A stretch of DNA of 64,000 bases from Marinobacter qingdaonensis (GTDB lineage Bacteria > Pseudomonadota > Gammaproteobacteria > Pseudomonadales > Oleiphilaceae). The notes beneath the pieces are model-generated. The model did not search any database. It saw only the letters and a list, made by a program, of their open reading frames with translations, and was not told the origin of the DNA. The stretch is from the NCBI RefSeq assembly GCF_034555935.1, contig NZ_JAYDCJ010000003.1:1-64000 (forward strand). The letters are read 5' to 3'. A program made the translations under genes and the position numbers. Shown here piece by piece: positions 1-64,000 of this stretch (within the stretch, counting starts at the first letter, position 1; every line of letters starts with the position of its first letter).

Positions 1-120
1 ATATAGCGATCCGAAAATCGCAATTCTTGCTCAAGACAAAACTCAATTTCGACGAGTCACTGTCCTGATATTTCGTGTCCGAAATACCTCGGCCAGCGCC
101 CACACGAATTACTTGGTTAA

Positions 121-134
121 CTTTTTAAAGAGCG
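121..134 (-). promoter_or_regulatory. boxA-like antitermination element in the rRNA leader
   Basis: On the minus strand this reads CGCTCTTTAAAAAG, close to the boxA core TGCTCTTTAACA that loads Nus factors on rRNA transcripts. The following bases (GTTAACCAAGTAATTCGTGT, minus strand) look like the leader that precedes 16S rRNA in Pseudomonas-type operons. Bases 1-120 are therefore rRNA leader; the 16S gene itself would start left of base 1. Confidence 0.75.
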
Positions 135-163
135 TTTGAGCCGTTGCTCAATCAAGGCCGCGT

Positions 164-191
164 ATTCTACATCGCTTCGCCGCCTTGTCAA
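164..191 (-). promoter_or_regulatory. rRNA operon promoter, promoter-proximal copy
   Basis: Minus strand shows a perfect TTGACA (186-191), 16 bp spacer and TAGAAT (164-169), followed by the GC-rich discriminator ACGCGGCC. It is the closest of three near-identical promoters to the boxA leader, and points left into the rRNA operon. GC-rich discriminators are typical of promoters inhibited by ppGpp and DksA. Confidence 0.85.
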
Positions 192-268
192 CCGTTTCTT
201 TTCAACTCGTTTCCGCTTCCGAAAACCGCCGAAAATCAAACCGGCTTACTGCTTGTTTCGAGGCGCGC

Positions 269-296
269 ATTCTACAGCGAATCGCTACCTTGTCAA
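269..296 (-). promoter_or_regulatory. rRNA operon promoter, middle copy
   Basis: Minus strand TTGACA (291-296), 16 bp spacer, TAGAAT (269-274), then the discriminator GCGCGCC. A/T-rich sequence lies just upstream on the minus strand (about 297-345), as expected of an UP element. Same design and direction as the copies at 164-191 and 401-428. Confidence 0.85.
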
Positions 297-400
297 CCGC
301 TTTCTGAAGAATTTTGAAACTCAATTTCTTCAATACTTTCAAACGGTTGCCTTTCGATTCCGGAGCCGCCTCAGTGGCGCTCCCCTCGAAAGAGATGCGC

Positions 401-428
401 ATTCTACAGACCTGCCCGGAGGTGTCAA
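401..428 (-). promoter_or_regulatory. rRNA operon promoter, distal copy
   Basis: Minus strand TTGACA (423-428), 16 bp spacer, TAGAAT (401-406), then GCGCATC. A-tracts at 437-460 upstream on the minus strand could be an UP element. It begins only about 40 bp past the tyrS stop codon, so read-through from tyrS would enter the rRNA promoter region. Confidence 0.85.
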
Positions 429-467
429 CGGCGATTCTGAAAAAAGTTCAAAATCGCCGAAAATCGA

Positions 468-1670
468 TCAGGCAGTGATCACAACCCGGGCAATCTTCTT
501 CTTACCCGCCTGGACCACACACTCATCACCCTCGACAAAGCGACGATCGCCCTCGAACTTCTCGCCATCCACGAAGACCGCTCCGCGCCCGAGCACATCC
601 CGGGCCGCAGCACCGTTCTTTACCAGACCCGCCAGACGCAGCACCGAAGCCATCGGCATTTCGCCCTGCCCCTCCAGGGATACCTCCACCACAGGCACAT
701 TATCGGGAATATCACCCAAGGCCACCCGATTGCCCGCCGACTTGTGCGCGGTTTTCGCCGCCTCCTCATCATGGAAGCGGGCAATGATCTCCTCCGCCAG
801 CAGCTTCTTGTAGTCCTGCGGGTTAGCACCGCCTTCCACCGCCTTACGGAATTCAGCGACCTCCGCCAACGGGCGGAAGCTCAACAACTCGAAGTAACGC
901 CACAGCAGATCGTCCGGCATGGACAGCAGCTTGGTGTACATCTCACCCGGCGAGTCGCTGACCCCTACATAGTTCCCCAGGGACTTGGACATCTTCTGAA
1001 CCCCGTCCAACCCTTCGAGGATCGGCATGGTCAGAACCGCTTGCGGGGTCTGACCGTAGTGCTTCTGCAGAATCCGCCCCATCAGCAGATTGAACTTCTG
1101 GTCGGTCCCACCCAGCTCGACGTCCGCTTCCAGTGCTACCGAGTCGTAGCCCTGCACCAGCGGGTACAGGAATTCGTGAATGGCGATGGCCTGCTCCGCG
1201 CGGTAGCGCTTGGTGAAATCGTCCCGCTCCAGCATACGGGCCACGGTGTACTGACCCGCCAGTTTGATCATGTCGGCCGCGCCCATCTTGTTCATCCACT
1301 CGGAATTGAACACGACACGGGTCTTCTCCTGATCCAGTATCTTGAAGACCTGCTCTTTATAGGTAATGGCGTTCTGGGCGACCTGCTCTTCGGTCAGGGG
1401 CGGACGGGTCGCACTCTTGCCGGTCGGGTCACCGATCATGCCAGTGAAATCCCCGATCAGGAAAATGACCTCGTGCCCCAGGTCCTGGAACTGACGCAAC
1501 TTATTGATGAGCACCGTATGACCGAGGTGCAGATCCGGCGCGGTCGGATCGAAGCCGGCCTTGATGCGCAGGGGCCGCCCTTCTTTCAGCTTTTCAACCA
1601 GCCCTTCTTCCGGGATCAACTCGTCTACGCCGCGCTTGATTACGGCCAACGCCTCATCAATAGATGCCAT
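468..1670 (-). CDS. tyrS: tyrosyl-tRNA synthetase
   Basis: Class I aminoacyl-tRNA synthetase that charges tRNA-Tyr in the cytoplasm. The 400-residue product has the ATP-binding HLGH motif (48-51), the KMSKS loop (226-230) and an S4-type RNA-binding domain at the C terminus (about 335-400). This is the shorter-insert TyrRS subtype common in Pseudomonas. The start at 1670 (MASIDEAL) is preferred over an in-frame GTG at 1679 because GGGGA lies about ten bases upstream of the ATG. A TATAAT-type -10 lies on the minus strand at 1810-1815. The gene points toward the rRNA promoters and is divergent from the peptidase gene, the same order as in Pseudomonas. Confidence 0.97.
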
Positions 1671-1966
1671 GAACAACACGTCCCCAGTTTAAATCTTGAT
1701 GGATTCTGACAGTTACAGACTTCAACAAAAGAAATCTGTGAGTTACCTGCACTCCTGCTACAGTACAATCGCACAGTTTTTGAGCAGCTGTGGCCGCGCA
1801 GGGCGACGTATTATAACAATGCCGCCTGCAGAAATCCGGAGGATGGAGCAGTAACCGTAATGTTCCACGCTGTCCCGCATGCTTTTTATACGGTAATCTG
1901 TTTGTCTATACTTGAACAACAGCTTTAATTAGGTAGTTCAACCTACCGGAATACCGATTAAAACGG

Positions 1967-3370
1967 GTGCGATACGTGCTGAAGATGTTCCCCAAGACAC
2001 ACCTAACCATTGCCGCCGCTGCAACCGTTGTAGTGACCGCCGCCATTTTGATGAGCCCGAGTGCCGACGTCGAAGCCAAGCGCATGTCCTACGCGCTCGA
2101 CCTGGAACAGGGCACGGTTTCGGACAATGGCCAGCCCGCCAAGGCGGCCTCGGCCCAGCCTCAGTCAGCCCCCCAAGCCACACCGGATGCCGAGCCCGCG
2201 GCCCCGGCCGCGCCGCAACAGGCAAAGATTGAAGAACCGGCCGCGCCGGCTGCACCCGAACTCGATTGGCAGACCTTTGAGATCAAGTCCGGGGACACCT
2301 TGTCTTCCCTCTTTAAGGACGCGGGCTTCAACGACGGCATCATGCTGTCGGTGATTCACGGCGACGGCGAGGCTGACAAACTCCAGCGTCTGTACGCCGG
2401 TGAAACCATCCGCTTCGCCACCGGTGCAGCCGGCGAACTGGCGGCGATCGAGCTGCAGCGCAGCCTGCTGGAATCGCTCAAGATTGAAAAGACCGACGAG
2501 GGCTTCACGGGTGAAACCGTGGTTCGCGAGCCAGAAGCTCGCCCGGCCTTCGCTTCCGGCACCATCGACGGCTCCCTCTACTATGCCGCCCGTGAAGCCG
2601 GCCTGAACGACCGGCTGACCATGGAACTGGCAGGCATCTTCGGCTGGGCCATCGACTTCGTCTACGACGTCCGCAAGGGTGATCAGTTCGAGGTGGTGTA
2701 CGAAGAGTTGTACCTGGACGGCGAGAAGTTCGACACCGGCCGGATCCTGTCCGCGCGCTTCGTCAATCGCGGCGACGACAACATTGCCCTGCTCTATACC
2801 GACAGCAACGGCGACAGCGACTACTACACCCCGGACGGCAAGAGCATGCGCAAGGCGTTTCTGCGCACCCCGATCAACGCCCGGGTGTCGTCACCGTTTA
2901 ACCTGCAGCGCCGCCATCCGGTACTGGACGTGGTTCGCCCCCACGAAGGCACCGACTATGGCGCGCCCACCGGCACGCCGATCAAGGCCGCCGGCAGCGG
3001 TCGGGTCCGGTTCGCGGGCTGGAAGGGCGGCTATGGTCGCACCGTTATTCTCCAGCACGGCGACAACATCACCACGCTGTACGCCCATATGAGCCGGCTG
3101 GGCAAAGGCATCAAGAATGGTACCCGGGTGAAACAGGGCGAGACCATCGGCTACGTCGGCTCGTCCGGCATGGTGACCGGTCCGCACCTGCATTACGAGT
3201 TCCGGGTCAACGGCACACCGCGTAATTCCCGCACCGTCAAACTGCCGGACGCCAAACCGGTGCCGAGTTCGGAAATGGCGCGTTTCAAGCGCTACACCGA
3301 ACAGCGCATGGCGCAGTTCGACGTTTACCGAGAGAATTTCCAGCAACTCGCACTCGCTTCGGAAGAATAA
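1967..3370 (+). CDS. M23 family murein DD-endopeptidase, MepM-like
   Basis: Predicted cell-envelope enzyme that cuts peptidoglycan cross-links. The N terminus has one hydrophobic segment (about residues 12-30, anchor or signal), then an Ala/Pro/Gln-rich linker, a LysM-like OapA-type domain (about 103-150) and a C-terminal LytM domain. The zinc ligands are visible: H326 and D330 in HEGTD, and the HLH at 407-409. The start is uncertain: GTG 1967, GTG 1976 and ATG 1985 are in frame and none has a strong ribosome site. The stop lies 3 bp before anmK, so the two are probably co-transcribed, linking wall cutting to recycling. The Pseudomonas counterpart has the same neighbours. Confidence 0.9.
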   Translation: MRYVLKMFPKTHLTIAAAATVVVTAAILMSPSADVEAKRMSYALDLEQGTVSDNGQPAKAASAQPQSAPQATPDAEPAAPAAPQQAKIEEPAAPAAPELDWQTFEIKSGDTLSSLFKDAGFNDGIMLSVIHGDGEADKLQRLYAGETIRFATGAAGELAAIELQRSLLESLKIEKTDEGFTGETVVREPEARPAFASGTIDGSLYYAAREAGLNDRLTMELAGIFGWAIDFVYDVRKGDQFEVVYEELYLDGEKFDTGRILSARFVNRGDDNIALLYTDSNGDSDYYTPDGKSMRKAFLRTPINARVSSPFNLQRRHPVLDVVRPHEGTDYGAPTGTPIKAAGSGRVRFAGWKGGYGRTVILQHGDNITTLYAHMSRLGKGIKNGTRVKQGETIGYVGSSGMVTGPHLHYEFRVNGTPRNSRTVKLPDAKPVPSSEMARFKRYTEQRMAQFDVYRENFQQLALASEE

Positions 3371-3373
3371 TTC

Positions 3374-4471
3374 ATGGATGCCTGGATCGGGCTGATGTCC
3401 GGCACCAGCATGGACGGCATAGACGCCGTGCTGGTGTCGTTTGACGGCCAGGCCGTCCACATTCATGGGTCACAGACCCTCAACTACCCCGACGACTTCC
3501 GTCATCGTCTGCTGGCCGTGAGCCAGAATCAGGGCACCCCGGACGAAGTCGGCGAATTGGACACCCTCACCGGCACGCTCTTTGCCGAAGCCGCCTGCCA
3601 GGTGATTGAGGCAACGGGCGTCCCCAAGAGCGCCATCCGAGCCATTGGCAGCCACGGCCAGACCATCCGGCACCGGCCTTCCGGTTTCGCTCCGTTTTCC
3701 ATGCAGATCGGCAACCCGTCAGTGATTGCGGAGAAGACCGGCATCACCACCGTGGCTGATTTTCGGCGCCGGGACATGGCCGCAGGCGGTCAGGGCGCAC
3801 CGCTGGTACCGGCGTTCCACAAAGCGTTTTTCAGCTCGGACGACGAAGACCGGTGCATCCTCAACCTGGGCGGCATTGCCAACATCACCTGGGTGCCAGG
3901 CAACCCGGCCGAGCCGGTCACCGGCTTCGACACCGGCCCGGCCAACGCCCTGATGGACGCCTGGTGCCTGCATCAGACCGGCCTGCCCTACGACACCGAC
4001 GGCCATTGGGCGGAAGAGGGCAAGGTTGATCAAGATCTGCTGAACGACATGCTGTCGGACGCCTACTTCGCCCGCCCGGCGCCGAAGAGCACCGGCAAGG
4101 AACGGTTCAATCTAGGCTGGGTAAAAACCCTGGTCCAGCGGCACCCGGAACTGCCTGCGGAGGATGTGCAACGCACCCTGCTGCAATTGACGGTGGCCAG
4201 CATCGTTCGACAGCTGCCGCAGGTGCCGGCCATGAAGGTGTATGCCTGTGGCGGCGGCACCCGAAATCCGGTGCTGATGCGCGAACTGGAACAGGCCCTG
4301 GCGCCCTCTCCCCTGGCGATCACCACGGAACTGGGGCTGGATCCACAGTGGGTGGAACCGGTCGCCTTTGCCTGGCTGGCCCACCAGACCCTGGCCAGCC
4401 AGCCGGGTAACCTGGCCGAGGTGACTGGCGCGCGCGGGCCGCGCATCCTGGGAGCTATCCACCAGGCCTGA
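3374..4471 (+). CDS. anmK: anhydro-N-acetylmuramic acid kinase
   Basis: Cytoplasmic kinase of peptidoglycan recycling: it opens and phosphorylates 1,6-anhydroMurNAc to give MurNAc-6-phosphate. The 365-residue protein starts with the family signature GLMSGTSMDG (6-15), the phosphate-binding loop of the sugar-kinase/Hsp70 fold. Further conserved blocks include GSHGQT and LNLGGIAN. Length is normal for the family. It follows the M23 endopeptidase directly, and a hairpin terminator lies 36 bp after its stop. Confidence 0.97.
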   Translation: MDAWIGLMSGTSMDGIDAVLVSFDGQAVHIHGSQTLNYPDDFRHRLLAVSQNQGTPDEVGELDTLTGTLFAEAACQVIEATGVPKSAIRAIGSHGQTIRHRPSGFAPFSMQIGNPSVIAEKTGITTVADFRRRDMAAGGQGAPLVPAFHKAFFSSDDEDRCILNLGGIANITWVPGNPAEPVTGFDTGPANALMDAWCLHQTGLPYDTDGHWAEEGKVDQDLLNDMLSDAYFARPAPKSTGKERFNLGWVKTLVQRHPELPAEDVQRTLLQLTVASIVRQLPQVPAMKVYACGGGTRNPVLMRELEQALAPSPLAITTELGLDPQWVEPVAFAWLAHQTLASQPGNLAEVTGARGPRILGAIHQA

Positions 4472-4499
4472 CCCGGTGCCGGGTCTGCAACCCAGCCAC

Positions 4500-4530
4500 A
4501 AAAAAAGGAGAGCCACTGGCTCTCCTTTTC
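4500..4530. terminator. bidirectional terminator between anmK and erpA
   Basis: GGAGAGCC (4507-4514), loop act, GGCTCTCC (4518-4525), with an A-run before and TTTT after. It can end both anmK (plus) and erpA (minus), which converge here. Confidence 0.9.
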
Positions 4531-4566
4531 TGTATCTGGTCTGGTTGTGACCAGTCGGCGGCTGGG

Positions 4567-4920
4567 TCAGATCGAGAACGAGCTGCCGCAACCGCAGGTG
4601 GAACTGGCATTCGGGTTCTGTACCACAAACTGGGAACCCTGCAGGCCTTCCTGATATTCAATGGTGGCGCCGACCAGGTACTGGTAGCTCATGGGATCCA
4701 CCAGCAGACTCACGCCGTCACGCTCAACCACGGTGTCTTCCTCATCCTGACTGTCGTCGAACGAGAAACCGTACTGAAACCCGGAGCAGCCACCGCCGGT
4801 CACGAACACGCGCAGCTTGAGATTGGGGTTTTCTTCTTCCTCAATCAGCTCGCGTACCTTGGCAACGGCACTGTCGCTGAAGAACAGCGGCGCCGCCATT
4901 TGTTGCTGAACGACACTCAA
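4567..4920 (-). CDS. erpA: iron-sulfur cluster insertion protein ErpA
   Basis: A-type carrier that delivers Fe-S clusters to apoproteins, notably those of isoprenoid synthesis and respiration. The 117-residue protein has the three invariant cysteines: C45 in GGGCSGF and C109/C111 in the C-terminal CGCGSSF. Length is normal. Its promoter region holds a close match to an IscR type 1 operator (4965-4989), so repression by [2Fe-2S]-IscR is likely. It converges on anmK and is followed by argC genes in the same neighbourhood as in Pseudomonas. Confidence 0.96.
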
Positions 4921-4956
4921 GTTCGCCTCCGGTTTGCCTGCAAAAAACTACCGCAA

Positions 4957-4985
4957 ATTATGGTATTCCTGACTAAAACAATCAA
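4957..4985 (-). promoter_or_regulatory. erpA sigma-70 promoter
   Basis: Minus strand TTGATT (4980-4985), 17 bp spacer, CATAAT (4957-4962), 37 bp upstream of the erpA ATG. The -35 half lies inside the IscR-like site, as expected for repression by occlusion. Confidence 0.7.
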
Positions 4986-4989
4986 CTAT
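4965..4989 (-). promoter_or_regulatory. IscR type 1 operator upstream of erpA
   Basis: Read on the minus strand this 25-mer matches the E. coli type 1 IscR consensus (ATASYYGACTR-W3-YAGTCRRSTAT) at 23 of 25 positions by eye: ATAGTTGATTG then TTTTAGTCAGGAAT. The two differences are C to T at position 9 and T to A at position 23. It overlaps the erpA -35 and the last codons of the upstream bactofilin gene. In E. coli, erpA is a known IscR-repressed gene. Confidence 0.75.
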
Positions 4990-5459
4990 TCGGACTTTCC
5001 ACCATCGTCGATGGCGGCCTCAACTTCGGCGGCCGGTTCGGCGCTGGCCTGGGTGCCGGCGTCCTTGTCCCGGGGCAGCAGGCCGACCGGCTCGCGCTGG
5101 TTCACAAGGTTGCCGTTCACGGTGGCGCCCATCGCCATCTCGATCAGGTTGTAATAGACGTTGCCATGGATCGAGGCTTTCTCCGCCAGCTCCAGGTGAG
5201 CCGAGGCGTAGACGTCACCATGAACGGTGCCGTTGATCACCACGTGCGGCGCCACGATGTCGCCAGAGACCTCGCCAATTTCAGAAATCCGAAGCACGGC
5301 ATCGCTGCCCTCCTCGGCCAGCACCTTGCCATTGACGTGTCCATCCACGTGCAGCCCGCCGGAAAACTGGACGTCGCCTTTGATCCGGGTGCGCGAGGAA
5401 ATCAGGGTATCGAAATGGCCGGTGGGGCGGCGCGGTTTCTGCTTTTTCTTGCCAAGCAT
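4986..5459 (-). CDS. bactofilin (polymer-forming cytoskeletal protein)
   Basis: Bactofilins polymerise without nucleotide into filaments that localise cell-shape or envelope enzymes. The 157-residue protein has a short basic N tail (KKKQKPRR), a central right-handed beta-helix repeat region (about 18-125, repeated G-x-V/I-x-G patterns such as IKGDVQFSGGLHVDGHVNG) and a disordered acidic C tail. It lies 1 bp from the upstream coiled-coil membrane protein gene, which suggests a two-gene unit and perhaps a membrane partner. The role in this organism is not shown by sequence. Confidence 0.9.
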   Translation of the reverse strand: MLGKKKQKPRRPTGHFDTLISSRTRIKGDVQFSGGLHVDGHVNGKVLAEEGSDAVLRISEIGEVSGDIVAPHVVINGTVHGDVYASAHLELAEKASIHGNVYYNLIEMAMGATVNGNLVNQREPVGLLPRDKDAGTQASAEPAAEVEAAIDDGGKSE

Positions 5460-5460
5460 A

Positions 5461-6201
5461 TTAGTTCTCCGTTAAGTCATCCCATTCAAATGTTCGTTCA
5501 GCCTGTGAGGATTTGCGCCCTTCGGCCTGGGCCACCACCTGGATCTCCAGGGGCTCGAACCCCTCTGGCAGCACCAGCAGTCCTTCCACATCCTGGAAAT
5601 AGCGGAAGCGGAACTTCACGCCCAGATCGTCAATATCCTCGGACAGGTCGCGTAAGGCGATGACTTCTTTTTCTTCGTCGCGCAGGCCGATGACATTCAC
5701 TGCCACCACGCCTGAGATATAGCTTTTGTTATTGCCCACCTGAGTCAGCACCAGTTTGAAATCGTAGGCGTCCGGTTGACGGTCCCGATCCAGGGTAAAG
5801 CTGTCAACCTGAAGCCCCTTGCTGGTTTCCGAGGGGGCCATGATGTTTTTATAGAACGTGAGGTCGGATTTCAGTGACGCAATCCGGGTTTCCAGTTCGA
5901 CAATGGTGGTGCGGGCCTGCTTGAGCGCCTGCTGGTCAATGGCCCGCCCGCGGTCCAGGTTGATGACCCGCTGCCGGGCCTCGGTGTACTCCTCCCGCAG
6001 CTTGGCCACTTCCTCCTCCAGCACCTCTTTCGAGGCTTCGACACTGGAGAACCGGAACCCACCCTGGGCCATGCCGGTGGTGTAACCAATCACCGCCGCC
6101 ACCACCGAAAACACCAGCAGAATGGCGGTCCGCCTGAGCCGATAGCCCGGCCGGTGGCGGATCACCACATACTCTTCGCTCGACTTGCGCTCGCTGCTCA
6201 C
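5461..6201 (-). CDS. single-pass membrane protein with coiled coil, DUF6776-type
   Basis: Function unknown. The 246-residue protein has a short cytoplasmic N tail (basic, RHRPGYRLRR), one transmembrane segment (about 26-46), a coiled coil (about 53-110) and a C-terminal domain with beta-strand character (about 120-235). This resembles the DUF6776 family of gammaproteobacteria. It is transcribed with the bactofilin gene just downstream and follows argC by 9 bp, so the three may form one unit. A job as a membrane anchor or scaffold for bactofilin is only an inference from adjacency. Confidence 0.75.
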   Translation of the reverse strand: MSSERKSSEEYVVIRHRPGYRLRRTAILLVFSVVAAVIGYTTGMAQGGFRFSSVEASKEVLEEEVAKLREEYTEARQRVINLDRGRAIDQQALKQARTTIVELETRIASLKSDLTFYKNIMAPSETSKGLQVDSFTLDRDRQPDAYDFKLVLTQVGNNKSYISGVVAVNVIGLRDEEKEVIALRDLSEDIDDLGVKFRFRYFQDVEGLLVLPEGFEPLEIQVVAQAEGRKSSQAERTFEWDDLTEN

Positions 6202-6210
6202 GAACGTTCC

Positions 6211-7248
6211 TCAGGGCAGCAGCGCGGGGGCCTGGAGCCCGAGGGTTTCATCGAAGCCGAACATGATGTTCATGTTCTGCACCGCCTGGCCGGCGGCACC
6301 CTTCACCAGGTTATCGATGACCGAGGATACGATCACGATGGAGCTCTGCTCCTGGCGATGCAGCGCCATCCGGCACTGGTTGGCACCGCGCACGCTGCGG
6401 GTCTCCGGGTGGCTGCCGAAGGGCATGACATCGACGAATGGCTCGTCCCGGAAGCGCTCCTCGAACAGGGCCTGCAGCCGGTCGAAATCCGCCGGATCCT
6501 TGAGCTCGGCGTAAAGCGTGGCCTCGATGCCCCGGATCATCGGGATCAGGTGCGGCACGAAGGTCACGCCCACGTCAGCGCCCGCGGCGCCAGTCAGTCC
6601 CTGGCGGATTTCCGGCAGGTGCCGGTGTCCGGAGGCGCCGTAGGCCTTGAAGCTCTCGCCCACCTCACCGTGCAGCATGCCAATCTTGCCCTGCCGGCCG
6701 GCACCGCTGGCGCCGGATTTGGCGTCGGCAATCAGCCGCGCCGGGTTCACCAGCCCGTTCTCCAGCAGCGGCAGGAAGCCCAGCTGCACCGCAGTCGGAT
6801 AGCACCCGGGGTTGGCCACCAGTTGGGCCTCGGCGATGGCGGCGCGAGCCACCTCCGGCAAGCCGTACACGGCTTTTTCGGCCCATTCCGGTGTTTCGTG
6901 GGCCATGCCGTACCACTGCGCCCAGGTGTCCAGATCCTTCAGGCGGAAATCCGCCGACAGGTCCACCACCCGGACACCCGCCGCCATCAATTCCGGCACC
7001 ATGCGCATGGCAACACCATGCGGCGTGGCAAAGAACACCAGGTCGCACGCCTTCAGGATATCGGCGTCCGGCTCGGAAAACGCCAGATCAAAATGCCCCC
7101 GCAGATTCGGGTACATGTCGGCCACCGGCATACCGGCCTCCGAACGGGAGGTAATGCAGCTGACGGTCACTTCCGGGTGAACCGCAAGAATTCTCAGCAG
7201 TTCGACACCGGTGTAGCCGGTGCCTCCAACGATGCCTACTTTTATCAC
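6211..7248 (-). CDS. argC: N-acetyl-gamma-glutamyl-phosphate reductase
   Basis: Third step of arginine synthesis: NADPH-dependent reduction of N-acetylglutamyl phosphate to the semialdehyde. The GTG start at 7248 ([14 protein letters not shown]) follows GGAGAGAAA at good spacing; the open frame continues further upstream but without family similarity. The 345-residue product has the N-terminal Rossmann loop GGTGYTG (8-14) and the catalytic cysteine C149 in ANPGCYPT. Length is typical. It is divergent from the ClC channel gene. Confidence 0.96.
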
Positions 7249-7409
7249 CTTTCTCTCCAGCGTCTTCAGCGACGTCGTATCGGGGATGAACGATTGACGC
7301 CGTAGTCTACCATGATAAACCAAGGACTTATTGCAGCTTCCCAAGCGACCGTTACAATGAAGTCCAAAACACCCCATCACATCAGGCCGTAAGCGGAATC
7401 CCAGCGTTC

Positions 7410-9182
7410 ATGAAGAAACTCTGGCATCAGATCACCGAGCAGTTTTTTCCTATGTTTCGGCGTAGGTTATCCGGTGTTGACGCCTTACCCCAACTGGCGG
7501 TTCTGGGGCTCCTCTCCGGCCTGATCACCGGTGGCGTGATCCTGATTTTCCGGCTGGCCATCGAATGGCCACTGGAGTATTTCCTGCCGGGTGACGGCTC
7601 CGAATCCTTTGAGGAGCTGGACCTGCTGACCCGCGGTCTGTTGCCACTGGCCGGGGCCCTGATGCTGGGCTTGATGCTGCACCGGCTGGCGACCCAGGAC
7701 CGCAAGGTTGGCATCGTTCATGTCATGGAACGCCTGAACTACCACCAGGGCTACATCTCCTTCCGCAGTGCCGTGGTCCAGTTTGTCTGTGGCGTGGGCA
7801 CCGTGGTGAGCGGCCAATCCGCCGGCCGTGAGGGCCCGGCTGTGCATCTGGGCGCCACCTTCTCCAGCCTGATGGGCCAATGGATGCGCCTGCCCAACAA
7901 CAGCATCCGCACCCTGGTGGCCTGCGGCTGCGCCGCGGCCATCTCCGCGTCCTTCAACACTCCCATCTCCGGGGTCATCTTCGCCATGGAAGTGGTGATG
8001 ATGGAGTACACCATTGCCGGCTTCACCCCGATCATTCTGGCCGCCGTAAGCGCCGCCATCGTGACCCAGGCCGTGTACGGTTCGGAACCGGCGTTCAATG
8101 TACCCGCCCTGACCATGAACTCGCTGCTGGAGATCCCCTGGATCCTGGTCATTGCCATCATCATCGGCGTGGCGGCGGCCGTGTTCATCCACCTGGTGGA
8201 GAACATGGGTCGCCACCTGCACCGCCCGGTGCTGCTGCGCATCGCCATCGCCGGCCTGCTGATGGTGCCCTTCGCCCTGGCCATTCCGGAAACCATGGGC
8301 ATCGGCTACGACACGGTGAACGAAACCATCAACGGCCAACTGGGCTTCTGGCTGTTGCTCGGGGTGGGGGTCTCGAAGCTGCTGATCACCTCGCTGACCA
8401 TTGGCCTGGGCATGCCCAGCGGTGTGATCGGCCCGACCCTGTTCATGGGCGCCACCCTGGGCGGTGCCATGGGCCTGATTGGCGCCCAGCTGATTCCCGA
8501 ACAGGCGTCCTCCATCGGTTTCTACGCCATGCTTGGCATGGGAGCCATGATGGGCGCGGTGCTGCAGGCGCCCCTGGCGGCCCTGATGGCGCTGATGGAA
8601 CTGACCCGCAACCCGCACATCATCCTACCGGGCATGCTGATCATCACCACCTCTAGCCTGGTAACCAGCGAGGCCTTCGGCAAGAAATCCCTGTTCCTGA
8701 CCATGCTCAAGAGCCAGGGCCTGAGTTACCAGAATTCGCCGGTGATCCAGGCCCTGCGACGGGTCTCGGTGGGTGCGATCATGGATCGCAGCATCCTGCG
8801 CACCGAGAGGCACCTGTCGGTCGAGGACGCCCGCAAAGTACTCAAGTCCGAGCCCAAGTGGCTGGTGGTCGAGGGCAGCAACGGGCCGACCGCGCTGCTG
8901 CCCGCCGTGGACCTGGCCCGCTATCTGGAAGATATGGATGAGCAGGCGTCGGAAAAGGACGAGCCGGCCGACGCCGTGGACCTCATGAACATACCGGCCA
9001 ACCGCCGGGACGTGGCGCCGATTCAGTACCAGGCCACCCTGGAGGAGGCCCTGGACCAGTTCGACTCAACCAATGCAGAGGCCTTGTACGTACAACGCCA
9101 TGTCGCCCCGATGATTCAGCGAGTCTACGGCGTGGTGCTGAAATCGGACATCGAAAGCTATTACCAATACCGACGGAGTTAA
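7410..9182 (+). CDS. ClC-family chloride channel or transporter with C-terminal CBS region
   Basis: Inner-membrane anion channel or Cl-/H+ antiporter. The 590-residue protein carries the ClC selectivity signatures: GQSAGREGP (135-143), with E141 at the gating-glutamate position, and GMPSGVIGP further on. About ten or more hydrophobic helices span residues 30-430. The last 150 residues are soluble and look like a CBS pair, which often senses nucleotides. It is larger than E. coli ClcB, which lacks this region. hemJ follows after 3 bp, but a functional link is not evident. Confidence 0.92.
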   Translation: MKKLWHQITEQFFPMFRRRLSGVDALPQLAVLGLLSGLITGGVILIFRLAIEWPLEYFLPGDGSESFEELDLLTRGLLPLAGALMLGLMLHRLATQDRKVGIVHVMERLNYHQGYISFRSAVVQFVCGVGTVVSGQSAGREGPAVHLGATFSSLMGQWMRLPNNSIRTLVACGCAAAISASFNTPISGVIFAMEVVMMEYTIAGFTPIILAAVSAAIVTQAVYGSEPAFNVPALTMNSLLEIPWILVIAIIIGVAAAVFIHLVENMGRHLHRPVLLRIAIAGLLMVPFALAIPETMGIGYDTVNETINGQLGFWLLLGVGVSKLLITSLTIGLGMPSGVIGPTLFMGATLGGAMGLIGAQLIPEQASSIGFYAMLGMGAMMGAVLQAPLAALMALMELTRNPHIILPGMLIITTSSLVTSEAFGKKSLFLTMLKSQGLSYQNSPVIQALRRVSVGAIMDRSILRTERHLSVEDARKVLKSEPKWLVVEGSNGPTALLPAVDLARYLEDMDEQASEKDEPADAVDLMNIPANRRDVAPIQYQATLEEALDQFDSTNAEALYVQRHVAPMIQRVYGVVLKSDIESYYQYRRS

Positions 9183-9185
9183 CGG

Positions 9186-9608
9186 ATGCTGTGGGTCAAG
9201 GCCTTCCACATAATTGCCATGGTGTGCTGGTTCGCCGGCATCTTCTATCTGCCGCGGCTGTTCGTCTATCACGCTGCCTGTGAGGACGAGCCCGGCCGCG
9301 AGCGTTTCAAGATCATGGAGCGCAAACTGTACCGGGGCATCACCACCCCCTCCATGGTGCTGACCCTGATCTTCGGGTTCTGGCTGATCAGCTACAACCC
9401 GGCCGTTTACGCCAGCCAGGGCTGGCTCCACGCCAAGCTGCTGCTGATCGCCCTGCTGATCGTTTATCATTTCTATTGCGGGCACCTGGTGAAGGTCTTC
9501 CGGGACGACCAGAACACCCGCAGCCATGTGTTTTACCGCTGGTTCAACGAACTGCCGGTGTTCATCCTGTTGGCGGTGGTGATCCTCGCCGTGGTTAAAC
9601 CCTTTTAA
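9186..9608 (+). CDS. hemJ: protoporphyrinogen IX oxidase HemJ
   Basis: Membrane enzyme of heme synthesis that oxidises protoporphyrinogen IX to protoporphyrin IX. The 140-residue protein has four predicted transmembrane helices and the family opening MLWVKAFHIIAMVCWFAG with a conserved histidine (H8), plus the conserved YHAAC segment. It was formerly listed as UPF0093. It starts 3 bp after the ClC gene and precedes thiD; hemL, another tetrapyrrole gene, is in the same run. Confidence 0.92.
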   Translation: MLWVKAFHIIAMVCWFAGIFYLPRLFVYHAACEDEPGRERFKIMERKLYRGITTPSMVLTLIFGFWLISYNPAVYASQGWLHAKLLLIALLIVYHFYCGHLVKVFRDDQNTRSHVFYRWFNELPVFILLAVVILAVVKPF

Positions 9609-9620
9609 GGAGTCCAAGCC

Positions 9621-10409
9621 ATCAAACGTTACACCCGACCCCAGGTACTGATTCTCTCCGGTCTGGACCCGTCCGGCGGCGCCGGCATTCAGGCCGACAT
9701 TCAGGCAGTGACCGCCCTGGGCTGCCATCCCCTGCCTGTGCTGACCTGCCTGACCGTGCAGGACACCACCAACGTCTATGGCGCCGAGCCGGTCGATGCC
9801 GAGCTGGTGCGCCGGCAACTGGCGTGCGTGGCGGCCGATGCGCCGATCCACGCCATCAAAACCGGTGCACTGGGCAACGCTGCCATCGTCGATGTGCTGG
9901 TCGATTTCCTCGGTCAGCAGCCGGGCATCCCGGTGATCACCGACCCGGTGATCAAGGCCGCCGGCGGTGGTGACCTGGCCGATGAAGAACTGATTGAGGC
10001 CATGAAGCAACGCCTGTTTCCCCTGGCCGAGATGATCACCCCGAACGGCATCGAACTGACCATGCTGGGTGATTCCCCGAACCCGGAAGAAGCTGCCCGA
10101 CGCCTGCTGGAGGGCGGCTGCAAATCGGTCCTGGCCACCGGCGGCCACGGCACCGGCGAGCACATCATCAACACCCTGTTCAATCACGCCCCCAAGCCCC
10201 TGACCTGGGAAATCGAGCGGGTTGGCGGTGAGTACCACGGCACCGGGTGCACCCTGGCGGCCGCCATTGCCGCCGGCCGCGCCGGCGGTCTGTCCCAGCG
10301 GGCGGCCATTTCCCAGGCCCAGAACTTCGTGAACCGGGCCATCCTGCACGCCCTGGACGTGGGTAAGGGCCAACCCGTGCCGGATCGTGGCATTCCGTGG
10401 GAGCACTGA
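9621..10409 (+). CDS. thiD: hydroxymethylpyrimidine / phosphomethylpyrimidine kinase, probable ATC start
   Basis: Thiamine synthesis kinase that phosphorylates HMP and HMP-phosphate. Homology begins well before the first standard start codon (GTG 9708): the in-frame codons from 9621 encode IKRYTRPQVLILSGLDPSGG, which includes the N-terminal substrate-binding motif SGLDPSGGAG. The frame is closed upstream by the hemJ stop at 9606-9608, leaving no ATG, GTG or TTG. ATC at 9621 sits 8 bases after AAGGAG, so it is the best start; a G to C change of an ancestral ATG, or a sequence error, is possible. Product 262 residues. Overlaps thiE by ATGA. Confidence 0.88.
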   Translation: MKRYTRPQVLILSGLDPSGGAGIQADIQAVTALGCHPLPVLTCLTVQDTTNVYGAEPVDAELVRRQLACVAADAPIHAIKTGALGNAAIVDVLVDFLGQQPGIPVITDPVIKAAGGGDLADEELIEAMKQRLFPLAEMITPNGIELTMLGDSPNPEEAARRLLEGGCKSVLATGGHGTGEHIINTLFNHAPKPLTWEIERVGGEYHGTGCTLAAAIAAGRAGGLSQRAAISQAQNFVNRAILHALDVGKGQPVPDRGIPWEH

Positions 10410-11065
10410 TGCACACCCTCCGGCCTGGCCTCTACGCCATCACCGACAGCAAGCTGACACCGCCGGAATCACTGATTGCCTCGGTAGAAGCCGCACTGCG
10501 TGGCGGCGCGGTTTTGGTACAATACCGCGAAAAGTCGGCCCCCATGGCCGAGCGCCTGCGCCAGGCGTCGGCGCTCCTGGGCATTTGCCGCGAGGCCGGC
10601 GTGCCCCTGCTGATCAATGACGATGTTGACCTGGCGATACGGATCGGCGCCGACGGGGTGCACCTGGGGCAGAGCGACAGCACGGCCACGGACGCGCGGC
10701 AGCGGCTGGGCGAACAGGCGATCATTGGCATCACCTGTCACGCCGAGCTGGACCTGGCCCGGGCGGCCCGGGATGCCGGTGCCGACTACCTGGCCTTTGG
10801 CCGGTTCTACACCTCCGGCACCAAACCGGGCGCGCCGGCGGCCAGCCCGGAAGTACTGACCCAGGCCAAGCAGTTCCAGCGCCCGATCACCGCCATCGGC
10901 GGCATTACCGTCGACAATGGCGAGCCCCTGATTCGCGCCGGCGCCGACCTGCTGGCCGTGGTGGGCGGACTTTTCGGTGGCAGCCCGGCCGAGATTGAAC
11001 AGCGCGCCCAGGCGTTTGCCCGCCTGTTCGAGCGGCACCATCCACTTTTTTCACTTTCCAGTTAA
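10409..11065 (+). CDS. thiE: thiamine-phosphate synthase
   Basis: Joins HMP-pyrophosphate and thiazole phosphate to give thiamine monophosphate. The 218-residue TIM-barrel protein shows the family blocks LINDDVDLA, GVHLGQSD, and FGRFYTSGTKPGAP. The ATG at 10409 overlaps the thiD stop (TGATG) and is preferred over an upstream in-frame GTG at 10397. No TPP riboswitch was seen ahead of thiD or thiE. hemL follows after 15 bp. Confidence 0.95.
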   Translation: MHTLRPGLYAITDSKLTPPESLIASVEAALRGGAVLVQYREKSAPMAERLRQASALLGICREAGVPLLINDDVDLAIRIGADGVHLGQSDSTATDARQRLGEQAIIGITCHAELDLARAARDAGADYLAFGRFYTSGTKPGAPAASPEVLTQAKQFQRPITAIGGITVDNGEPLIRAGADLLAVVGGLFGGSPAEIEQRAQAFARLFERHHPLFSLSS

Positions 11066-11080
11066 CAGGACCGCAGACTC

Positions 11081-12361
11081 ATGAACCATTCCCAAACCCT
11101 GTTTGAAGAAGCCCAGAAATACATTCCCGGCGGGGTCAACTCTCCGGTCCGGGCGTTCCGCGGGGTTGGCGGCACGCCGGTGTTCTTCAAGCACGCCGAA
11201 GGCGCCTACCTGTTCGACGAGGACGACCGTCGCTACATCGACTTCATCGGCTCCTGGGGCCCCATGATCCTCGGCCACTCGGACCCGCGCATCAAACAGG
11301 CCCTGCATGCCCAGATCGACCTGGGTATTGGCTATGGCGCGCCTACCTCCATCGAAACCGACATGGCCCGCAAGGTCTGCGAACTGGTACCCTCCATTGA
11401 CCTGGTGCGGATGGTGAACTCCGGCACCGAGGCCACCATGAGCACCATCCGACTCGCCCGGGGCTACACCGGCCGCGACAAGATCGTGAAATTCGAAGGC
11501 TGCTACCATGGCCACGTGGACTCCCTGCTGGTCAAGGCCGGCTCCGGTGCACTGACCTTGGGCGTGCCCAACTCCCCGGGCATTCCCGCCAGCCTGGCCG
11601 AACACACGCTGACCCTGAACTTCAACGACATCGACAGCGTGCGCGAGACCTTCGCCAAGATGGGCGACGAGATTGCCGCCATCATCGTTGAGCCGGTGGC
11701 CGGCAACATGAACTGCATTCCGCCGGTACCCGGCTTCCTGGAAGGTCTGCGCGAGGTGTGTGACGAGCACGGCACGGTGCTGATCTTCGACGAGGTCATG
11801 ACCGGTTTCCGGGTGTCCCTGGGTGGCGCCCAGGGACACTACGGCGTCACCCCCGACCTGACCGCGCTGGGCAAGGTGATTGGCGGCGGCCTGCCGGTCG
11901 GCGCCTTCGGCGGCAAGCGTGAGATCATGGAGCACATCTCGCCCCTGGGCCCGGTGTACCAGGCCGGCACCCTGAGTGGTAACCCGCTCGCCATGTGCGC
12001 GGGCCTGACCACCCTAAACGCCATCTCCGAACCCGGCTTCCATGACCGGCTGACCGAGAAGACCAACGCCGTGCGCGATGGTTTCAAGGCGGCCGCCGAT
12101 GCCGCGGGCATCCCACTCACCGTGCAGAGCGCCGGCGCCATGTTCGGTTTTTTCTTCACCGAGGAACCCTCGGTCACCCGGTTCGACCAGGTGATGGGGT
12201 GTGACGTTGAGCGCTTCAAGAAGTTCTTCCAGGGCATGCTCAAGGAAGGGGTCTACCTGGCGCCGTCCGCCTTTGAGGCCGGCTTCACCACCGCGGCGCT
12301 GAGCCAGGCCGACATCGACCACACCGTGGCGGCTGCGCACAAGGTCATGGCCACCCTGTAA
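11081..12361 (+). CDS. hemL: glutamate-1-semialdehyde 2,1-aminomutase
   Basis: PLP enzyme that converts glutamate-1-semialdehyde to 5-aminolevulinate, the C5 route to heme. The 426-residue protein contains the class III aminotransferase blocks: [12 protein letters not shown] near the N terminus, FDEVMTGFR (PLP-binding Asp) and the Schiff-base lysine K265 in [11 protein letters not shown]. Length is typical. It closes the hemJ–thiD–thiE–hemL run; thiE–hemL adjacency is common in Pseudomonas and relatives. Confidence 0.97.
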
Positions 12362-12375
12362 CCGCCCCCGCGCAT

Positions 12376-12415
12376 TGGCCCTCCCTGACCTGTCCCCGGC
12401 GGTCAGGAAGGGCCA
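12376..12415 (+). terminator. stem-loop after hemL
   Basis: A 15 bp stem with one mismatch (TGGCCCTCCCTGACC / GGTCAGGAAGGGCCA) and a 10-base loop, beginning 15 bp after the hemL stop. There is no T-run behind it, so it may protect the 3' end or pause polymerase instead of terminating alone. Confidence 0.5.
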
Positions 12416-12466
12416 GACCCGTGACCGGCGTCACATCCCGACGCCAAACCCGCCCGAATGCCCCTG

Positions 12467-12503
12467 CCGGACATTGACTTGCGCCCGAATTCGGTCAAAT
12501 TAT
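12467..12503 (+). promoter_or_regulatory. lipase promoter region, sigma-54-like and sigma-70-like elements
   Basis: Two overlapping readings. Sigma-54: GG (12469-12470), 10 bases, then TTGC (GC at 12481-12482), i.e. the exact -24/-12 spacing but a weak -24 box (CCGGAC). Sigma-70: TTGACT (12474-12479), 18 bp, AATTAT (12498-12503). Both would give a leader of about 190 bases before the lipase ATG. A GTGAC-N4-GTCAC palindrome lies upstream at 12421-12433. Confidence 0.45.
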
Positions 12504-12542
12504 GACCGCATCTCGCAGGAGATGCTCTGACGGCACCAATCT

Positions 12543-13609
<1,067 letters not shown>

Positions 13610-13775
13610 TCCCCCATACCGCCGGGTCGTCCTCCGACCCGGCGCTCAACCTGACCGCACTGTTACGTTTGCTTAACAGTCCTACCGATTCCTCAGATGT
13701 GTCGCTAAAGTAAAAAGAAGAATCGGCACTCATTTTTTGCCGATCAATTTCTTTGGACGGACTGAGGAGGTGTTT

Positions 13776-14684
13776 ATGCATCGGTCAATCAAATTCCTGG
13801 GTGTTTCGGCTCTGGCGGCGGGTATTGCGGCGTGTGGAGGGGGTGGCAGCAGTTCCGGCGAGACTGGCACTGTGTCATTTGGCGTCACAGACGCTCCGGC
13901 CACAGACTTCAGCAACGTTACCGTCGCCTTCACCGAACTCCGGCTGAAGCCGGCCGACGGTGACTGGATCAGCTTCCCCCTAGAAGGCTTCGCCAGCCAG
14001 AACCTGCTCGAGCTTCAGGGTGGCATCAGCGCTCCGCTCATCACCGACGAGGAAGTACCGGCCGGGACCTACACTGAACTCCGGCTGATCGTCGATACTG
14101 ACAACTCCTTCGTGAAACTCGAATCCAGTGGTGACAGCACCTACACCCTCGCCGTACCTTCTGGCGAGCAGAGCGGCCTGAAACTCAAAGGCGAGTTTGT
14201 CGTTGCGGCGGACACCAGCACCGATTTCACCGTCGACTTTGACGTGCACAAGTCCATTGTCGACCCTCAGGGCGGTTCCCTGGCGGACTACCTGCTCAAA
14301 CCAAGCATGCGTCTGGTCAACAACCTTGAGGTTGGTAGCATCACCGGCCTGGTGGACTACGCAACTATCAACTCCAGCAATGCCTGCGACTACGAAGGCT
14401 CCGCTTACATCTTTGCCGGTGCCGATGTTGAGCCGAGCGACCTGAACGTGAATAACGAGAATGGCAACCCGCTGCTGGTTATCCCGGTATCTCTCGACAA
14501 CGAAAGCAGTCTGTACAAATACACCGCTGGTTTCCTGCCCGCAGGTGAGCAGTACACCGTCAGCTACAGCTGTCAGCAGGACGATAACGGCCAAGATGAC
14601 AACATCGAATTCTTTGGCAACCAAAACGTAACAGTCACGGCCGGAGAAACTACCCAGGCCCAGACTATTCCGCTGACCCAATAA
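13776..14684 (+). CDS. DUF4382 domain lipoprotein
   Basis: Function unknown. The 302-residue precursor has a lipoprotein signal with the lipid-accepting C20 (GIAAC) followed by a Gly/Ser linker. A DUF4382 domain follows (about 30-180: GTVSFGVTDAPA, VTVAFTELRLKP), a beta-rich fold seen in envelope proteins. The C-terminal part (about 190-302) resembles a carboxypeptidase-regulatory-like beta domain. Start at 13776 is set by GAGGAGG eight bases upstream; an in-frame ATG at 13737 lacks a ribosome site. It is single, between the lipase and a strong terminator. Confidence 0.8.
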   Translation: MHRSIKFLGVSALAAGIAACGGGGSSSGETGTVSFGVTDAPATDFSNVTVAFTELRLKPADGDWISFPLEGFASQNLLELQGGISAPLITDEEVPAGTYTELRLIVDTDNSFVKLESSGDSTYTLAVPSGEQSGLKLKGEFVVAADTSTDFTVDFDVHKSIVDPQGGSLADYLLKPSMRLVNNLEVGSITGLVDYATINSSNACDYEGSAYIFAGADVEPSDLNVNNENGNPLLVIPVSLDNESSLYKYTAGFLPAGEQYTVSYSCQQDDNGQDDNIEFFGNQNVTVTAGETTQAQTIPLTQ

Positions 14685-14705
14685 AACCAGTCTTCGGATA
14701 GAAAC

Positions 14706-14737
14706 AAAAAACCCCGCTTTCAAGCGGGGTTTTTTTG
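14706..14737 (+). terminator. terminator of the DUF4382 gene
   Basis: CCCCGCTT (14712-14719), loop tc, AAGCGGGG (14722-14729), then eight T. The A-run before it makes it usable from the minus strand too, where the lpoP-like gene ends at 14757. Confidence 0.92.
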
Positions 14738-14756
14738 TTATCGGCACTTTCAAAAT

Positions 14757-15335
14757 TCAGAGGTTGGCAGCCCTGGCCTCCGCCTGATCCGCGCCGGCGA
14801 CATTGCCCCGGGCCCGACGAATGTCCGCCAGCAGCAACCAGCCAGCCCGTTGCATGCGAGTGTCGCTCCCGGCCAGCGACAGCCCCTTGAGGGTGAACTG
14901 CTCCGCCGTCCCCAACTGGTTACTGGCCACGTAGGCCTCCGACAGCTTGAAGTACACTTCCGCCGAACGCGGCGCAATGCGCTGGGCCCGCTCCAGACGG
15001 GCGATGGCGGCCGAGGCATTGCCCTGGGCCAGCAGGCTCTCAGCCTCACGGACCAGGCTCATGGCGGCGGGCGACAGGCGCTCGCCGGCGTCCTGGTAGC
15101 TGGGTGAACTGCTGCGCGGGCTTGGCTCCGCAGGTTCCGATACCTGGGGCTGCTCGCTTTTGCGCCAGACCCGGGGCTGTTCCTGCTCCTGCCCGGTACT
15201 GGTGCGCGGCGGCTCCGGCGCCTTGGGCGTGCCACCGGCAGGCACGTAGATGGATTCACCCGGCTGCGAGGCACAACCGGCCAGGGTGAGAAGCGCCGAT
15301 ACGGTACCGGCGCAGATCAACGATCGCGTTTTCAT
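14757..15335 (-). CDS. lpoP: TPR lipoprotein, LpoP-like activator of PBP1B
   Basis: Outer-membrane lipoprotein of 192 residues with lipobox LAGC (C21), a Pro/Gln-rich disordered stretch (about 28-75) and TPR-type helices (about 80-190, including VYFKLSEAYVASNQLG). It lies directly downstream of the PBP1B gene and overlaps its stop by ATGA. In P. aeruginosa a TPR lipoprotein with this size and position, LpoP, activates PBP1B in place of enterobacterial LpoB. Assignment rests on fold, lipobox and adjacency. Confidence 0.75.
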   Translation of the reverse strand: MKTRSLICAGTVSALLTLAGCASQPGESIYVPAGGTPKAPEPPRTSTGQEQEQPRVWRKSEQPQVSEPAEPSPRSSSPSYQDAGERLSPAAMSLVREAESLLAQGNASAAIARLERAQRIAPRSAEVYFKLSEAYVASNQLGTAEQFTLKGLSLAGSDTRMQRAGWLLLADIRRARGNVAGADQAEARAANL

Positions 15336-17662
15336 TCGAACAATCCTTTAAACCAACCTTGGACCCGACGCTGCAGGTTACCAGAACAGGACACGGTCTG
15401 AGTGGGTTCGCTGCCGGAAATCAGTGGCACCAAGCGGGCCTGATCACAGTGTTCCTGGGTCAGGGCCTGCCGCTCGCTGTTGACCCAGCGGTACTGGACG
15501 CCGTCCGGCACCACCGGCGAAAAGCTGTGCTGGGGCACCTGCGCCATGAATCGGGACCACACCGGCAGGGCGCCGCTGGCGCCGGTCAGGGTGGTCGGGC
15601 CATTGTCGTCGCGGCCGACCCAGGCCACCGCCAGCAGGTCGCCGCTGAAACCGGCGAACCAGGAGTCCCGGCCGTCATCGGTGGTGCCGGTCTTGCCGGC
15701 CAGGGTCAGCTTCTCCGGCACCGAGTAGTAGGCGGAACGGCCGGTGCCCTCGCGCATGGTCTCCTGCATGGCGTATTGCACCAGATGCACCGCCGCCGGG
15801 TCCGCCACCTGGTCCACTTCCAGGCTGTAGCGGGAGAGGGCCTCGCCACCGGCGTCAGTCACCTCGCGGATGGTGCGCAGGGGCGTGTTGAAGCCGGAGG
15901 TGGCCAGGCCCTGGTACATCTGCGCCACGGTGACCGGGCTCATGGACACCGACCCGAGCAGCATGGACGGGTACTCGGAGATGCTGGAAGACACCCCGAA
16001 CTCCTGCAGGGTCTCTTTCACCACGCCGACGCCCACGTCCAGACCAACCCGCACCGCCGGCAGGTTGTAGGAATTGGACAGAGCCTTGTGCAGCGGGACC
16101 TCGCCACGTTCCTCCTCGTCATAGTTCTTGGGCTGCCAGCGTCGGCCATCGTCGAATTCCAGGGTGAACGACTTGTCCAGCACCGGGGTGACCAGGGTGT
16201 AGCGGTCGGGCTGCTCGAGGGCCGACAGGTAGATGAACGGCTTGATCAGCGAGCCGATCGGCCGGTTGGCGTCCACCGCCCGGTTGAAGCCGGCGTACTG
16301 GGGGTCGCGGCCGCCGACCAGCGCCAATACCTCGCCGCTGTCCTTGGCGGTCACCACCAGGGCCGCCTCCAGGGCCTTGCGGGTTTCGCCGCTGGCCAGC
16401 CGGCCCAGGGTGTCGGACACCGCAAACTCCGCGGCGTACTGGATGGCCGGATTCAGGGTGGTGAAAATGCGCAGCCCCTCACTGCGCAGGTCTTCCTCCC
16501 GGTAGTCCCGGGACAGGTGCCGGCGTACCAGGTCGATGTAGGCCGGGTACCGGTTCTCGGAATAGGACGGCTTGACGCTCACCCCAAGCGGCATGCCCCG
16601 GGCGTTGGCGGCGCGCACCGAGTCGATCAGGCCCGCTTCCTCCATTTCCGAGATCACCAGGTTCCGGCGTTCGGTGGCCCGATCCGGATGCCGGCGCGGG
16701 TTGTAGTAGCTGGGGCCCTTCACCATGGCCACCAGCAGGGCAATCTGGTGCACCTGCAGGTCCTTCAGGGACTCACCGAAATAGAACTGGCTGGCCAGAC
16801 CAAAGCCATTGATGCTGCGGGTGCCGGCCTGCCCCAGGTACACCTCGTTGAGGTAGGTCTCGAGGATGTCGCCCTTTTCGTAATGCAGTTCCAGCAGGAT
16901 CGACATCAGGGCCTCATTGCCCTTGCGCAGCAGGGTCTGGTCCCGGGTCAGGAAGAAGTTCTTGACCAGCTGCTGGGTCAGGGTGCTGCCGCCCTGAACG
17001 ATCTGGCCCGCCTGGATGTTGGCGAGCATGGCCCGGGCAATGGACAGGGGCGCGATGCCAAAGTGGTCGTAGAAGTTGCGGTCCTCAACGGCCATCAGGG
17101 TGGTCGGCAACAGCGCCGGCACGTCTTCCAGCTGCACCAGGATGCGGTCTTCCTTGTGGGACGGGTAGATGCCGCCAATCTGCGCCGGTTCCAGGCGGAC
17201 AATGGGCGAGGACTCGCCGCTCAGGACCGAGAAGTCCTGCACCTTGTCGCCGTAGATGTTCAGCGCCAGCCGGCGCCGTGGCTCCTCGCCATCGGGGAAC
17301 GGGAAACCGCGGGTGCTGATGACAAAATGGCCGCCACTGCGCCGGTACGTGCCGGCCCGGCTGCCGTCGCCCTTGCGGAAACCGGCCAGCTGCAGCTCCC
17401 GTTCGAGCGCACCGGAGCTGATGCCGGCACCGTCGTACAGTTCCAGGGGCCGGGCGTAGACACGGGACGGCACTTCAAACCGGCGGCCTTCAAAGCGGGA
17501 GGTGATCACCGCGTCCAGGTAGACCGTCCAGCCCGCCAGCAACACCAGGCCAATGGCGCCAAAACGGAACAGGAAACGCCAGAACCAGGGCCGCTGCGCC
17601 CGTCGATTGGGTTTGCGGGGCGATTTTCTCTTGGATTTGGAGGAGGAGTTCGATTTTTTCAT
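15332..17662 (-). CDS. mrcB: penicillin-binding protein 1B
   Basis: Bifunctional class A PBP that polymerises and cross-links peptidoglycan. The 776-residue protein has a basic cytoplasmic tail (1-25), one transmembrane segment (about 29-50), a UB2H domain (about 68-150), a GT51 glycosyltransferase with catalytic E193 in VEDRNFYDHFG and GGSTLTQQLVKN (224-235), and a transpeptidase with S471-xx-K474 (GSLIKPF), SYN (531-533) and KTGT. The UB2H domain is the docking site for Lpo activators, in line with the overlapping lpoP-like gene. Length is usual for PBP1B. Confidence 0.97.
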   Translation of the reverse strand: MKKSNSSSKSKRKSPRKPNRRAQRPWFWRFLFRFGAIGLVLLAGWTVYLDAVITSRFEGRRFEVPSRVYARPLELYDGAGISSGALERELQLAGFRKGDGSRAGTYRRSGGHFVISTRGFPFPDGEEPRRRLALNIYGDKVQDFSVLSGESSPIVRLEPAQIGGIYPSHKEDRILVQLEDVPALLPTTLMAVEDRNFYDHFGIAPLSIARAMLANIQAGQIVQGGSTLTQQLVKNFFLTRDQTLLRKGNEALMSILLELHYEKGDILETYLNEVYLGQAGTRSINGFGLASQFYFGESLKDLQVHQIALLVAMVKGPSYYNPRRHPDRATERRNLVISEMEEAGLIDSVRAANARGMPLGVSVKPSYSENRYPAYIDLVRRHLSRDYREEDLRSEGLRIFTTLNPAIQYAAEFAVSDTLGRLASGETRKALEAALVVTAKDSGEVLALVGGRDPQYAGFNRAVDANRPIGSLIKPFIYLSALEQPDRYTLVTPVLDKSFTLEFDDGRRWQPKNYDEEERGEVPLHKALSNSYNLPAVRVGLDVGVGVVKETLQEFGVSSSISEYPSMLLGSVSMSPVTVAQMYQGLATSGFNTPLRTIREVTDAGGEALSRYSLEVDQVADPAAVHLVQYAMQETMREGTGRSAYYSVPEKLTLAGKTGTTDDGRDSWFAGFSGDLLAVAWVGRDDNGPTTLTGASGALPVWSRFMAQVPQHSFSPVVPDGVQYRWVNSERQALTQEHCDQARLVPLISGSEPTQTVSCSGNLQRRVQGWFKGLFE

Positions 17663-17782
17663 GGCCGGATTATAACGAAGGCCAGCGCTACAGCGGCAGG
17701 TCGGGTATGTGTTATTTCTGTAATCTGACGGCTATGATAGGGCCGTAAAAACAAGAGGTTCAGGGAACGTGAGGAGCATAAT

Positions 17783-19360
17783 GTGAGTGAGACATCCCCA
17801 GATACACTGGTTCGGGCACTGCAGAACCCGGCGCTGTACGAGCACCCGGTTGATGAATTCAAGGTCATTGAGACTCACATTTCCCAGGTCATCCTGACCG
17901 GCGACTACGCCTACAAGATCAAGAAGCCGATGGATTTCGGCTTTCTGGACTTCTCCACCCTGGAGCGTCGCAAGCGCTTCTGCGAGGAAGAGGTTCGCCT
18001 GAACCGGCGCCTGGCCGAGCCCCTGTATCTGGACGTGCTGCCCATCACCGGCAACCCGGAGTCGCCGCAGATCGGCGGCGCGGGTGAGGCGTTCGAGTAC
18101 CTGATCAAGATGCGCCAGTTCCCCCAGGACCAGCTGTTCGATCGCCTGCAGGAGCAGGGTGAGCTGGCGCCCGAACTGCTCACCGACCTGGCCCGCCAGG
18201 TGGCGGACTTCCACGACCGGTTGCCGCCAGTGGCGGACGACAAGCCCCTGGGCACCCCGGAGGCGGTCTTTGCCGCCATGCAGGAAAACTTTGACCAGAT
18301 CCGCCCGATGGTTGACGACGCCGGCCTGCTGGCGCAGCTCGACAACCTGGAAGCCTGGACCGAAACCACCTTCCAGCGCCACCGCGACCTGGTGGCCCGG
18401 CGCCGGGCCAACGGCCTGGTGCGGGAGTGCCATGGTGACCTGCACCTGGCCAACATCACCCGGTACGACGGCGACGTGACGGTCTTCGACTGCATCGAAT
18501 TCAACGAACCCTTCCGCTGGATCGATGTCATCAACGACCTCGCCTTCCTGCTGATGGACCTGGAATCCCGGGGCGAGCACGGCTTGGCCAATCTGGTGCT
18601 GAATACCTACCTGGAATACCGGGGCGATTTTGAGGCCCTGCCGCTGCTGCCCCTGTACAAGGCGTACCGGGCCATGGTGCGCGCCAAGATCGCACTCTTC
18701 ACCCTGGGCAACCCGAGCCTGAACGAGCAGGAAAAAGCCGAGCTGATGCAGCGATACCGGGCCTACGCCCAGCTGGCGGAAGATTACAGCAGCATCCCGA
18801 CGCCGTACCTGCTGGCCACCACCGGCCTGTCCGCCAGCGGCAAGTCCTGTGTGAGCGCCGCCATGGCCAGTGAACTGGGCCTGATCCGGCTGCGCTCCGA
18901 CGTCGAGCGCAAGCGCTTGCATGGCCTCACGCCCCTGGCCGACAGCAAGTCCACGGTGGGCGGCAAACTGTACACCCCGGAAGCCAACGAACGCACCTAT
19001 CAGCGCCTGGCGGACGTTGCCGGCGCCCTGTTGTCGGCGGGCTTGCCGGTCATTGTCGACGCGGCCTGTCTGAAGGAAGCGGAACGCTGCCTGTTCGCCG
19101 GCGTGGCCGAGGACCAGGGCGTGCCCTTTGCCCTGCTGCACTGCGACGCGCCGGAAGAGCTGCGCCGGGCGTGGATCCGCAAGCGCAGCAACGACGCCTC
19201 GGAAGCCACCGAAGCCCTGCTGGACCAGCAGCAGAGCTGGTACGAGCCGCTAACGGTGGAGGAGCGCAGCCACACTATCCATCTGCAGACGGATCAGGAG
19301 CACGTGGCCGAGGCCGTGGCCGATCGCATCCGCCAGCATTTCGGCATCGAGCCGCGCTGA
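17783..19360 (+). CDS. fusion of aminoglycoside-phosphotransferase-like and P-loop kinase domains
   Basis: Substrate unknown. The 525-residue protein has an N-terminal APH-like kinase fold (about 25-330) with the catalytic motif CHGDLHLANI (D219, N224) and the metal-binding aspartate D236 in DCIEF. The C-terminal domain (about 340-525) has Walker A GLSASGKS (348-355), like zeta-toxin or gluconate-kinase types. The GTG start at 17783 follows GAGGAG at good spacing. Similar two-domain proteins are widespread in bacteria and are not known resistance genes. It is divergent from mrcB; the Rieske gene follows after 22 bp. Confidence 0.82.
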   Translation: MSETSPDTLVRALQNPALYEHPVDEFKVIETHISQVILTGDYAYKIKKPMDFGFLDFSTLERRKRFCEEEVRLNRRLAEPLYLDVLPITGNPESPQIGGAGEAFEYLIKMRQFPQDQLFDRLQEQGELAPELLTDLARQVADFHDRLPPVADDKPLGTPEAVFAAMQENFDQIRPMVDDAGLLAQLDNLEAWTETTFQRHRDLVARRRANGLVRECHGDLHLANITRYDGDVTVFDCIEFNEPFRWIDVINDLAFLLMDLESRGEHGLANLVLNTYLEYRGDFEALPLLPLYKAYRAMVRAKIALFTLGNPSLNEQEKAELMQRYRAYAQLAEDYSSIPTPYLLATTGLSASGKSCVSAAMASELGLIRLRSDVERKRLHGLTPLADSKSTVGGKLYTPEANERTYQRLADVAGALLSAGLPVIVDAACLKEAERCLFAGVAEDQGVPFALLHCDAPEELRRAWIRKRSNDASEATEALLDQQQSWYEPLTVEERSHTIHLQTDQEHVAEAVADRIRQHFGIEPR

Positions 19361-19382
19361 TCGGGTACTGCCAGGTGTCGCT

Positions 19383-19757
19383 ATGAGTGTCGAACAACCC
19401 CGCGAGTGGCAGACGGTGTGCCGGAAAGCGCAACTGACGGCCGACGAGGCCCTGGAGTTCCGGCTCCAGCGCCTGAAGCCAGACCCGCACGCCATGCCGC
19501 TGACCGGTTTCCTGCTGCTGCACGACGGCAAGCTGCGGGCCTACCTCAACCAGTGCCCGCACCTGGGCGTGGAGCTGAACTGGATGCCTGGCCGATTCAT
19601 GGACGCCGACAACCTGTTCATTCAGTGCGCCACCCACGGCGCCCTGTTCAAGCCGGACACTGGCGAGTGTGTCACCGGGCCCTGCCAGGGTGACGCGCTG
19701 ACCGAACTGGAGCTTCGGGTCGAGGGCGGCGCCGTCCTGGTCAGAGCTCCAGAATGA
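19383..19757 (+). CDS. Rieske [2Fe-2S] protein
   Basis: Small ferredoxin-like protein of 124 residues. The cluster ligands are C58-P-H60 and C82-x-x-H85, in the order CPHLG and CATHGALF, with no other domain. It is cytoplasmic by lack of a signal peptide. It could be a stand-alone electron carrier or the ferredoxin part of a dioxygenase system, but no oxygenase is nearby. Its 3' end overlaps the convergent sfsA by 17 bp. Confidence 0.88.
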
Positions 19758-20472
19758 CCGGGACCGATTCGGTCAGGGTCATGACGCCGCTGGGCTCGCC
19801 ATCCCCGCCACACAGATGCGCCCGGTAGGCGATGACTTCCACACCGGCGTCAGCCGCTTCGCGCAGGAGTTTGCCGTAGGTCGGGTCGATGTGGTCGGCC
19901 GGGCGTACCGCTTCGATGCCGGTGTGATTGACCACGAAGAACAGCACTGCCCGATCGCCACTGGCCACTTGCGCCATCAGCTCCCGCAGGTGTTTCTGGC
20001 CCCGGGTGGTGACCGCGTCGGGAAAAAAACCCTGGGCGTCCTCGGCCAGGGTCACGTTCTTGACCTCGACCCAGGCGTCCGGCTGCTGCTCGTGGCCGCT
20101 CAACAACAGATCGATCCGGCTCTTTTCCTCACCGTACTTCACTTCCGAGCGCACCGACGGATACCCCGCAAGCTCCGCAACCGTGCCGCTTTCCACGGCA
20201 CTGCGGGCCTGGCCATTGGGACGGGCGGTGTTGATGCAGGCCAACTGGCCGGGCACGGCCTCGACCAGCTCCCAGGTGTACTGCAGCTTGCGTTTGGGGT
20301 TGTTGCTGCGGCTGAGCCAGACCCGGGCGTCGTCCGGCTGGCATCCGAGCATTGAGCCGGTGTTGGGACAGTGGGCGGTGACCTCGGTCCCGTCAGGCAG
20401 GCGCACATCCGCGAGGAAGCGCTTGTAGCGCCGAATCAGCCGGCCCTCCACCAAAGGTTCTGGAAAGTTCAT
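19741..20472 (-). CDS. sfsA: sugar fermentation stimulation protein SfsA homolog
   Basis: The SfsA family has a DNA-binding-like N part (OB fold) and a nuclease-like C part; its true role is unsettled. The 243-residue product shows the family blocks [31 protein letters not shown] and EVKNVTL. The start at 20472 (MNFPEP) has GGAGA seven bases upstream; the open frame extends to 20538 without support. In many proteobacteria sfsA lies beside dksA, and dksA starts 178 bp away on the other strand here. Confidence 0.93.
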
Positions 20473-20649
20473 GGGTTCTCCGTCAAAGTCGTGATCACAA
20501 GGCTGGCACCCCCGTGACTTATCTGCTATTTTCCGCAAATTCCCGTTTCAGGACGAATGCTTCATCCAGGGTACAACCGCACAGCCACGGGGGCTCACGC
20601 GGAGGGAAGCAAAGCGTTCTTGTGAAGTACAAACAAGAGGCCGGGTTCA

Positions 20650-21090
20650 ATGGCAAACACTGCAGAACAACCACGCGAACGTTTTACTAACTTCACCCCT
20701 TACGAAATGAAGAAGGGTGAAGAATACATGAGTGCGGACATGCTCGAGCACTTCAAGAATCTGCTGCTGCAGTGGAAGCAGGAGCTGATGGAAGAAGTGG
20801 ACCGCACCATGCACCACATGCAGGAAGACGCGGCAAACTACGCGGATCCCAGCGATCGCGCAACCCAGGAAGAAGAGTTCAGCCTGGAGCTGCGTACCCG
20901 CGATCGCGAGCGCAAGCTGATCAAGAAGATCGACCAGACCATCGATCGGATCGACAAGGACGACTACGGTTTCTGCGATCAGTGTGGTGTTGAAATTGGT
21001 ATCCGTCGCCTGGAAGCCCGGCCGACCGCCACCCTGTGCATCGACTGCAAGACCCTCGCCGAAATCCGCGAACGCCAGACAGGCATCTGA
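20650..21090 (+). CDS. dksA: RNA polymerase-binding transcription factor DksA
   Basis: Binds the secondary channel of RNA polymerase and, with ppGpp, shuts down rRNA promoters and activates amino-acid genes. The 146-residue protein has the long coiled coil (about 33-105) with the tip acidic residues D66 and D69 (DPSD) and the four-cysteine zinc finger C109/C112/C130/C133. All key residues are present, so this is a canonical zinc DksA. gluQ follows after 56 bp, the same order as in Pseudomonas and E. coli. Confidence 0.98.
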   Translation: MANTAEQPRERFTNFTPYEMKKGEEYMSADMLEHFKNLLLQWKQELMEEVDRTMHHMQEDAANYADPSDRATQEEEFSLELRTRDRERKLIKKIDQTIDRIDKDDYGFCDQCGVEIGIRRLEARPTATLCIDCKTLAEIRERQTGI

Positions 21091-21146
21091 TCCGGCCTCG
21101 CCCACAGCAGCCGGCCGGCTGATGCCAGCCGGCTGACTGATCTGCC

Positions 21147-22019
21147 ATGACCAGCACCGACTACCGCGGCCGCTTTGCCCCCTCGCCGACCGGCCCCCTG
21201 CATTTTGGTTCCCTTGTTGCCGCCCTGGCCAGCTTCCTGGAAGCCCGATGCCATCAGGGCCAGTGGCTGGTGCGTATTGAAGACCTCGATCCCCTGCGGG
21301 AACCCCCGGAGGCCACCGGCCAGATCCTGCGCAGTCTGGACGCCCACGGCCTGATGGCCGACGACGCCGTGCGCTTTCAGTCCCGCCGCCACGAGGCCTA
21401 TCAGGCCGCCATAGACCGGTTGCTGGAAACCGGCCACGCCTACCGGTGTGTCTGCTCGCGCAAGGAGTTGGCGCAGCACCATGGCCGCCACCCGCACCAA
21501 TGCCGGGATGGACACATTGCCGCCGGCGACCAACCCTTCGCGGTGCGGTTCGCGCTGACCGACGAAACCAGTCACTGGCAGGATCAGCTGCTGGGCCCGC
21601 AGGTCCAGACCGTGGCCGCCGAGCTGGACGATCCGGTGATCCTGCGCAAGGAAGGCTTCTACGCGTACCAGTTGGCGGTGGTGGTGGACGACATCGACCA
21701 GGGCATCACCCACGTGGTGCGCGGCTCCGACCTGCTGGACATGACCGCGCAACAACAGCAGGTCTATCGCGCCCTGGGCGCGACGCCGCCACACTGGCTG
21801 CACATTCCGGTCATCCTCAACGATCAGGGTCAGAAACTCAGCAAGCAGACCCACGCTCCGGCGCTGGACGACACCCGCCCCAGCGATAACCTGGTCCAGG
21901 CACTGGCGGCGCTGGGGCAGGAGCCGCCGACAGAGCTGACCCGAGAGTCGGTGGAGCAGGTCCTGGCCTGGGGCATCCGGCACTGGCGCCGCGCGGCCGC
22001 GCACCTGACAGCCAGGTAA
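21147..22019 (+). CDS. gluQ: glutamyl-Q tRNA(Asp) synthetase
   Basis: Truncated GluRS paralog that attaches glutamate to queuosine in the anticodon of tRNA-Asp. The 290-residue protein has only the catalytic half: the HIGH-like motif in APSPTGPLHFGSL, the CxC...C-type zinc site (CVCSRKE, then HQC) and the KMSKS-like KLSKQ. The anticodon-binding domain of true GluRS is absent. It lies between dksA and the cbr genes as in Pseudomonas. Confidence 0.95.
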   Translation: MTSTDYRGRFAPSPTGPLHFGSLVAALASFLEARCHQGQWLVRIEDLDPLREPPEATGQILRSLDAHGLMADDAVRFQSRRHEAYQAAIDRLLETGHAYRCVCSRKELAQHHGRHPHQCRDGHIAAGDQPFAVRFALTDETSHWQDQLLGPQVQTVAAELDDPVILRKEGFYAYQLAVVVDDIDQGITHVVRGSDLLDMTAQQQQVYRALGATPPHWLHIPVILNDQGQKLSKQTHAPALDDTRPSDNLVQALAALGQEPPTELTRESVEQVLAWGIRHWRRAAAHLTAR

Positions 22020-22069
22020 CCCACGTGGTATAAAGCCAGTCATTAACCTCAGCGCGGATCGCTTGCCTG

Positions 22070-22246
22070 ATGTACATCTACCGTCTGGTTTTCCTGTTGG
22101 TTCTGGCCATCTACATATTTTCGCCCAACATCCTCGACTGGTGGACCTCACCGGGCAATGCCTGGTATAGCCCCTACATCATCTGGGCGGGCCTGATTGC
22201 GATCGGCTTTTGGCTGGAATGGCGGCGAGCCCCCAATGAGTTTTAG
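22070..22246 (+). CDS. cbrX: CbrX-like small membrane protein upstream of CbrA
   Basis: A 58-residue protein (MYIYRLVFLLVLAIYIFSPN at its start) with two predicted transmembrane segments (about 5-21 and 36-50) joined by a Trp-rich loop, and a basic C tail (EWRRAPNEF). The reading frame overlaps the cbrA start by 11 bp (ATG 22236, stop 22244-22246), so the two are probably translationally coupled. In Pseudomonas a small gene called cbrX occupies this position. Whether the peptide has its own role or only couples translation cannot be told here. Confidence 0.75.
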   Translation: MYIYRLVFLLVLAIYIFSPNILDWWTSPGNAWYSPYIIWAGLIAIGFWLEWRRAPNEF

Positions 22247-25199
22247 CGCCACCAATCTGCTTGTCGCCAGCCTGCTGTACCTGATCGTCCTGTTCGGCAT
22301 TGCCTGGGTGACCGAACGGGGCCTGATTCCCCGCTACTGGGTACGCCATCCCTTGGTGTACACGCTCAGCCTGGGTGTGTACGCCGGCATCTGGGCGGTC
22401 TACGCCGCGGTCGGGATTGCCGCCGAAACCGGGTACGGCTTCCTGGCCTATTACCTGGGCATCAGTGGCGCCTTCCTGCTGGCGCCGGTGCTGCTCAACC
22501 CGATCCTGCGCATCGGCCGGGCCTACCAGCTGACCTCCCTGGCTGACCTGTTTGCCTACCGCTATCGCAGCCAGTGGGCCGGCACCCTGGTCACCCTGTG
22601 CTCCGGCGGCGCCATCCTGGCCCTGCTGAGCATGCAGATCCAGGCGGTCACCACGTCCGCCAGCATCCTGGCCCCGGACACCTCCCCCAACCTGATCAGC
22701 GTGATGTTCAGCCTGACCGTGGTGCTGTTCGCCATGCTCTTCGGCGCCCGCCGGGACCAGACGTCGGAAAACCACCAGGGCCTGGTGCTGGCCATCGCCT
22801 TTGATTCCCTGGTGAAGCTGGTGGCGCTGCTGGTGCTGGGCGGAGTGATCCTGTTCGGTGTGTTCGGGGGCATGGACGGCCTGGACGCCTGGCTGCTGAG
22901 CAACAGCTCGCCGGCGACCACCATGACCCTGAGCGTGGACGACGGCAGCTGGCGGGCGGTGATGCTGATGTCCTTTGCCGGCGCCCTGGTGCTGCCGCAC
23001 ATGTACCACATGACCTTCAGCGAGAACCCGTCGCCCAAGGCCCTGGCCAAGGCCAGCTGGGGTCTGCCCCTGTACCTGCTGTTGCTGGGCCTGCCGGTAC
23101 CGCTGATTCTCTGGGGCGGCCAGGCGCTGGAAGTGACCACCGGCCCCAGCTTCTTCAGCCTGGGCACGGCGCAGGCCCTGGACAACCCCTGGCTGACCCT
23201 GCTCATGTACATTGCCGGGTTGTCGGCCGCCAGCGGCCTGATGATCGTCAGCACCCTGGCCCTGGCCGGCATGGTGCTCAACCACGTGGTGCTGCCCCTG
23301 AAGACCCCGCGGGAACAGGGCGACATCTACCGCTGGCTGCAGTGGATCAAGCGCCTGCTCATCGCGGTGATCATCTTTACCGCCCTGCTGTTCCACGAGA
23401 CCCTGGGCAAAAACCTGGACCTGTCGATTCTCGGCATCATTTCCCTGTCCGGTACCCTGCAGTTACTGCCCGGCGCCCTGGGCGTCATCTACTGGCCCGA
23501 GGGCAACCGCCGGGGCCTGATCGCCGGCCTGGTCACGGGACTGGCGATCTGGGTGGTGACCCTGGTGCTGCCGTTCTCCAACACCGTCAATCTGCTCGGC
23601 CTGCTGGAGGCACCGCTGGTGCCGGACTACAGCAACTGGCACATCTTCACCTTCATCAGCCTGACCGCCAACGTGGCGGTGTTCGCCCTGATCTCCATGG
23701 TGAGCACCAGCACCAGCGAGGAAACCAGCGCCGCCCAGGCCTGCTCCATGGGCGCCCTGTCCCGGCCGCAACGGCGGGAACTGCTGGCCACCTCCTCCAC
23801 CGAGTTCGCCAAGCAACTGGCCGAGCCCCTGGGCTTCGGGGTGGCCAAGCGGGAAGTGGCCCGGGCCCTGTCGCAACTGAAACTGCCCAACGTGGAGTAC
23901 CGGCCCTATCAGCTGCGGCGGCTGCGGGACCAGATCGAGATCAACCTGTCGGGCCTGCTCGGCCCGTCCGTGGCCCGAGATATGGTCAAGCGACATCTGG
24001 GTTTCAAACCCATGGCCCGGGGCGGCACCGCCCAGGACATCCGCTACGTGGAACGGGCCCTGGGCGACTACCAGAACCAGCTCACCGGTCTGGCGGGGGA
24101 GCTGGACAACCTGCGCCGGCACTACCGGCAGACCCTGCAGAATTTGCCCATCCCGGCGTGCTCGGTGGGCGAGGACGGCGAAATCCTGATGTGGAACACC
24201 GCCATGGAGAGCCTGACCGGCATCACCGCCGACGACGTGGTCGGCGCCCGGCTGCTGGCCCTGCCGGAGCACTGGCACCTGCTGCTGGACGATTTCAATC
24301 GGGGTGAGGAGCTGCACCGCTACAAACACCGGCTGGACCTGCGCGGCAAACCCCACTGGCTGAACCTGCACAAAGCGGCGCTCAGCGGCCCCGATCACCC
24401 GGAGGGCGGCAGCATCATTCTGGTGGAAGACCAGACCGAAACCCGCCTGCTCGAAGACGAGCTGATGCACAGCGAACGGCTGGCCTCGGTCGGCCGGCTG
24501 GCCGCGGGCGTGGCCCACGAGATCGGCAATCCGGTCACCGGCATCTCGTCCCTGGCCCAGAACCTGAAACTGGAAACCGACAACCCGGACATCCTGGACA
24601 CCGCCGACCAGATCCAGCAGCAGACCCGCCGGATTTCCACCATCCTGCAGTCGCTGATGAACTTTGCCCGCACCGGCAACCACGCCCAGGCCAACCGGTA
24701 CGAACCGGTGGTGGTCCACCGCTGCGTGGACGAGTCCATCAACCTGCTGTCCCTGAGCGACCGCGGCCAGGGTATCCACTTCGTCAACGACTGCCCGCCG
24801 GACCTGCGGGTGCTGGGCGACGAACAGCGCCTGGTCCAGGTGTTCATCAACCTGCTGGCCAACGCCCGCGACGCCTCCCCGGTGGGCGGCAGCATTCGGG
24901 TCAGTGGAAACGGCGACGGCTACTCCGCTATCATCGAGGTCACCGATGAGGGCTCCGGGATTCCGCAGGATCAGCTCGATCATATTTTCGAGCCGTTCTA
25001 CACCACCAAGGCGCCCAATCAGGGAACCGGGCTTGGACTGTCACTGGTGTACAGTATTGTTGAGGAACACTACGGCAACATTCAGGTGGACAGCCCGGCC
25101 GACGCCAAGACAGGCACTGGGACCTGTGTACGGCTGCGACTGCCTGCCTACGAACCGGACACCGATTACACCGCCATCAGCCAGAACGAAAGGTCATAA
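22236..25199 (+). CDS. cbrA: sensor histidine kinase CbrA with fused transporter domain
   Basis: Sensor of the CbrAB two-component system for carbon/nitrogen balance. The 987-residue protein has an SLC5 (sodium:solute symporter) domain with about 13 transmembrane helices (about 1-500), a STAC-type linker (about 510-610), a PAS domain (about 630-740), a HisKA domain with H761 in VAHEIGNP, and a HATPase domain (NLLANARDA; GSGIPQDQL; GTGLGLSLVYSI). The start at 22236 is set by overlap with cbrX and by homology; the frame is open back to 22197. cbrB follows after 6 bp. In Pseudomonas the transporter part can carry histidine. Confidence 0.96.
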   Translation: MSFSATNLLVASLLYLIVLFGIAWVTERGLIPRYWVRHPLVYTLSLGVYAGIWAVYAAVGIAAETGYGFLAYYLGISGAFLLAPVLLNPILRIGRAYQLTSLADLFAYRYRSQWAGTLVTLCSGGAILALLSMQIQAVTTSASILAPDTSPNLISVMFSLTVVLFAMLFGARRDQTSENHQGLVLAIAFDSLVKLVALLVLGGVILFGVFGGMDGLDAWLLSNSSPATTMTLSVDDGSWRAVMLMSFAGALVLPHMYHMTFSENPSPKALAKASWGLPLYLLLLGLPVPLILWGGQALEVTTGPSFFSLGTAQALDNPWLTLLMYIAGLSAASGLMIVSTLALAGMVLNHVVLPLKTPREQGDIYRWLQWIKRLLIAVIIFTALLFHETLGKNLDLSILGIISLSGTLQLLPGALGVIYWPEGNRRGLIAGLVTGLAIWVVTLVLPFSNTVNLLGLLEAPLVPDYSNWHIFTFISLTANVAVFALISMVSTSTSEETSAAQACSMGALSRPQRRELLATSSTEFAKQLAEPLGFGVAKREVARALSQLKLPNVEYRPYQLRRLRDQIEINLSGLLGPSVARDMVKRHLGFKPMARGGTAQDIRYVERALGDYQNQLTGLAGELDNLRRHYRQTLQNLPIPACSVGEDGEILMWNTAMESLTGITADDVVGARLLALPEHWHLLLDDFNRGEELHRYKHRLDLRGKPHWLNLHKAALSGPDHPEGGSIILVEDQTETRLLEDELMHSERLASVGRLAAGVAHEIGNPVTGISSLAQNLKLETDNPDILDTADQIQQQTRRISTILQSLMNFARTGNHAQANRYEPVVVHRCVDESINLLSLSDRGQGIHFVNDCPPDLRVLGDEQRLVQVFINLLANARDASPVGGSIRVSGNGDGYSAIIEVTDEGSGIPQDQLDHIFEPFYTTKAPNQGTGLGLSLVYSIVEEHYGNIQVDSPADAKTGTGTCVRLRLPAYEPDTDYTAISQNERS

Positions 25200-25205
25200 C
25201 ACCCT

Positions 25206-26606
25206 ATGCCCCGCATTCTGATCGTAGAAGATGAAGACATTATCCGCTCAGCGGTGCGCAAGCTGCTGCAGCACGCCGGGTATGAGGTAGCCGACGCCGG
25301 CTCGGTGGAAGAAGCCGAGCGCAGTTGCGATCCGGAACAGTTCGACCTGATCATCTCCGACCTGCGGCTGCCGGGCGCGCCCGGCACCGAACTGATCAAC
25401 CGGGCGCCGAACACCCCGGTACTGATCATGACCAGTTACGCCAGCCTGCGCTCGGCGGTGGACTCCATGAAGATGGGCGCGGTCGAGTACATCGCCAAGC
25501 CCTTCGACCACGACGAGATGCTGGCCGCGGTGGAGAAAATCCTGGCCCGCAGGCGCTCCGCCGCCGGCCCGTCCGCCGACACCGCCGGCCCGGCCCGCAG
25601 CCCCGAGGACAGCGATCCGGCCAGCATCATGTTCGGCCAGTGCGACCCCATGCAACGGGTCTTTACCTTGATCCGCAAGGTCGCGCCGACCGAAACCACG
25701 GTGCTGATCCAGGGCGAATCAGGTACCGGTAAGGAACTGGCCGCACGCGCCCTGCACCTGCTCAGCCCCCGGGCGTCGAAGCCGCTGATTTCGGTGAACT
25801 GCGCCGCCATCCCCGAAAGCCTGATTGAATCCGAACTGTTCGGCCACGAGAAAGGCGCCTTCACCGGGGCGGTGTCGGCGCGCACCGGTCTGATCGAGGC
25901 CGCGGACGGCGGCAGCCTGTTCCTGGACGAGATCGGCGAGTTGCCGGCGGAAGCCCAGGCCCGCTTGCTGCGCGTGCTGCAGGAGAACGAGATCCGGAAA
26001 GTGGGGTCGACCCAGAGCCGGACCGTGAACGTGCGGATGATTGCCGCGACCCACCGTAATCTGAAGGCCATGACCCGCACCGGGGAATTCCGGGAGGATC
26101 TGTACTATCGCCTGAACGTGATGCAAATTCGCATCCCGCCGCTGCGCGAACGCCAGAGCGACATCCTCGGCCTGGCCCGGCGCTTCCTGGCCCGCCAGGG
26201 CGAGAAGATGGGCAAGGCCAACCTGAACCTGAGCCCGGAAGCCATGCGCGCCATGGAGCGCCACCGCTGGCCAGGCAACGTGCGGGAACTGGAAAACGCC
26301 ATCGAACGGGCCACCATCCTCTGCGACGGCGACGTCATCACCCCGGGCCTGCTCGATCTGGAACTCGAGGGCGACGAGCACATTCCGGAGACCCTGGTCG
26401 AGGGTAACAACGAACAGACCCGCGCCACCGACGTGGACGCCTCCAACGACCTGTCCCTGGAAGATTACTTCCAGCATTTCGTGCTGGAGAACCAGGACCG
26501 CATGAGCGAAACCGAGCTGGCCCAGAAGCTGGGCATCAGCCGGAAATCCCTGTGGGAGCGCCGTCAGCGCCTGGGCATCCCGCGCAAGAAGACCTCCGGC
26601 AACTGA
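25206..26606 (+). CDS. cbrB: NtrC-family response regulator CbrB
   Basis: Sigma-54-dependent activator paired with CbrA. The 466-residue protein has a receiver domain with phospho-acceptor D52 (SDLRLP), a linker (about 118-140), an AAA+ domain with Walker A GESGTGKE (170-177) and the sigma-54 contact loop GAFTGA (217-222), and a Fis-type helix-turn-helix at the C terminus (TELAQKLGISRKSLWERRQ). All activation motifs are intact. The next transcript is a sigma-54 RNA with upstream inverted repeats, the expected direct target. Confidence 0.97.
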   Translation: MPRILIVEDEDIIRSAVRKLLQHAGYEVADAGSVEEAERSCDPEQFDLIISDLRLPGAPGTELINRAPNTPVLIMTSYASLRSAVDSMKMGAVEYIAKPFDHDEMLAAVEKILARRRSAAGPSADTAGPARSPEDSDPASIMFGQCDPMQRVFTLIRKVAPTETTVLIQGESGTGKELAARALHLLSPRASKPLISVNCAAIPESLIESELFGHEKGAFTGAVSARTGLIEAADGGSLFLDEIGELPAEAQARLLRVLQENEIRKVGSTQSRTVNVRMIAATHRNLKAMTRTGEFREDLYYRLNVMQIRIPPLRERQSDILGLARRFLARQGEKMGKANLNLSPEAMRAMERHRWPGNVRELENAIERATILCDGDVITPGLLDLELEGDEHIPETLVEGNNEQTRATDVDASNDLSLEDYFQHFVLENQDRMSETELAQKLGISRKSLWERRQRLGIPRKKTSGN

Positions 26607-26662
26607 CCGGGTGGGGCAGAATCGAAGGCGGGCCAGCGCCAAAGTGTGAACCTGAGCTCACT

Positions 26663-26745
26663 TGTTACCCGCCTGTTCCTCACGGTAACACTTCACGCAA
26701 ACGGAACGTGATCTGAGTAACACTTTCGACCTATACGGGGTAACA
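26663..26745 (+). promoter_or_regulatory. predicted CbrB-binding sites upstream of crcZ
   Basis: A clear inverted repeat TGTTACC (26663-26669) N14 GGTAACA (26684-26690), then two further GTAACA half-sites at 26717-26722 and 26740-26745. They lie 50-135 bp upstream of the -24 element, the normal enhancer distance. Repeats of the TGTTAC/GTAACA type are reported for CbrB in Pseudomonas; binding here is an inference. Confidence 0.65.
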
Positions 26746-26796
26746 CGTACAAGCCAATAAATCGTAAACCCCTGTTAATTAAAGATTTCCAAAAAC

Positions 26797-26812
26797 TGGC
26801 ACACGGTCTGCA
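26797..26812 (+). promoter_or_regulatory. sigma-54 promoter of crcZ
   Basis: TGGCAC, 5 bases, CTGCA: GG at 26798-26799 and GC at 26810-26811 are separated by exactly 10 bases, as sigma-54 requires. Match to TGGCAC-N5-TTGCA is one mismatch. Transcription is expected to start near 26823. Confidence 0.88.
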
Positions 26813-26822
26813 AACTATTTAG

Positions 26823-27200
26823 CGCACGACAACAAAAACAACCGTGACACCGCAGCGGGAAAAACAAAAACAAAAAGCTGCGAGAGAACGCCCGGTAACA
26901 AAAACAAGTATAGGGCGTGAGCGAACTGAGTGTTTTGGGTACTTTGCTTTTTAGGGGTTCCACGGCACGTGTGAGTTGTAGAGGCAGAGAAGAATCGTCT
27001 TCCAGGCGACACTGTAACTACTAGAGACTCTCCCGCTGTCACTGACCGCTCTGTGTATTCAAAGCTTTCCGTTTGCGCTGCTTGACTCCGATTGGAGTTC
27101 TGCAGTGGGGTAAAAAATCAAGAAAAATCCCGGCAACAACAAAAACAATGCAGATCGTCAACGCTTTCAGGGCGGATTCGTGTACACGGATCCGCCTTTT
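26823..27200 (+). ncRNA. crcZ: CrcZ-like small RNA, Hfq/Crc decoy
   Basis: Predicted RNA of about 378 bases from a sigma-54 start to a strong hairpin terminator. It lies between cbrB and pcnB, exactly where CrcZ (about 400 bases) lies in Pseudomonas. It carries at least four A-rich, CA-type Hfq-binding tracts: 26829-26843, 26860-26877, 26895-26910 and 27133-27150, the last reading GCAACAACAAAAACAATG. No convincing reading frame spans it. Known CrcZ titrates Hfq/Crc off target mRNAs when poor carbon sources are used. Outside the A-rich motifs I cannot judge similarity to Pseudomonas CrcZ. Confidence 0.85.
27171..27200 (+). terminator. crcZ terminator
   Basis: A 12 bp stem GGCGGATTCGTG / CACGGATCCGCC with one G-U pair and a tight loop, followed by TTTT. 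It ends the predicted RNA 108 bp before the pcnB start. Confidence 0.88.
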
Positions 27201-27307
27201 GATTATCTGGCCCCTGGTATTTCGCCACGGCTTCCCGGCCAGACATGGGCAAATCCTGCACAAACCGTTAAACTCTCGGTTTTTGCTCACCGCAACCACG
27301 GATTTCA

Positions 27308-28699
27308 ATGCCTAAATCACTTTCCTCTTTCGTAGAGCAATCGGTCGACAAGCTCCGCTCAATCATTCCCGGTAGCGGAAAGAAAAAGTCCCGCCTGTAC
27401 CAGCGCCGGGAAATCCCCCGCGACCAGCACAATGTGTCCCGCTCGATGATCAGCGAGCCCGCCAAGAAGGTGCTCAACCGGCTGAACAAGGCCGGCTTCG
27501 AGGCCTACCTGGTCGGCGGCGGCGTGCGCGACATACTGCTCGGCGGCACCCCGAAAGACTTCGACATCGCCACCAACGCGACCCCGGAAGAAGTCCACGA
27601 CCTGTTCCGCAACTCCCGGCTGATCGGCCGTCGCTTCCGCATCGTGCACGTGGTGTTCGGGCGCGAGGTGATCGAGGTCACCACCTTCCGCGGCAACGCC
27701 AACCAGGCCGACGAAGACACCAGCGACGACGAGCACAAGACCAGCGAACACGGTCTGCTGTTGCGCGACAACGTCTACGGCAACCAGGAAGAAGACGCCC
27801 TGCGTCGGGACTTCACCGTCAACGCGCTGTACTACTGCATTCGCGATTTCACGGTGATCGATTTTGCCGATGGCGTGACCGACCTGCGCAACCGCCAGCT
27901 GCGCCTGATTGGCGACCCGGAAACCCGTTACCGGGAAGACCCGGTGCGCATGCTTCGGGCGATCCGGTTCGCGGCCAAGCTCGATTTCGACATCGAGCCG
28001 GAGACCGAGGCCCCGATCCGCAAACTGGCGCCCCTGCTCACCCACATTCCGCCGGCGCGCCTGTTCGAAGAGGTGCTGAAGCTGTTCTCCGCCGGCCAGG
28101 GCGAGGCCACCTACGACCTGCTGACCCGCTACAACCTGCTGGCGCCGCTGTTCCCGGAAACCGTCCGGGCCATCGACAATGGCGAGTCCGACGAGCTGAT
28201 CCGCCAGGCCCTGCGCAACACCGACGCCCGCATTGCCCAGGGCAAATCGGTAACGCCCTACTTCCTGTTCGCGGCCATGCTCTGGCCCGCCCTGCAGGCG
28301 GAGTGGTCCCGGCGCCAGGACCATGGCGATCCCGTGCAACCGGCCCTGCACGGCGCCATTGGCAAGGTGATCGGCCGTCAGGTCCAGGCCACCTCCATTC
28401 CCAAGCGCTTCTCCGGTCCCATGAAAGAAATCTGGGAGCTGCAGATGCGCCTGCCACGGCGCCAGGGCAAGCGCGCGTTCGCCACCATGAGCCATCCGCG
28501 CTTCCGGGCTGCCTACGATTTCCTGCTGGTGCGTGAAAGCGCCGGAGAGATCGAACCCGGGCTGGGCGAGTGGTGGACCGAGTTCCAGAAAGTCGACGAC
28601 CGGGGCCAGGAACGCATGCTCTCCGAGCTGGGCAGCGACGGCCCGAAAAAGCGCCGTCGGCGTCGCAAACCGGCCGCCAAACGTCCAGCCCAGCAATGA
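27308..28699 (+). CDS. pcnB: poly(A) polymerase I
   Basis: Adds poly(A) tails to RNA 3' ends, tagging them for decay. The 463-residue protein has the nucleotidyltransferase motif LVGGGVRDILLGGTPKDFDIAT with the two metal-binding aspartates, the RRDFTVNALYY block and the RMLRAIRFAAKL block of class II polymerases. The C terminus is very basic ([17 protein letters not shown]), typical of poly(A) polymerase rather than CCA-adding enzyme. It overlaps folK by ATGA. Confidence 0.96.
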   Translation: MPKSLSSFVEQSVDKLRSIIPGSGKKKSRLYQRREIPRDQHNVSRSMISEPAKKVLNRLNKAGFEAYLVGGGVRDILLGGTPKDFDIATNATPEEVHDLFRNSRLIGRRFRIVHVVFGREVIEVTTFRGNANQADEDTSDDEHKTSEHGLLLRDNVYGNQEEDALRRDFTVNALYYCIRDFTVIDFADGVTDLRNRQLRLIGDPETRYREDPVRMLRAIRFAAKLDFDIEPETEAPIRKLAPLLTHIPPARLFEEVLKLFSAGQGEATYDLLTRYNLLAPLFPETVRAIDNGESDELIRQALRNTDARIAQGKSVTPYFLFAAMLWPALQAEWSRRQDHGDPVQPALHGAIGKVIGRQVQATSIPKRFSGPMKEIWELQMRLPRRQGKRAFATMSHPRFRAAYDFLLVRESAGEIEPGLGEWWTEFQKVDDRGQERMLSELGSDGPKKRRRRRKPAAKRPAQQ

Positions 28700-29208
28700 C
28701 CACCAACGCCTTTATTGGGCTGGGCAGCAACCTGGAGAATCCGACCGGGCAACTGGCGCGCGCGGTCACGGCCCTGGCCACCCTGCCTAGTACGGTGCTG
28801 GTGGCCCAATCGCCGTTTTACGCCAGCCGGCCCGTCGGCCCCCAGGATCAGCCGGACTTCGTCAATGGCGCAGTTTGGCTCAGGACCGAGCTGGCGCCCC
28901 ACGCCCTGCTTGATCAACTCCAGGCCATCGAGCTCCAGCATGGCCGGCAACGGTTGCGCCACTGGGGGCCTCGCACCCTGGACCTGGACCTGCTGGTGTA
29001 CGGCGACCACAGCCTGGACGACGACCGGCTGACGGTGCCCCACCGGGAACTGCCCAACCGAGACTTTGTGCTGCAACCGCTGCTCGATTTAGACCCGGCG
29101 CTGACCCTGCCCGACGGGCGCTCGGTCGCCGACCTGCGCGCCGCCTGCCCGGACAACGGCCTGCGCAAACTTCCCCCGATCCCCCGGGAGCCGTTTCCGC
29201 CGTCCTGA
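28696..29208 (+). CDS. folK: HPPK, folate pathway pyrophosphokinase (copy 1)
   Basis: Transfers pyrophosphate from ATP to 6-hydroxymethyl-dihydropterin. The 170-residue protein starts [16 protein letters not shown] and has the full signature [13 protein letters not shown] with the magnesium aspartates. Start is fixed by the ATGA overlap with pcnB. A second, diverged homolog lies at 32654-33178 beside folB. This copy sits in the pcnB–folK–panB–panC order common to gammaproteobacteria, so it is the likely main enzyme. Confidence 0.95.
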
Positions 29209-29341
29209 ACGCCGTGCCGGCGGGCCTGGGCGGCGGATCGTGCTACGCTTGCCTCAGGCATACCCCCGGATTACCCTTAGCACTGAATGCTGGCAGACCC
29301 CGGCCCGGTCTAGGCCCATCCACCCACAAGGCAAGGATTTT

Positions 29342-30136
29342 ATGGCTGTTACCATCAATACCCTTCGGGAATACAAGCAGAAAGGCGAGGCCTTTTCGGT
29401 CCTGACATCCTACGACGCCACCTTCGCCCAGCTGGTCAGTGAGGCCGGTGTCGACGTGATCCTGATTGGCGACTCCCTGGGCATGGTCCTGCAAGGCAAC
29501 GACAGCACCCTGCCGGTCACCATGGACCAGATGGTCTACCACACCAGCTGTGTGGCCAAGGGCAACCGTGGCGCGCTGATCATGGCCGACATGCCGTTCA
29601 TGACCTACGGCACCGTGGAGGCCGCCCTGGAGAACGCCGCCGAACTCATGCGCGCCGGCGCCCATCTGGTCAAACTCGAAGGCACCGACTGGATGAAGGA
29701 CACCATCCACGCCCTGAGCGAACGGGGTGTGCCAGTCTGCGCCCACCTGGGCCTGACCCCGCAATTCGTCAACAAGTTCGGCGGGTACAAGGTTCAGGGC
29801 CGGGATGAGAAGGCCGCGGAAATGATGATCGAACACGCCTGTGAACTGGAAGCCGCCGGCGCCGACGTGATCCTGCTGGAATGCGTGCCGGCTCAGCTGG
29901 CCGCCCGCATCACCCAGGCCGTGAAGGCCCCGGTGATCGGCATTGGCGCCGGTTCCGCCACCGACGGCCAGGTCCTGGTGCTGCACGACATGCTGGGGGT
30001 GACCACCGGCCGGAAACCCCGGTTCGTGAAAAACTTCCTGGCCGAGACCAACTCCGTTCAGGAAGCCCTGGCTGCCTATGTTACCGCGGTGCGCGAGCGC
30101 ACCTTCCCGGCCGAGGAGCACACGTTCAAGGCATGA
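29342..30136 (+). CDS. panB: 3-methyl-2-oxobutanoate hydroxymethyltransferase
   Basis: First committed step of pantothenate synthesis: makes ketopantoate with methylene-THF. The 264-residue TIM-barrel protein has the family blocks [23 protein letters not shown] (metal-binding Asp) and VKLEGTDWM. Start at 29342 has AAGGA seven bases upstream; the open frame reaches back to 29240 without similarity. It overlaps panC by ATGA, so the pathway enzymes are translationally coupled. Confidence 0.97.
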
Positions 30137-30981
30137 GAACCGTACATTCCCTGAAAGAACTTCGCACCATCCTCCGGGGCTACCGGCGCCAGGGCAAGAC
30201 CATCGGCCTGGTCCCCACCATGGGCAACCTGCACGAAGGCCACATTTCCCTGGTGCGTAAGGCCGCCGAGGCGGCCGATGTGGTGGTCACCAGTATTTTC
30301 GTGAACCCGATGCAGTTCGGTGCCGGCGAGGACCTGGACAAGTATCCCCGCACCCTGGTCGAAGACCAGGAGCAACTGGAAGCCGCCGGCAACACCCTGG
30401 TGTTTGCCCCCGGGGTGGACGAGGTCTACCCGGAAGGCCTGGCGCAACAGACCCAGGTGGTGGTGCCGGAAGTCAGCGACGGCCACTGCGGCGCCAGCCG
30501 TCCCGGACACTTTGAGGGCGTGGCCACGGTGGTGACCATGCTGTTCAACATGGTCCAGCCCGACCTGGCGGTATTCGGGGAGAAGGATTTCCAGCAACTG
30601 GCGGTGATCCGCAAACTGGTGCGCGACCTGATGCTGCCGGTGGAAGTGATCGGCGCCCCCACCGTGCGGGAAGACGATGGCCTGGCCAAGAGCTCCCGCA
30701 ATGGCTACCTGAGTGCCGACGAACGCCGGCTCGCCCCGGTCGTGTACCAGACCCTGCAGGCCACGGCCCGGCAGGTGACCGATGGCCGCTCGGACTTCGA
30801 AACCCTGGAAGCGGAAGCCCGGGACCAGCTGAGCGCAGCCGGCCTGCGCCCCGACTACTTCAACATCGTCAACAGCCAGACCCTGAAACCTGCCACTCCG
30901 GACGACATCGAGATCACCTTGCTGGTGGCCGCCTTCCTGGGCACCACCCGACTGATCGACAACCTGTCCCTGACCCGCTAG
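30133..30981 (+). CDS. panC: pantothenate synthetase
   Basis: Joins pantoate and beta-alanine using ATP, by way of pantoyl-adenylate. The 282-residue protein shows the HIGH-type motif in [17 protein letters not shown], the block [10 protein letters not shown] and the KMSKS-like KSSRNGYLS. Start at 30133 comes from the ATGA overlap with panB. panD, which often follows in Pseudomonas, is not present here; pgi begins 28 bp later. Confidence 0.97.
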
Positions 30982-31009
30982 CAAAAGATCCACCGAAAAG
31001 GACGTTCAA

Positions 31010-32671
31010 ATGCCCGACCCAGCCACGGAATTGACCTCGAGCGCCGAATGGCAGGCACTGGAGGCACAGCGGCAGGCTCTGGATGCCATTCCGCTGCGCC
31101 AGCTGTTTGCCGACGACCCCGGGCGTGCCCGGCGCTATTTCATCGAGGGCGCAGGGCTGGCGCTGGATTTCTCCAAGAACCGCATCACCGATGACACCCT
31201 GCAGGCCCTGGTGGCCCTGGCCCAACGCTGCAATCTGGGAGACCACCGTGCCGCCCTGCTGCGGGGCGACCCGGTCAATGTCACCGAGAACAGGCCGGCC
31301 CTGCACACGGCGCTGCGTCATCCGGGGCCGGACGGCATCACGGTGGATGGCGTGGATGTGGTGGCCGAGGTCCAGGCTACCCTCGGGCGCATGGAAGAAC
31401 TGGTGGCGCAGGTGCTCAGCCAGGCCCGCACCGGCTTCACCGGCCAGACCATCACCGACGTGGTCAGCATTGGCATCGGCGGCTCCTATCTGGGCCCCCG
31501 GCTGGTGAGCGAGGCGCTGCAACCCTACGTTCAGAACGGCATGCGCTGCCACTTCGTGGCCAACATCGACGGCACCGACATCAGCGAAGTCCTCCGTCAA
31601 GTCCGGCCCGAAACCACCCTGTTCCTGATCCAGTCCAAATCATTCCGGACCCAGGAAACCCTGAAGAACGGCGAGGTAGCCCGCCAGTGGTTCCTGGATC
31701 AGGGCGGCACCGAAACGGCCGTGGGCCAGCATTTTCTCGCGGTCACCGCCAATGGTCCGGCGGCCGAGGCGTTTGGCATCCAGCCCGATAACATTTTCCC
31801 GATGTGGGATTGGGTCGGTGGTCGGTACTCACTCTGGTCGGCGATTGGCCTGCCCGTGGCGCTGACCGTCGGCATGGCCAATTTCCGCCGCCTGCTGGCG
31901 GGCGCCCACGCCATGGACCAGCATTTCCAGGACGCCCCGCTGGCGCAGAACCTGCCGGTGGTCATGGCCCTGCTCGGGGTCTGGTACAACAACTTCTGGC
32001 AGGCCGACACCCACGCCATCCTGCCCTACGACCACTACCTGCGCAGCCTGCCGGAACACCTGCAACAGCTGGACATGGAGAGCAACGGCAAGGGTGTGAC
32101 GACGCTGGGCACCGCCCTCGGTTACGACAGCGGGCCGGTGATCTGGGGCGGCGTCGGCTCCAATGGCCAACACGCGTTCCACCAGTTGATCCACCAGGGC
32201 ACCCGGCTGATTCCGGCCGACTTCATCATCCCCCTGGAGAGTCACAACCCGGTGGCCAGTCACCACGCGGACCTGTTCGCCAACTGCCTGAGCCAGAGTC
32301 GCGCCATGATGACCGGTAAGACCCTGGACGAAGCCCGGGCTGAACTGGTGGCGGATGGTTACAGCGCGGATGAGGTGGAACGCCTGGCGCCCCACAAGGT
32401 CATTCCCGGCAACCAGCCGAGCAATACCCTGATGATGGACAAGCTGACGCCGGAAACCCTGGGCGCGCTGATCGCGCTCTACGAGCACCGGACCTTCGTG
32501 CAGGGGGTGATCTGGCAGGTGGATTCGTTCGATCAGTGGGGGGTGGAGCTGGGCAAGCAACTGGGCCAGGAGATTCTGCCGCGTCTGCTGGACGACACCG
32601 CCCCCGGGGCCGGCAGCGACAGCTCCACCGACCATCTCATTGACCGTTTCCGGTCAGTCCGCAGGCGTTGA
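31010..32671 (+). CDS. pgi: glucose-6-phosphate isomerase
   Basis: Interconverts glucose-6-phosphate and fructose-6-phosphate. The 553-residue protein has PGI signature 1 (DWVGGRYSLWSAIGLPV), the phosphate-binding SIGIGGSYLGPRL and the C-terminal block QWGVELGKQLG with the active-site lysine. Length is usual (E. coli 549). A ribosome site AAGGA lies before ATG 31010. Its last 18 bases overlap the convergent second folK. In Pseudomonas it also follows the pan genes. Confidence 0.97.
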   Translation: MPDPATELTSSAEWQALEAQRQALDAIPLRQLFADDPGRARRYFIEGAGLALDFSKNRITDDTLQALVALAQRCNLGDHRAALLRGDPVNVTENRPALHTALRHPGPDGITVDGVDVVAEVQATLGRMEELVAQVLSQARTGFTGQTITDVVSIGIGGSYLGPRLVSEALQPYVQNGMRCHFVANIDGTDISEVLRQVRPETTLFLIQSKSFRTQETLKNGEVARQWFLDQGGTETAVGQHFLAVTANGPAAEAFGIQPDNIFPMWDWVGGRYSLWSAIGLPVALTVGMANFRRLLAGAHAMDQHFQDAPLAQNLPVVMALLGVWYNNFWQADTHAILPYDHYLRSLPEHLQQLDMESNGKGVTTLGTALGYDSGPVIWGGVGSNGQHAFHQLIHQGTRLIPADFIIPLESHNPVASHHADLFANCLSQSRAMMTGKTLDEARAELVADGYSADEVERLAPHKVIPGNQPSNTLMMDKLTPETLGALIALYEHRTFVQGVIWQVDSFDQWGVELGKQLGQEILPRLLDDTAPGAGSDSSTDHLIDRFRSVRRR

Positions 32672-33178
32672 GATCCTCCGCCCCTGCCAGGTGAAGCCGA
32701 TCGGCCAGAGCTTCTGGCCGGCGGTGTAGTTCTGCCACAGGGCACCGTAGGTTTCGCCGCACACCGGGTGGGTCAGCGCCGGCGCAATGTCGGCCAGGGG
32801 CCGCAGCACGAAGGCGTTCTTGAGGATTTCGCCCCGGGGCAGCTCGACCCCTTCAATCACCCCGACCTGATCGCCGTAGGTGAGGATGTCCAGATCCAGG
32901 GTCCGGGCGCTGAATTTGGGTGCGCCGCGTCGGCGTCCGTTCTCGGCCTCCAGCTGCTTGAAGCGCCGGGACAATTCCCCCACCGACAGCGCCGTATCGA
33001 CTCCGACCACCAGGTTATAGAACGGCGAGCCATCAAAACCGACGGCCTCGCTTTCATAGACCGGGGAAATGGTCAGCTCGCCGAACCACTGGTCCAGGGC
33101 ATCGAGCGCTGCGGTCACGTAGCGCGCCCGGTCAACGTTGCTGCCGATACTGATGTAGACCCGGACCTGCTCGGCCAT
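32654..33178 (-). CDS. folK: HPPK-like pyrophosphokinase (copy 2)
   Basis: A second folate-pathway pyrophosphokinase homolog of 174 residues: VYISIGSNVDRARYV at the N terminus and SARTLDLDILTYGD in the active site, where the usual Pro before Arg-Thr is Ala. It overlaps folB (ATGA at 33178), and the pair probably serves the same pathway, since FolB makes the FolK substrate. Pseudomonas also has a folK-like gene beside folB. It may be an isozyme or act on another pterin; the sequence does not decide. Confidence 0.85.
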   Translation of the reverse strand: MAEQVRVYISIGSNVDRARYVTAALDALDQWFGELTISPVYESEAVGFDGSPFYNLVVGVDTALSVGELSRRFKQLEAENGRRRGAPKFSARTLDLDILTYGDQVGVIEGVELPRGEILKNAFVLRPLADIAPALTHPVCGETYGALWQNYTAGQKLWPIGFTWQGRRISTPAD

Positions 33179-33534
33179 CAGCGCGCCCCCCGCTCAATCC
33201 GGACACCCACCGACTGGGCCGCGGGCACGGCGCCCGGCTTGCGGATCGTGAGTGCCAGCCAGCGGATCCCGAACGCCTGCCGTAACTCGGCGGCCAGGTG
33301 TTCGGCGCCGTGTTCCAGCAGTTGCGGCTGGAGAGTCTGCAGGCAGGACGTCACCCGCTCACTGACAGCGGCGTAATCCAGGGCGTCGCGGACGTCGTCG
33401 GAGGCACCGGGGACGCGGTTGTCCCAGGCCATCTCCAGGTCGACCACCAGACGCTGGTCGACCTTGCGTTCCCAGTCGTAGACACCGACCACGGTCTCCA
33501 CCACCAGCCCTTCGATGAGCACGCTGTCTGCCAC
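33178..33534 (-). CDS. folB: dihydroneopterin aldolase
   Basis: Cleaves dihydroneopterin to 6-hydroxymethyl-dihydropterin and glycolaldehyde. The 118-residue protein opens with VLIEGLVVETVVGVYDWERK (catalytic-pocket Glu and Tyr) and has DYAAVSERV and the family Glu in LLEHGAEHLA. It forms octamers in the family. Translationally coupled to the second folK gene; divergent from plsY with 140 bp between. Confidence 0.94.
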   Translation of the reverse strand: MADSVLIEGLVVETVVGVYDWERKVDQRLVVDLEMAWDNRVPGASDDVRDALDYAAVSERVTSCLQTLQPQLLEHGAEHLAAELRQAFGIRWLALTIRKPGAVPAAQSVGVRIERGAR

Positions 33535-33674
33535 GCTGACTCCCGGAGTATTCCACTCTTTGCTGATTGAATAACACCCAACCAGCGGATACTGTGATCT
33601 GACTGGCCCGGCGTTTCAGGGCCGGCATTTTCGCACACAACACCCGGAGACGTCTCCGCCCTCGAGCCAACACC

Positions 33675-34268
33675 ATGAATCTGCCCAGCGATCCGGTTCT
33701 CACTGTCCTGCTCTGCGCCGCCGCCTACCTGGCCGGCTCGGTGCTGTTTGCCTTGCCGGTGTGCCGCCTCTGGGGGCTGCCCGACCCCCGGGCTCAGGGC
33801 TCGGGCAACCCGGGGGCCACCAATGTCTATCGGACCGGTGGCTGGCTGCCGGCGGTGGCGACCCTGGTGCTGGATGCCGCCAAAGGCTGGCTGCCGGTGT
33901 GGTTGGCCCACGTCAGCGGGCTGTCGGTCATGGCTCAGGCCATGGTGGCCCTGTGCGCGGTGACCGGTCACATGGTGCCGGTGTTCTATCGGTTCAAGGG
34001 TGGCAAGGGGGTGGCAACGGCCCTGGGCGCGGGGCTGGCACTGGCCCCAGTCACCACGCTGGTGATGGCGGCCATCTGGGCGCTGGTGATGTGGCGCTGG
34101 CGAATCTCGGCCCTGGCGTCACTGGTGGCCATTGTCAGCGGCCCGATCATCAGCGCCCTGATCGAGCCCAACACCCTACCCCTCTTTGGCCTGCTGGCGA
34201 TCCTGATCGTGGTTCGCCACCGCAACAATCTGATCCGCCTGGCCCAGGGCCGGGAAGCCGGGCTCTGA
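33675..34268 (+). CDS. plsY: acyl-phosphate:glycerol-3-phosphate acyltransferase
   Basis: Membrane enzyme that acylates glycerol-3-phosphate to lysophosphatidate, the start of phospholipid synthesis, using acyl-phosphate from PlsX. The 197-residue protein has about five to seven hydrophobic helices and the family loops GSGNPGATNVYR, GHMVPVFYRFKGGKGVAT and VRHRNNLIRL. Length is normal. It converges with tsaD, 6 bp apart. Confidence 0.95.
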   Translation: MNLPSDPVLTVLLCAAAYLAGSVLFALPVCRLWGLPDPRAQGSGNPGATNVYRTGGWLPAVATLVLDAAKGWLPVWLAHVSGLSVMAQAMVALCAVTGHMVPVFYRFKGGKGVATALGAGLALAPVTTLVMAAIWALVMWRWRISALASLVAIVSGPIISALIEPNTLPLFGLLAILIVVRHRNNLIRLAQGREAGL

Positions 34269-34274
34269 TTCCGC

Positions 34275-35330
34275 TCAGTCCACCAGGCCGTTGGCGCGGG
34301 CTTCGGTGATCGCCGGCAGGGTGTTCATGGGCCAGCGCGGGACCGCGACGATGCGCTCGCCATCCTGCTGACCGGCCTTCAGGCGCTGGGCACCGGCGTA
34401 GGCAATCATGGCGCCGTTGTCAGTGCAGAATTCAGGACGGGCGTAGAACACCCCGGCCCGGAGCTTCGCAGTCATCTTTTCCAGCCCCGCCCGCAGTCGC
34501 TTGTTGGCGCTCACGCCGCCGGCGATGACCAGGCGTTTGCAGCCGGTCTGTTCCAGCGCCCGCTTGCACTTGATGGTCAGGGTATCGACCACGGCGGCCT
34601 CGAACGCCAGGGCAATGTCGGCCCGGGTCTGATCGTCCAGGCCACCGTCCTCGCGGGCCGCGTTCACGGTGTTGAGGGTAAAGGTCTTTAGGCCACTGAA
34701 GCTGAAATCCAGCCCCGGGCGGTCGGTCATCGGCCGCGGGAACCGGTAGCGGTCAGGGGTGCCCTGCTCGGCCAGCGCCGCCACCCGCGGGCCGCCGGGG
34801 TAGTCCAGGCCGAGCATCTTGGCGGCCTTGTCAAAGGCCTCACCGGCGGCGTCGTCAACGGATTCCCCCAGCATTTCGTAGGCGCCGATGCCGTCCACCC
34901 GAACCAGCTGGGTATGGCCGCCGGACACCAGCAGGGCAACAAACGGGAACGCCGGCGGGTTGTCCTCCAGCATCGGTGCCAACAGATGGCCTTCCATGTG
35001 GTGCACGCCAAGCACCGGAATGCCCAGGGCAAACCCCAGGGCGTGGGCGACCGAACCGCCCACCATCAGGGCGCCGACCAGGCCGGGACCGGCGGTGTAG
35101 GCAATGCCGTCCAGATCGGACCGGGCCTTGCCGGCATCGGCCAGCACCTGGTCGCACAGCGGCAGCAGTTTGCGCACGTGATCCCGGGACGCCAGCTCCG
35201 GCACCACACCACCGTAATCGGCGTGCATGTCGATCTGACTGAACAAGGCGTGGGCCAGCAGGCCCTGCTCGCTGTCGAACAGCGCCACACCGGTTTCGTC
35301 GCAGGAGGTTTCGATACCAAGAATCAGCAT
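34275..35330 (-). CDS. tsaD: tRNA N6-threonylcarbamoyltransferase
   Basis: Catalytic subunit for t6A37 modification of ANN-decoding tRNAs, with TsaB/TsaE. The 351-residue protein has the metal ligands H111 and H115 in HHMEGH, the ATP-binding blocks [11 protein letters not shown] and [10 protein letters not shown], and a C-terminal metal Asp region ([12 protein letters not shown]). It is divergent from rpsU, the arrangement typical of Pseudomonas and E. coli. Confidence 0.97.
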
Positions 35331-35419
35331 AATATCCGGGCCATAACCATCGGCTGAGTGGGAAAAGGCCGCATTTTAGCAGAAAGCCGAAACCCCCTGT
35401 CAGTTTCATCGAACAAACA

Positions 35420-35449
35420 TTGACCTTGCCATGACCCAGGCGCTATCAT
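35420..35449 (+). promoter_or_regulatory. rpsU promoter
   Basis: TTGACC (35420-35425), 18 bp, TATCAT (35444-35449), 119 bp before the rpsU ATG. It is the best sigma-70 match in the tsaD–rpsU divergent region and would drive the rpsU–dnaG–rpoD block. Confidence 0.6.
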
Positions 35450-35568
35450 TGCCGCCCTAAAATATGCACTGGTCGAGTTTTAGCCAATCTGACCAGGGAT
35501 CGAACCGCCTCGGCCCAACGCCGGGCGGACAAAATTGAAACCGAATCTATCAGGTAGGTGATTTCCGA

Positions 35569-35784
35569 ATGCCAGCTGTTAAAGTGAAAGAGAATGAACC
35601 GTTTGACGTAGCACTGCGTCGCTTCAAGCGTTCCTGCGAGAAGGCCGGTGTACTGTCCGAAGTACGTCGTCGTGAGCACTACGAGAAGCCGACCGCTGTT
35701 CGCAAGCGCAAAGCAGCCGCTGCCGTTAAGCGTCATCTCAAGAAGCTTCAGCGGGAACAGCGCAAGTTCGAGCGTCTGTACTGA
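35569..35784 (+). CDS. rpsU: 30S ribosomal protein S21
   Basis: Small-subunit protein that helps start translation on leadered mRNAs. 71 residues, very basic, with the S21 signature [26 protein letters not shown] (in two adjoining blocks). First gene of the conserved macromolecular synthesis block rpsU–dnaG–rpoD. A strong hairpin lies between it and dnaG, giving unequal expression of ribosomal protein and primase. Confidence 0.98.
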
Positions 35785-35855
35785 GTCGTACCGACGCAGC
35801 TTGACTGCAAAGCACTGAATTGCCTGTTCAGCCACGGGCTGCGCAGAGCGACTCA

Positions 35856-35892
35856 AAAAATGCCGCCGAGGCCTGGCTTCGGCGGCATTTTT
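35856..35892 (+). terminator. hairpin between rpsU and dnaG
   Basis: TGCCGCCGA (35861-35869) and TCGGCGGCA (35879-35887) form a strong stem, extended by inner GCC/GGC pairs, with TTTTT after (35888-35892). In E. coli a terminator in the same place limits primase levels; partial read-through is likely. Confidence 0.88.
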
Positions 35893-35936
35893 GGCTATGG
35901 CCGAACCCGATAAGTCCCGGTTGATCTGGAGCCTCC

Positions 35937-37664
35937 ATGAGCGGACTGATCCCTCAGCGTTTCGTCGAAGACCTGCTTGATCGCCTGGATCTGGCAGAGC
36001 TGATCGGATCCCGCATCACCCTGAAAAAAGCCGGCGCCAACTACAAGGCCTGCTGCCCGTTCCACGATGAAAAAACGCCGTCCTTCAACGTGCGGCCGGA
36101 CAAGGGCTTTTACCACTGCTTTGGTTGCGGCGCCCACGGTGACGCGATCAGCTTTGTTCGGGAATTCGAGGGTCTGGGGTTCACCGAGGCGGTGGAGGAG
36201 CTGGCCAAGCGGGCCGGGCTGGAAGTGCCCTACGATCGGGCCGCGAAACAGGAAATCCAGCAGGCCCGGACGCTGACCGACGCTTTGGACTTTGCCAGCC
36301 GCTTTTACCAGTCGGCACTGGCCAGCCAGCAAGGAAGCTACGCCCGGGATTATCTGGCCCAGCGGGGCCTGGACGAGGCCATTGTCCAGCAGTACCAGAT
36401 TGGTTACGCGCCGGCGACCGGCACTGCGCTGTTCGAGGCGGCCGAAACCAGTCTCAAGGGGCCACTGATCGAGACCGGGACCGTCTCGGACAAGTACGGC
36501 CGGCCCCGGGATCTGTTCCGTAACCGGGTCATGTTCCCCATTCGCAACAGCCGGGGGCGGACCGTGGCTTTCGGCGGCCGCACGCTGGGCGACGACAAGG
36601 CCAAGTACATCAACTCTCCCGAGTCCGACGTGTTCCACAAGAGCCGGGAGATCTACGGTCTGTTTGAGGCCAAGCAGGCCCTGAGGCAGCTGGACAAGCT
36701 GCTGGTGGTCGAGGGCTACATGGACGTCATCGCCCTGGCCCAGCACGGCATCCATTACGCGGTGGCGACCCTGGGCACGGCGACCAACCAGGACAGCCTG
36801 ACCGCCCTGCTGAAACAGGTCCGGCACGTGGTGTTCTGTTTCGACGGCGACCAGGCCGGATTCCGGGCCGCCGACCGGGCCATGGAAAACGCCCTGGAAC
36901 TGATGGCCGACGGCCTGCACCTGCAGTTCCTGATGCTGCCGGAGGGCGAAGACCCGGACACACTGGTTCGCAAGGAGGGCCCCGAGGCCTTCCAGCAGCG
37001 CATCGACGGCGCCACGCCGTTGTCCCGGTACCTGTTCGACCGGCAAAGCGAAGGGCTGGATCTGCAGCTGCCGGAGCACCGGGGCGAGCTGAAAGCCCGG
37101 GTCGAGCCGATGCTGAACAAGATGCCCAAGAGCACGCTGCGGGATGCCATGTGGCACGAGATGCTCCGGCTCTGCAGCGGCCGCAACCAGTGGCAGGGCC
37201 GGCAGCAGGGTGGCAAGGGCCAGTGGAAGGGTGAGCGACGGGACCGGATCACCGAGGAGCGCATCGACGTCAAGCTCAGCAAGGACAGCCTGCTGTGCCT
37301 GGCGCTGCTGGAGGCCCCGGAAATGGCCACCGAAGTGGTGGAGCTGGCACGCAGCTCCCGCCAGTACGGCCAGGCCCGCAGCTTTGCCAGCTGGATGCTG
37401 GAGCAGGACATCCGGGAACGGAAAACGCTGGTGCGCTCACTGGCCCTGGACAACCAGGCCCGGGAGCGGTTTTTCCACCTGTTCGACGGGATTGAACACA
37501 TTCCCGCCCGGGAAAGCACCCTGGCGGCGGCTCGGGAATTACTTAGCCCGAACGAGGAGGCATCGCGCCAGCAGCGGCTGGCCACGTTGCTGCGCAACTT
37601 TGCCAACCTCAGCGCCGAGGAACGCTCGGAGCTGCGGACCCTGAGTAGCGGCACTCAGGACTGA
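35937..37664 (+). CDS. dnaG: DNA primase
   Basis: Synthesises RNA primers at the replication fork. The 575-residue protein has the CHC2 zinc finger (C40, H43, C61, C64), a TOPRIM domain (LLVVEGYMDVIALAQ, then CFDGDQAG) and a C-terminal DnaB-interaction domain. Compared with E. coli (581) it is slightly short but complete. It lies 152 bp after rpsU behind a terminator and 119 bp before rpoD. Confidence 0.97.
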   Translation: MSGLIPQRFVEDLLDRLDLAELIGSRITLKKAGANYKACCPFHDEKTPSFNVRPDKGFYHCFGCGAHGDAISFVREFEGLGFTEAVEELAKRAGLEVPYDRAAKQEIQQARTLTDALDFASRFYQSALASQQGSYARDYLAQRGLDEAIVQQYQIGYAPATGTALFEAAETSLKGPLIETGTVSDKYGRPRDLFRNRVMFPIRNSRGRTVAFGGRTLGDDKAKYINSPESDVFHKSREIYGLFEAKQALRQLDKLLVVEGYMDVIALAQHGIHYAVATLGTATNQDSLTALLKQVRHVVFCFDGDQAGFRAADRAMENALELMADGLHLQFLMLPEGEDPDTLVRKEGPEAFQQRIDGATPLSRYLFDRQSEGLDLQLPEHRGELKARVEPMLNKMPKSTLRDAMWHEMLRLCSGRNQWQGRQQGGKGQWKGERRDRITEERIDVKLSKDSLLCLALLEAPEMATEVVELARSSRQYGQARSFASWMLEQDIRERKTLVRSLALDNQARERFFHLFDGIEHIPARESTLAAARELLSPNEEASRQQRLATLLRNFANLSAEERSELRTLSSGTQD

Positions 37665-37669
37665 CGGTA

Positions 37670-37698
37670 CTTGAAACTAGACGCGTTGATCACCATCT
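37670..37698 (+). promoter_or_regulatory. sigma-32 (heat-shock) promoter upstream of rpoD
   Basis: CTTGAAA (37670-37676), 14 bp, CACCATCT (37691-37698), a near-exact match to the RpoH consensus CTTGAAA-N11-16-CCCCATNT. It begins 5 bp after the dnaG stop and lies about 85 bp before the rpoD start. A heat-shock promoter for rpoD is known in E. coli, where it sits inside dnaG. Confidence 0.75.
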
Positions 37699-37731
37699 AA
37701 CCATTCGGTGGCAGTGCGACCAAGCGACAGC

Positions 37732-37737
37732 TATAAT
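37732..37737 (+). promoter_or_regulatory. rpoD-proximal -10 element
   Basis: A perfect TATAAT 46 bp before the rpoD ATG. No good -35 lies 16-18 bp upstream, so this is a possible weak or activator-helped promoter beside the heat-shock promoter. Confidence 0.4.
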
Positions 37738-37783
37738 GGCTGTTTAACTTTTTTCCTTCTTAAAGCGAGTTCACAGGGTGTCT

Positions 37784-39628
<1,845 letters not shown>

Positions 39629-39642
39629 TTACCCCGACAGTA

Positions 39643-39678
39643 GCGGGCGCCAGACCTCACCGGTATAATGGCGCCCGC
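39643..39678 (+). terminator. long stem-loop after rpoD, with TATAAT in the loop
   Basis: A perfect 10 bp stem GCGGGCGCCA (39643-39652) / TGGCGCCCGC (39669-39678) with a 16-base loop that contains TATAAT (39664-39669). It starts 14 bp after the rpoD stop and is followed by tctgttt, a weak T-rich tract. It may end rpoD; the TATAAT could also serve the tRNA 57 bp downstream, but no good -35 was found. Confidence 0.55.
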
Positions 39679-39725
39679 TCTGTTTCCTCCCCGGAAACAC
39701 CTTTCAAATACAGCACTTGCTGCAC

Positions 39726-39802
<77 letters not shown>

Positions 39803-39877
39803 CTCCTATCCTTGCTCTCGATTCTCACTTCAACACCACCGACAGCCGTTCCGGCGCTTTTACCGGTATTGCCTAAC

Positions 39878-39906
39878 GAAAAAGCCCCGACAAGGTCGGG
39901 GCTTTG
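39878..39906. terminator. bidirectional terminator between the tRNA and the PEP-CTERM gene
   Basis: AAAGCCCCGAC (39881-39891), loop aag, GTCGGGGCTTT (39895-39905). It can stop the tRNA transcript on the plus strand and the PEP-CTERM gene on the minus strand. Confidence 0.85.
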
Positions 39907-39923
39907 CGTTTACAGAGTGTTGG

Positions 39924-40487
39924 TCAGGACTTCATGAACCTCCGCCGACAACTCATCGCCACCAACCCCAGGGCCAGAAGCGCCATGGTGCCCGGTTCGG
40001 GGACTTCCACGGTGCCACCGATGGGAGCAATGTGACTGATGGTAAACTCGTCTCTCGGCAGGTTGAAGCCGGCCGCAATCAGAGAGGTATCAATGACCGC
40101 CCAATCCAGCTCCGGGCTATTCTGGAAAAGCCCGTACCAGGTTGAGTTCTTGATGAAGAAGTACTCAGTCGCGCTGGAAAGCTCAAACGCGATGATGGAC
40201 GAACTTCCATCCACGGTGGTGTACGACTGGTCTTCCACCTTGTCGCCCTCGACATAGGTTGTCGTACCCATGCCCAGATCGGTCAGCAGGTTGTTAATCC
40301 AGCAAAGCTCGGTACTGGGGCTATTGCCAGGCCCGCAACTGCCGGACGGGTTGGCGTTCAGGTCATTGGTCTCTCCAAGCAGGGTGTCCACACCCCCTAC
40401 GTCTGTCGAGCCAATCATGTAAGCGGAGGCGGACCCGCCCCAGGCAAGTGCTACTGCCAAAACGATTGATTTCGATATCACATTCAT
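39924..40487 (-). CDS. secreted PEP-CTERM protein
   Basis: Exported protein of 187 residues with a Sec signal (cleavage after SASA, about residue 23) and a C-terminal exosortase sorting tag: VPEPGT, a hydrophobic helix (MALLALGLVAM) and the basic end CRRRFMKS. The middle (about 24-155) matches no family I recognise and has four cysteines' worth of small loops. PEP-CTERM proteins are processed by exosortase EpsH/XrtA, usually encoded with exopolysaccharide genes; none is in this window. Start at 40487 is chosen by GGGGGG eight bases upstream over ATG 40493 and 40523. Confidence 0.85.
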   Translation of the reverse strand: MNVISKSIVLAVALAWGGSASAYMIGSTDVGGVDTLLGETNDLNANPSGSCGPGNSPSTELCWINNLLTDLGMGTTTYVEGDKVEDQSYTTVDGSSSIIAFELSSATEYFFIKNSTWYGLFQNSPELDWAVIDTSLIAAGFNLPRDEFTISHIAPIGGTVEVPEPGTMALLALGLVAMSCRRRFMKS

Positions 40488-41009
40488 GTGCATAACCCCC
40501 CATAAGGGATCACTCAGTTTCATCCTCTTTTAACCTGTTGAAAGACAGGCACCGTTAGCGAGTCACTACAGATGCCACTACCCACTCCAAAACGAACAAT
40601 GACGCGCACCTGAATCTGAAGCATGGAACGCACCAAAAAACCTGTATCGTCTCCTTAACAAGGTGATAGCGGGCTCGCCCAATTTCGGGCCAACAGGTTG
40701 TGTAAAGCATCTCGACGCTTCTGCCAGCCAACCCTTACAGAAAGCGCCCTCAGGCCGGGTTGGGAAAGGCGGCCCCCAATAATTTTTTTTACCCAGCAAC
40801 TCTGGCCCCAAAAATCATATAAGCATTTGTTTTAACGAGTATCTCGAAAACATCTAAGGCCTGGATGGTTTTACCGACATGAATTTGCGTCAACAAAGCC
40901 AAAGTCCTGATAAGACAAGCCTCATAGACTGACTGTGAAAATAATGGAACAGCCGATCTCAAGAACGAGACGGCATGCGACAAAAACAATGAAATAATGG
41001 AGTGTATCA
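40488..41009. other. 522 bp intergenic region, PEP-CTERM gene to FadL-like gene
   Basis: No coding frame I can support. It must hold the divergent promoters. Plus strand: a weak sigma-70 match TTGCGT (40885-40890), 17 bp, TGATAA (40908-40913). A short GGG/CCC stem followed by eight T (about 40756-40791) could end a plus-strand transcript. Just before the FadL-like ATG is an A-rich CA-type tract, listed separately. Confidence 0.4.
40979..41002 (+). promoter_or_regulatory. A-rich Hfq/Crc-like motif over the ribosome site of the FadL-like gene
   Basis: The leader reads ACAAAAACAATGAAATAATGG then AG, so an A-A-N triplet tract runs directly into the GGAG ribosome site of the gene starting at 41010. 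This is the usual geometry of a Crc/Hfq-repressed mRNA and resembles the CA tracts of the crcZ RNA. Binding is an inference. Confidence 0.4.
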
Positions 41010-42344
41010 ATGGCTTCCACCCGGTTATCAGTACGGGCGCTGTCCCTGGCCGTTACGGCTATCACGACCAGTCTTTCACTTTCCACCAACGCCAGCATGG
41101 GCAACCTGGGCACCACCTACGGCGTCATGCCGGTGGATGTCGCCACCGCCCAGTCGCTGTCCATGTTCAACGATCAGGTGTCAGCCACCTATTACAACCC
41201 GGCGGCGCTGACCAAGGACGATCGCGGCGAGCTGACCTCCGGCCTGTTGCACGCCGAACAGGAGCTGCGGTCAGCCAACCCCAACGCCGATGGTGATGTG
41301 CTTTCCAGCTCCCCCAGTCAGCACGTGTTGATCGGCATGAAAACCAACCTGGGCTCCATTACCCGGTTCAAGCACCCGATTTACCTGGGCTTTATTGCCG
41401 GTGTGGAGAAGTACGGCAAGGAGATGCTGGCGTTCCGCTCCGAGACCACGGAGAGCGGGCAGTTCCTGCAGTACGGCAAAGAGCCGTTGTTCCTGAATGT
41501 CGGCGGCGCCACCCCGATCTGGCGCGGCATTTCCGCCGGCGCCTCGGTGCGGGTGACCCTGGAAGCCGCAGCCAGCCTGGAGGCGGTCTCCACCCTGGGC
41601 GGCGAGACCAGCCGTGAGCGCCTGGCGGTCAACGCCGAGCCGTCACTGAAGAGCATCCTGGGCACCAGTATCGATCTGGGCGACACCATCTGCCCGGAGT
41701 CCGACTGCTTCTTCGACGGTTGGGAAACCGCCCTCACCTATCGCACCAAGTCGTCCGCATCGACCTCGGTGGACTCCAACATCATCGTGACCCAGACCAT
41801 TCCCGACCCGGGCCTGAGCCTGGCGGTGGCCACCATCGATTCCTTCCAGCCGGAAACCATTGCCCTCGGTGCCCAATACCGCGGTAATGGCTGGCGCGTG
41901 GGCGGTTCGGTGGAACAGCAGAACTGGTCCGAGCTGGAAAACGAATTCGCCGGCGACACCATCAAGGATCAGGAATCGGTGTCTTCCGGTGACCGCATCC
42001 GCTTCGATGACATCCTGGTGCCGCGCATCGGCGCCGAATACGAACTGAACCAGAATTTCGCCGTACGCGCCGGCCTGGCCTACGAAGAATCTCCCCTCAA
42101 AACCACTCGTAATCCAGAGCTCAACTACCTGGACACCGACAAGATCGTCGTCGGTCTCGGTTTGAGCGCCACCTACAACCGCACCCGCCTGCTGGCCTAC
42201 CCGATCCGCATGGACATTGGTTATCAGTACCAGCAGTTGCAGGAACGGGATTTCACCCTGGTGGATTATGACGGCAACGAAACCGACGTGACCGCCGACG
42301 GCGACGTACACGTGATCAGTGGCTCCATTACCCTGAAGTTCTGA
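41010..42344 (+). CDS. FadL/OmpP1-family outer membrane transporter
   Basis: Outer-membrane beta-barrel for uptake of long-chain fatty acids or other hydrophobic compounds. The 444-residue precursor has a signal peptide (about 1-28, ending NAS), the FadL-type plug opening (MGNLGTTYGVMPVDVATAQS) with the conserved SATYYNPAAL block, then alternating barrel strands to a C-terminal Phe (ITLKF). A large lipoprotein gene follows after 14 bp. The pair recalls AupA–AupB, described for alkane uptake in Marinobacter hydrocarbonoclasticus; equivalence is unproven. Confidence 0.88.
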   Translation: MASTRLSVRALSLAVTAITTSLSLSTNASMGNLGTTYGVMPVDVATAQSLSMFNDQVSATYYNPAALTKDDRGELTSGLLHAEQELRSANPNADGDVLSSSPSQHVLIGMKTNLGSITRFKHPIYLGFIAGVEKYGKEMLAFRSETTESGQFLQYGKEPLFLNVGGATPIWRGISAGASVRVTLEAAASLEAVSTLGGETSRERLAVNAEPSLKSILGTSIDLGDTICPESDCFFDGWETALTYRTKSSASTSVDSNIIVTQTIPDPGLSLAVATIDSFQPETIALGAQYRGNGWRVGGSVEQQNWSELENEFAGDTIKDQESVSSGDRIRFDDILVPRIGAEYELNQNFAVRAGLAYEESPLKTTRNPELNYLDTDKIVVGLGLSATYNRTRLLAYPIRMDIGYQYQQLQERDFTLVDYDGNETDVTADGDVHVISGSITLKF

Positions 42345-42358
42345 GGAGAGGTTCTGCC

Positions 42359-45300
42359 ATGAAATACAACAAGACTCTGGCATTGATTCCAGCGATGCTG
42401 CTGGCCGCCTGCGGCGGCAGCGAGCAATCCATGAACGAACCGACCGAAGCGGGTGCGGTGGTGTATTCCTACCCGGCTGATGGCCAGACCGGCATCAGCC
42501 CCGCGGCGGACATCGTGATCCGGTTCTCCCACCCGATCACCGACACCGAAGCCGACTTGCAGAGCAAGATTCGGGTCAGCAACGGCAGCAACCCGGTGCC
42601 GTTCACCGTGACCAAGGTGGATGGCGGCCATAGCCTGAAACTGGCCCCTAATGCCGCACTGGCAACCGGTACCAATTACACCGTCACCTTCAACGATGCG
42701 CTGCTGGCGGCGAACGCCCAGGCCGTGGCCACGCCCAATGCCCACGGCGCCAACGGCATTCAGTTCTCCACCCGCGGCGGTTTCACCGGAATCGCGGGCC
42801 TGGACAACATGGCCGGGGACTTCGCCGTGGCGGAACTGATCCCCTCGCCCACCGGCCAGTTCCAGCCCATGAACTTCTCCACCTTCCGGCTCAACCTGAC
42901 CCAGCCGGTGCACCCGGACTGGCAGGCCATGGGTGGCCAGATCCGCCTGGAGAACGCCGCCGGCGACACCGTGCCCGCGACGATCCTGGTGGATGGCCGA
43001 CGCATTACCGTCGACCCCTGCACCGTGGAAGCGCAGGAGCTGTGTGGCACCAAGGCAGACGCCCTGACCGCCGGCGAGACTTACACCCTGCGGGTCCAGG
43101 GGCTGCCCAGCCTCACCAGTTCGGCCACCCTGGATTTCAGCCAGTCGTTTACCCCGCGCGAGACCGGGCCGACCGTGGTGCTGTTCCAGGAACTGATTGA
43201 TTCCGGCCTGCTGGCCGGCAGCGACGAGGCGGGCGCCCGCAAGTCCCGGCTCAATGGCCAGATCATCAACGGTGTCACCCTGAATTCCGTACTGCAGGGC
43301 AACGCCGGGCCGTCTCAGAAATCCGGCGGGCTGTTTGCGGAGCTGGCCTACGCGCCGTCCTTCGCCGCAGACGAACCCCTGCCTCTGCGGGTTCCCAAGG
43401 GCAGCCTGCTGCTCGGTAGCAGCCTGGACGTGAAGATCAACGGCAGCGTACCGGTCATCGATCCCAAGACTGGCCAACTGCAAACCACCGGCGACATCAA
43501 GGTCACCATGCTGTCCGATGCCACCGGCTACCTGAGTCCCAACCCCTACACCGACGACCTCAACGCGCCCCGGCACGTGAAGCTGTTCATGGACGTGTCC
43601 ATGAACACCGAGGCAGCCCAGCCCAATGCCTCCCTGTCCCAGGACCTGCTGGGGGTTGAGCTGAGCGGTATCGCGATCGTGCAGGACGGCGTACTGACCA
43701 TCGACGCCATCGGCGTGGTGGAACCCAACCTGCTGGGTCAGGAGTACACCGATTCCACCATCGCGTTCCGGATCGAGGCGGCCACCGATGCCGAGTCGGC
43801 CCTGGACGCCGAAGACCTGTTCACCCCGGACAGCACCAGCCCGCAACTGGTGAGCTGGATGCCCGGCCCGGCGAACGCCATCCCGGCCACCCGGCAATCC
43901 ATGCAGCGGCCCGGCGATCCGGTGATTCTGAACTTTGATGAGCCGCTGGACGGAGCGTCGATCCAATCAGGCATTACCGTGATTGAGGGCGCGACCCCAC
44001 TGACCAGCGACGCCGTCGACATCAAGCTCGACGGCACCTCGCTGGTCATCAATCCGGTGGGCGGCCTGAAACACGGAGTCAATTACAGCGTCCAGATCAA
44101 CCCGGACCTGACCGACCTCGCCGGCAACAGTGCCATGTCGCAATCCCTGGATTTCGCCCTGGCTGACACCGGCGATGGCAGCGAATTCATGGTCTCGCCC
44201 ATCGCATTGACCACCTACCCCGGCTTCCCCTGCGTGACGACGGGCGTTGATCTGGCCTCAAAAACTCACGGCCAGTGCGTGGACGCCGCGCCGGATGGGC
44301 CTCGTGGTGATGTTCTGCCCATCACCACCATGCCAACCGATCGCCCCATTACCGTGGTCTTCTCGCAGTCCATGGATCTGGATTCCATCCGTGCCGGCGA
44401 AACCTTTGTGGTTGAGCAGCAGGACGAGAACGACAACTGGGTCGGTGTCAGCGGGCGCCTGGAGAAAAACAACCAACGCATCCGCTTTTATCCGGACCAG
44501 CCATGGGAACTGGGTAACTTCTACCGATACACCATGGCATCGGCCACCGCCGAAGGCGACTGTGGCAACGCCATCTGCTCGGAGACCGGGTACCCGCTGC
44601 AAACCGATCTGCTGGTCGATCCCGGCGATCAACGTGATGAGGGTTCCGGGGAAGTGGACATCGGTGGGCCGGACATGACCATCTACTTCGAGGGCGCCGA
44701 AGCCCGGAACACGGTCTTCACGCCGCTGCGTAACCTGCCCATTCGTGACGTGAACTCCAACTACGTGGTTGACTGTGATCCCGCAGGAAACACCGACTGC
44801 CTGGAGCCTTTTGCCCACGAATCCGATGGCGCCGGTGGTTTCCTGCCCTCTGCCAACGCGGCGAAACTTCAGGTTACCGGCCAAAAGGCCACCGTCCTTG
44901 GTAATGAAAACGCGGACGCGAGTGTGGGCTGTGCCGCTGGTACCGACTGCCCGGAATCCAAGTTCATCTATCAAACCTACGGACTCAACACCGAAGTTAC
45001 CGGTCCTGCGACCGATCCCGAGACCGGAAAACAGGGTGTTGGCGTGCTGCTCTACCCGACCATGCTGGCCACCACGTCAGCCACGGTGGTGCTCGAGGGT
45101 TTGGGAGATCAGGTCACCGGGCCGCAAATCCTGCGCATGCGCTATGACAAAGACGACCCTGCCTGTGACACCGACTGTGCGCGAAGCGGCCTGATTCCCG
45201 GGATTATCATTGAGGGCGCCAGTGGCGGCCCAGTCTTCAAGACCACGGCGGAACTGACCCTGGACGCACCGAAGTTGGAGGTTCCGCTGCAGGGCGTGCT

Positions 45301-45634
45301 TCAGCACAACCTGTACTCCTATGAGTTTCCCCTGAAACTTGATGGCGCCATCACCTTCTTCGACGATGGCCGGATGCAGATTGAGCAGCGAAACAGCAAC
45401 GTTCCAGAGATCAACGTCCTGGTGACCACCGACAGCGCCATACTCAACGCCGGCATTGATTTCATCTCCTGTATCGGCGGGTTGTTCACCGGCAATACCG
45501 GGGCATGCGGTTCGCTGCTGGACCAAAGCACCGAATCGAATGGCGCGGTTAAAATCCCGCTGGTGATCCCCGAGGGTGGCGTCTACCTCAACTTCATCTC
45601 CAACCCGGTAAAGGAAATCCCTGCCCAGCAGTGA
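42359..45634 (+). CDS. large Ig-like domain lipoprotein, partner of the FadL-type porin
   Basis: A 1091-residue predicted lipoprotein: signal with lipobox LAAC (C18), then an SbsA-type Ig-like (Big_5) domain (about 30-130, TGISPAADIVIRFSHPI), a second Ig-like domain near 500-590 (PVILNFDEPLDGASIQSGI) and another near 650-740 (RPITVVFSQSMDLDS). The C-terminal 300 residues have no family I recognise. It is co-transcribed with the FadL-type gene and ends before a strong terminator. A role in substrate handling with the porin is inferred from the operon only. Confidence 0.8.
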   Translation: MKYNKTLALIPAMLLAACGGSEQSMNEPTEAGAVVYSYPADGQTGISPAADIVIRFSHPITDTEADLQSKIRVSNGSNPVPFTVTKVDGGHSLKLAPNAALATGTNYTVTFNDALLAANAQAVATPNAHGANGIQFSTRGGFTGIAGLDNMAGDFAVAELIPSPTGQFQPMNFSTFRLNLTQPVHPDWQAMGGQIRLENAAGDTVPATILVDGRRITVDPCTVEAQELCGTKADALTAGETYTLRVQGLPSLTSSATLDFSQSFTPRETGPTVVLFQELIDSGLLAGSDEAGARKSRLNGQIINGVTLNSVLQGNAGPSQKSGGLFAELAYAPSFAADEPLPLRVPKGSLLLGSSLDVKINGSVPVIDPKTGQLQTTGDIKVTMLSDATGYLSPNPYTDDLNAPRHVKLFMDVSMNTEAAQPNASLSQDLLGVELSGIAIVQDGVLTIDAIGVVEPNLLGQEYTDSTIAFRIEAATDAESALDAEDLFTPDSTSPQLVSWMPGPANAIPATRQSMQRPGDPVILNFDEPLDGASIQSGITVIEGATPLTSDAVDIKLDGTSLVINPVGGLKHGVNYSVQINPDLTDLAGNSAMSQSLDFALADTGDGSEFMVSPIALTTYPGFPCVTTGVDLASKTHGQCVDAAPDGPRGDVLPITTMPTDRPITVVFSQSMDLDSIRAGETFVVEQQDENDNWVGVSGRLEKNNQRIRFYPDQPWELGNFYRYTMASATAEGDCGNAICSETGYPLQTDLLVDPGDQRDEGSGEVDIGGPDMTIYFEGAEARNTVFTPLRNLPIRDVNSNYVVDCDPAGNTDCLEPFAHESDGAGGFLPSANAAKLQVTGQKATVLGNENADASVGCAAGTDCPESKFIYQTYGLNTEVTGPATDPETGKQGVGVLLYPTMLATTSATVVLEGLGDQVTGPQILRMRYDKDDPACDTDCARSGLIPGIIIEGASGGPVFKTTAELTLDAPKLEVPLQGVLQHNLYSYEFPLKLDGAITFFDDGRMQIEQRNSNVPEINVLVTTDSAILNAGIDFISCIGGLFTGNTGACGSLLDQSTESNGAVKIPLVIPEGGVYLNFISNPVKEIPAQQ

Positions 45635-45655
45635 CTTCAGGCCTTTACCTTTTCA

Positions 45656-45683
45656 GGCCAGCCGCCCCGGCTGGCCTTTTTTT
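45656..45683 (+). terminator. terminator of the FadL-like operon
   Basis: GGCCAGCC (45656-45663), loop gcccc, GGCTGGCC (45669-45676), then seven T. It separates the operon from the oxidoreductase gene. Confidence 0.92.
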
Positions 45684-45794
45684 ATGCCTTGCGGCCGGTC
45701 GGCCGAACTCCCCAGCCCCGGGCAATCCTGCTAATCTCAGACATCGATCACGCGGATGAGCGACGATAACAACGACCGCCAGGAGAACAGCCCC

Positions 45795-48089
45795 ATGGAC
45801 AACGGCATTCACTACCGCACCTGCCATCTCTGCGAGGCCATGTGCGGTGTCGCCATCGAAGTGAGCGATGGCACCATCCAGTCCATCAGGGGCGATGATC
45901 AGGATCCCCTGAGCCGCGGTCATATCTGTCCCAAGGCGGTGGCCCTGAAAGATCTGCATGAGGACCCGGACCGGCTGCGCAAGCCGATCCGGCGCACCGA
46001 TCAGGGCTGGCAGGAGATGGAGTGGGACGACGCCTTCCGCCTGGTTGCCGACCGGCTGCACAAGACCCGCACCGAGTATGGCCGCAACAGCCTGGGGGTG
46101 TATCTGGGCAACCCCAACGTCCACAATCACGGCTCACTGGTGGCCACCCTGCCGTTTCTCCGGGCACTGGGCACCCAGAACCGGTTCTCGGCCACCTCCA
46201 ATGATCAGTTGCCGCACATGCTGGCCAGCCTGGAGATGTTTGGCCACCAGATCCTGTTCCCGATCCCGGACATCGACAACACCGATCTGTTCATCTGCAT
46301 CGGGGCCAACCCCATGGCCTCCAACGGCAGCCTGATGACGGTGCCGGATGTTCGCGGTCGCATCAAACGCCTGCAGGATCGGGGCGGCAAGCTGATCGTG
46401 ATTGACCCCCGCCGCACCGAGACCGGCAAACTGGCGGACGAGTTTCATTTCATCCGGCCCGGAAGCGATGCGCTGTTGCTGATGGCGATGGTTCAGACCC
46501 TGTTCGACGAAGATCTGGTCAATCTCGGCCAGGTGGAACGGCTGACCAAAGACGTCGATCTGCTTCGCCTCGCCGCCCTGCCCTTCACCCCGGAAGCCGT
46601 GGCCGGGCACACCGGCGTGGCCGCCGACCAGATTCGCGAGCTGGCTCGGCAGCTGGCCAGGACCCGCAAGGCAGCCCTTTATACCCGCATGGGCACCAGC
46701 ACCCAGGCCTTTGGCGGCCTGGCCACCTGGCTGGCCTATTGCCTGAACATCCTGACCGGCAAGCTCGACACCCCCGGCGCCATGCTGTTCAGCCAGCCCG
46801 CCATTGACCTGATAACCCTGGGTGCGATGGCAGGCCAGAACGGCCACGTGGGCAAGCGCTTCAGCCGGGTCAAGGGCTTGCCCGAGTTCGGGGGCGAATA
46901 CCCGGCCAGCACCATGGCCGATGAAATGCTCACCCCCGGCGAGGGCCAGATCCGCGCCTTCGTCACCGTGGCCGGCAACCCGGTCCTGTCCAATCCCAAT
47001 GGCAAGCGCCTGGAACAGGCTCTGTCCGGACTGGATTTCATGGTGTCGGTGGATTATTACCTGAACGAAACCACCCGCCACGCCGACGTCATCCTGCCGC
47101 CCACCGCCGCCCTGGAGCGCAGCCACTACGATCTGATTTTCAGTCTGTTCGCGGTGCGCAACACCGCCAAATACAGCGACCCGCTATTCGATGCCGGCCC
47201 GGACAGCCGCCACGACTGGCAGATCTTGCTGGAACTGGCCCACCGGCTGGAGAAGCACCGCCAGGGCGGCCGGTTGCCGCTGCGCTCGGAGCTGGGTTGG
47301 CGCGCCTTCAAGCAGCTCGGCCCCGACCCGATTCTCGATGTGCTGTTGCGGACCGGCCCCTATGGCGCCAACACCGGCCGCCTGCGCGGCCTCGCCGAGC
47401 CCGCGGTTGATCTGGTGCTGGACCTGCTGCCGCCGCGCAATCCGCTCCGGGGACTGGCCAAACTCAGCCCGTTGAACCGGCACTGGCAGGCGCTGCCCAA
47501 AGGCTTGTCCATTGCCGCGCTGCGGGACAACCCGAACGGGGTCGACCTGGGGCCGCTGCAGCCATCGCTGCCCGATCGCCTGTTCACCCGGGATGGGATG
47601 ATCAATCTGGCGCCCCGGCGTTACCTGCAGGACGTCGAGCGCTTACACCGGCACCTGGTCCAGCCAGTGGCCGACGAGCTGCGGCTGATTGGCCGCCGGC
47701 ACGTACGCAGCAACAATTCCTGGATGCACAACAGCCATCGGCTGGTGAAGGGCAAGGACCGCTGTACCCTGATAATCCACCCCAGGGACGCCAGCCGGCT
47801 TGGACTGCAGGCCGGCGATTCCGCCCAGGTGACGGCGGACGACCGCCAGATTGTGGTGCCGGTGGAGATCACCGACGAGATCATGCCGGGCGTGGTCTCA
47901 ATTCCCCACGGCTGGGGCCATGACCGCCCGGGCACCGGGCAGTCGGTGGCCACCAGCCACGCCGGCGCCAGCATCAACGACCTGCTCAGTGACCAGCAGG
48001 TTGATCCGCTGATTGGCACGTCCGTATTGAATGGCCAGGCCGTCGCTGTCAAAGTCTGGCGTCCGGAGCGACATCGCAAACCCGCCTGA
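45795..48089 (+). CDS. stand-alone molybdopterin oxidoreductase, formate-dehydrogenase-like
   Basis: Catalytic subunit of the MopB/DMSO-reductase superfamily, 764 residues from ATG 45795 (AGGAG nine bases upstream; ATG 45756 is in frame but lacks a ribosome site). The N-terminal [4Fe-4S] site is C10-xx-C13-xxx-C17 and C45. Molybdopterin-guanine-dinucleotide domains follow, ending in the C-terminal dinucleotide-binding barrel (about 640-764). By eye, the metal-ligand position near FSATSND appears to be Ser instead of Cys or selenocysteine. No signal peptide and no electron-transfer subunits nearby. Substrate unknown; formate is only a family guess. Confidence 0.85.
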   Translation: MDNGIHYRTCHLCEAMCGVAIEVSDGTIQSIRGDDQDPLSRGHICPKAVALKDLHEDPDRLRKPIRRTDQGWQEMEWDDAFRLVADRLHKTRTEYGRNSLGVYLGNPNVHNHGSLVATLPFLRALGTQNRFSATSNDQLPHMLASLEMFGHQILFPIPDIDNTDLFICIGANPMASNGSLMTVPDVRGRIKRLQDRGGKLIVIDPRRTETGKLADEFHFIRPGSDALLLMAMVQTLFDEDLVNLGQVERLTKDVDLLRLAALPFTPEAVAGHTGVAADQIRELARQLARTRKAALYTRMGTSTQAFGGLATWLAYCLNILTGKLDTPGAMLFSQPAIDLITLGAMAGQNGHVGKRFSRVKGLPEFGGEYPASTMADEMLTPGEGQIRAFVTVAGNPVLSNPNGKRLEQALSGLDFMVSVDYYLNETTRHADVILPPTAALERSHYDLIFSLFAVRNTAKYSDPLFDAGPDSRHDWQILLELAHRLEKHRQGGRLPLRSELGWRAFKQLGPDPILDVLLRTGPYGANTGRLRGLAEPAVDLVLDLLPPRNPLRGLAKLSPLNRHWQALPKGLSIAALRDNPNGVDLGPLQPSLPDRLFTRDGMINLAPRRYLQDVERLHRHLVQPVADELRLIGRRHVRSNNSWMHNSHRLVKGKDRCTLIIHPRDASRLGLQAGDSAQVTADDRQIVVPVEITDEIMPGVVSIPHGWGHDRPGTGQSVATSHAGASINDLLSDQQVDPLIGTSVLNGQAVAVKVWRPERHRKPA

Positions 48090-48114
48090 AGGCGAAGCAA
48101 CCAAGGAGACGACC

Positions 48115-48579
48115 ATGCCCCAGTGGCTGCAGTGGACCCTGATCATCGCAGGACTGATCGCCATCGCACTGCTGCTGGCGTTCATTCGACGCCAGGTCCG
48201 CACCCTGGCGGAGAACCGCCGGCGCCAGAAGAAATCCGAGGACTTTAACCAGAAGCGGCGCAAGGACATGATCGACAGCATTCGGGTCATCGCCATGGCT
48301 GTGGAGGCCGACCAGGTGGAATACTCGGAGGCCTGTCTGCGCCTGAAGGGCCTGCTCGACCACGTTGCGCCCGAGTTGCTGAGCCAGAGCCCGTACCGCA
48401 TTTTCCAGGAGGTCCACGACAAGCTGGAACACATGCCCACCCACCGGGCCCGCCAGGCCACGGATACCCGCTTCGTGGAGAAAATGGACAAGGAACGGTT
48501 CAACGTCGAGAAGGCCCACGCCGACGAAATCCGGCGCGCCGCCACCGCAATTCGTCACCACGCGTTCGAGGAAAAGTAG
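48115..48579 (+). CDS. DUF2489 membrane-anchored protein
   Basis: Function unknown. 154 residues: one N-terminal transmembrane helix (about 5-24), a basic stretch (RRRQKKSEDFNQKRRKD), then a helical domain typical of DUF2489 (DSIRVIAMAVEADQVEYSEACLRLKGLLDHV). Start at 48115 has GGAG seven bases upstream; an upstream in-frame ATG at 48031 lies inside the oxidoreductase gene and is not supported. The gene follows the oxidoreductase by 25 bp and may share its transcript. Confidence 0.82.
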   Translation: MPQWLQWTLIIAGLIAIALLLAFIRRQVRTLAENRRRQKKSEDFNQKRRKDMIDSIRVIAMAVEADQVEYSEACLRLKGLLDHVAPELLSQSPYRIFQEVHDKLEHMPTHRARQATDTRFVEKMDKERFNVEKAHADEIRRAATAIRHHAFEEK

Positions 48580-48599
48580 GCGAAACGGCTCGACAGGCG

Positions 48600-48879
48600 C
48601 CCACTCGACTTTTGTAATTTTTTGTAAATTCTTCCAGCGCAGATTCCACCGGTTTCGGACGTTAAATCAACGGCTTCCGACTTGGCGGATTGTTGATTTT
48701 TTGGTCAATGTCCGCTGAGGCCAGCGGTTGACTTTTCTTTTCCCGGCCTTTGACTAAATTGTTAGTAGGGCTTTACCCAAATCTGCGACGGTAATCGCCC
48801 TTCGTTGTTTTCTCCTGATAAGTTTGGACGACTCTGCAACAAGCGGGTGAGCTTGCCGGCCCTTGGGCCGGCTTTTTTT
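48600..48879 (+). other. noncoding stretch with a terminator, possible small RNA
   Basis: About 340 bp lie between the DUF2489 and HDOD genes with no supported reading frame. The left part is AT-rich with a CCGCT/AGCGG repeat (48716-48727). TTGACT (48728) and TAAATT (48755) are promoter-like but 21 bp apart. A strong plus-strand terminator sits at 48855-48879, 276 bp after the DUF2489 stop. Either this is a long 3' tail or a small RNA of roughly 100 bases. Confidence 0.35.
48855..48879 (+). terminator. terminator in the DUF2489–HDOD intergenic region
   Basis: GCCGGCCC (48855-48862), tight loop, GGGCCGGC (48865-48872), then seven T. It reads only on the plus strand; the other side has no T-run for the convergent HDOD gene. 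Confidence 0.9.
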
Positions 48880-48920
48880 GGTGTGAAAAACCTGGAAATC
48901 CTAGCAATAACCGTGAGTTG

Positions 48921-50282
48921 CTAACTCATCATGCCGGCGATGGCCATGATGCTGTCCTTGCTCTGGACCAGCTCATCAAACTGCGCCTCGACCGCCGCCC
49001 GATCCAGCCCAAGCTCCTCGAACACCAACTCCGGGATGGGCTCGCCCGCGCCCAGCGCCACTCCCCGGGCGGTCAGCAACTGCCGACCCAACCAGAGCAG
49101 CTTGGCGTAGACATCGTGGGCGCCGTCGTAGCGCGGATTCTTTTGGTAGCGGATGGCCAGGGTCACTTCGTCCGGCATGCCCCAGTTTTCCATCAGTTGC
49201 GCCGCGATCTGCTCCCGGGTGATGCCGAGCAGGTAATGCTCGGTGACCGAGGAGTCGATCTGGGGATTCACCTCGAGGGACCGGCACACCAGTTTGAAAT
49301 GGGGCGGGAAGACGTGGGCCAACACCAGGTGGCCGAAGTTGTGCAGCAAACCACCCAGGTAGGCCAGCCCGAACAACGGACGCTCGCCCCGCGGCATCAT
49401 GCTGGCCAGGATCCCGGCGGACTGGGCCTGCCAGATCGCCTGCTGCCAGTAGTCGACGTAGCCTTCCGGATGGTCCTGGGGCTGTTTCAGGGCGCGGCCG
49501 AGGGAGAGCCCCATGGCCAGGTTCATCACCAGGTCAAAACCCAGCACCCGGGACACGGCGTCGTGCACCGAACGCACCTGCCCGGCCGCGGCATAAAAGG
49601 AGGAGGACGCCCAGCTGACCACCTGCGCGGCCAGGCTGGGATCGCTTTCGACGATGTCCACCAGGTCGCCCATCACGGCGTTCGGATTGACCCGCAAGTG
49701 AATGATGCGCTGCGCGGTTTCCGGCAGCGGCGGCAATTCCAGGGTATCTTCCAGGCGCTGGCGGATGCGCAGGCCGGTGAATTTCTTGATGGCGTTGTGC
49801 AGCTGGTCCCGGTCGCGGCCGGGATCGTCCAGATTGACCGAGATGGTTTCGGGGTCGGCAACGAAATTGCCCCGGTCGGCGTTGCGGGTCAGGGCCCGAA
49901 AATCCTCGCCGGGCATGACCATGGCCAGGTCGTGCTCTTCCAGCTCAATGGCGACGGCGGGCAGATCGTCGACCCGGCGGTCCACCATGGTCGGCCACCC
50001 GGTCAGCGATGGCAGTGCTGGCAGGGCACTGAGGCCGGCCCGCTCACGCACCCGCAGCTGGTCACGGCGTTTCATCAGGCGCAGATCCCGACCCAGGCGC
50101 TTGTTCAGAGCCTCAAGGTCGATCAGGTCATCCTTGCGGCAAATCACCTGCAGGTTACCGCCGGCGTCGCACAGCAGCATCATCCTCAGGCGTTCGCTCT
50201 CTTTGGCCTGGTTGGCGCTCCGCAACGACACCCCCGAGGCTGAGTCTCCCAGTGCCTGCTGGACCGAGACAGGTAGTTCCAT
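48921..50282 (-). CDS. YbaK-like plus HDOD domain protein
   Basis: Two-domain regulator-like protein of 453 residues. The N-terminal part (about 1-145) resembles YbaK/ProX editing domains (LRMMLLCDAGGNLQVICRKDDLIDLEALNKRLGR in two blocks, then HDLAMVMPGEDFRAL). The C-terminal part (about 170-410) is an HDOD domain (LPPLPETAQRIIHL; GLLHNFGHLVLAHVFP), a metal-free HD relative found in signalling proteins. Start at 50282 has GGGAG six bases upstream; the frame stays open to 50354. It lies downstream of recG on the same strand. Its target is unknown. Confidence 0.82.
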   Translation of the reverse strand: MELPVSVQQALGDSASGVSLRSANQAKESERLRMMLLCDAGGNLQVICRKDDLIDLEALNKRLGRDLRLMKRRDQLRVRERAGLSALPALPSLTGWPTMVDRRVDDLPAVAIELEEHDLAMVMPGEDFRALTRNADRGNFVADPETISVNLDDPGRDRDQLHNAIKKFTGLRIRQRLEDTLELPPLPETAQRIIHLRVNPNAVMGDLVDIVESDPSLAAQVVSWASSSFYAAAGQVRSVHDAVSRVLGFDLVMNLAMGLSLGRALKQPQDHPEGYVDYWQQAIWQAQSAGILASMMPRGERPLFGLAYLGGLLHNFGHLVLAHVFPPHFKLVCRSLEVNPQIDSSVTEHYLLGITREQIAAQLMENWGMPDEVTLAIRYQKNPRYDGAHDVYAKLLWLGRQLLTARGVALGAGEPIPELVFEELGLDRAAVEAQFDELVQSKDSIMAIAGMMS

Positions 50283-50399
50283 AGTCTGCTCCCAATTCGT
50301 GCTGCAGGCCGGAACCCGGCCGATTCCTAAAAGTTCAAGGTCAGTATAGGGCAAGATTCCGGCCTGATCCCTGTCCGCCCGACCACACAGCGGACCCGA

Positions 50400-52475
50400 T
50401 CACACATCGCCGTAGCGAATCTTTTCACCGAGCCAACGCCGGATCAGGGCCGCCACCACCTCCCGATTGGGCATCAGGCCCGGCGCCATTTCCCGAATCG
50501 GCTCGATCCAGCCCTTGTCGCGCTCAAAGTCGGCGAGCCGGAACTGCATCATCCCGGTCTGCCGGGTACCCAGGACCTCCCCGGGACCGCGGATCTCCAG
50601 GTCCTTTTCGGCGATGAAGAACCCGTCCTGACTGTCCCGAAGCGCCTGCAAACGGGCCTTGCCATTACTGGACAGGGGCGGATGGTACATCAGAACACAG
50701 AAGCTGGCCTGCTCGCCACGCCCGACCCGTCCGCGCAGCTGATGCAGCTGGGCCAGGCCCAGGCGCTCCGGATTCTCGATGATGATCAGCGAGGCGTTGG
50801 GCACATCCACCCCAACCTCGATCACCGTGGTCGCCACCAGCAGGTCGAGCTCGCCGTTCTTGAACCTGTCCATCACCGCCGCCTTCTCGGCGGCTTTCAG
50901 GCGGCCATGGACCAGCCCGACCTGCAGGTCCGGTAACCGGTCCGACAACTCCTGAGCGGTCACTTCCGCGGCCTGGCACTGCAGGGCCTCGGATTCCTCA
51001 ATCAGGGTACACACCCAGTACGCCTGCCGGCCAGCGGCGCAGGCACTGCGCACCCGCTCGATCACATCCTCCCGGCGCCCGTCGGGAATAACGATGGTCT
51101 CGATGGGCTTGCGCCCGGGGGGCAGTTCGTCGATGACGGACGTATCCAGGTCGGCGTAGGCGCTCATGGCCAGGGTCCGGGGAATGGGGGTGGCGGTCAT
51201 GATCAGTTGGTGCGGCGCCAGGCGGTCGCCAACGCCCTTCTCCCGCAGCGCCAGACGCTGGTGCACGCCGAAGCGGTGCTGTTCATCGACGATGACCAGA
51301 GCCAGCCGGTCAAACACCACGTCGTCCTGGAACAGGGCGTGGGTGCCAATGGCGACCTGGGCGGACCCCGAAACCACGGCCGCCAGCGCAGCCTCCCGGG
51401 CCTTGCCTTTGACCTTGCCGGACAGCCACGCCAGCTCGAGCCCCAGGGGCTCGAGCCACTGTCGGAAATTCTGGTAATGCTGCTCCGCCAGAATCTCGGT
51501 CGGCGCCATCAGCGCCACCTGGGCGCCGGCTTCAATGGCCTGCAAGGCGGCCAGGGCGGCCACCACGGTCTTGCCCGAGCCGACATCACCCTGCACCAGC
51601 CGAAGCATTGGCAGGGGCTGGCTCAGGTCCTGACGGATGTCGGTCATGACATGCCGCTGGGCCCCGGTCAGCTGGAACGGCAGGGACTCCAGGAAACGCT
51701 CGGCCAATTCGCCACGGGGCAGCAATGGCAGCGCTTCCCGGGCCTGGATCTGCTCCCGAACCTGCAACAGGCTAAGCTGGTGCGCCAGCAATTCTTCCAT
51801 CACCAGGCGCTGCTGGGCCGGGTGGCGGCCTTCCATCAACAGGTGCACCGGGGCATCCGCCGGCGGCGAATGCACCAGCTGGACCGCCTCACTGATGCCC
51901 GGCAGCTGATAGTCCGCCAACAGGGACGGGGGCAGCCAGTCCCGGATCGGGTAACGCTGGAGGTATCCCAGTGCCTGCTGACACAGTCCCCGCACCCGGG
52001 GTTGCTGAATGCCCTCGGTGAGCGGATACACGGGGGTCAGGGTGGCCTGGCCTTCGGCCGGCATGGGGGGTGGGTTGACCTGGTATTCCGGGTGATAGAA
52101 CTCATACCCGGCCCGACCCGGTCGCACCTCGCCGAAGCAGCGCACCCGGGCACCTTCGGCCAACTGGTTGCGCTGGGCGGCGTTGAAATGGAAGAACCGC
52201 AGCACCAGGAAGCCGCTGCTGTCCTTGAGGGTGACCTGCAGGCTCCGGCGCCGTCCCATGACCAGGTCGGTTTTCATCACCTCCCCTTCGGCCACCGCCA
52301 CATCGCCGATGCGCAGACTGCCCATGGGTACGACCCGGGTGCGGTCCTCGTACCGATGGGGCAGATGAAACAGCAGGTCCTGCAGCGAGGCGATCCCCAG
52401 CTTGCCCAGTTTCTCGGCCAGCGCCTGGCCGACGCCCTTGAGCTGGGTAACCGGGATGTCATCCAGTGACGTCAT
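50400..52475 (-). CDS. recG: ATP-dependent DNA helicase RecG
   Basis: Remodels stalled replication forks and Holliday junctions. The 691-residue protein has the N-terminal wedge/OB domain (about 60-150), Walker A GDVGSGKT (296-303), the DEQH helicase box (VDEQHRFGVHQR), and the conserved C-terminal motifs (QLRGRVGRGEQASFC). Length matches E. coli RecG (693). It starts 8 bp after oxyR and is probably co-transcribed with it, as in Pseudomonas, where recG also follows oxyR. Confidence 0.97.
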   Translation of the reverse strand: MTSLDDIPVTQLKGVGQALAEKLGKLGIASLQDLLFHLPHRYEDRTRVVPMGSLRIGDVAVAEGEVMKTDLVMGRRRSLQVTLKDSSGFLVLRFFHFNAAQRNQLAEGARVRCFGEVRPGRAGYEFYHPEYQVNPPPMPAEGQATLTPVYPLTEGIQQPRVRGLCQQALGYLQRYPIRDWLPPSLLADYQLPGISEAVQLVHSPPADAPVHLLMEGRHPAQQRLVMEELLAHQLSLLQVREQIQAREALPLLPRGELAERFLESLPFQLTGAQRHVMTDIRQDLSQPLPMLRLVQGDVGSGKTVVAALAALQAIEAGAQVALMAPTEILAEQHYQNFRQWLEPLGLELAWLSGKVKGKAREAALAAVVSGSAQVAIGTHALFQDDVVFDRLALVIVDEQHRFGVHQRLALREKGVGDRLAPHQLIMTATPIPRTLAMSAYADLDTSVIDELPPGRKPIETIVIPDGRREDVIERVRSACAAGRQAYWVCTLIEESEALQCQAAEVTAQELSDRLPDLQVGLVHGRLKAAEKAAVMDRFKNGELDLLVATTVIEVGVDVPNASLIIIENPERLGLAQLHQLRGRVGRGEQASFCVLMYHPPLSSNGKARLQALRDSQDGFFIAEKDLEIRGPGEVLGTRQTGMMQFRLADFERDKGWIEPIREMAPGLMPNREVVAALIRRWLGEKIRYGDV

Positions 52476-52483
52476 GCCGGAAC

Positions 52484-53443
52484 TCAGGCGCTTTCGGCCA
52501 CGGCCGGGGTATCGGATTTCGCTTTTTCAATCACCCGGCACTGACTGGCTGCCAGGGACAGCATGTCGATGGCCTTGGGCCGCGGGAAAGTCACCCGCCA
52601 GGCCAGGGCCACGGTCCGGAAGGGCACCGGCGGAGCGAACGGGCGCACCGCCAGGATGTCCTCGTGGTACTGCATGGCCGTGGCCGCCGACAGCGGCAGC
52701 ACGGTAATCCCCAACCCGGACGCCACCATATGCCGGATGGTCTCGAGGGAGCTGCCCTCGGTCACCAGTGCCGGCGCCTCGGTGTCGACCCGGCGGGTGA
52801 CGGCGTCCACCAGCGGCGGACAGGACTCCAGCACCTGATCCCGGAAACAGTGGCCGGGGCCGAGCAGCAACAGTTGTTCCTTGGCAAGCTCCTCGGCGGT
52901 CAGCTGCTCTTTCTTGGCCAGCGGGTGGCCCGCCGGCAGCAGCACCACGAACGGCTCATCGTACAGCGGCAAGGTCAGCACCTCCGGCTCCTCGAACGGC
53001 AGCGCGATGATGATGGCGTCCAGTTCGGACTGGCGCAGCTTCTGCCGGAGCGTGGCGGTGTAGTTTTCCTCGATGTACAGGGGCATTTCCGGGGCCGCCC
53101 GACGGAGTTCCGGCAACAGGTGCGGGAACAGGTAGGGGCCGATGGTGTAGATGGCCCCGACTTTCAGGGGCGAGTTCAGCTGGTTCTTGCCGTCCTGGGC
53201 CATGTCCTTGATGACCCCGACCTGATCCAGGACCCGCTGGGCCTGCTCGATGATGCGCTGGCCGGTCTCGGTGACCCGGATACTGCTCTTGCTGCGCTCG
53301 AACAGGGGAATGCCGAGCTCGTCCTCCAGCTTCTTGACGGCGACACTCAGGGTCGGCTGGCTGACGTGGCAGCGCTCGGCGGCGCGGCCAAAATGCCTTT
53401 CACGGGCAAGCGTAACGACGTATCGTAACTCGGTGAGAGTCAT
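52484..53443 (-). CDS. oxyR: hydrogen peroxide-sensing regulator OxyR
   Basis: LysR-type regulator that senses peroxide by a disulfide. The 319-residue protein has an N-terminal winged helix-turn-helix (AAERCHVSQPTLSVAVKKLE) and the redox pair C199 and C208 in GHCFRDQVLESC, at the same numbers as in E. coli. Both cysteines and the spacing are intact, so the redox switch should work. Divergent from a short-chain epimerase gene. Operon with recG couples oxidative-stress sensing with fork repair. Confidence 0.97.
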   Translation of the reverse strand: MTLTELRYVVTLARERHFGRAAERCHVSQPTLSVAVKKLEDELGIPLFERSKSSIRVTETGQRIIEQAQRVLDQVGVIKDMAQDGKNQLNSPLKVGAIYTIGPYLFPHLLPELRRAAPEMPLYIEENYTATLRQKLRQSELDAIIIALPFEEPEVLTLPLYDEPFVVLLPAGHPLAKKEQLTAEELAKEQLLLLGPGHCFRDQVLESCPPLVDAVTRRVDTEAPALVTEGSSLETIRHMVASGLGITVLPLSAATAMQYHEDILAVRPFAPPVPFRTVALAWRVTFPRPKAIDMLSLAASQCRVIEKAKSDTPAVAESA

Positions 53444-53517
53444 GGTGAGCTCCGGTCAGATCTGTGCGGGGCAAATTCACTAATTTATGGGTTCAAGCAT
53501 AAGGATTGATATTGGCT

Positions 53518-54387
53518 ATGGCAATGACTGAACACACGACATCTCCCCGGATCCTGGTCGCCGGCTGCGGCAAACTCGGGGGCGCCATTGCCAGTCTGCT
53601 CACCGACGCCGGCACGGTGTTCGGACTGCGCCGCAACCCGGACCGGGTGCCACCCGGCGTGCAGGGCCTGGGCGCGGACCTGACCCAACCGGAGACTCTG
53701 GCCACGGCGGTCCCGGACAACCTGGACATCGTGATCTACTGCCTGACCCCAGCCGCCTACGACGAGCAGGGCTATCGCGATGCCTATGTCACCGGGCTGA
53801 CCAATCTCCTGGCCGCCCTGCCACAGCAGCGGCCCCTGCAGCGTCTGATTTTCATCAGCAGCACCAGTGTCTACGCTCAAGACGACGACAGTTGGGTGGA
53901 CGAAGACAGCCCGACCACGCCCCGTCGGTTCAGCGGCGAACAGATTCTGGCCGGCGAACGGACCGCACTGGACAGCGGCCATCCGGCCACCGTCGTGCGC
54001 TTCAGTGGCATTTACGGCCCGAGCCGTCGACGCTTCCTGGAGGAAGTGATCGAGGGGCGGATGGATCCCCAATCCCCGGCCCCGTTCAGCAACCGCATTC
54101 ACGAGGACGATGCCGCAGCCGCCATCGCCCATCTGGTGCAGCGGGCCCTGCAGGGCCAGGCCCTGGATGACCTCTACGTCGCCAGCGACTGCGAGCCGGC
54201 GCGACTGGACGAGGTGGTGCAATGGGTGCGCCAGCAGACCGACTGCGCCAGCCCCCAGGCCAACGCCCGCAAGGGTGGCCGGGCCGGCAGCAAGCGCTGC
54301 AGCAACCGACGCCTGCTGGCCACCGGCTTCCAGTTCCGGTTCCCGGACTTCCGGGCCGGTTACCAGGCCATGATCGACCCGGCTTGA
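53518..54387 (+). CDS. NAD(P)-dependent epimerase/dehydratase-like SDR protein
   Basis: Extended short-chain dehydrogenase fold of about 290 residues. The N-terminal Rossmann motif is VAGCGKLGGAIASLL, a GxxGxxG variant (GCGKLGG), and the strand-4 motif is FISSTSVYAQ with the active-site Ser/Tyr region. The YxxxK motif is not obvious, so activity is uncertain. Start is unclear: ATG 53518, ATG 53524 and TTG 53512 are in frame after AAGGA (53501). A substrate cannot be named. Divergent from oxyR; ends at a bidirectional terminator. Confidence 0.78.
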   Translation: MAMTEHTTSPRILVAGCGKLGGAIASLLTDAGTVFGLRRNPDRVPPGVQGLGADLTQPETLATAVPDNLDIVIYCLTPAAYDEQGYRDAYVTGLTNLLAALPQQRPLQRLIFISSTSVYAQDDDSWVDEDSPTTPRRFSGEQILAGERTALDSGHPATVVRFSGIYGPSRRRFLEEVIEGRMDPQSPAPFSNRIHEDDAAAAIAHLVQRALQGQALDDLYVASDCEPARLDEVVQWVRQQTDCASPQANARKGGRAGSKRCSNRRLLATGFQFRFPDFRAGYQAMIDPA

Positions 54388-54401
54388 CCGGCGAACAGGC
54401 A

Positions 54402-54430
54402 CAAAAAAAGGCGGCACTGGCCGCCTTTTC
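54402..54430. terminator. bidirectional terminator between the SDR gene and ridA
   Basis: GGCGGC (54410-54415), loop actg, GCCGCC (54420-54425), with seven A before and TTTT after. It serves both convergent genes. Confidence 0.88.
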
Positions 54431-54449
54431 TTCTCGATGATGCCCGCGC

Positions 54450-54836
54450 TTAGCTGAGCACCATGACCGCTTCCATCTCGATGGGCACGCCCTTGGGCAG
54501 CGCCGCCACACCCACGGCCGCGCGGGCCGGATAGGGTTCTTCGAAGTAGGTTGCCATGATTTCGTTCACCGTCGCGAAGTTGGCGAGATCGGTCATGTAG
54601 ATGTTGAGCTTGACGATGTCCTTGAGCTCGCCACCGGCGGCTTCACAGACTGCCTTGAGGTTCTCGAACACCTGCCGGGTCTTGGCGGCAAAATCCCCGG
54701 CCACCACTTCCATGGTTTCCGGTACCAGCGGAATCTGACCGGACAGGTACACCGTGTCACCGGCTTTCACGGCCTGTGAATAGGTGCCAATGGCCTGCGG
54801 GGCGTTCTCGGTCTGGATGACGGATTTGTTGGTCAT
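54450..54836 (-). CDS. ridA: RidA family 2-iminobutanoate/2-iminopropanoate deaminase
   Basis: Hydrolyses reactive enamine/imine products of PLP enzymes. The 128-residue protein has the family blocks [21 protein letters not shown], the substrate-binding Arg in [15 protein letters not shown] and the C-terminal IEMEAV. Start at 54836 ([14 protein letters not shown]) fits the family; GAGGA lies ten bases upstream. It follows spoT by 77 bp on the same strand, as in Pseudomonas and many other proteobacteria. Confidence 0.95.
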
Positions 54837-54913
54837 GACTTGGGAATTCCTCTCGTTCAAAACGCCAATCGTCACCCCTGGGCGCCGCCACTGTCAACCA
54901 GACAATGGTGCGG

Positions 54914-57058
54914 TCAGTGGCGGACCCGGCCAATGTGACTCACCGCCCGGATGTTGCGCACCCGGCGCATGACCCGAGCCAGGTGCCGGCGCCCATTCAC
55001 ATGCAGCACCAGGCTGACGATGCTGAACTTGGCGTTCTGGTCCTCGACGTTGATGCGCTCGATGTTGCCGTCGGCCATGGCCACGGCGTTGGCCACTTCA
55101 GCAATCACGCCACGCTGGCGTTCCAGCTCGACCCGAAGCTCGACGGAGAACTCGTCGGTGATGTCCTTGGCCCACTTCAGGTGGGTCAGGCGGGCCCGGC
55201 CTTCGTCGTCTTCCGGCAGGCGCGAGCAGGTGTCGGAGTGGATCACCATGCCCTTGCCGGAGTCCATGATGCCCACCACCGGGTCGCCCGGAATCGGCTT
55301 GCAGCAACTGGCGAAGCGCACCAGCAGCCCTTCGGTACCACGGATGGTGACCGGGCTGTGGGCGCCGGCCTGATTGGCTTCGGTGGCAACGTCGGTGCCG
55401 ATGCCGCTGTCGGCACCAGTAATCAACTGGCGCGCCACCAAGTAGGCCATCCGGTTGCCCAGACCAATGTCGCTGATCAGGTCATCCAGGCTGTTGACCT
55501 GATTGTGGTTGACCACCGCCTGCACCTGGACGTCGCTGATGTCGGCCAGGCGGGTACCAAAGCCCTTGAGGGACTTCTTGAGCAGGGTTTTGCCCAGGTC
55601 CAGGGATTCCGCCCGCTTCTGGCTCTTGAGCACGTGCCGGATGCTGCTCCGGGCCTTGCCGGTGACCACGAAACTGAGCCAGGCCGGGTTTGGACGGGCG
55701 CCGGGCGCGGTGATGATCTCCACGGTCTGGCCGCTCTGCAGTGGCTGGCTCAGGGAGCTGAGGTTGCGGTTGATGCGACAGGCCACGGTGGCGTTGCCGA
55801 TGTCGGTGTGGATGGCGTAGGCGAAATCCACCGGGGTGGCGCCACTGGGCAATTCCATGATCTTGCCCTTGGGCGTGAACACGTAGATCTCGTCGGGGAA
55901 CAGGTCCACCTTCACGTGCTCGATGAACTCCAGGGAGTCGTCGGCCCGCTCGCGCATTTCCATCAGCCCTTTCACCCAACGGTCGACCCGGGCCTGGTTG
56001 GCGCTGGAGACACTGGTGGGCTCGCTCTTGTACATCCAGTGCGCGGCGATCCCGTTGTTGGCGATGTGTTCCATCTCCTCGGTACGGATCTGGATCTCGA
56101 TGTTCACGTGCATGCCGAACAGGGTGGTGTGCAGGGACTGGTAGCCATTGGCCTTGGGCATGGCGATGTAGTCCTTGAACCGGCCCGGCAGCGGCTTGTA
56201 CAGGTTGTGCACGGCACCGAGGATGCGGTAGCAGTCGTCTTCGGTGTCGGTGATGATCCGGAAGGCGTACACGTCCATGATTTCATGGAAGGATTTCTGC
56301 TTGAACTTCATCTTGTTGTAGATGCTGTTCAGGTGTTTCTCCCGCCCCAGGATGCGGCCGGGCAGTCCCCGTTCCTCCAACTTTTCCTGCAGCTTGCCGC
56401 GGATCTCCTCGATGATTTCCCGGTGGCTGCCGCGCAGCTTGTCGACCGCCTTGGAAATGTACTTGGAGCGCATCGGGTACAGGGAGGAGAAGCCCAGGTC
56501 CTCCAGCTCGGTGCAGATGGAGTGCATGCCCAGGCGGTTGGCAATCGGGGCGTAGATGTCCAGGGTTTCGGTGGCGATGCGCTGGCGTTTCTCGTAGGGC
56601 ATGGGGCCCAGGGTACGCATGTTGTGCAGGCGGTCCGCCAGCTTGACCAGGATCACCCGGATGTCCCGGGCCATGGCCAGGGTCATTTTCTGGAAGTTCT
56701 CGGCCTGGGCCTCGGCGCGGGAGCGGAATTCGATCTGGGTCAGCTTGCTGACGCCGTCCACCAGTTCCGCGACATCGTCACCGAACTGCTCGGCCAGGGC
56801 GTCCTTGGGAATGCCGGTGTCTTCGATCACATCGTGCAGCATCGCCGCCATCAGGCTTTGATGGTCCAGCCGCAGATCGGCCAGGATGTGCGCGACCGCC
56901 AGGGGGTGGGTGATGTAGCGGTCGCCGCTCTTGCGCATCTGCCCTTCGTGGGCCTGTTCGGCGTAATAGTAGGCTCGTCGCACCTGGTTGATGCGATTGG
57001 TATCCAGATAGGTACTCAGCTCTTTCGCCAGACTTTCAACCGTAGCCTCTGCCGACAC
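54914..57058 (-). CDS. spoT: bifunctional (p)ppGpp synthase/hydrolase
   Basis: Controls the stringent alarmone. The 714-residue protein has the HD hydrolase domain with H51 and H75-D76 (LHDVIEDTG), a synthetase domain with the GRFKDYIAMPKANGYQSLHT block, then TGS (about 395-455), helical and C-terminal ACT domains. The RxKD motif (RFKD) is the mark of bifunctional Rel/SpoT enzymes, as opposed to ExDD in RelA. Downstream ridA is co-directional. With DksA (20650-21090), the window encodes both arms acting on rRNA promoters. Confidence 0.97.
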   Translation of the reverse strand: MSAEATVESLAKELSTYLDTNRINQVRRAYYYAEQAHEGQMRKSGDRYITHPLAVAHILADLRLDHQSLMAAMLHDVIEDTGIPKDALAEQFGDDVAELVDGVSKLTQIEFRSRAEAQAENFQKMTLAMARDIRVILVKLADRLHNMRTLGPMPYEKRQRIATETLDIYAPIANRLGMHSICTELEDLGFSSLYPMRSKYISKAVDKLRGSHREIIEEIRGKLQEKLEERGLPGRILGREKHLNSIYNKMKFKQKSFHEIMDVYAFRIITDTEDDCYRILGAVHNLYKPLPGRFKDYIAMPKANGYQSLHTTLFGMHVNIEIQIRTEEMEHIANNGIAAHWMYKSEPTSVSSANQARVDRWVKGLMEMRERADDSLEFIEHVKVDLFPDEIYVFTPKGKIMELPSGATPVDFAYAIHTDIGNATVACRINRNLSSLSQPLQSGQTVEIITAPGARPNPAWLSFVVTGKARSSIRHVLKSQKRAESLDLGKTLLKKSLKGFGTRLADISDVQVQAVVNHNQVNSLDDLISDIGLGNRMAYLVARQLITGADSGIGTDVATEANQAGAHSPVTIRGTEGLLVRFASCCKPIPGDPVVGIMDSGKGMVIHSDTCSRLPEDDEGRARLTHLKWAKDITDEFSVELRVELERQRGVIAEVANAVAMADGNIERINVEDQNAKFSIVSLVLHVNGRRHLARVMRRVRNIRAVSHIGRVRH

Positions 57059-57090
57059 CGCGCCTCCGTATAGTCACAAACTGCGGGGAC

Positions 57091-57118
57091 AAAAAAACCC
57101 GAATGCATGCATCCGGGT
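57091..57118 (-). terminator. terminator between rpoZ and spoT
   Basis: Minus strand ACCCGGATGCATGCATTCGGGT with seven T after (57091-57097). It separates the short rpoZ transcript from spoT, although in many relatives the two share an operon; spoT may thus have its own promoter or rely on read-through. Confidence 0.85.
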
Positions 57119-57223
57119 CCTTCCTGATCCTGCCAATCAACGTTCTAAGAACAGACTATAGAAGCGCGGGGGCAGATTTCAATGCTTTTGCAGAACGGGT
57201 ACGTACTTGTACCCGCATAGCCG

Positions 57224-57436
57224 TCACTCGTCGTCGTCTTCCTGCAGCAGGTCGCGACCGACCTTGCCTTCGGCGATTTCGCGCAGGGCGATAACGGTGG
57301 GCTTGTCGTTCTCTTCGGCCACCATCGGTTCGGCGCCTTTGGTCGCCAGTTGACGGGCACGCTTGGTAGCCAGCATCACCAACTGGAAGCGGTTATCAAC
57401 GTTTTCCAGACAATCTTCAACGGTAACTCGTGCCAT
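57224..57436 (-). CDS. rpoZ: RNA polymerase omega subunit
   Basis: Small subunit that helps fold beta-prime and forms part of a ppGpp site. 70 residues, with the family opening [20 protein letters not shown] and the helix [12 protein letters not shown]. The C terminus is acidic (LLQEDDDE). Gene order gmk–rpoZ–spoT is conserved in proteobacteria. It ends 106 bp before the terminator ahead of spoT. Confidence 0.97.
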
Positions 57437-57527
57437 AACTTCCCCGAAAATAAAATGACTGATTCAGCAGACCGCGTAGTTTACTGCGGCCGGCTCAATT
57501 TGTATACAGTACCGAGCGCGATTCCGG

Positions 57528-58157
<630 letters not shown>

Positions 58158-58252
58158 CTAACAACTCCAACCTGCGTGTATTCGGAGGGCGGCGGCGTGG
58201 ACCCGCGCCCGGAATGCGCCGGATTATACGGGCTTCGCCTCGGACGCGCACC

Positions 58253-59119
58253 TCACTCCAGATTCTGCACCTGCTCCCGCATCTGCTCGATCAGCACCTT
58301 CAGGTCCACCGCCGCCCGGGTCACCCGGGCATCGATGCTTTTACTGCTGAGCGTGTTCGCCTCCCGGTTCAGCTCCTGCATCAGGAAATCCAGTCGGCGG
58401 CCGATCGGCTCATCGCTCTGCAGGGTGTCGGTAACCTCGGTGATGTGCGCCGACAGCCGATCCAGCTCCTCTGCCACATCGCTCTTCTGGGCCAGCAACA
58501 CCATCTCCTGGGCAACCCGTTCCGGCTCCAGCTCCACCTGGGCTTTTTCGAACCGGCTCCGTAGATTCTGCTCCTGGGCGGTCAGCAGATCCGGCATCAG
58601 CGTACGCACCTCCGACACCAGACCGGTCATGGCGGTCAGACGCTCCTCGAACAGCGGCCGCAGGCGTTCGCCCTCGCGCTCGCGCACCACGACCAGCTCG
58701 GCAACCACGTCCTCAAACAGCTGCGTTGCCGCTGAGCGCACCGGCCCGAAGTCCTGCTCCGGCACCGACAACACCCCGGGCCAGCGCAGGATATCCAGGG
58801 CGCTGATGTGGGCCGGGTTATCGAGAATCCGGTTCACGTGATTGGCGGCCTCATTCACCGCCTTGGCAACCTCGTCGCTGATCTCGAAACGCTGCCCGCT
58901 GTTCTCCGCCAGCTGCAGGCGCATCGACACATCCACCTTGCCCCGCTTCAGGCGGCCACGTAACGCATCGCGCAAGCCGGTCTCGAGTTCGCGCAGGGCG
59001 TCCGGCAATCGGAACGACGGTTCCAGGTACCGGTGATTGACCGTACGAACCTCACAGGTCAGTGACCCCCAGTCTCCCTGGGCATCCTTGCGGGCGAATG
59101 CCGTCATGCTTCGGATCAT
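58253..59119 (-). CDS. yicC: YicC family protein, putative endoribonuclease
   Basis: The 288-residue protein matches YicC/YloC: MIRSMTAFARKD at the N terminus, VRTVNHRYLEPSFRLPD, and the C-terminal GRRLDFLMQELNREANTLSSKS. E. coli YicC is reported to act in RNA (RyhB) decay and to form a hexameric nuclease-like ring. It lies beside rph, another RNA-processing gene, on the opposite strand, as in E. coli and Pseudomonas. Confidence 0.93.
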   Translation of the reverse strand: MIRSMTAFARKDAQGDWGSLTCEVRTVNHRYLEPSFRLPDALRELETGLRDALRGRLKRGKVDVSMRLQLAENSGQRFEISDEVAKAVNEAANHVNRILDNPAHISALDILRWPGVLSVPEQDFGPVRSAATQLFEDVVAELVVVREREGERLRPLFEERLTAMTGLVSEVRTLMPDLLTAQEQNLRSRFEKAQVELEPERVAQEMVLLAQKSDVAEELDRLSAHITEVTDTLQSDEPIGRRLDFLMQELNREANTLSSKSIDARVTRAAVDLKVLIEQMREQVQNLE

Positions 59120-59295
59120 GGCAACTCCGTTCTGGCTGATGGTAATGCTTGGAGTTTAACAGGCTGCAATCGCCAACGGCGAGCGCCACCCAGGACGAAC
59201 ACAGCGAGCCTTGAACGACGTGTTATACTCGCCAGCCTTTCAACAAGTCACCCGGGCCTGTGCCCGGACACCCATCCAAGACTTCAGGAATGACT

Positions 59296-60012
59296 ATGCG
59301 ACCAAGCGGCAGAACGCCCGAGCAACCCAGAGACATTCGAATCACCCGGAACTACACCCGCCATGCCGAAGGGTCGGTCCTGGTGGAATTCGGTGACACC
59401 AAGGTCATCTGCACCGCCTCCGTCGAGAACAAGGTCCCGCCGTTCCTGCGTGGCGAAGGCAAAGGCTGGATTACCGCCGAATACGGCATGCTGCCCCGCT
59501 CCACCGGCAGCCGCATGGGACGCGAAGCGGCCCGCGGCAAACAGGGTGGCCGCACTGTGGAAATCCAGCGCCTGATTGGCCGGTCCCTGCGGGCTGCGGT
59601 TGACCTCAGCGAACTGGGCGAGCACAGCATCACCATCGATTGCGACGTCATCCAGGCCGATGGCGGCACCCGCACCGCGGCCATCACCGGTGGCTGCGTG
59701 GCCCTGGTGGATGCCCTGAACCACCTGGTGGCGGAAAAGCGCCTGAAGAAATCACCGCTGAAGCAGATGGTCGCGGCCCTGTCGGTTGGCGTCTACAAGG
59801 GCACCCCGGTGGTCGACCTGGACTACCCGGAAGACTCCGAAGCCGAAACCGACATGAACGTGATCATGACCGACCAAGGCGGTTTTATCGAAATCCAGGG
59901 CACCGCGGAAGGTGCACCATTCGTGAAGGAAGAGCTGGACAGCATGCTGGATTTGGCCAAACAGGGTATTGAGCAACTGTTTGAGATCCAGAAAGCGGCA
60001 CTGGAAGGCTAA
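59296..60012 (+). CDS. rph: ribonuclease PH
   Basis: Phosphorolytic 3'-5' exoribonuclease that trims tRNA 3' ends. The 238-residue protein has [16 protein letters not shown] at the start, the [19 protein letters not shown] block and [19 protein letters not shown] with the phosphate/metal Asp residues. Length equals full-length E. coli RNase PH, so there is no frameshift like that of E. coli K-12. Start at 59296 has AGGA six bases upstream; ATG 59290 is in frame. Confidence 0.97.
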
Positions 60013-60087
60013 GCGACGTTACAGACCAATCTGGGCGGTGGCGGCGATGCCACGCCCCAGAATGTCGGAGGCCATGGATGGCTGTTG

Positions 60088-60894
60088 TTAAAAACCGATG
60101 TCGATGTCGTAATCCATGATCACCGGTGCGTGATCGGAAAACCGGCTTGAGCCATCAATCCAGCCGTCCCGGATAGTATTGCGAATACCCGGGGTCAGCA
60201 GCTGGTAGTCCACCCGAATACCCGCACTGCGGCGAGCACCCTCGGCCTGCTCCGGCCACCAGGTAAACTGATTGCTCTGCTTGTTGATCTCACGGAAGGC
60301 ATCGACACAGCCCATTTCATCGAACAGGCGGTCCAGCCATGCCCGCTCATGGGGCAGGAATCCGGAAAAGTCGTGCTTGTGGTACAGGGGGCTGGCGTCG
60401 GTCACGTGATGGGCGGTCTGCAGGTTGGCGCAGAAAATGAACTGACGCCGCTTGCGCAGGGTTTTCTGCATGTGCAGGCCGAAACCGTCCAGGAACTCAT
60501 CCTTGTGGTCGAGTACCGTCAGGTCGTCCTCGCCCAGCAGCTCTTCTTCCCGACCGAGGGCGCAGGGCGCCAGCACACAGGCGACCGACACCTTGTCGAA
60601 ATCGGCCTGGATAAAGCGCCCTTCCCGGTCCGCCTGCTCGTTGGCGAAACCGTACATGATGGCTTTGGGAAAGTGACGGGTGTAGATGCCCACGCCGCCG
60701 TCCTCGTTTTTCTCACCATCGATGAAGTAGGCTTCGTAGCCCTCGGGGATGAGGTTGTAGTCCTCGATTTCGTAGGCGCGCATGCGGTGATCCTGGACGC
60801 AGACAACGTCCGCATCCTGGTCGGCCAGCCAGTTGAAGAATCCCTTGTCAACGGCTTGGGCGAGCCCATTGACACTGATTGAAACTACCCGCAT
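60088..60894 (-). CDS. crc: catabolite repression control protein Crc
   Basis: Crc works with Hfq to block translation of catabolic mRNAs and is itself a catalytically dead relative of exonuclease III. This 268-residue protein has an ExoIII-like fold, but active-site residues are changed: the Glu of ExoIII (E34) is D35 in VQDHR, and the GDMN motif is CANL (155-158). D229 and D254-H255 are kept, unlike in Pseudomonas Crc, which has Gln at the last Asp. It is divergent from pyrE and convergent with rph, the exact crc neighbourhood of Pseudomonas. A working nuclease is unlikely but not excluded. Confidence 0.88.
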   Translation of the reverse strand: MRVVSISVNGLAQAVDKGFFNWLADQDADVVCVQDHRMRAYEIEDYNLIPEGYEAYFIDGEKNEDGGVGIYTRHFPKAIMYGFANEQADREGRFIQADFDKVSVACVLAPCALGREEELLGEDDLTVLDHKDEFLDGFGLHMQKTLRKRRQFIFCANLQTAHHVTDASPLYHKHDFSGFLPHERAWLDRLFDEMGCVDAFREINKQSNQFTWWPEQAEGARRSAGIRVDYQLLTPGIRNTIRDGWIDGSSRFSDHAPVIMDYDIDIGF

Positions 60895-60975
60895 ACGTGT
60901 TCCCTGATTCGGTTTGTGTGTATGATACCGTTTTTACGCACTAATTAAAGATCCACACCCGCCAGAAGCCTTGTC

Positions 60976-61614
60976 ATGCACGACTATCAGCAAAATTTCA
61001 TCGACTTTGCCATCCGCCGGAACGTCCTGCGATTTGGTGAATTTACGCTCAAATCCGGCCGCACCAGCCCGTATTTTTTTAACGCTGGGCTGTTCAACAC
61101 TGGCGACGATCTACTTCAGCTAAGCAAGGCTTATGCCGCCGCCATAGAACGCAGCGGTCTCAATTATGACATCATTTTCGGACCTGCCTATAAGGGCATT
61201 CCGTTGGCCACCGTGACCGCCATGGCGCTGGCTACAGACGGTAACAGCAAACCGTTTGCCTTTAACCGCAAGGAAAAGAAAGATCATGGCGAGGGTGGCA
61301 ACATTGTCGGTGCACCGCTGCAGGGCAAGGTGCTGATCGTGGATGACGTTATCACTGCCGGTACCGCCATTCGCGAGTCCATTGACCTGATTCGTGCGGC
61401 CGGCGCCGAGCCTGCCGGTGTGCTGATCGCCCTGGATCGCCAGGAAAAGGGCAACGGCGAGCTGTCCGCCATCCAGGAAGTGGAACAGGAATTCGGCATT
61501 CCGGTCGTGAGCATCATCCGTCTGGAGCAGGTGCTCGACTACCTCAAGGCCAACCCTGACTTTGCCGGCCATGCCGAAAACGTTGCCAAGTACCGGGATC
61601 GATTCGGAGTCTGA
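60976..61614 (+). CDS. pyrE: orotate phosphoribosyltransferase
   Basis: Makes OMP from orotate and PRPP in pyrimidine synthesis. The 212-residue protein has the type I PRTase PRPP loop [16 protein letters not shown] and [11 protein letters not shown]. Length fits E. coli (213). Divergent from crc with 81 bp between, which must hold both promoters. The DUF4124 gene starts 3 bp after its stop. Confidence 0.97.
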
Positions 61615-61617
61615 TCA

Positions 61618-62262
61618 ATGACCAACCGCCCAGTCTGTTTCCGAGCTGCCGTTCTCGCTGCGGTCATCGGCGTAGCCGCGACGGCCGAGGCGGGCATGTA
61701 CCGGTACAAGGACGACAATGGCCGGTTGGTGATCAGCAACACCATTCCCCAGGAAGCCACCAAACGCGGTTACGACATCCTCAACAACAGCGGCCGGGTT
61801 GTTGAAACCGTGGCCCCGGCGCCCACCGAAGAAGAACTTGCCGCCCGCGAAGCCGAGAAGCAGCGTCAGAAAGCACTCGAACGGCAACAGGAACAGGACC
61901 GCCAGTTGCTGAAACGCTACAGCCACCCGGACCAGGCGGTACGCGCCATGCACCGCAAGATCCGTGAACTGGAAGGGCTGATTCAGCTCAAGCGCGGCAA
62001 CATCTCGGTGATTTCCAGCCAGCTCGACAGCGAACAGAGCCGGGCCGCCGATATGGAACGGGCCGGCCGCACCATTCCCGACGCCACCCTGGAGAAAATC
62101 CGGCGCCTGGAGTCCCAGATTCGGGACCTGGAGCGGGAAATCAGCATTCAGACCCGGGAAATCAACGAGCTGAAGGCCGGCTTCGAAGCCGACATCGAAC
62201 GGCTCGAAGAGGTAACCGGCAAACCCCGGACCATCACCCTGGACACCCTCAGCAGCGACTGA
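61618..62262 (+). CDS. DUF4124 domain periplasmic coiled-coil protein
   Basis: Function unknown. 214 residues: signal peptide (about 1-25, ending AEA), a DUF4124 domain near the N terminus (GMYRYKDDNGRLVISNTIP) and long charged coiled-coil helices (about 70-205). It is likely periplasmic. It is placed 3 bp after pyrE and before a strong terminator, so it is expressed with pyrE or on the same transcript; the pairing does not suggest a role. Confidence 0.85.
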   Translation: MTNRPVCFRAAVLAAVIGVAATAEAGMYRYKDDNGRLVISNTIPQEATKRGYDILNNSGRVVETVAPAPTEEELAAREAEKQRQKALERQQEQDRQLLKRYSHPDQAVRAMHRKIRELEGLIQLKRGNISVISSQLDSEQSRAADMERAGRTIPDATLEKIRRLESQIRDLEREISIQTREINELKAGFEADIERLEEVTGKPRTITLDTLSSD

Positions 62263-62274
62263 CCGGCTGGCCAC

Positions 62275-62309
62275 AAAAAAGGCGGTGGTTGGAAAACCAC
62301 CGCCTTTTT
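62275..62309. terminator. bidirectional terminator between the DUF4124 and phasin-like genes
   Basis: GGCGGTGGTT (62281-62290), loop ggaa, AACCACCGCC (62295-62304), with six A before and TTTTT after. Confidence 0.92.
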
Positions 62310-62345
62310 GCTGGTGCCGGCCAACGACTGGCTGGCACTCAGGCC

Positions 62346-62759
62346 TTAGGCAGAAGCCGTGGACTTCTTGGCAGAAGCCGTGCTCTTGCGCGCAGTCGTC
62401 TTGCGGGCAGCCGGCTTCTTGGCCGTTGCGGAGGCCTTGGCGCTCTGAGCAACGCTGGTCACTTCGTCAGCGGTCTCGGCAACGGTTTCAGCCGCTTCTT
62501 TTTCCAGCTTGGCCACCAGGTCGGAAGCAAAGCTGCCGAAACGGGTGTTCAGGCTGCGCAGCTGCTCGAACAGGTTCTCGCTGTAGCCGTTGTAGGCCTT
62601 GCGCAGGTTCTTGACGCTGTATTCACGCGCTTCGGTTTCCAGCTTCTCGGCGTAGTCGAACGGCTTGGAAGCCAGCTTCTTCTGCTGCTCTTCCGCTGCG
62701 TTGATGCCCTTCTCGACGACTTCCTGAATCTGCTCCTGGTATGACTTAAGTTTACCCAT
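62346..62759 (-). CDS. phasin-like protein with histone H1-like tail
   Basis: 137 residues. The N-terminal part (about 1-95) is amphipathic helical, phasin-like (YQEQIQEVVEKGINAAEEQQ; SENLFEQLRSLNTRFGSF). The last 35 residues are Ala/Lys/Thr/Ser repeats (KKPAARKTTARKSTASAKK), like PhaF and AlgP tails that bind DNA. PhaF binds polyhydroxyalkanoate granules and nucleoid; no PHA synthase is in this window. Start at 62759 has AGGAGA five bases upstream; ATG 62789 is in frame without support. Confidence 0.8.
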   Translation of the reverse strand: MGKLKSYQEQIQEVVEKGINAAEEQQKKLASKPFDYAEKLETEAREYSVKNLRKAYNGYSENLFEQLRSLNTRFGSFASDLVAKLEKEAAETVAETADEVTSVAQSAKASATAKKPAARKTTARKSTASAKKSTASA

Positions 62760-62917
62760 GTCTCTTCTCCTGAGGTTTGCTGAAAGCATTTCGTCCAGCG
62801 GCCAAGCGTGACAACACTGGCCTTGTCTGAATTTCGACTCTCAAGGTACGGGTAAAAATTAGAATGTTCATACTAAAAGCCGGGATCCGTCCGGTACGCA
62901 GTTATACCGACCCGAAC

Positions 62918-63259
62918 CTACCAGCGGAACAGCACCCAACTGGGGATGAGCATCTCGGACTCGGCCTCCCGAATCCAGCCGCCGCCGTCCGATGGCACCA
63001 GGTAGTATTCCGGACCGGCCTCGGGCACGACCTTGATTTCCATCAACTGGCCATTGACCCGATACTCGTAGAACACTTCCCGCTCGCCCGGGCGAATGAC
63101 GATTTGCGGGCCTTCACTGGTGGGCTGGTAATCGGAAATTACCACCGGTTCGTCCGGCGTTTCCACCAGGGTTTCGTCCAGGGCACCGTCTTGCTGGGCG
63201 AACACCGCCACCGAGTAGCAGGCCAGCAGCGCGGCCGCCGAACAGGCGAATCGTTTCAT
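62918..63259 (-). CDS. DUF2782 periplasmic protein
   Basis: Function unknown. 113 residues with a signal peptide (about 1-20, ending VAVFAQ) and a DUF2782 domain (about 45-113: VVISDYQPTSEGPQIVIRPG; EYRVNGQLMEIKVVPEAG). Start at 63259 (MKRFACS) has GAGGG nine bases upstream. Divergent from polA; this pairing is seen in Pseudomonas and relatives. Confidence 0.85.
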   Translation of the reverse strand: MKRFACSAAALLACYSVAVFAQQDGALDETLVETPDEPVVISDYQPTSEGPQIVIRPGEREVFYEYRVNGQLMEIKVVPEAGPEYYLVPSDGGGWIREAESEMLIPSWVLFRW

Positions 63260-63346
63260 ATTCGTGGTACCCTCATGCCATTCGAATTCCTTACAGAGTT
63301 GCATAAGCCAACCCACGCTTCAATCAGAATCCGGACCCGCTGAGAC

Positions 63347-64000
63347 ATGACTGATCAAAAGACCCCACCCGTGGTTCTTGTGGACGGTTCGTCCTACCTT
63401 TTTCGCGCCTACCACGCGCTGCCGCCACTCACCACCAGCAAGAACCAGCCGACCGGCGCCATCAAGGGCGTGATCAGCATGCTGCGCCGACTGGAACAGG
63501 ACTTTCCGGGTTCCAAGATGGTGGTGGTGTTCGATGCCAAGGGCAAGACCTTCCGACATGACATGTACGAGGAGTACAAGGCCAACCGGCCGCCCATGCC
63601 GGAAGACCTGGGCAGCCAGATCGAGCCGATTCACGAGATCGTCAAGGCCATGGGCCTGCCGCTGCTGATCGTACCCGGGGTCGAGGCCGACGACGTCATC
63701 GGCACCCTGGCCCATGAGGCCACCAGCAAGGGCATCGACGTGGTGGTCTCCACCGGCGACAAGGACATGGCCCAGCTGGTCAGCGACCACGTCACCCTGA
63801 TCAACACCATGACCGAAACCCGTATGGACCGCGCCGGCGTCATCGACAAGTTCGGGGTCACGCCGGAGCAGATCATTGACTACCTGGCCCTGGTCGGCGA
63901 CAAGGTCGACAACATCCCGGGCGTCAACAAGTGCGGCCCGAAGACCGCGGTGAAGTGGCTGGAAAGCTATCAGGACCTGGACACTGTGATGGCCCACGCC
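63347..64000 (+). CDS. polA: DNA polymerase I, 5' part (cut by window end)
   Basis: The first 218 residues of DNA polymerase I. They cover most of the 5'-3' exonuclease domain: [62 protein letters not shown] and the helix-hairpin-helix start [10 protein letters not shown]. The reading frame is open at base 64000; the Klenow part lies outside. Upstream is the divergent DUF2782 gene. Confidence 0.97.

Follow-up and report, generated by a model that had tools for sequence, protein, structure and literature searches.

The cbrB-pcnB gap of Marinobacter qingdaonensis very probably holds a CrcZ RNA gene whose plan recurs in many families of the order

Main finding

In this study of a 64 kb stretch of M. 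qingdaonensis DNA (the window), the sequence indicates that the gap between cbrB and pcnB very probably holds a CrcZ RNA, an Hfq decoy that would lift carbon catabolite repression. We consider it highly likely that this crcZ gene specifies an RNA of about 380 nt that is driven by CbrB and sigma-54 and titrates Hfq, together with Crc, off catabolic mRNAs. This reading is built on the observed gene order, the sequence elements and their conservation, the fold, a match to the Rfam family, a weak homology of the core and the presence of the protein partners. The Marinobacter crcZ is no outlier; it is one case of a plan that was found across many families of the order, with a 5' array of tracts that is displayed by hairpins, and its main interest lies in the order-wide spread that it reveals. 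To our knowledge, catabolite repression is little understood in marine and halophilic bacteria. According to the accessible part of a 2022 review, CbrAB is exclusive to the Pseudomonadaceae and has been described only in Pseudomonas and Azotobacter (PMC8871633). Among the literature matches listed, which were mostly non-subscription, the titles and abstract starts did not report CrcZ outside these two genera. In the same mostly non-subscription literature, no paper was found on CrcZ together with Marinobacter, and the only study that combined CbrB with Marinobacter was a metatranscriptome study that, in its accessible part, did not concern a Marinobacter CbrB. If our reading is true, a circuit called exclusive to Pseudomonas and Azotobacter in the 2022 review becomes testable across marine and halophilic bacteria.

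Layout of the gap

The features of the gap and its flanks are as follows.

25206-26606, + strand: cbrB, NtrC-type sigma-54 activator (NtrC-type models; likeness to CbrB of family f20)
26607-27307, + strand: cbrB-pcnB gap
26663-26668, + strand: CbrB subsite F1, TGTTAC, read from the letters (compare the P. putida subsites in the accessible part of PMC6296734)
26685-26745, + strand: CbrB subsites GTAACA at 26685, 26717 and 26740, read from the letters
26797-26812, + strand: sigma-54 promoter TGGCACACGGTCTGCA, GG-N10-GC, 10 of 11 consensus letters
26822-27204, + strand: predicted crcZ RNA, about 380 nt, start from promoter spacing, Rfam RF01675 match
26831-26842, + strand: A-tract 1
26860-26877, + strand: A-tract 2
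26897-26908, + strand: A-tract 3
27135-27149, + strand: A-tract 4
27171-27204, + strand: intrinsic terminator, hairpin 27171-27196 followed by TTTT; helix 8 paired in 98.8% of cells
27308-28699, + strand: pcnB (TIGR01942, 531.8 bits, over the cut-off)

The earlier note had described a TGTTACC-N14-GGTAACA repeat with two GTAACA half-sites, a sigma-54 promoter with exact GG-N10-GC spacing, at least four A-rich tracts and a strong terminator, and these were found as claimed: the repeat corresponds to the hexamers at 26663 and 26685, the half-sites to those at 26717 and 26740, and exactly four tracts were counted by a strict rule that requires at least four AAN triplets in one frame. Its reading of the whole as the full plan of CrcZ is supported by the position, the promoter type, the CbrB sites, the tracts, the terminator, the Rfam match and the weak match of the core. 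The length of the RNA was estimated from the promoter spacing, which puts the start near 26822, and from the end of the terminator near 27200.

Chance A-richness was rejected as an explanation on the basis of shuffles, the tract count of the window and conservation. When the gap was shuffled 1000 times with its dinucleotides kept, four A-tracts or more never arose (shuffle mean 0.10), and the whole 64 kb window, both strands included, holds six tracts, four of which are in the crcZ gap. Five CbrB hexamers, one of which overlaps tract 3, were likewise reached by none of 1000 such shuffles (mean 0.41). A sigma-54 site followed within 8-45 nt by an A-tract (hereafter the unit) is a single case on the + strand of the window and was not found on the - strand over the 64 kb; it was made by 6 of 2000 shuffles of the gap. 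The motif AAYAACAA alone proved useless as a genome-wide marker, as it occurs at 213 places compared with 209 in a backward control.

The proposed mechanism is drawn from the accessible parts of work on P. aeruginosa (PMC4063720) and P. putida (PMC6296734), and it is from Pseudomonas that we infer transcription, dependence on CbrB, binding of Hfq and Crc, and titration. Under a poor carbon supply, CbrA would phosphorylate CbrB, which, on the upstream TGTTAC/GTAACA sites, would drive the sigma-54 polymerase from the TGGCAC-N6-TGCA promoter. The terminated RNA of about 380 nt would build up and, with Crc, engage Hfq at its distal face through the four (AAN)n tracts; Hfq would thereby be titrated off the ribosome-binding sites of catabolic mRNAs, which would relieve catabolite repression.

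Conservation within Marinobacter

With PcnB as the query, 61 Marinobacter genomes (including that of the window) were searched, and 60 loci were taken, the fragmented genome G033 being left out. These yielded 59 assessable cbrB-pcnB gaps, the window's own counted (locus L015 is at a contig end), and the RNA lies between cbrB and pcnB in all 59. The sigma-54 site is present in 59/59 gaps, with 9 or 10 of the 11 consensus letters. A lack of conservation of the A-rich tracts among close relatives would, by the earlier note, have refuted the reading, and this did not occur: tracts 1, 2, 3 and 4 are kept in 59, 56, 58 and 59 of the 59 gaps at near-fixed places, starting at +6 to +10, +37 to +41, +72 to +79 and +295 to +327, respectively. 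The number of tracts past the start is exactly four in 52 gaps, five in four and three in three. The CbrB subsites accompany the promoter, with TGTTAC located 133-135 bp upstream of the sigma-54 site in 58/59 gaps (the exception is L065), six of which have a second TGTTAC 10 bp nearer to that site, while GTAACA lies about 80 bp upstream in all 59, about 112 bp upstream in 52 and about 57 bp upstream in 40. The stretch TGCAGATCGTC at 27149-27159, between tract 4 and the terminator, is also highly conserved.

Predicted fold of the RNA

The elements of the fold in the 5' part and the core are listed below.

26825-26846, + strand: hairpin 1, A-tract 1 in its loop, from a single-sequence fold only
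26851-26882, + strand: hairpin 2, A-tract 2 in its loop, two-sided changes at 3 of 5 pairs, paired in 100% of cells
26888-26918, + strand: hairpin 3, A-tract 3 in its loop, two-sided changes at 4 of 6 pairs, paired in 99% of cells
26920-27077, + strand: conserved structured core of 158 nt without A-tracts, helices 3-7, 170 bits with the core model R1, the window being among the R1 training sequences

The whole predicted RNA folds with an MFE of -120.4 kcal/mol (z -2.3). To test the fold, 49 of the 59 genus RNAs were aligned without constraint; 97.7% of cells form the 64 pairs of the named structure. Two-sided changes occur at 28 pairs compared with a shuffled mean of 13.2, a number that was reached by none of 500 shuffles. 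When the structure is slid by one to three columns, the pairing falls to 35-43%, a comparison that favours the unslid version because the pairs came from RNAalifold on the same 49-RNA alignment. The core between tracts 3 and 4 consists of a long stem with side hairpins, and the loop of hairpin 3 has a few inner pairs in the window's own fold. The first 100 nt of the window RNA fold better than shuffles (z -3.1), whereas no clear gain was observed for the 5' parts of the Pseudomonas-type L069 (z -0.6), P. fildesensis L193 (z -1.1), L080 (z 0.6), L082 (z -0.8) and L197 (z -0.5). The earlier note had described the body between tracts 3 and 4 as long and tract-free and had suggested that its folding may differ. 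No A-tract is indeed present there, but the body is not featureless, since it holds some of the best-conserved blocks, structure and a weak match to the Pseudomonas-type CrcZ; the suggestion about folding holds in part, as tracts 1-3 are in loops here, compared with the unremarkable 5' part of L069, both seen in single-sequence folds.

It is possible, though rather unlikely, that this CrcZ relative also has a second job, in which its rigid core and TGCAGATCGTC would act through base pairing or bind another partner. Such a job would fit the ten-base conservation means of 0.99, 0.97, 0.98 and 0.97 at 26922, 26932, 27062 and 27152, which are as high as those of the tracts, and the long stem, in which 12 of 19 pairs never vary; however, this conservation may reflect no more than a fold that displays the tracts, and elsewhere in the core the means drop to 0.64 and 0.69 (blocks at 27022 and 27032). 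A long pcnB leader instead of a separate RNA is very improbable: even though the RNA closely precedes pcnB in the same orientation in 59/59 gaps, it is closed by a covarying terminator (helix 8) that is followed by about 100 nt before pcnB, it matches an Rfam sRNA family, and its tracts are distant from the pcnB start. Still less credible is a small protein encoded in the gap, e.g., by the ORF from ATG 27148 right after tract 4, which we rejected, for despite the leader position of A-tract 4 and an ATG kept in 39/49 aligned RNAs, the ATG is missing in 10/49 rows, a stop directly follows it in one more (L018), and the compensatory changes fit RNA pairing.

Homology to CrcZ

The identification as CrcZ was examined with the Rfam model RF01675, which matched at 26861-27234 with 49.5 bits (E 1.4e-10). 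In this covariance search, which the earlier note had proposed, it is the genome's only match at E<=10; its score is below the gathering cut-off of 95 bits, which is an Rfam curation threshold and not a biological feature. At this lax E<=10, matches also occur in 9 of 14 control genomes, although none of these exceeds the cut-off. A second crcZ-type copy was found in the genome neither by Rfam at E<=10 nor by R1 at E<=0.01.

R1 is a model of the tract-free core that was built from 42 of the 59 genus sequences and searched against 83 fetched loci, 20 of which matched. The RNAs of family f20 reach 213-368 bits with RF01675, and on this ground the family was treated as Pseudomonas-like. In 10 of the 12 Pseudomonas-type cbrB-pcnB loci (9/11 of f20 and P. 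fildesensis L193), R1 matches crcZ at the corresponding place, which points to a weak homology outside the tracts; these matches have 16.7-24.1 bits and rough E-values of 4e-4 to 0.04, and 17.1 bits are obtained by the window's own core on its reverse strand. The f20 loci also include five second copies, and R1 matched none of them. R1 also matches 3/3 loci of f2, 3/5 of f34, L170 (f37), L105 (f38) and L091 (f8), and it strongly matches L104, which belongs to the window's own family. All matches other than those in the genus and L104 are weak, with at most 42.9 bits and rough E-values. R1 gave no match (E<=1, expected strand) in 63/83 loci, including those of f23, f36, f40, f44 and f47 and the named Dasania, Gilvimarinus, Alloalcanivorax and Vreelandella loci, so that for many families the link to CrcZ consists of position, promoter and tracts alone. 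At the whole-genome scale, R1 found the window's own family only (13/293 genomes).

According to the accessible part of PMC4063720, CrcZ of P. aeruginosa has 407 nt in PAO1 and six A-rich stretches, three of them in the first 151 nt, and sequesters Hfq. The Marinobacter RNA, of about 380 nt, is alike in length, in its position between cbrB and pcnB, in its CbrB sites and sigma-54 promoter, in carrying several Hfq tracts, three of which lie close to the 5' end, and in its weakly matching core. It differs in having four tracts rather than six, in reaching just 49.5 bits against RF01675 and in the stabler predicted hairpin loops of its 5' tracts, for which the comparison is with one Pseudomonas-type RNA and P. 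fildesensis. CsrB and RsmZ are multi-site decoy RNAs that titrate CsrA/RsmA via GGA sites; they share with CrcZ the principle of a multi-site RNA that titrates a translational repressor and differ in the protein, CsrA/RsmA, and in the GGA sites. CrcY and CrcX are extra copies elsewhere in the genome, whereas the Marinobacter genome has one copy and R1 matches no second copy of f20. Both are CbrB-activated decoy RNAs that are CrcZ-like in kind, as stated in the accessible part of PMC8871633.

Protein partners

The further protein-coding features of the circuit in the window are as follows.

22070-22246, + strand: cbrX, encoding 58 aa, its end overlapping the beginning of cbrA (phmmer match to PDB 10ed_X over 1-57 of 58, E 1.4e-17)
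22233-25199, + strand: cbrA, SLC5 transporter-histidine kinase fusion (PDB 10ed_A, residues 1-592, E 9.2e-196)
60088-60894, - strand: crc (PDB 4jg3 Crc, E 8.7e-70, best of 55 matches)

CbrA is an SLC5 transporter-histidine kinase with CbrX encoded upstream. In the PDB, 10ed_X and 10ed_A are labelled 'MFS transporter' and 'histidine kinase'; we read them as the Pseudomonas CbrX and CbrA because CbrX is reported to be bound to CbrA in Pseudomonas in the accessible part of PMC13022988. The nearest named homologs of CbrA are from Marinobacter (90% identity to M. sediminum), and one Marinobacter homolog carries the source name 'Two-component sensor kinase CbrA'. CbrB is matched by NtrC-type models, none over the cut-off among the best 25, and is 63-66% identical to the CbrB of f20, the crcZ loci of which exceed the Rfam cut-off. 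Hfq and sigma-54 (RpoN) are encoded elsewhere in the genome; by a hand count on the translation, Hfq has F at position 25 compared with Y in the PAO1 Hfq.

The crc gene lies only 33 kb from crcZ and is flanked by ORFs that, named by eye, presumably correspond to rph and pyrE (the pyrE-like ORF is at 60976-61614). Among the solved ExoIII-fold proteins, its product is closest to Crc. The accessible part of PMC6422490 names 16 Crc residues that contact RNA, Hfq or Crc, with their roles. Nine of them are kept relative to P. aeruginosa (A78, K135, R138, K139, R140, R141, E193, R229 and R233), so the basic patch of K135, R138, K139, R140 and R141 as well as E193 is unchanged; K77, a 17th residue outside this set, is also identical. 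The remaining seven differ, namely E142 (Q), K155 (V), M156 (T), W161 (L), R162 (Y), R196 (K) and R230 (N), and because of these differences the window's Crc may lack some of the known Crc-Crc and Crc-RNA contacts.

Distribution beyond the genus

It is likely that CbrX-CbrA-CbrB-CrcZ is a module of carbon control that is ancestral to the order as a whole (Pseudomonadales in the wide sense) and not an invention of the Pseudomonadaceae, with a fast-evolving decoy RNA that ranges from one to three tandem CbrB/sigma-54 units and from 1 to 19 Hfq tracts, displays its tracts by hairpins in Marinobacter and, in one family, has crcZ beside pcnB with a distant cbrB. We presume vertical inheritance of the module rather than transfer. 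RF01675 at E<=1e-3 was found in 60/293 genomes of the order, 14 of them over the cut-off, compared with 0/14 control genomes; CbrB (E<=1e-125) was found in 230/293 and a Crc homolog (E<=1e-40) in 223/293, a count that may include some ExoIII paralogs. In family f26 (e.g., G085, G123 and G154), a Crc homolog is present and CbrB was not found at E<=1e-125, while in G249, G306 and G325 of this family CbrB scores 1e-126 to 1e-129, the level of NtrC-type proteins from other orders; f26 perhaps has a Crc without CrcZ control.

The first locus set was biased, since it had been chosen by Rfam matches. The second was chosen by CbrB alone and comprises 28 order loci, which come from the better-scoring part of CbrB with weaker-CbrB families (f5, f10, f11, f15, f18 and others) left out, and 12 loci from other orders, sampled from 31 matches, with about 2.4 kb read downstream of each. 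A sigma-54 site followed by A-tracts was found in 23 of the 28 order loci and pcnB downstream in 24, whereas none of the 12 other-order loci had the unit or pcnB within about 2.4 kb downstream. In both sets together, 69/71 cbrB-pcnB gaps hold at least one unit compared with 0.08 expected from shuffles; nine of the 71 gaps come from the family of the window, and other families contribute several each. The plan of cbrB, a sigma-54 site with A-tracts, and pcnB is present in 26 of the 47 family codes of the sampled order (f1, f2, f4, f6, f12-f14, f16, f17, f20-f23, f25, f28-f31, f34-f38, f40, f44 and f47). A full-length CbrA (942-993 aa aligned, 37-74% identity) is encoded upstream of cbrB in all 20 family codes that were checked, the window's family counted.

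With P. fildesensis as the positive control, the unit was found in the named non-Pseudomonadaceae Dasania (two tandem units), Gilvimarinus gilvus and Vreelandella lutescens. The scan of named genomes gave few names because in most loci (73/80, L199-L271) the similarity to CbrA was mainly to its kinase part. In Alloalcanivorax (L196), tracts and CbrB hexamers are present but a clear sigma-54 site is missing next to them. In the 2.5 kb read of an uncultured Pseudomonadaceae contig (L198), cbrA-cbrB is accompanied by neither pcnB nor the unit, and the sequence of L194 ends too early to be judged. Of the second-set order loci, L135, L136, L147, L155 and L171 have no unit by the rule: L136 has a sigma-54 site with poor tracts, L135 has tracts and no such site, and L147 has tracts and CbrB hexamers but neither the unit nor pcnB.

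The sampled loci offer a natural series of decoy RNAs with a varying number of sites, which could be used to ask what number of Hfq sites a sponge requires. Between cbrB and pcnB, two or three sigma-54 and A-tract units stand in tandem in L138 (f14), L137 (f12), L150 (f37), L151 and L105 (f38), L152-L154 (f47) and L192 (Dasania). In family f8 (L091, L096, L097, L099 and L155), the unit precedes pcnB and cbrB is located elsewhere; in G241, cbrB is at C1:6962059, 187 kb off. In L171 (G087, f28), pcnB was not found in the 2.4 kb read, and 790 nt downstream of cbrB, on the reverse strand of the locus, there is a 790-nt stretch of 50% A with 19 A-tracts, the first of which lies 73 nt past a sigma-54 site (TGGCACGCAACCTGCT); with no open stretch of more than 83 codons, it looks like a giant CrcZ-type decoy.
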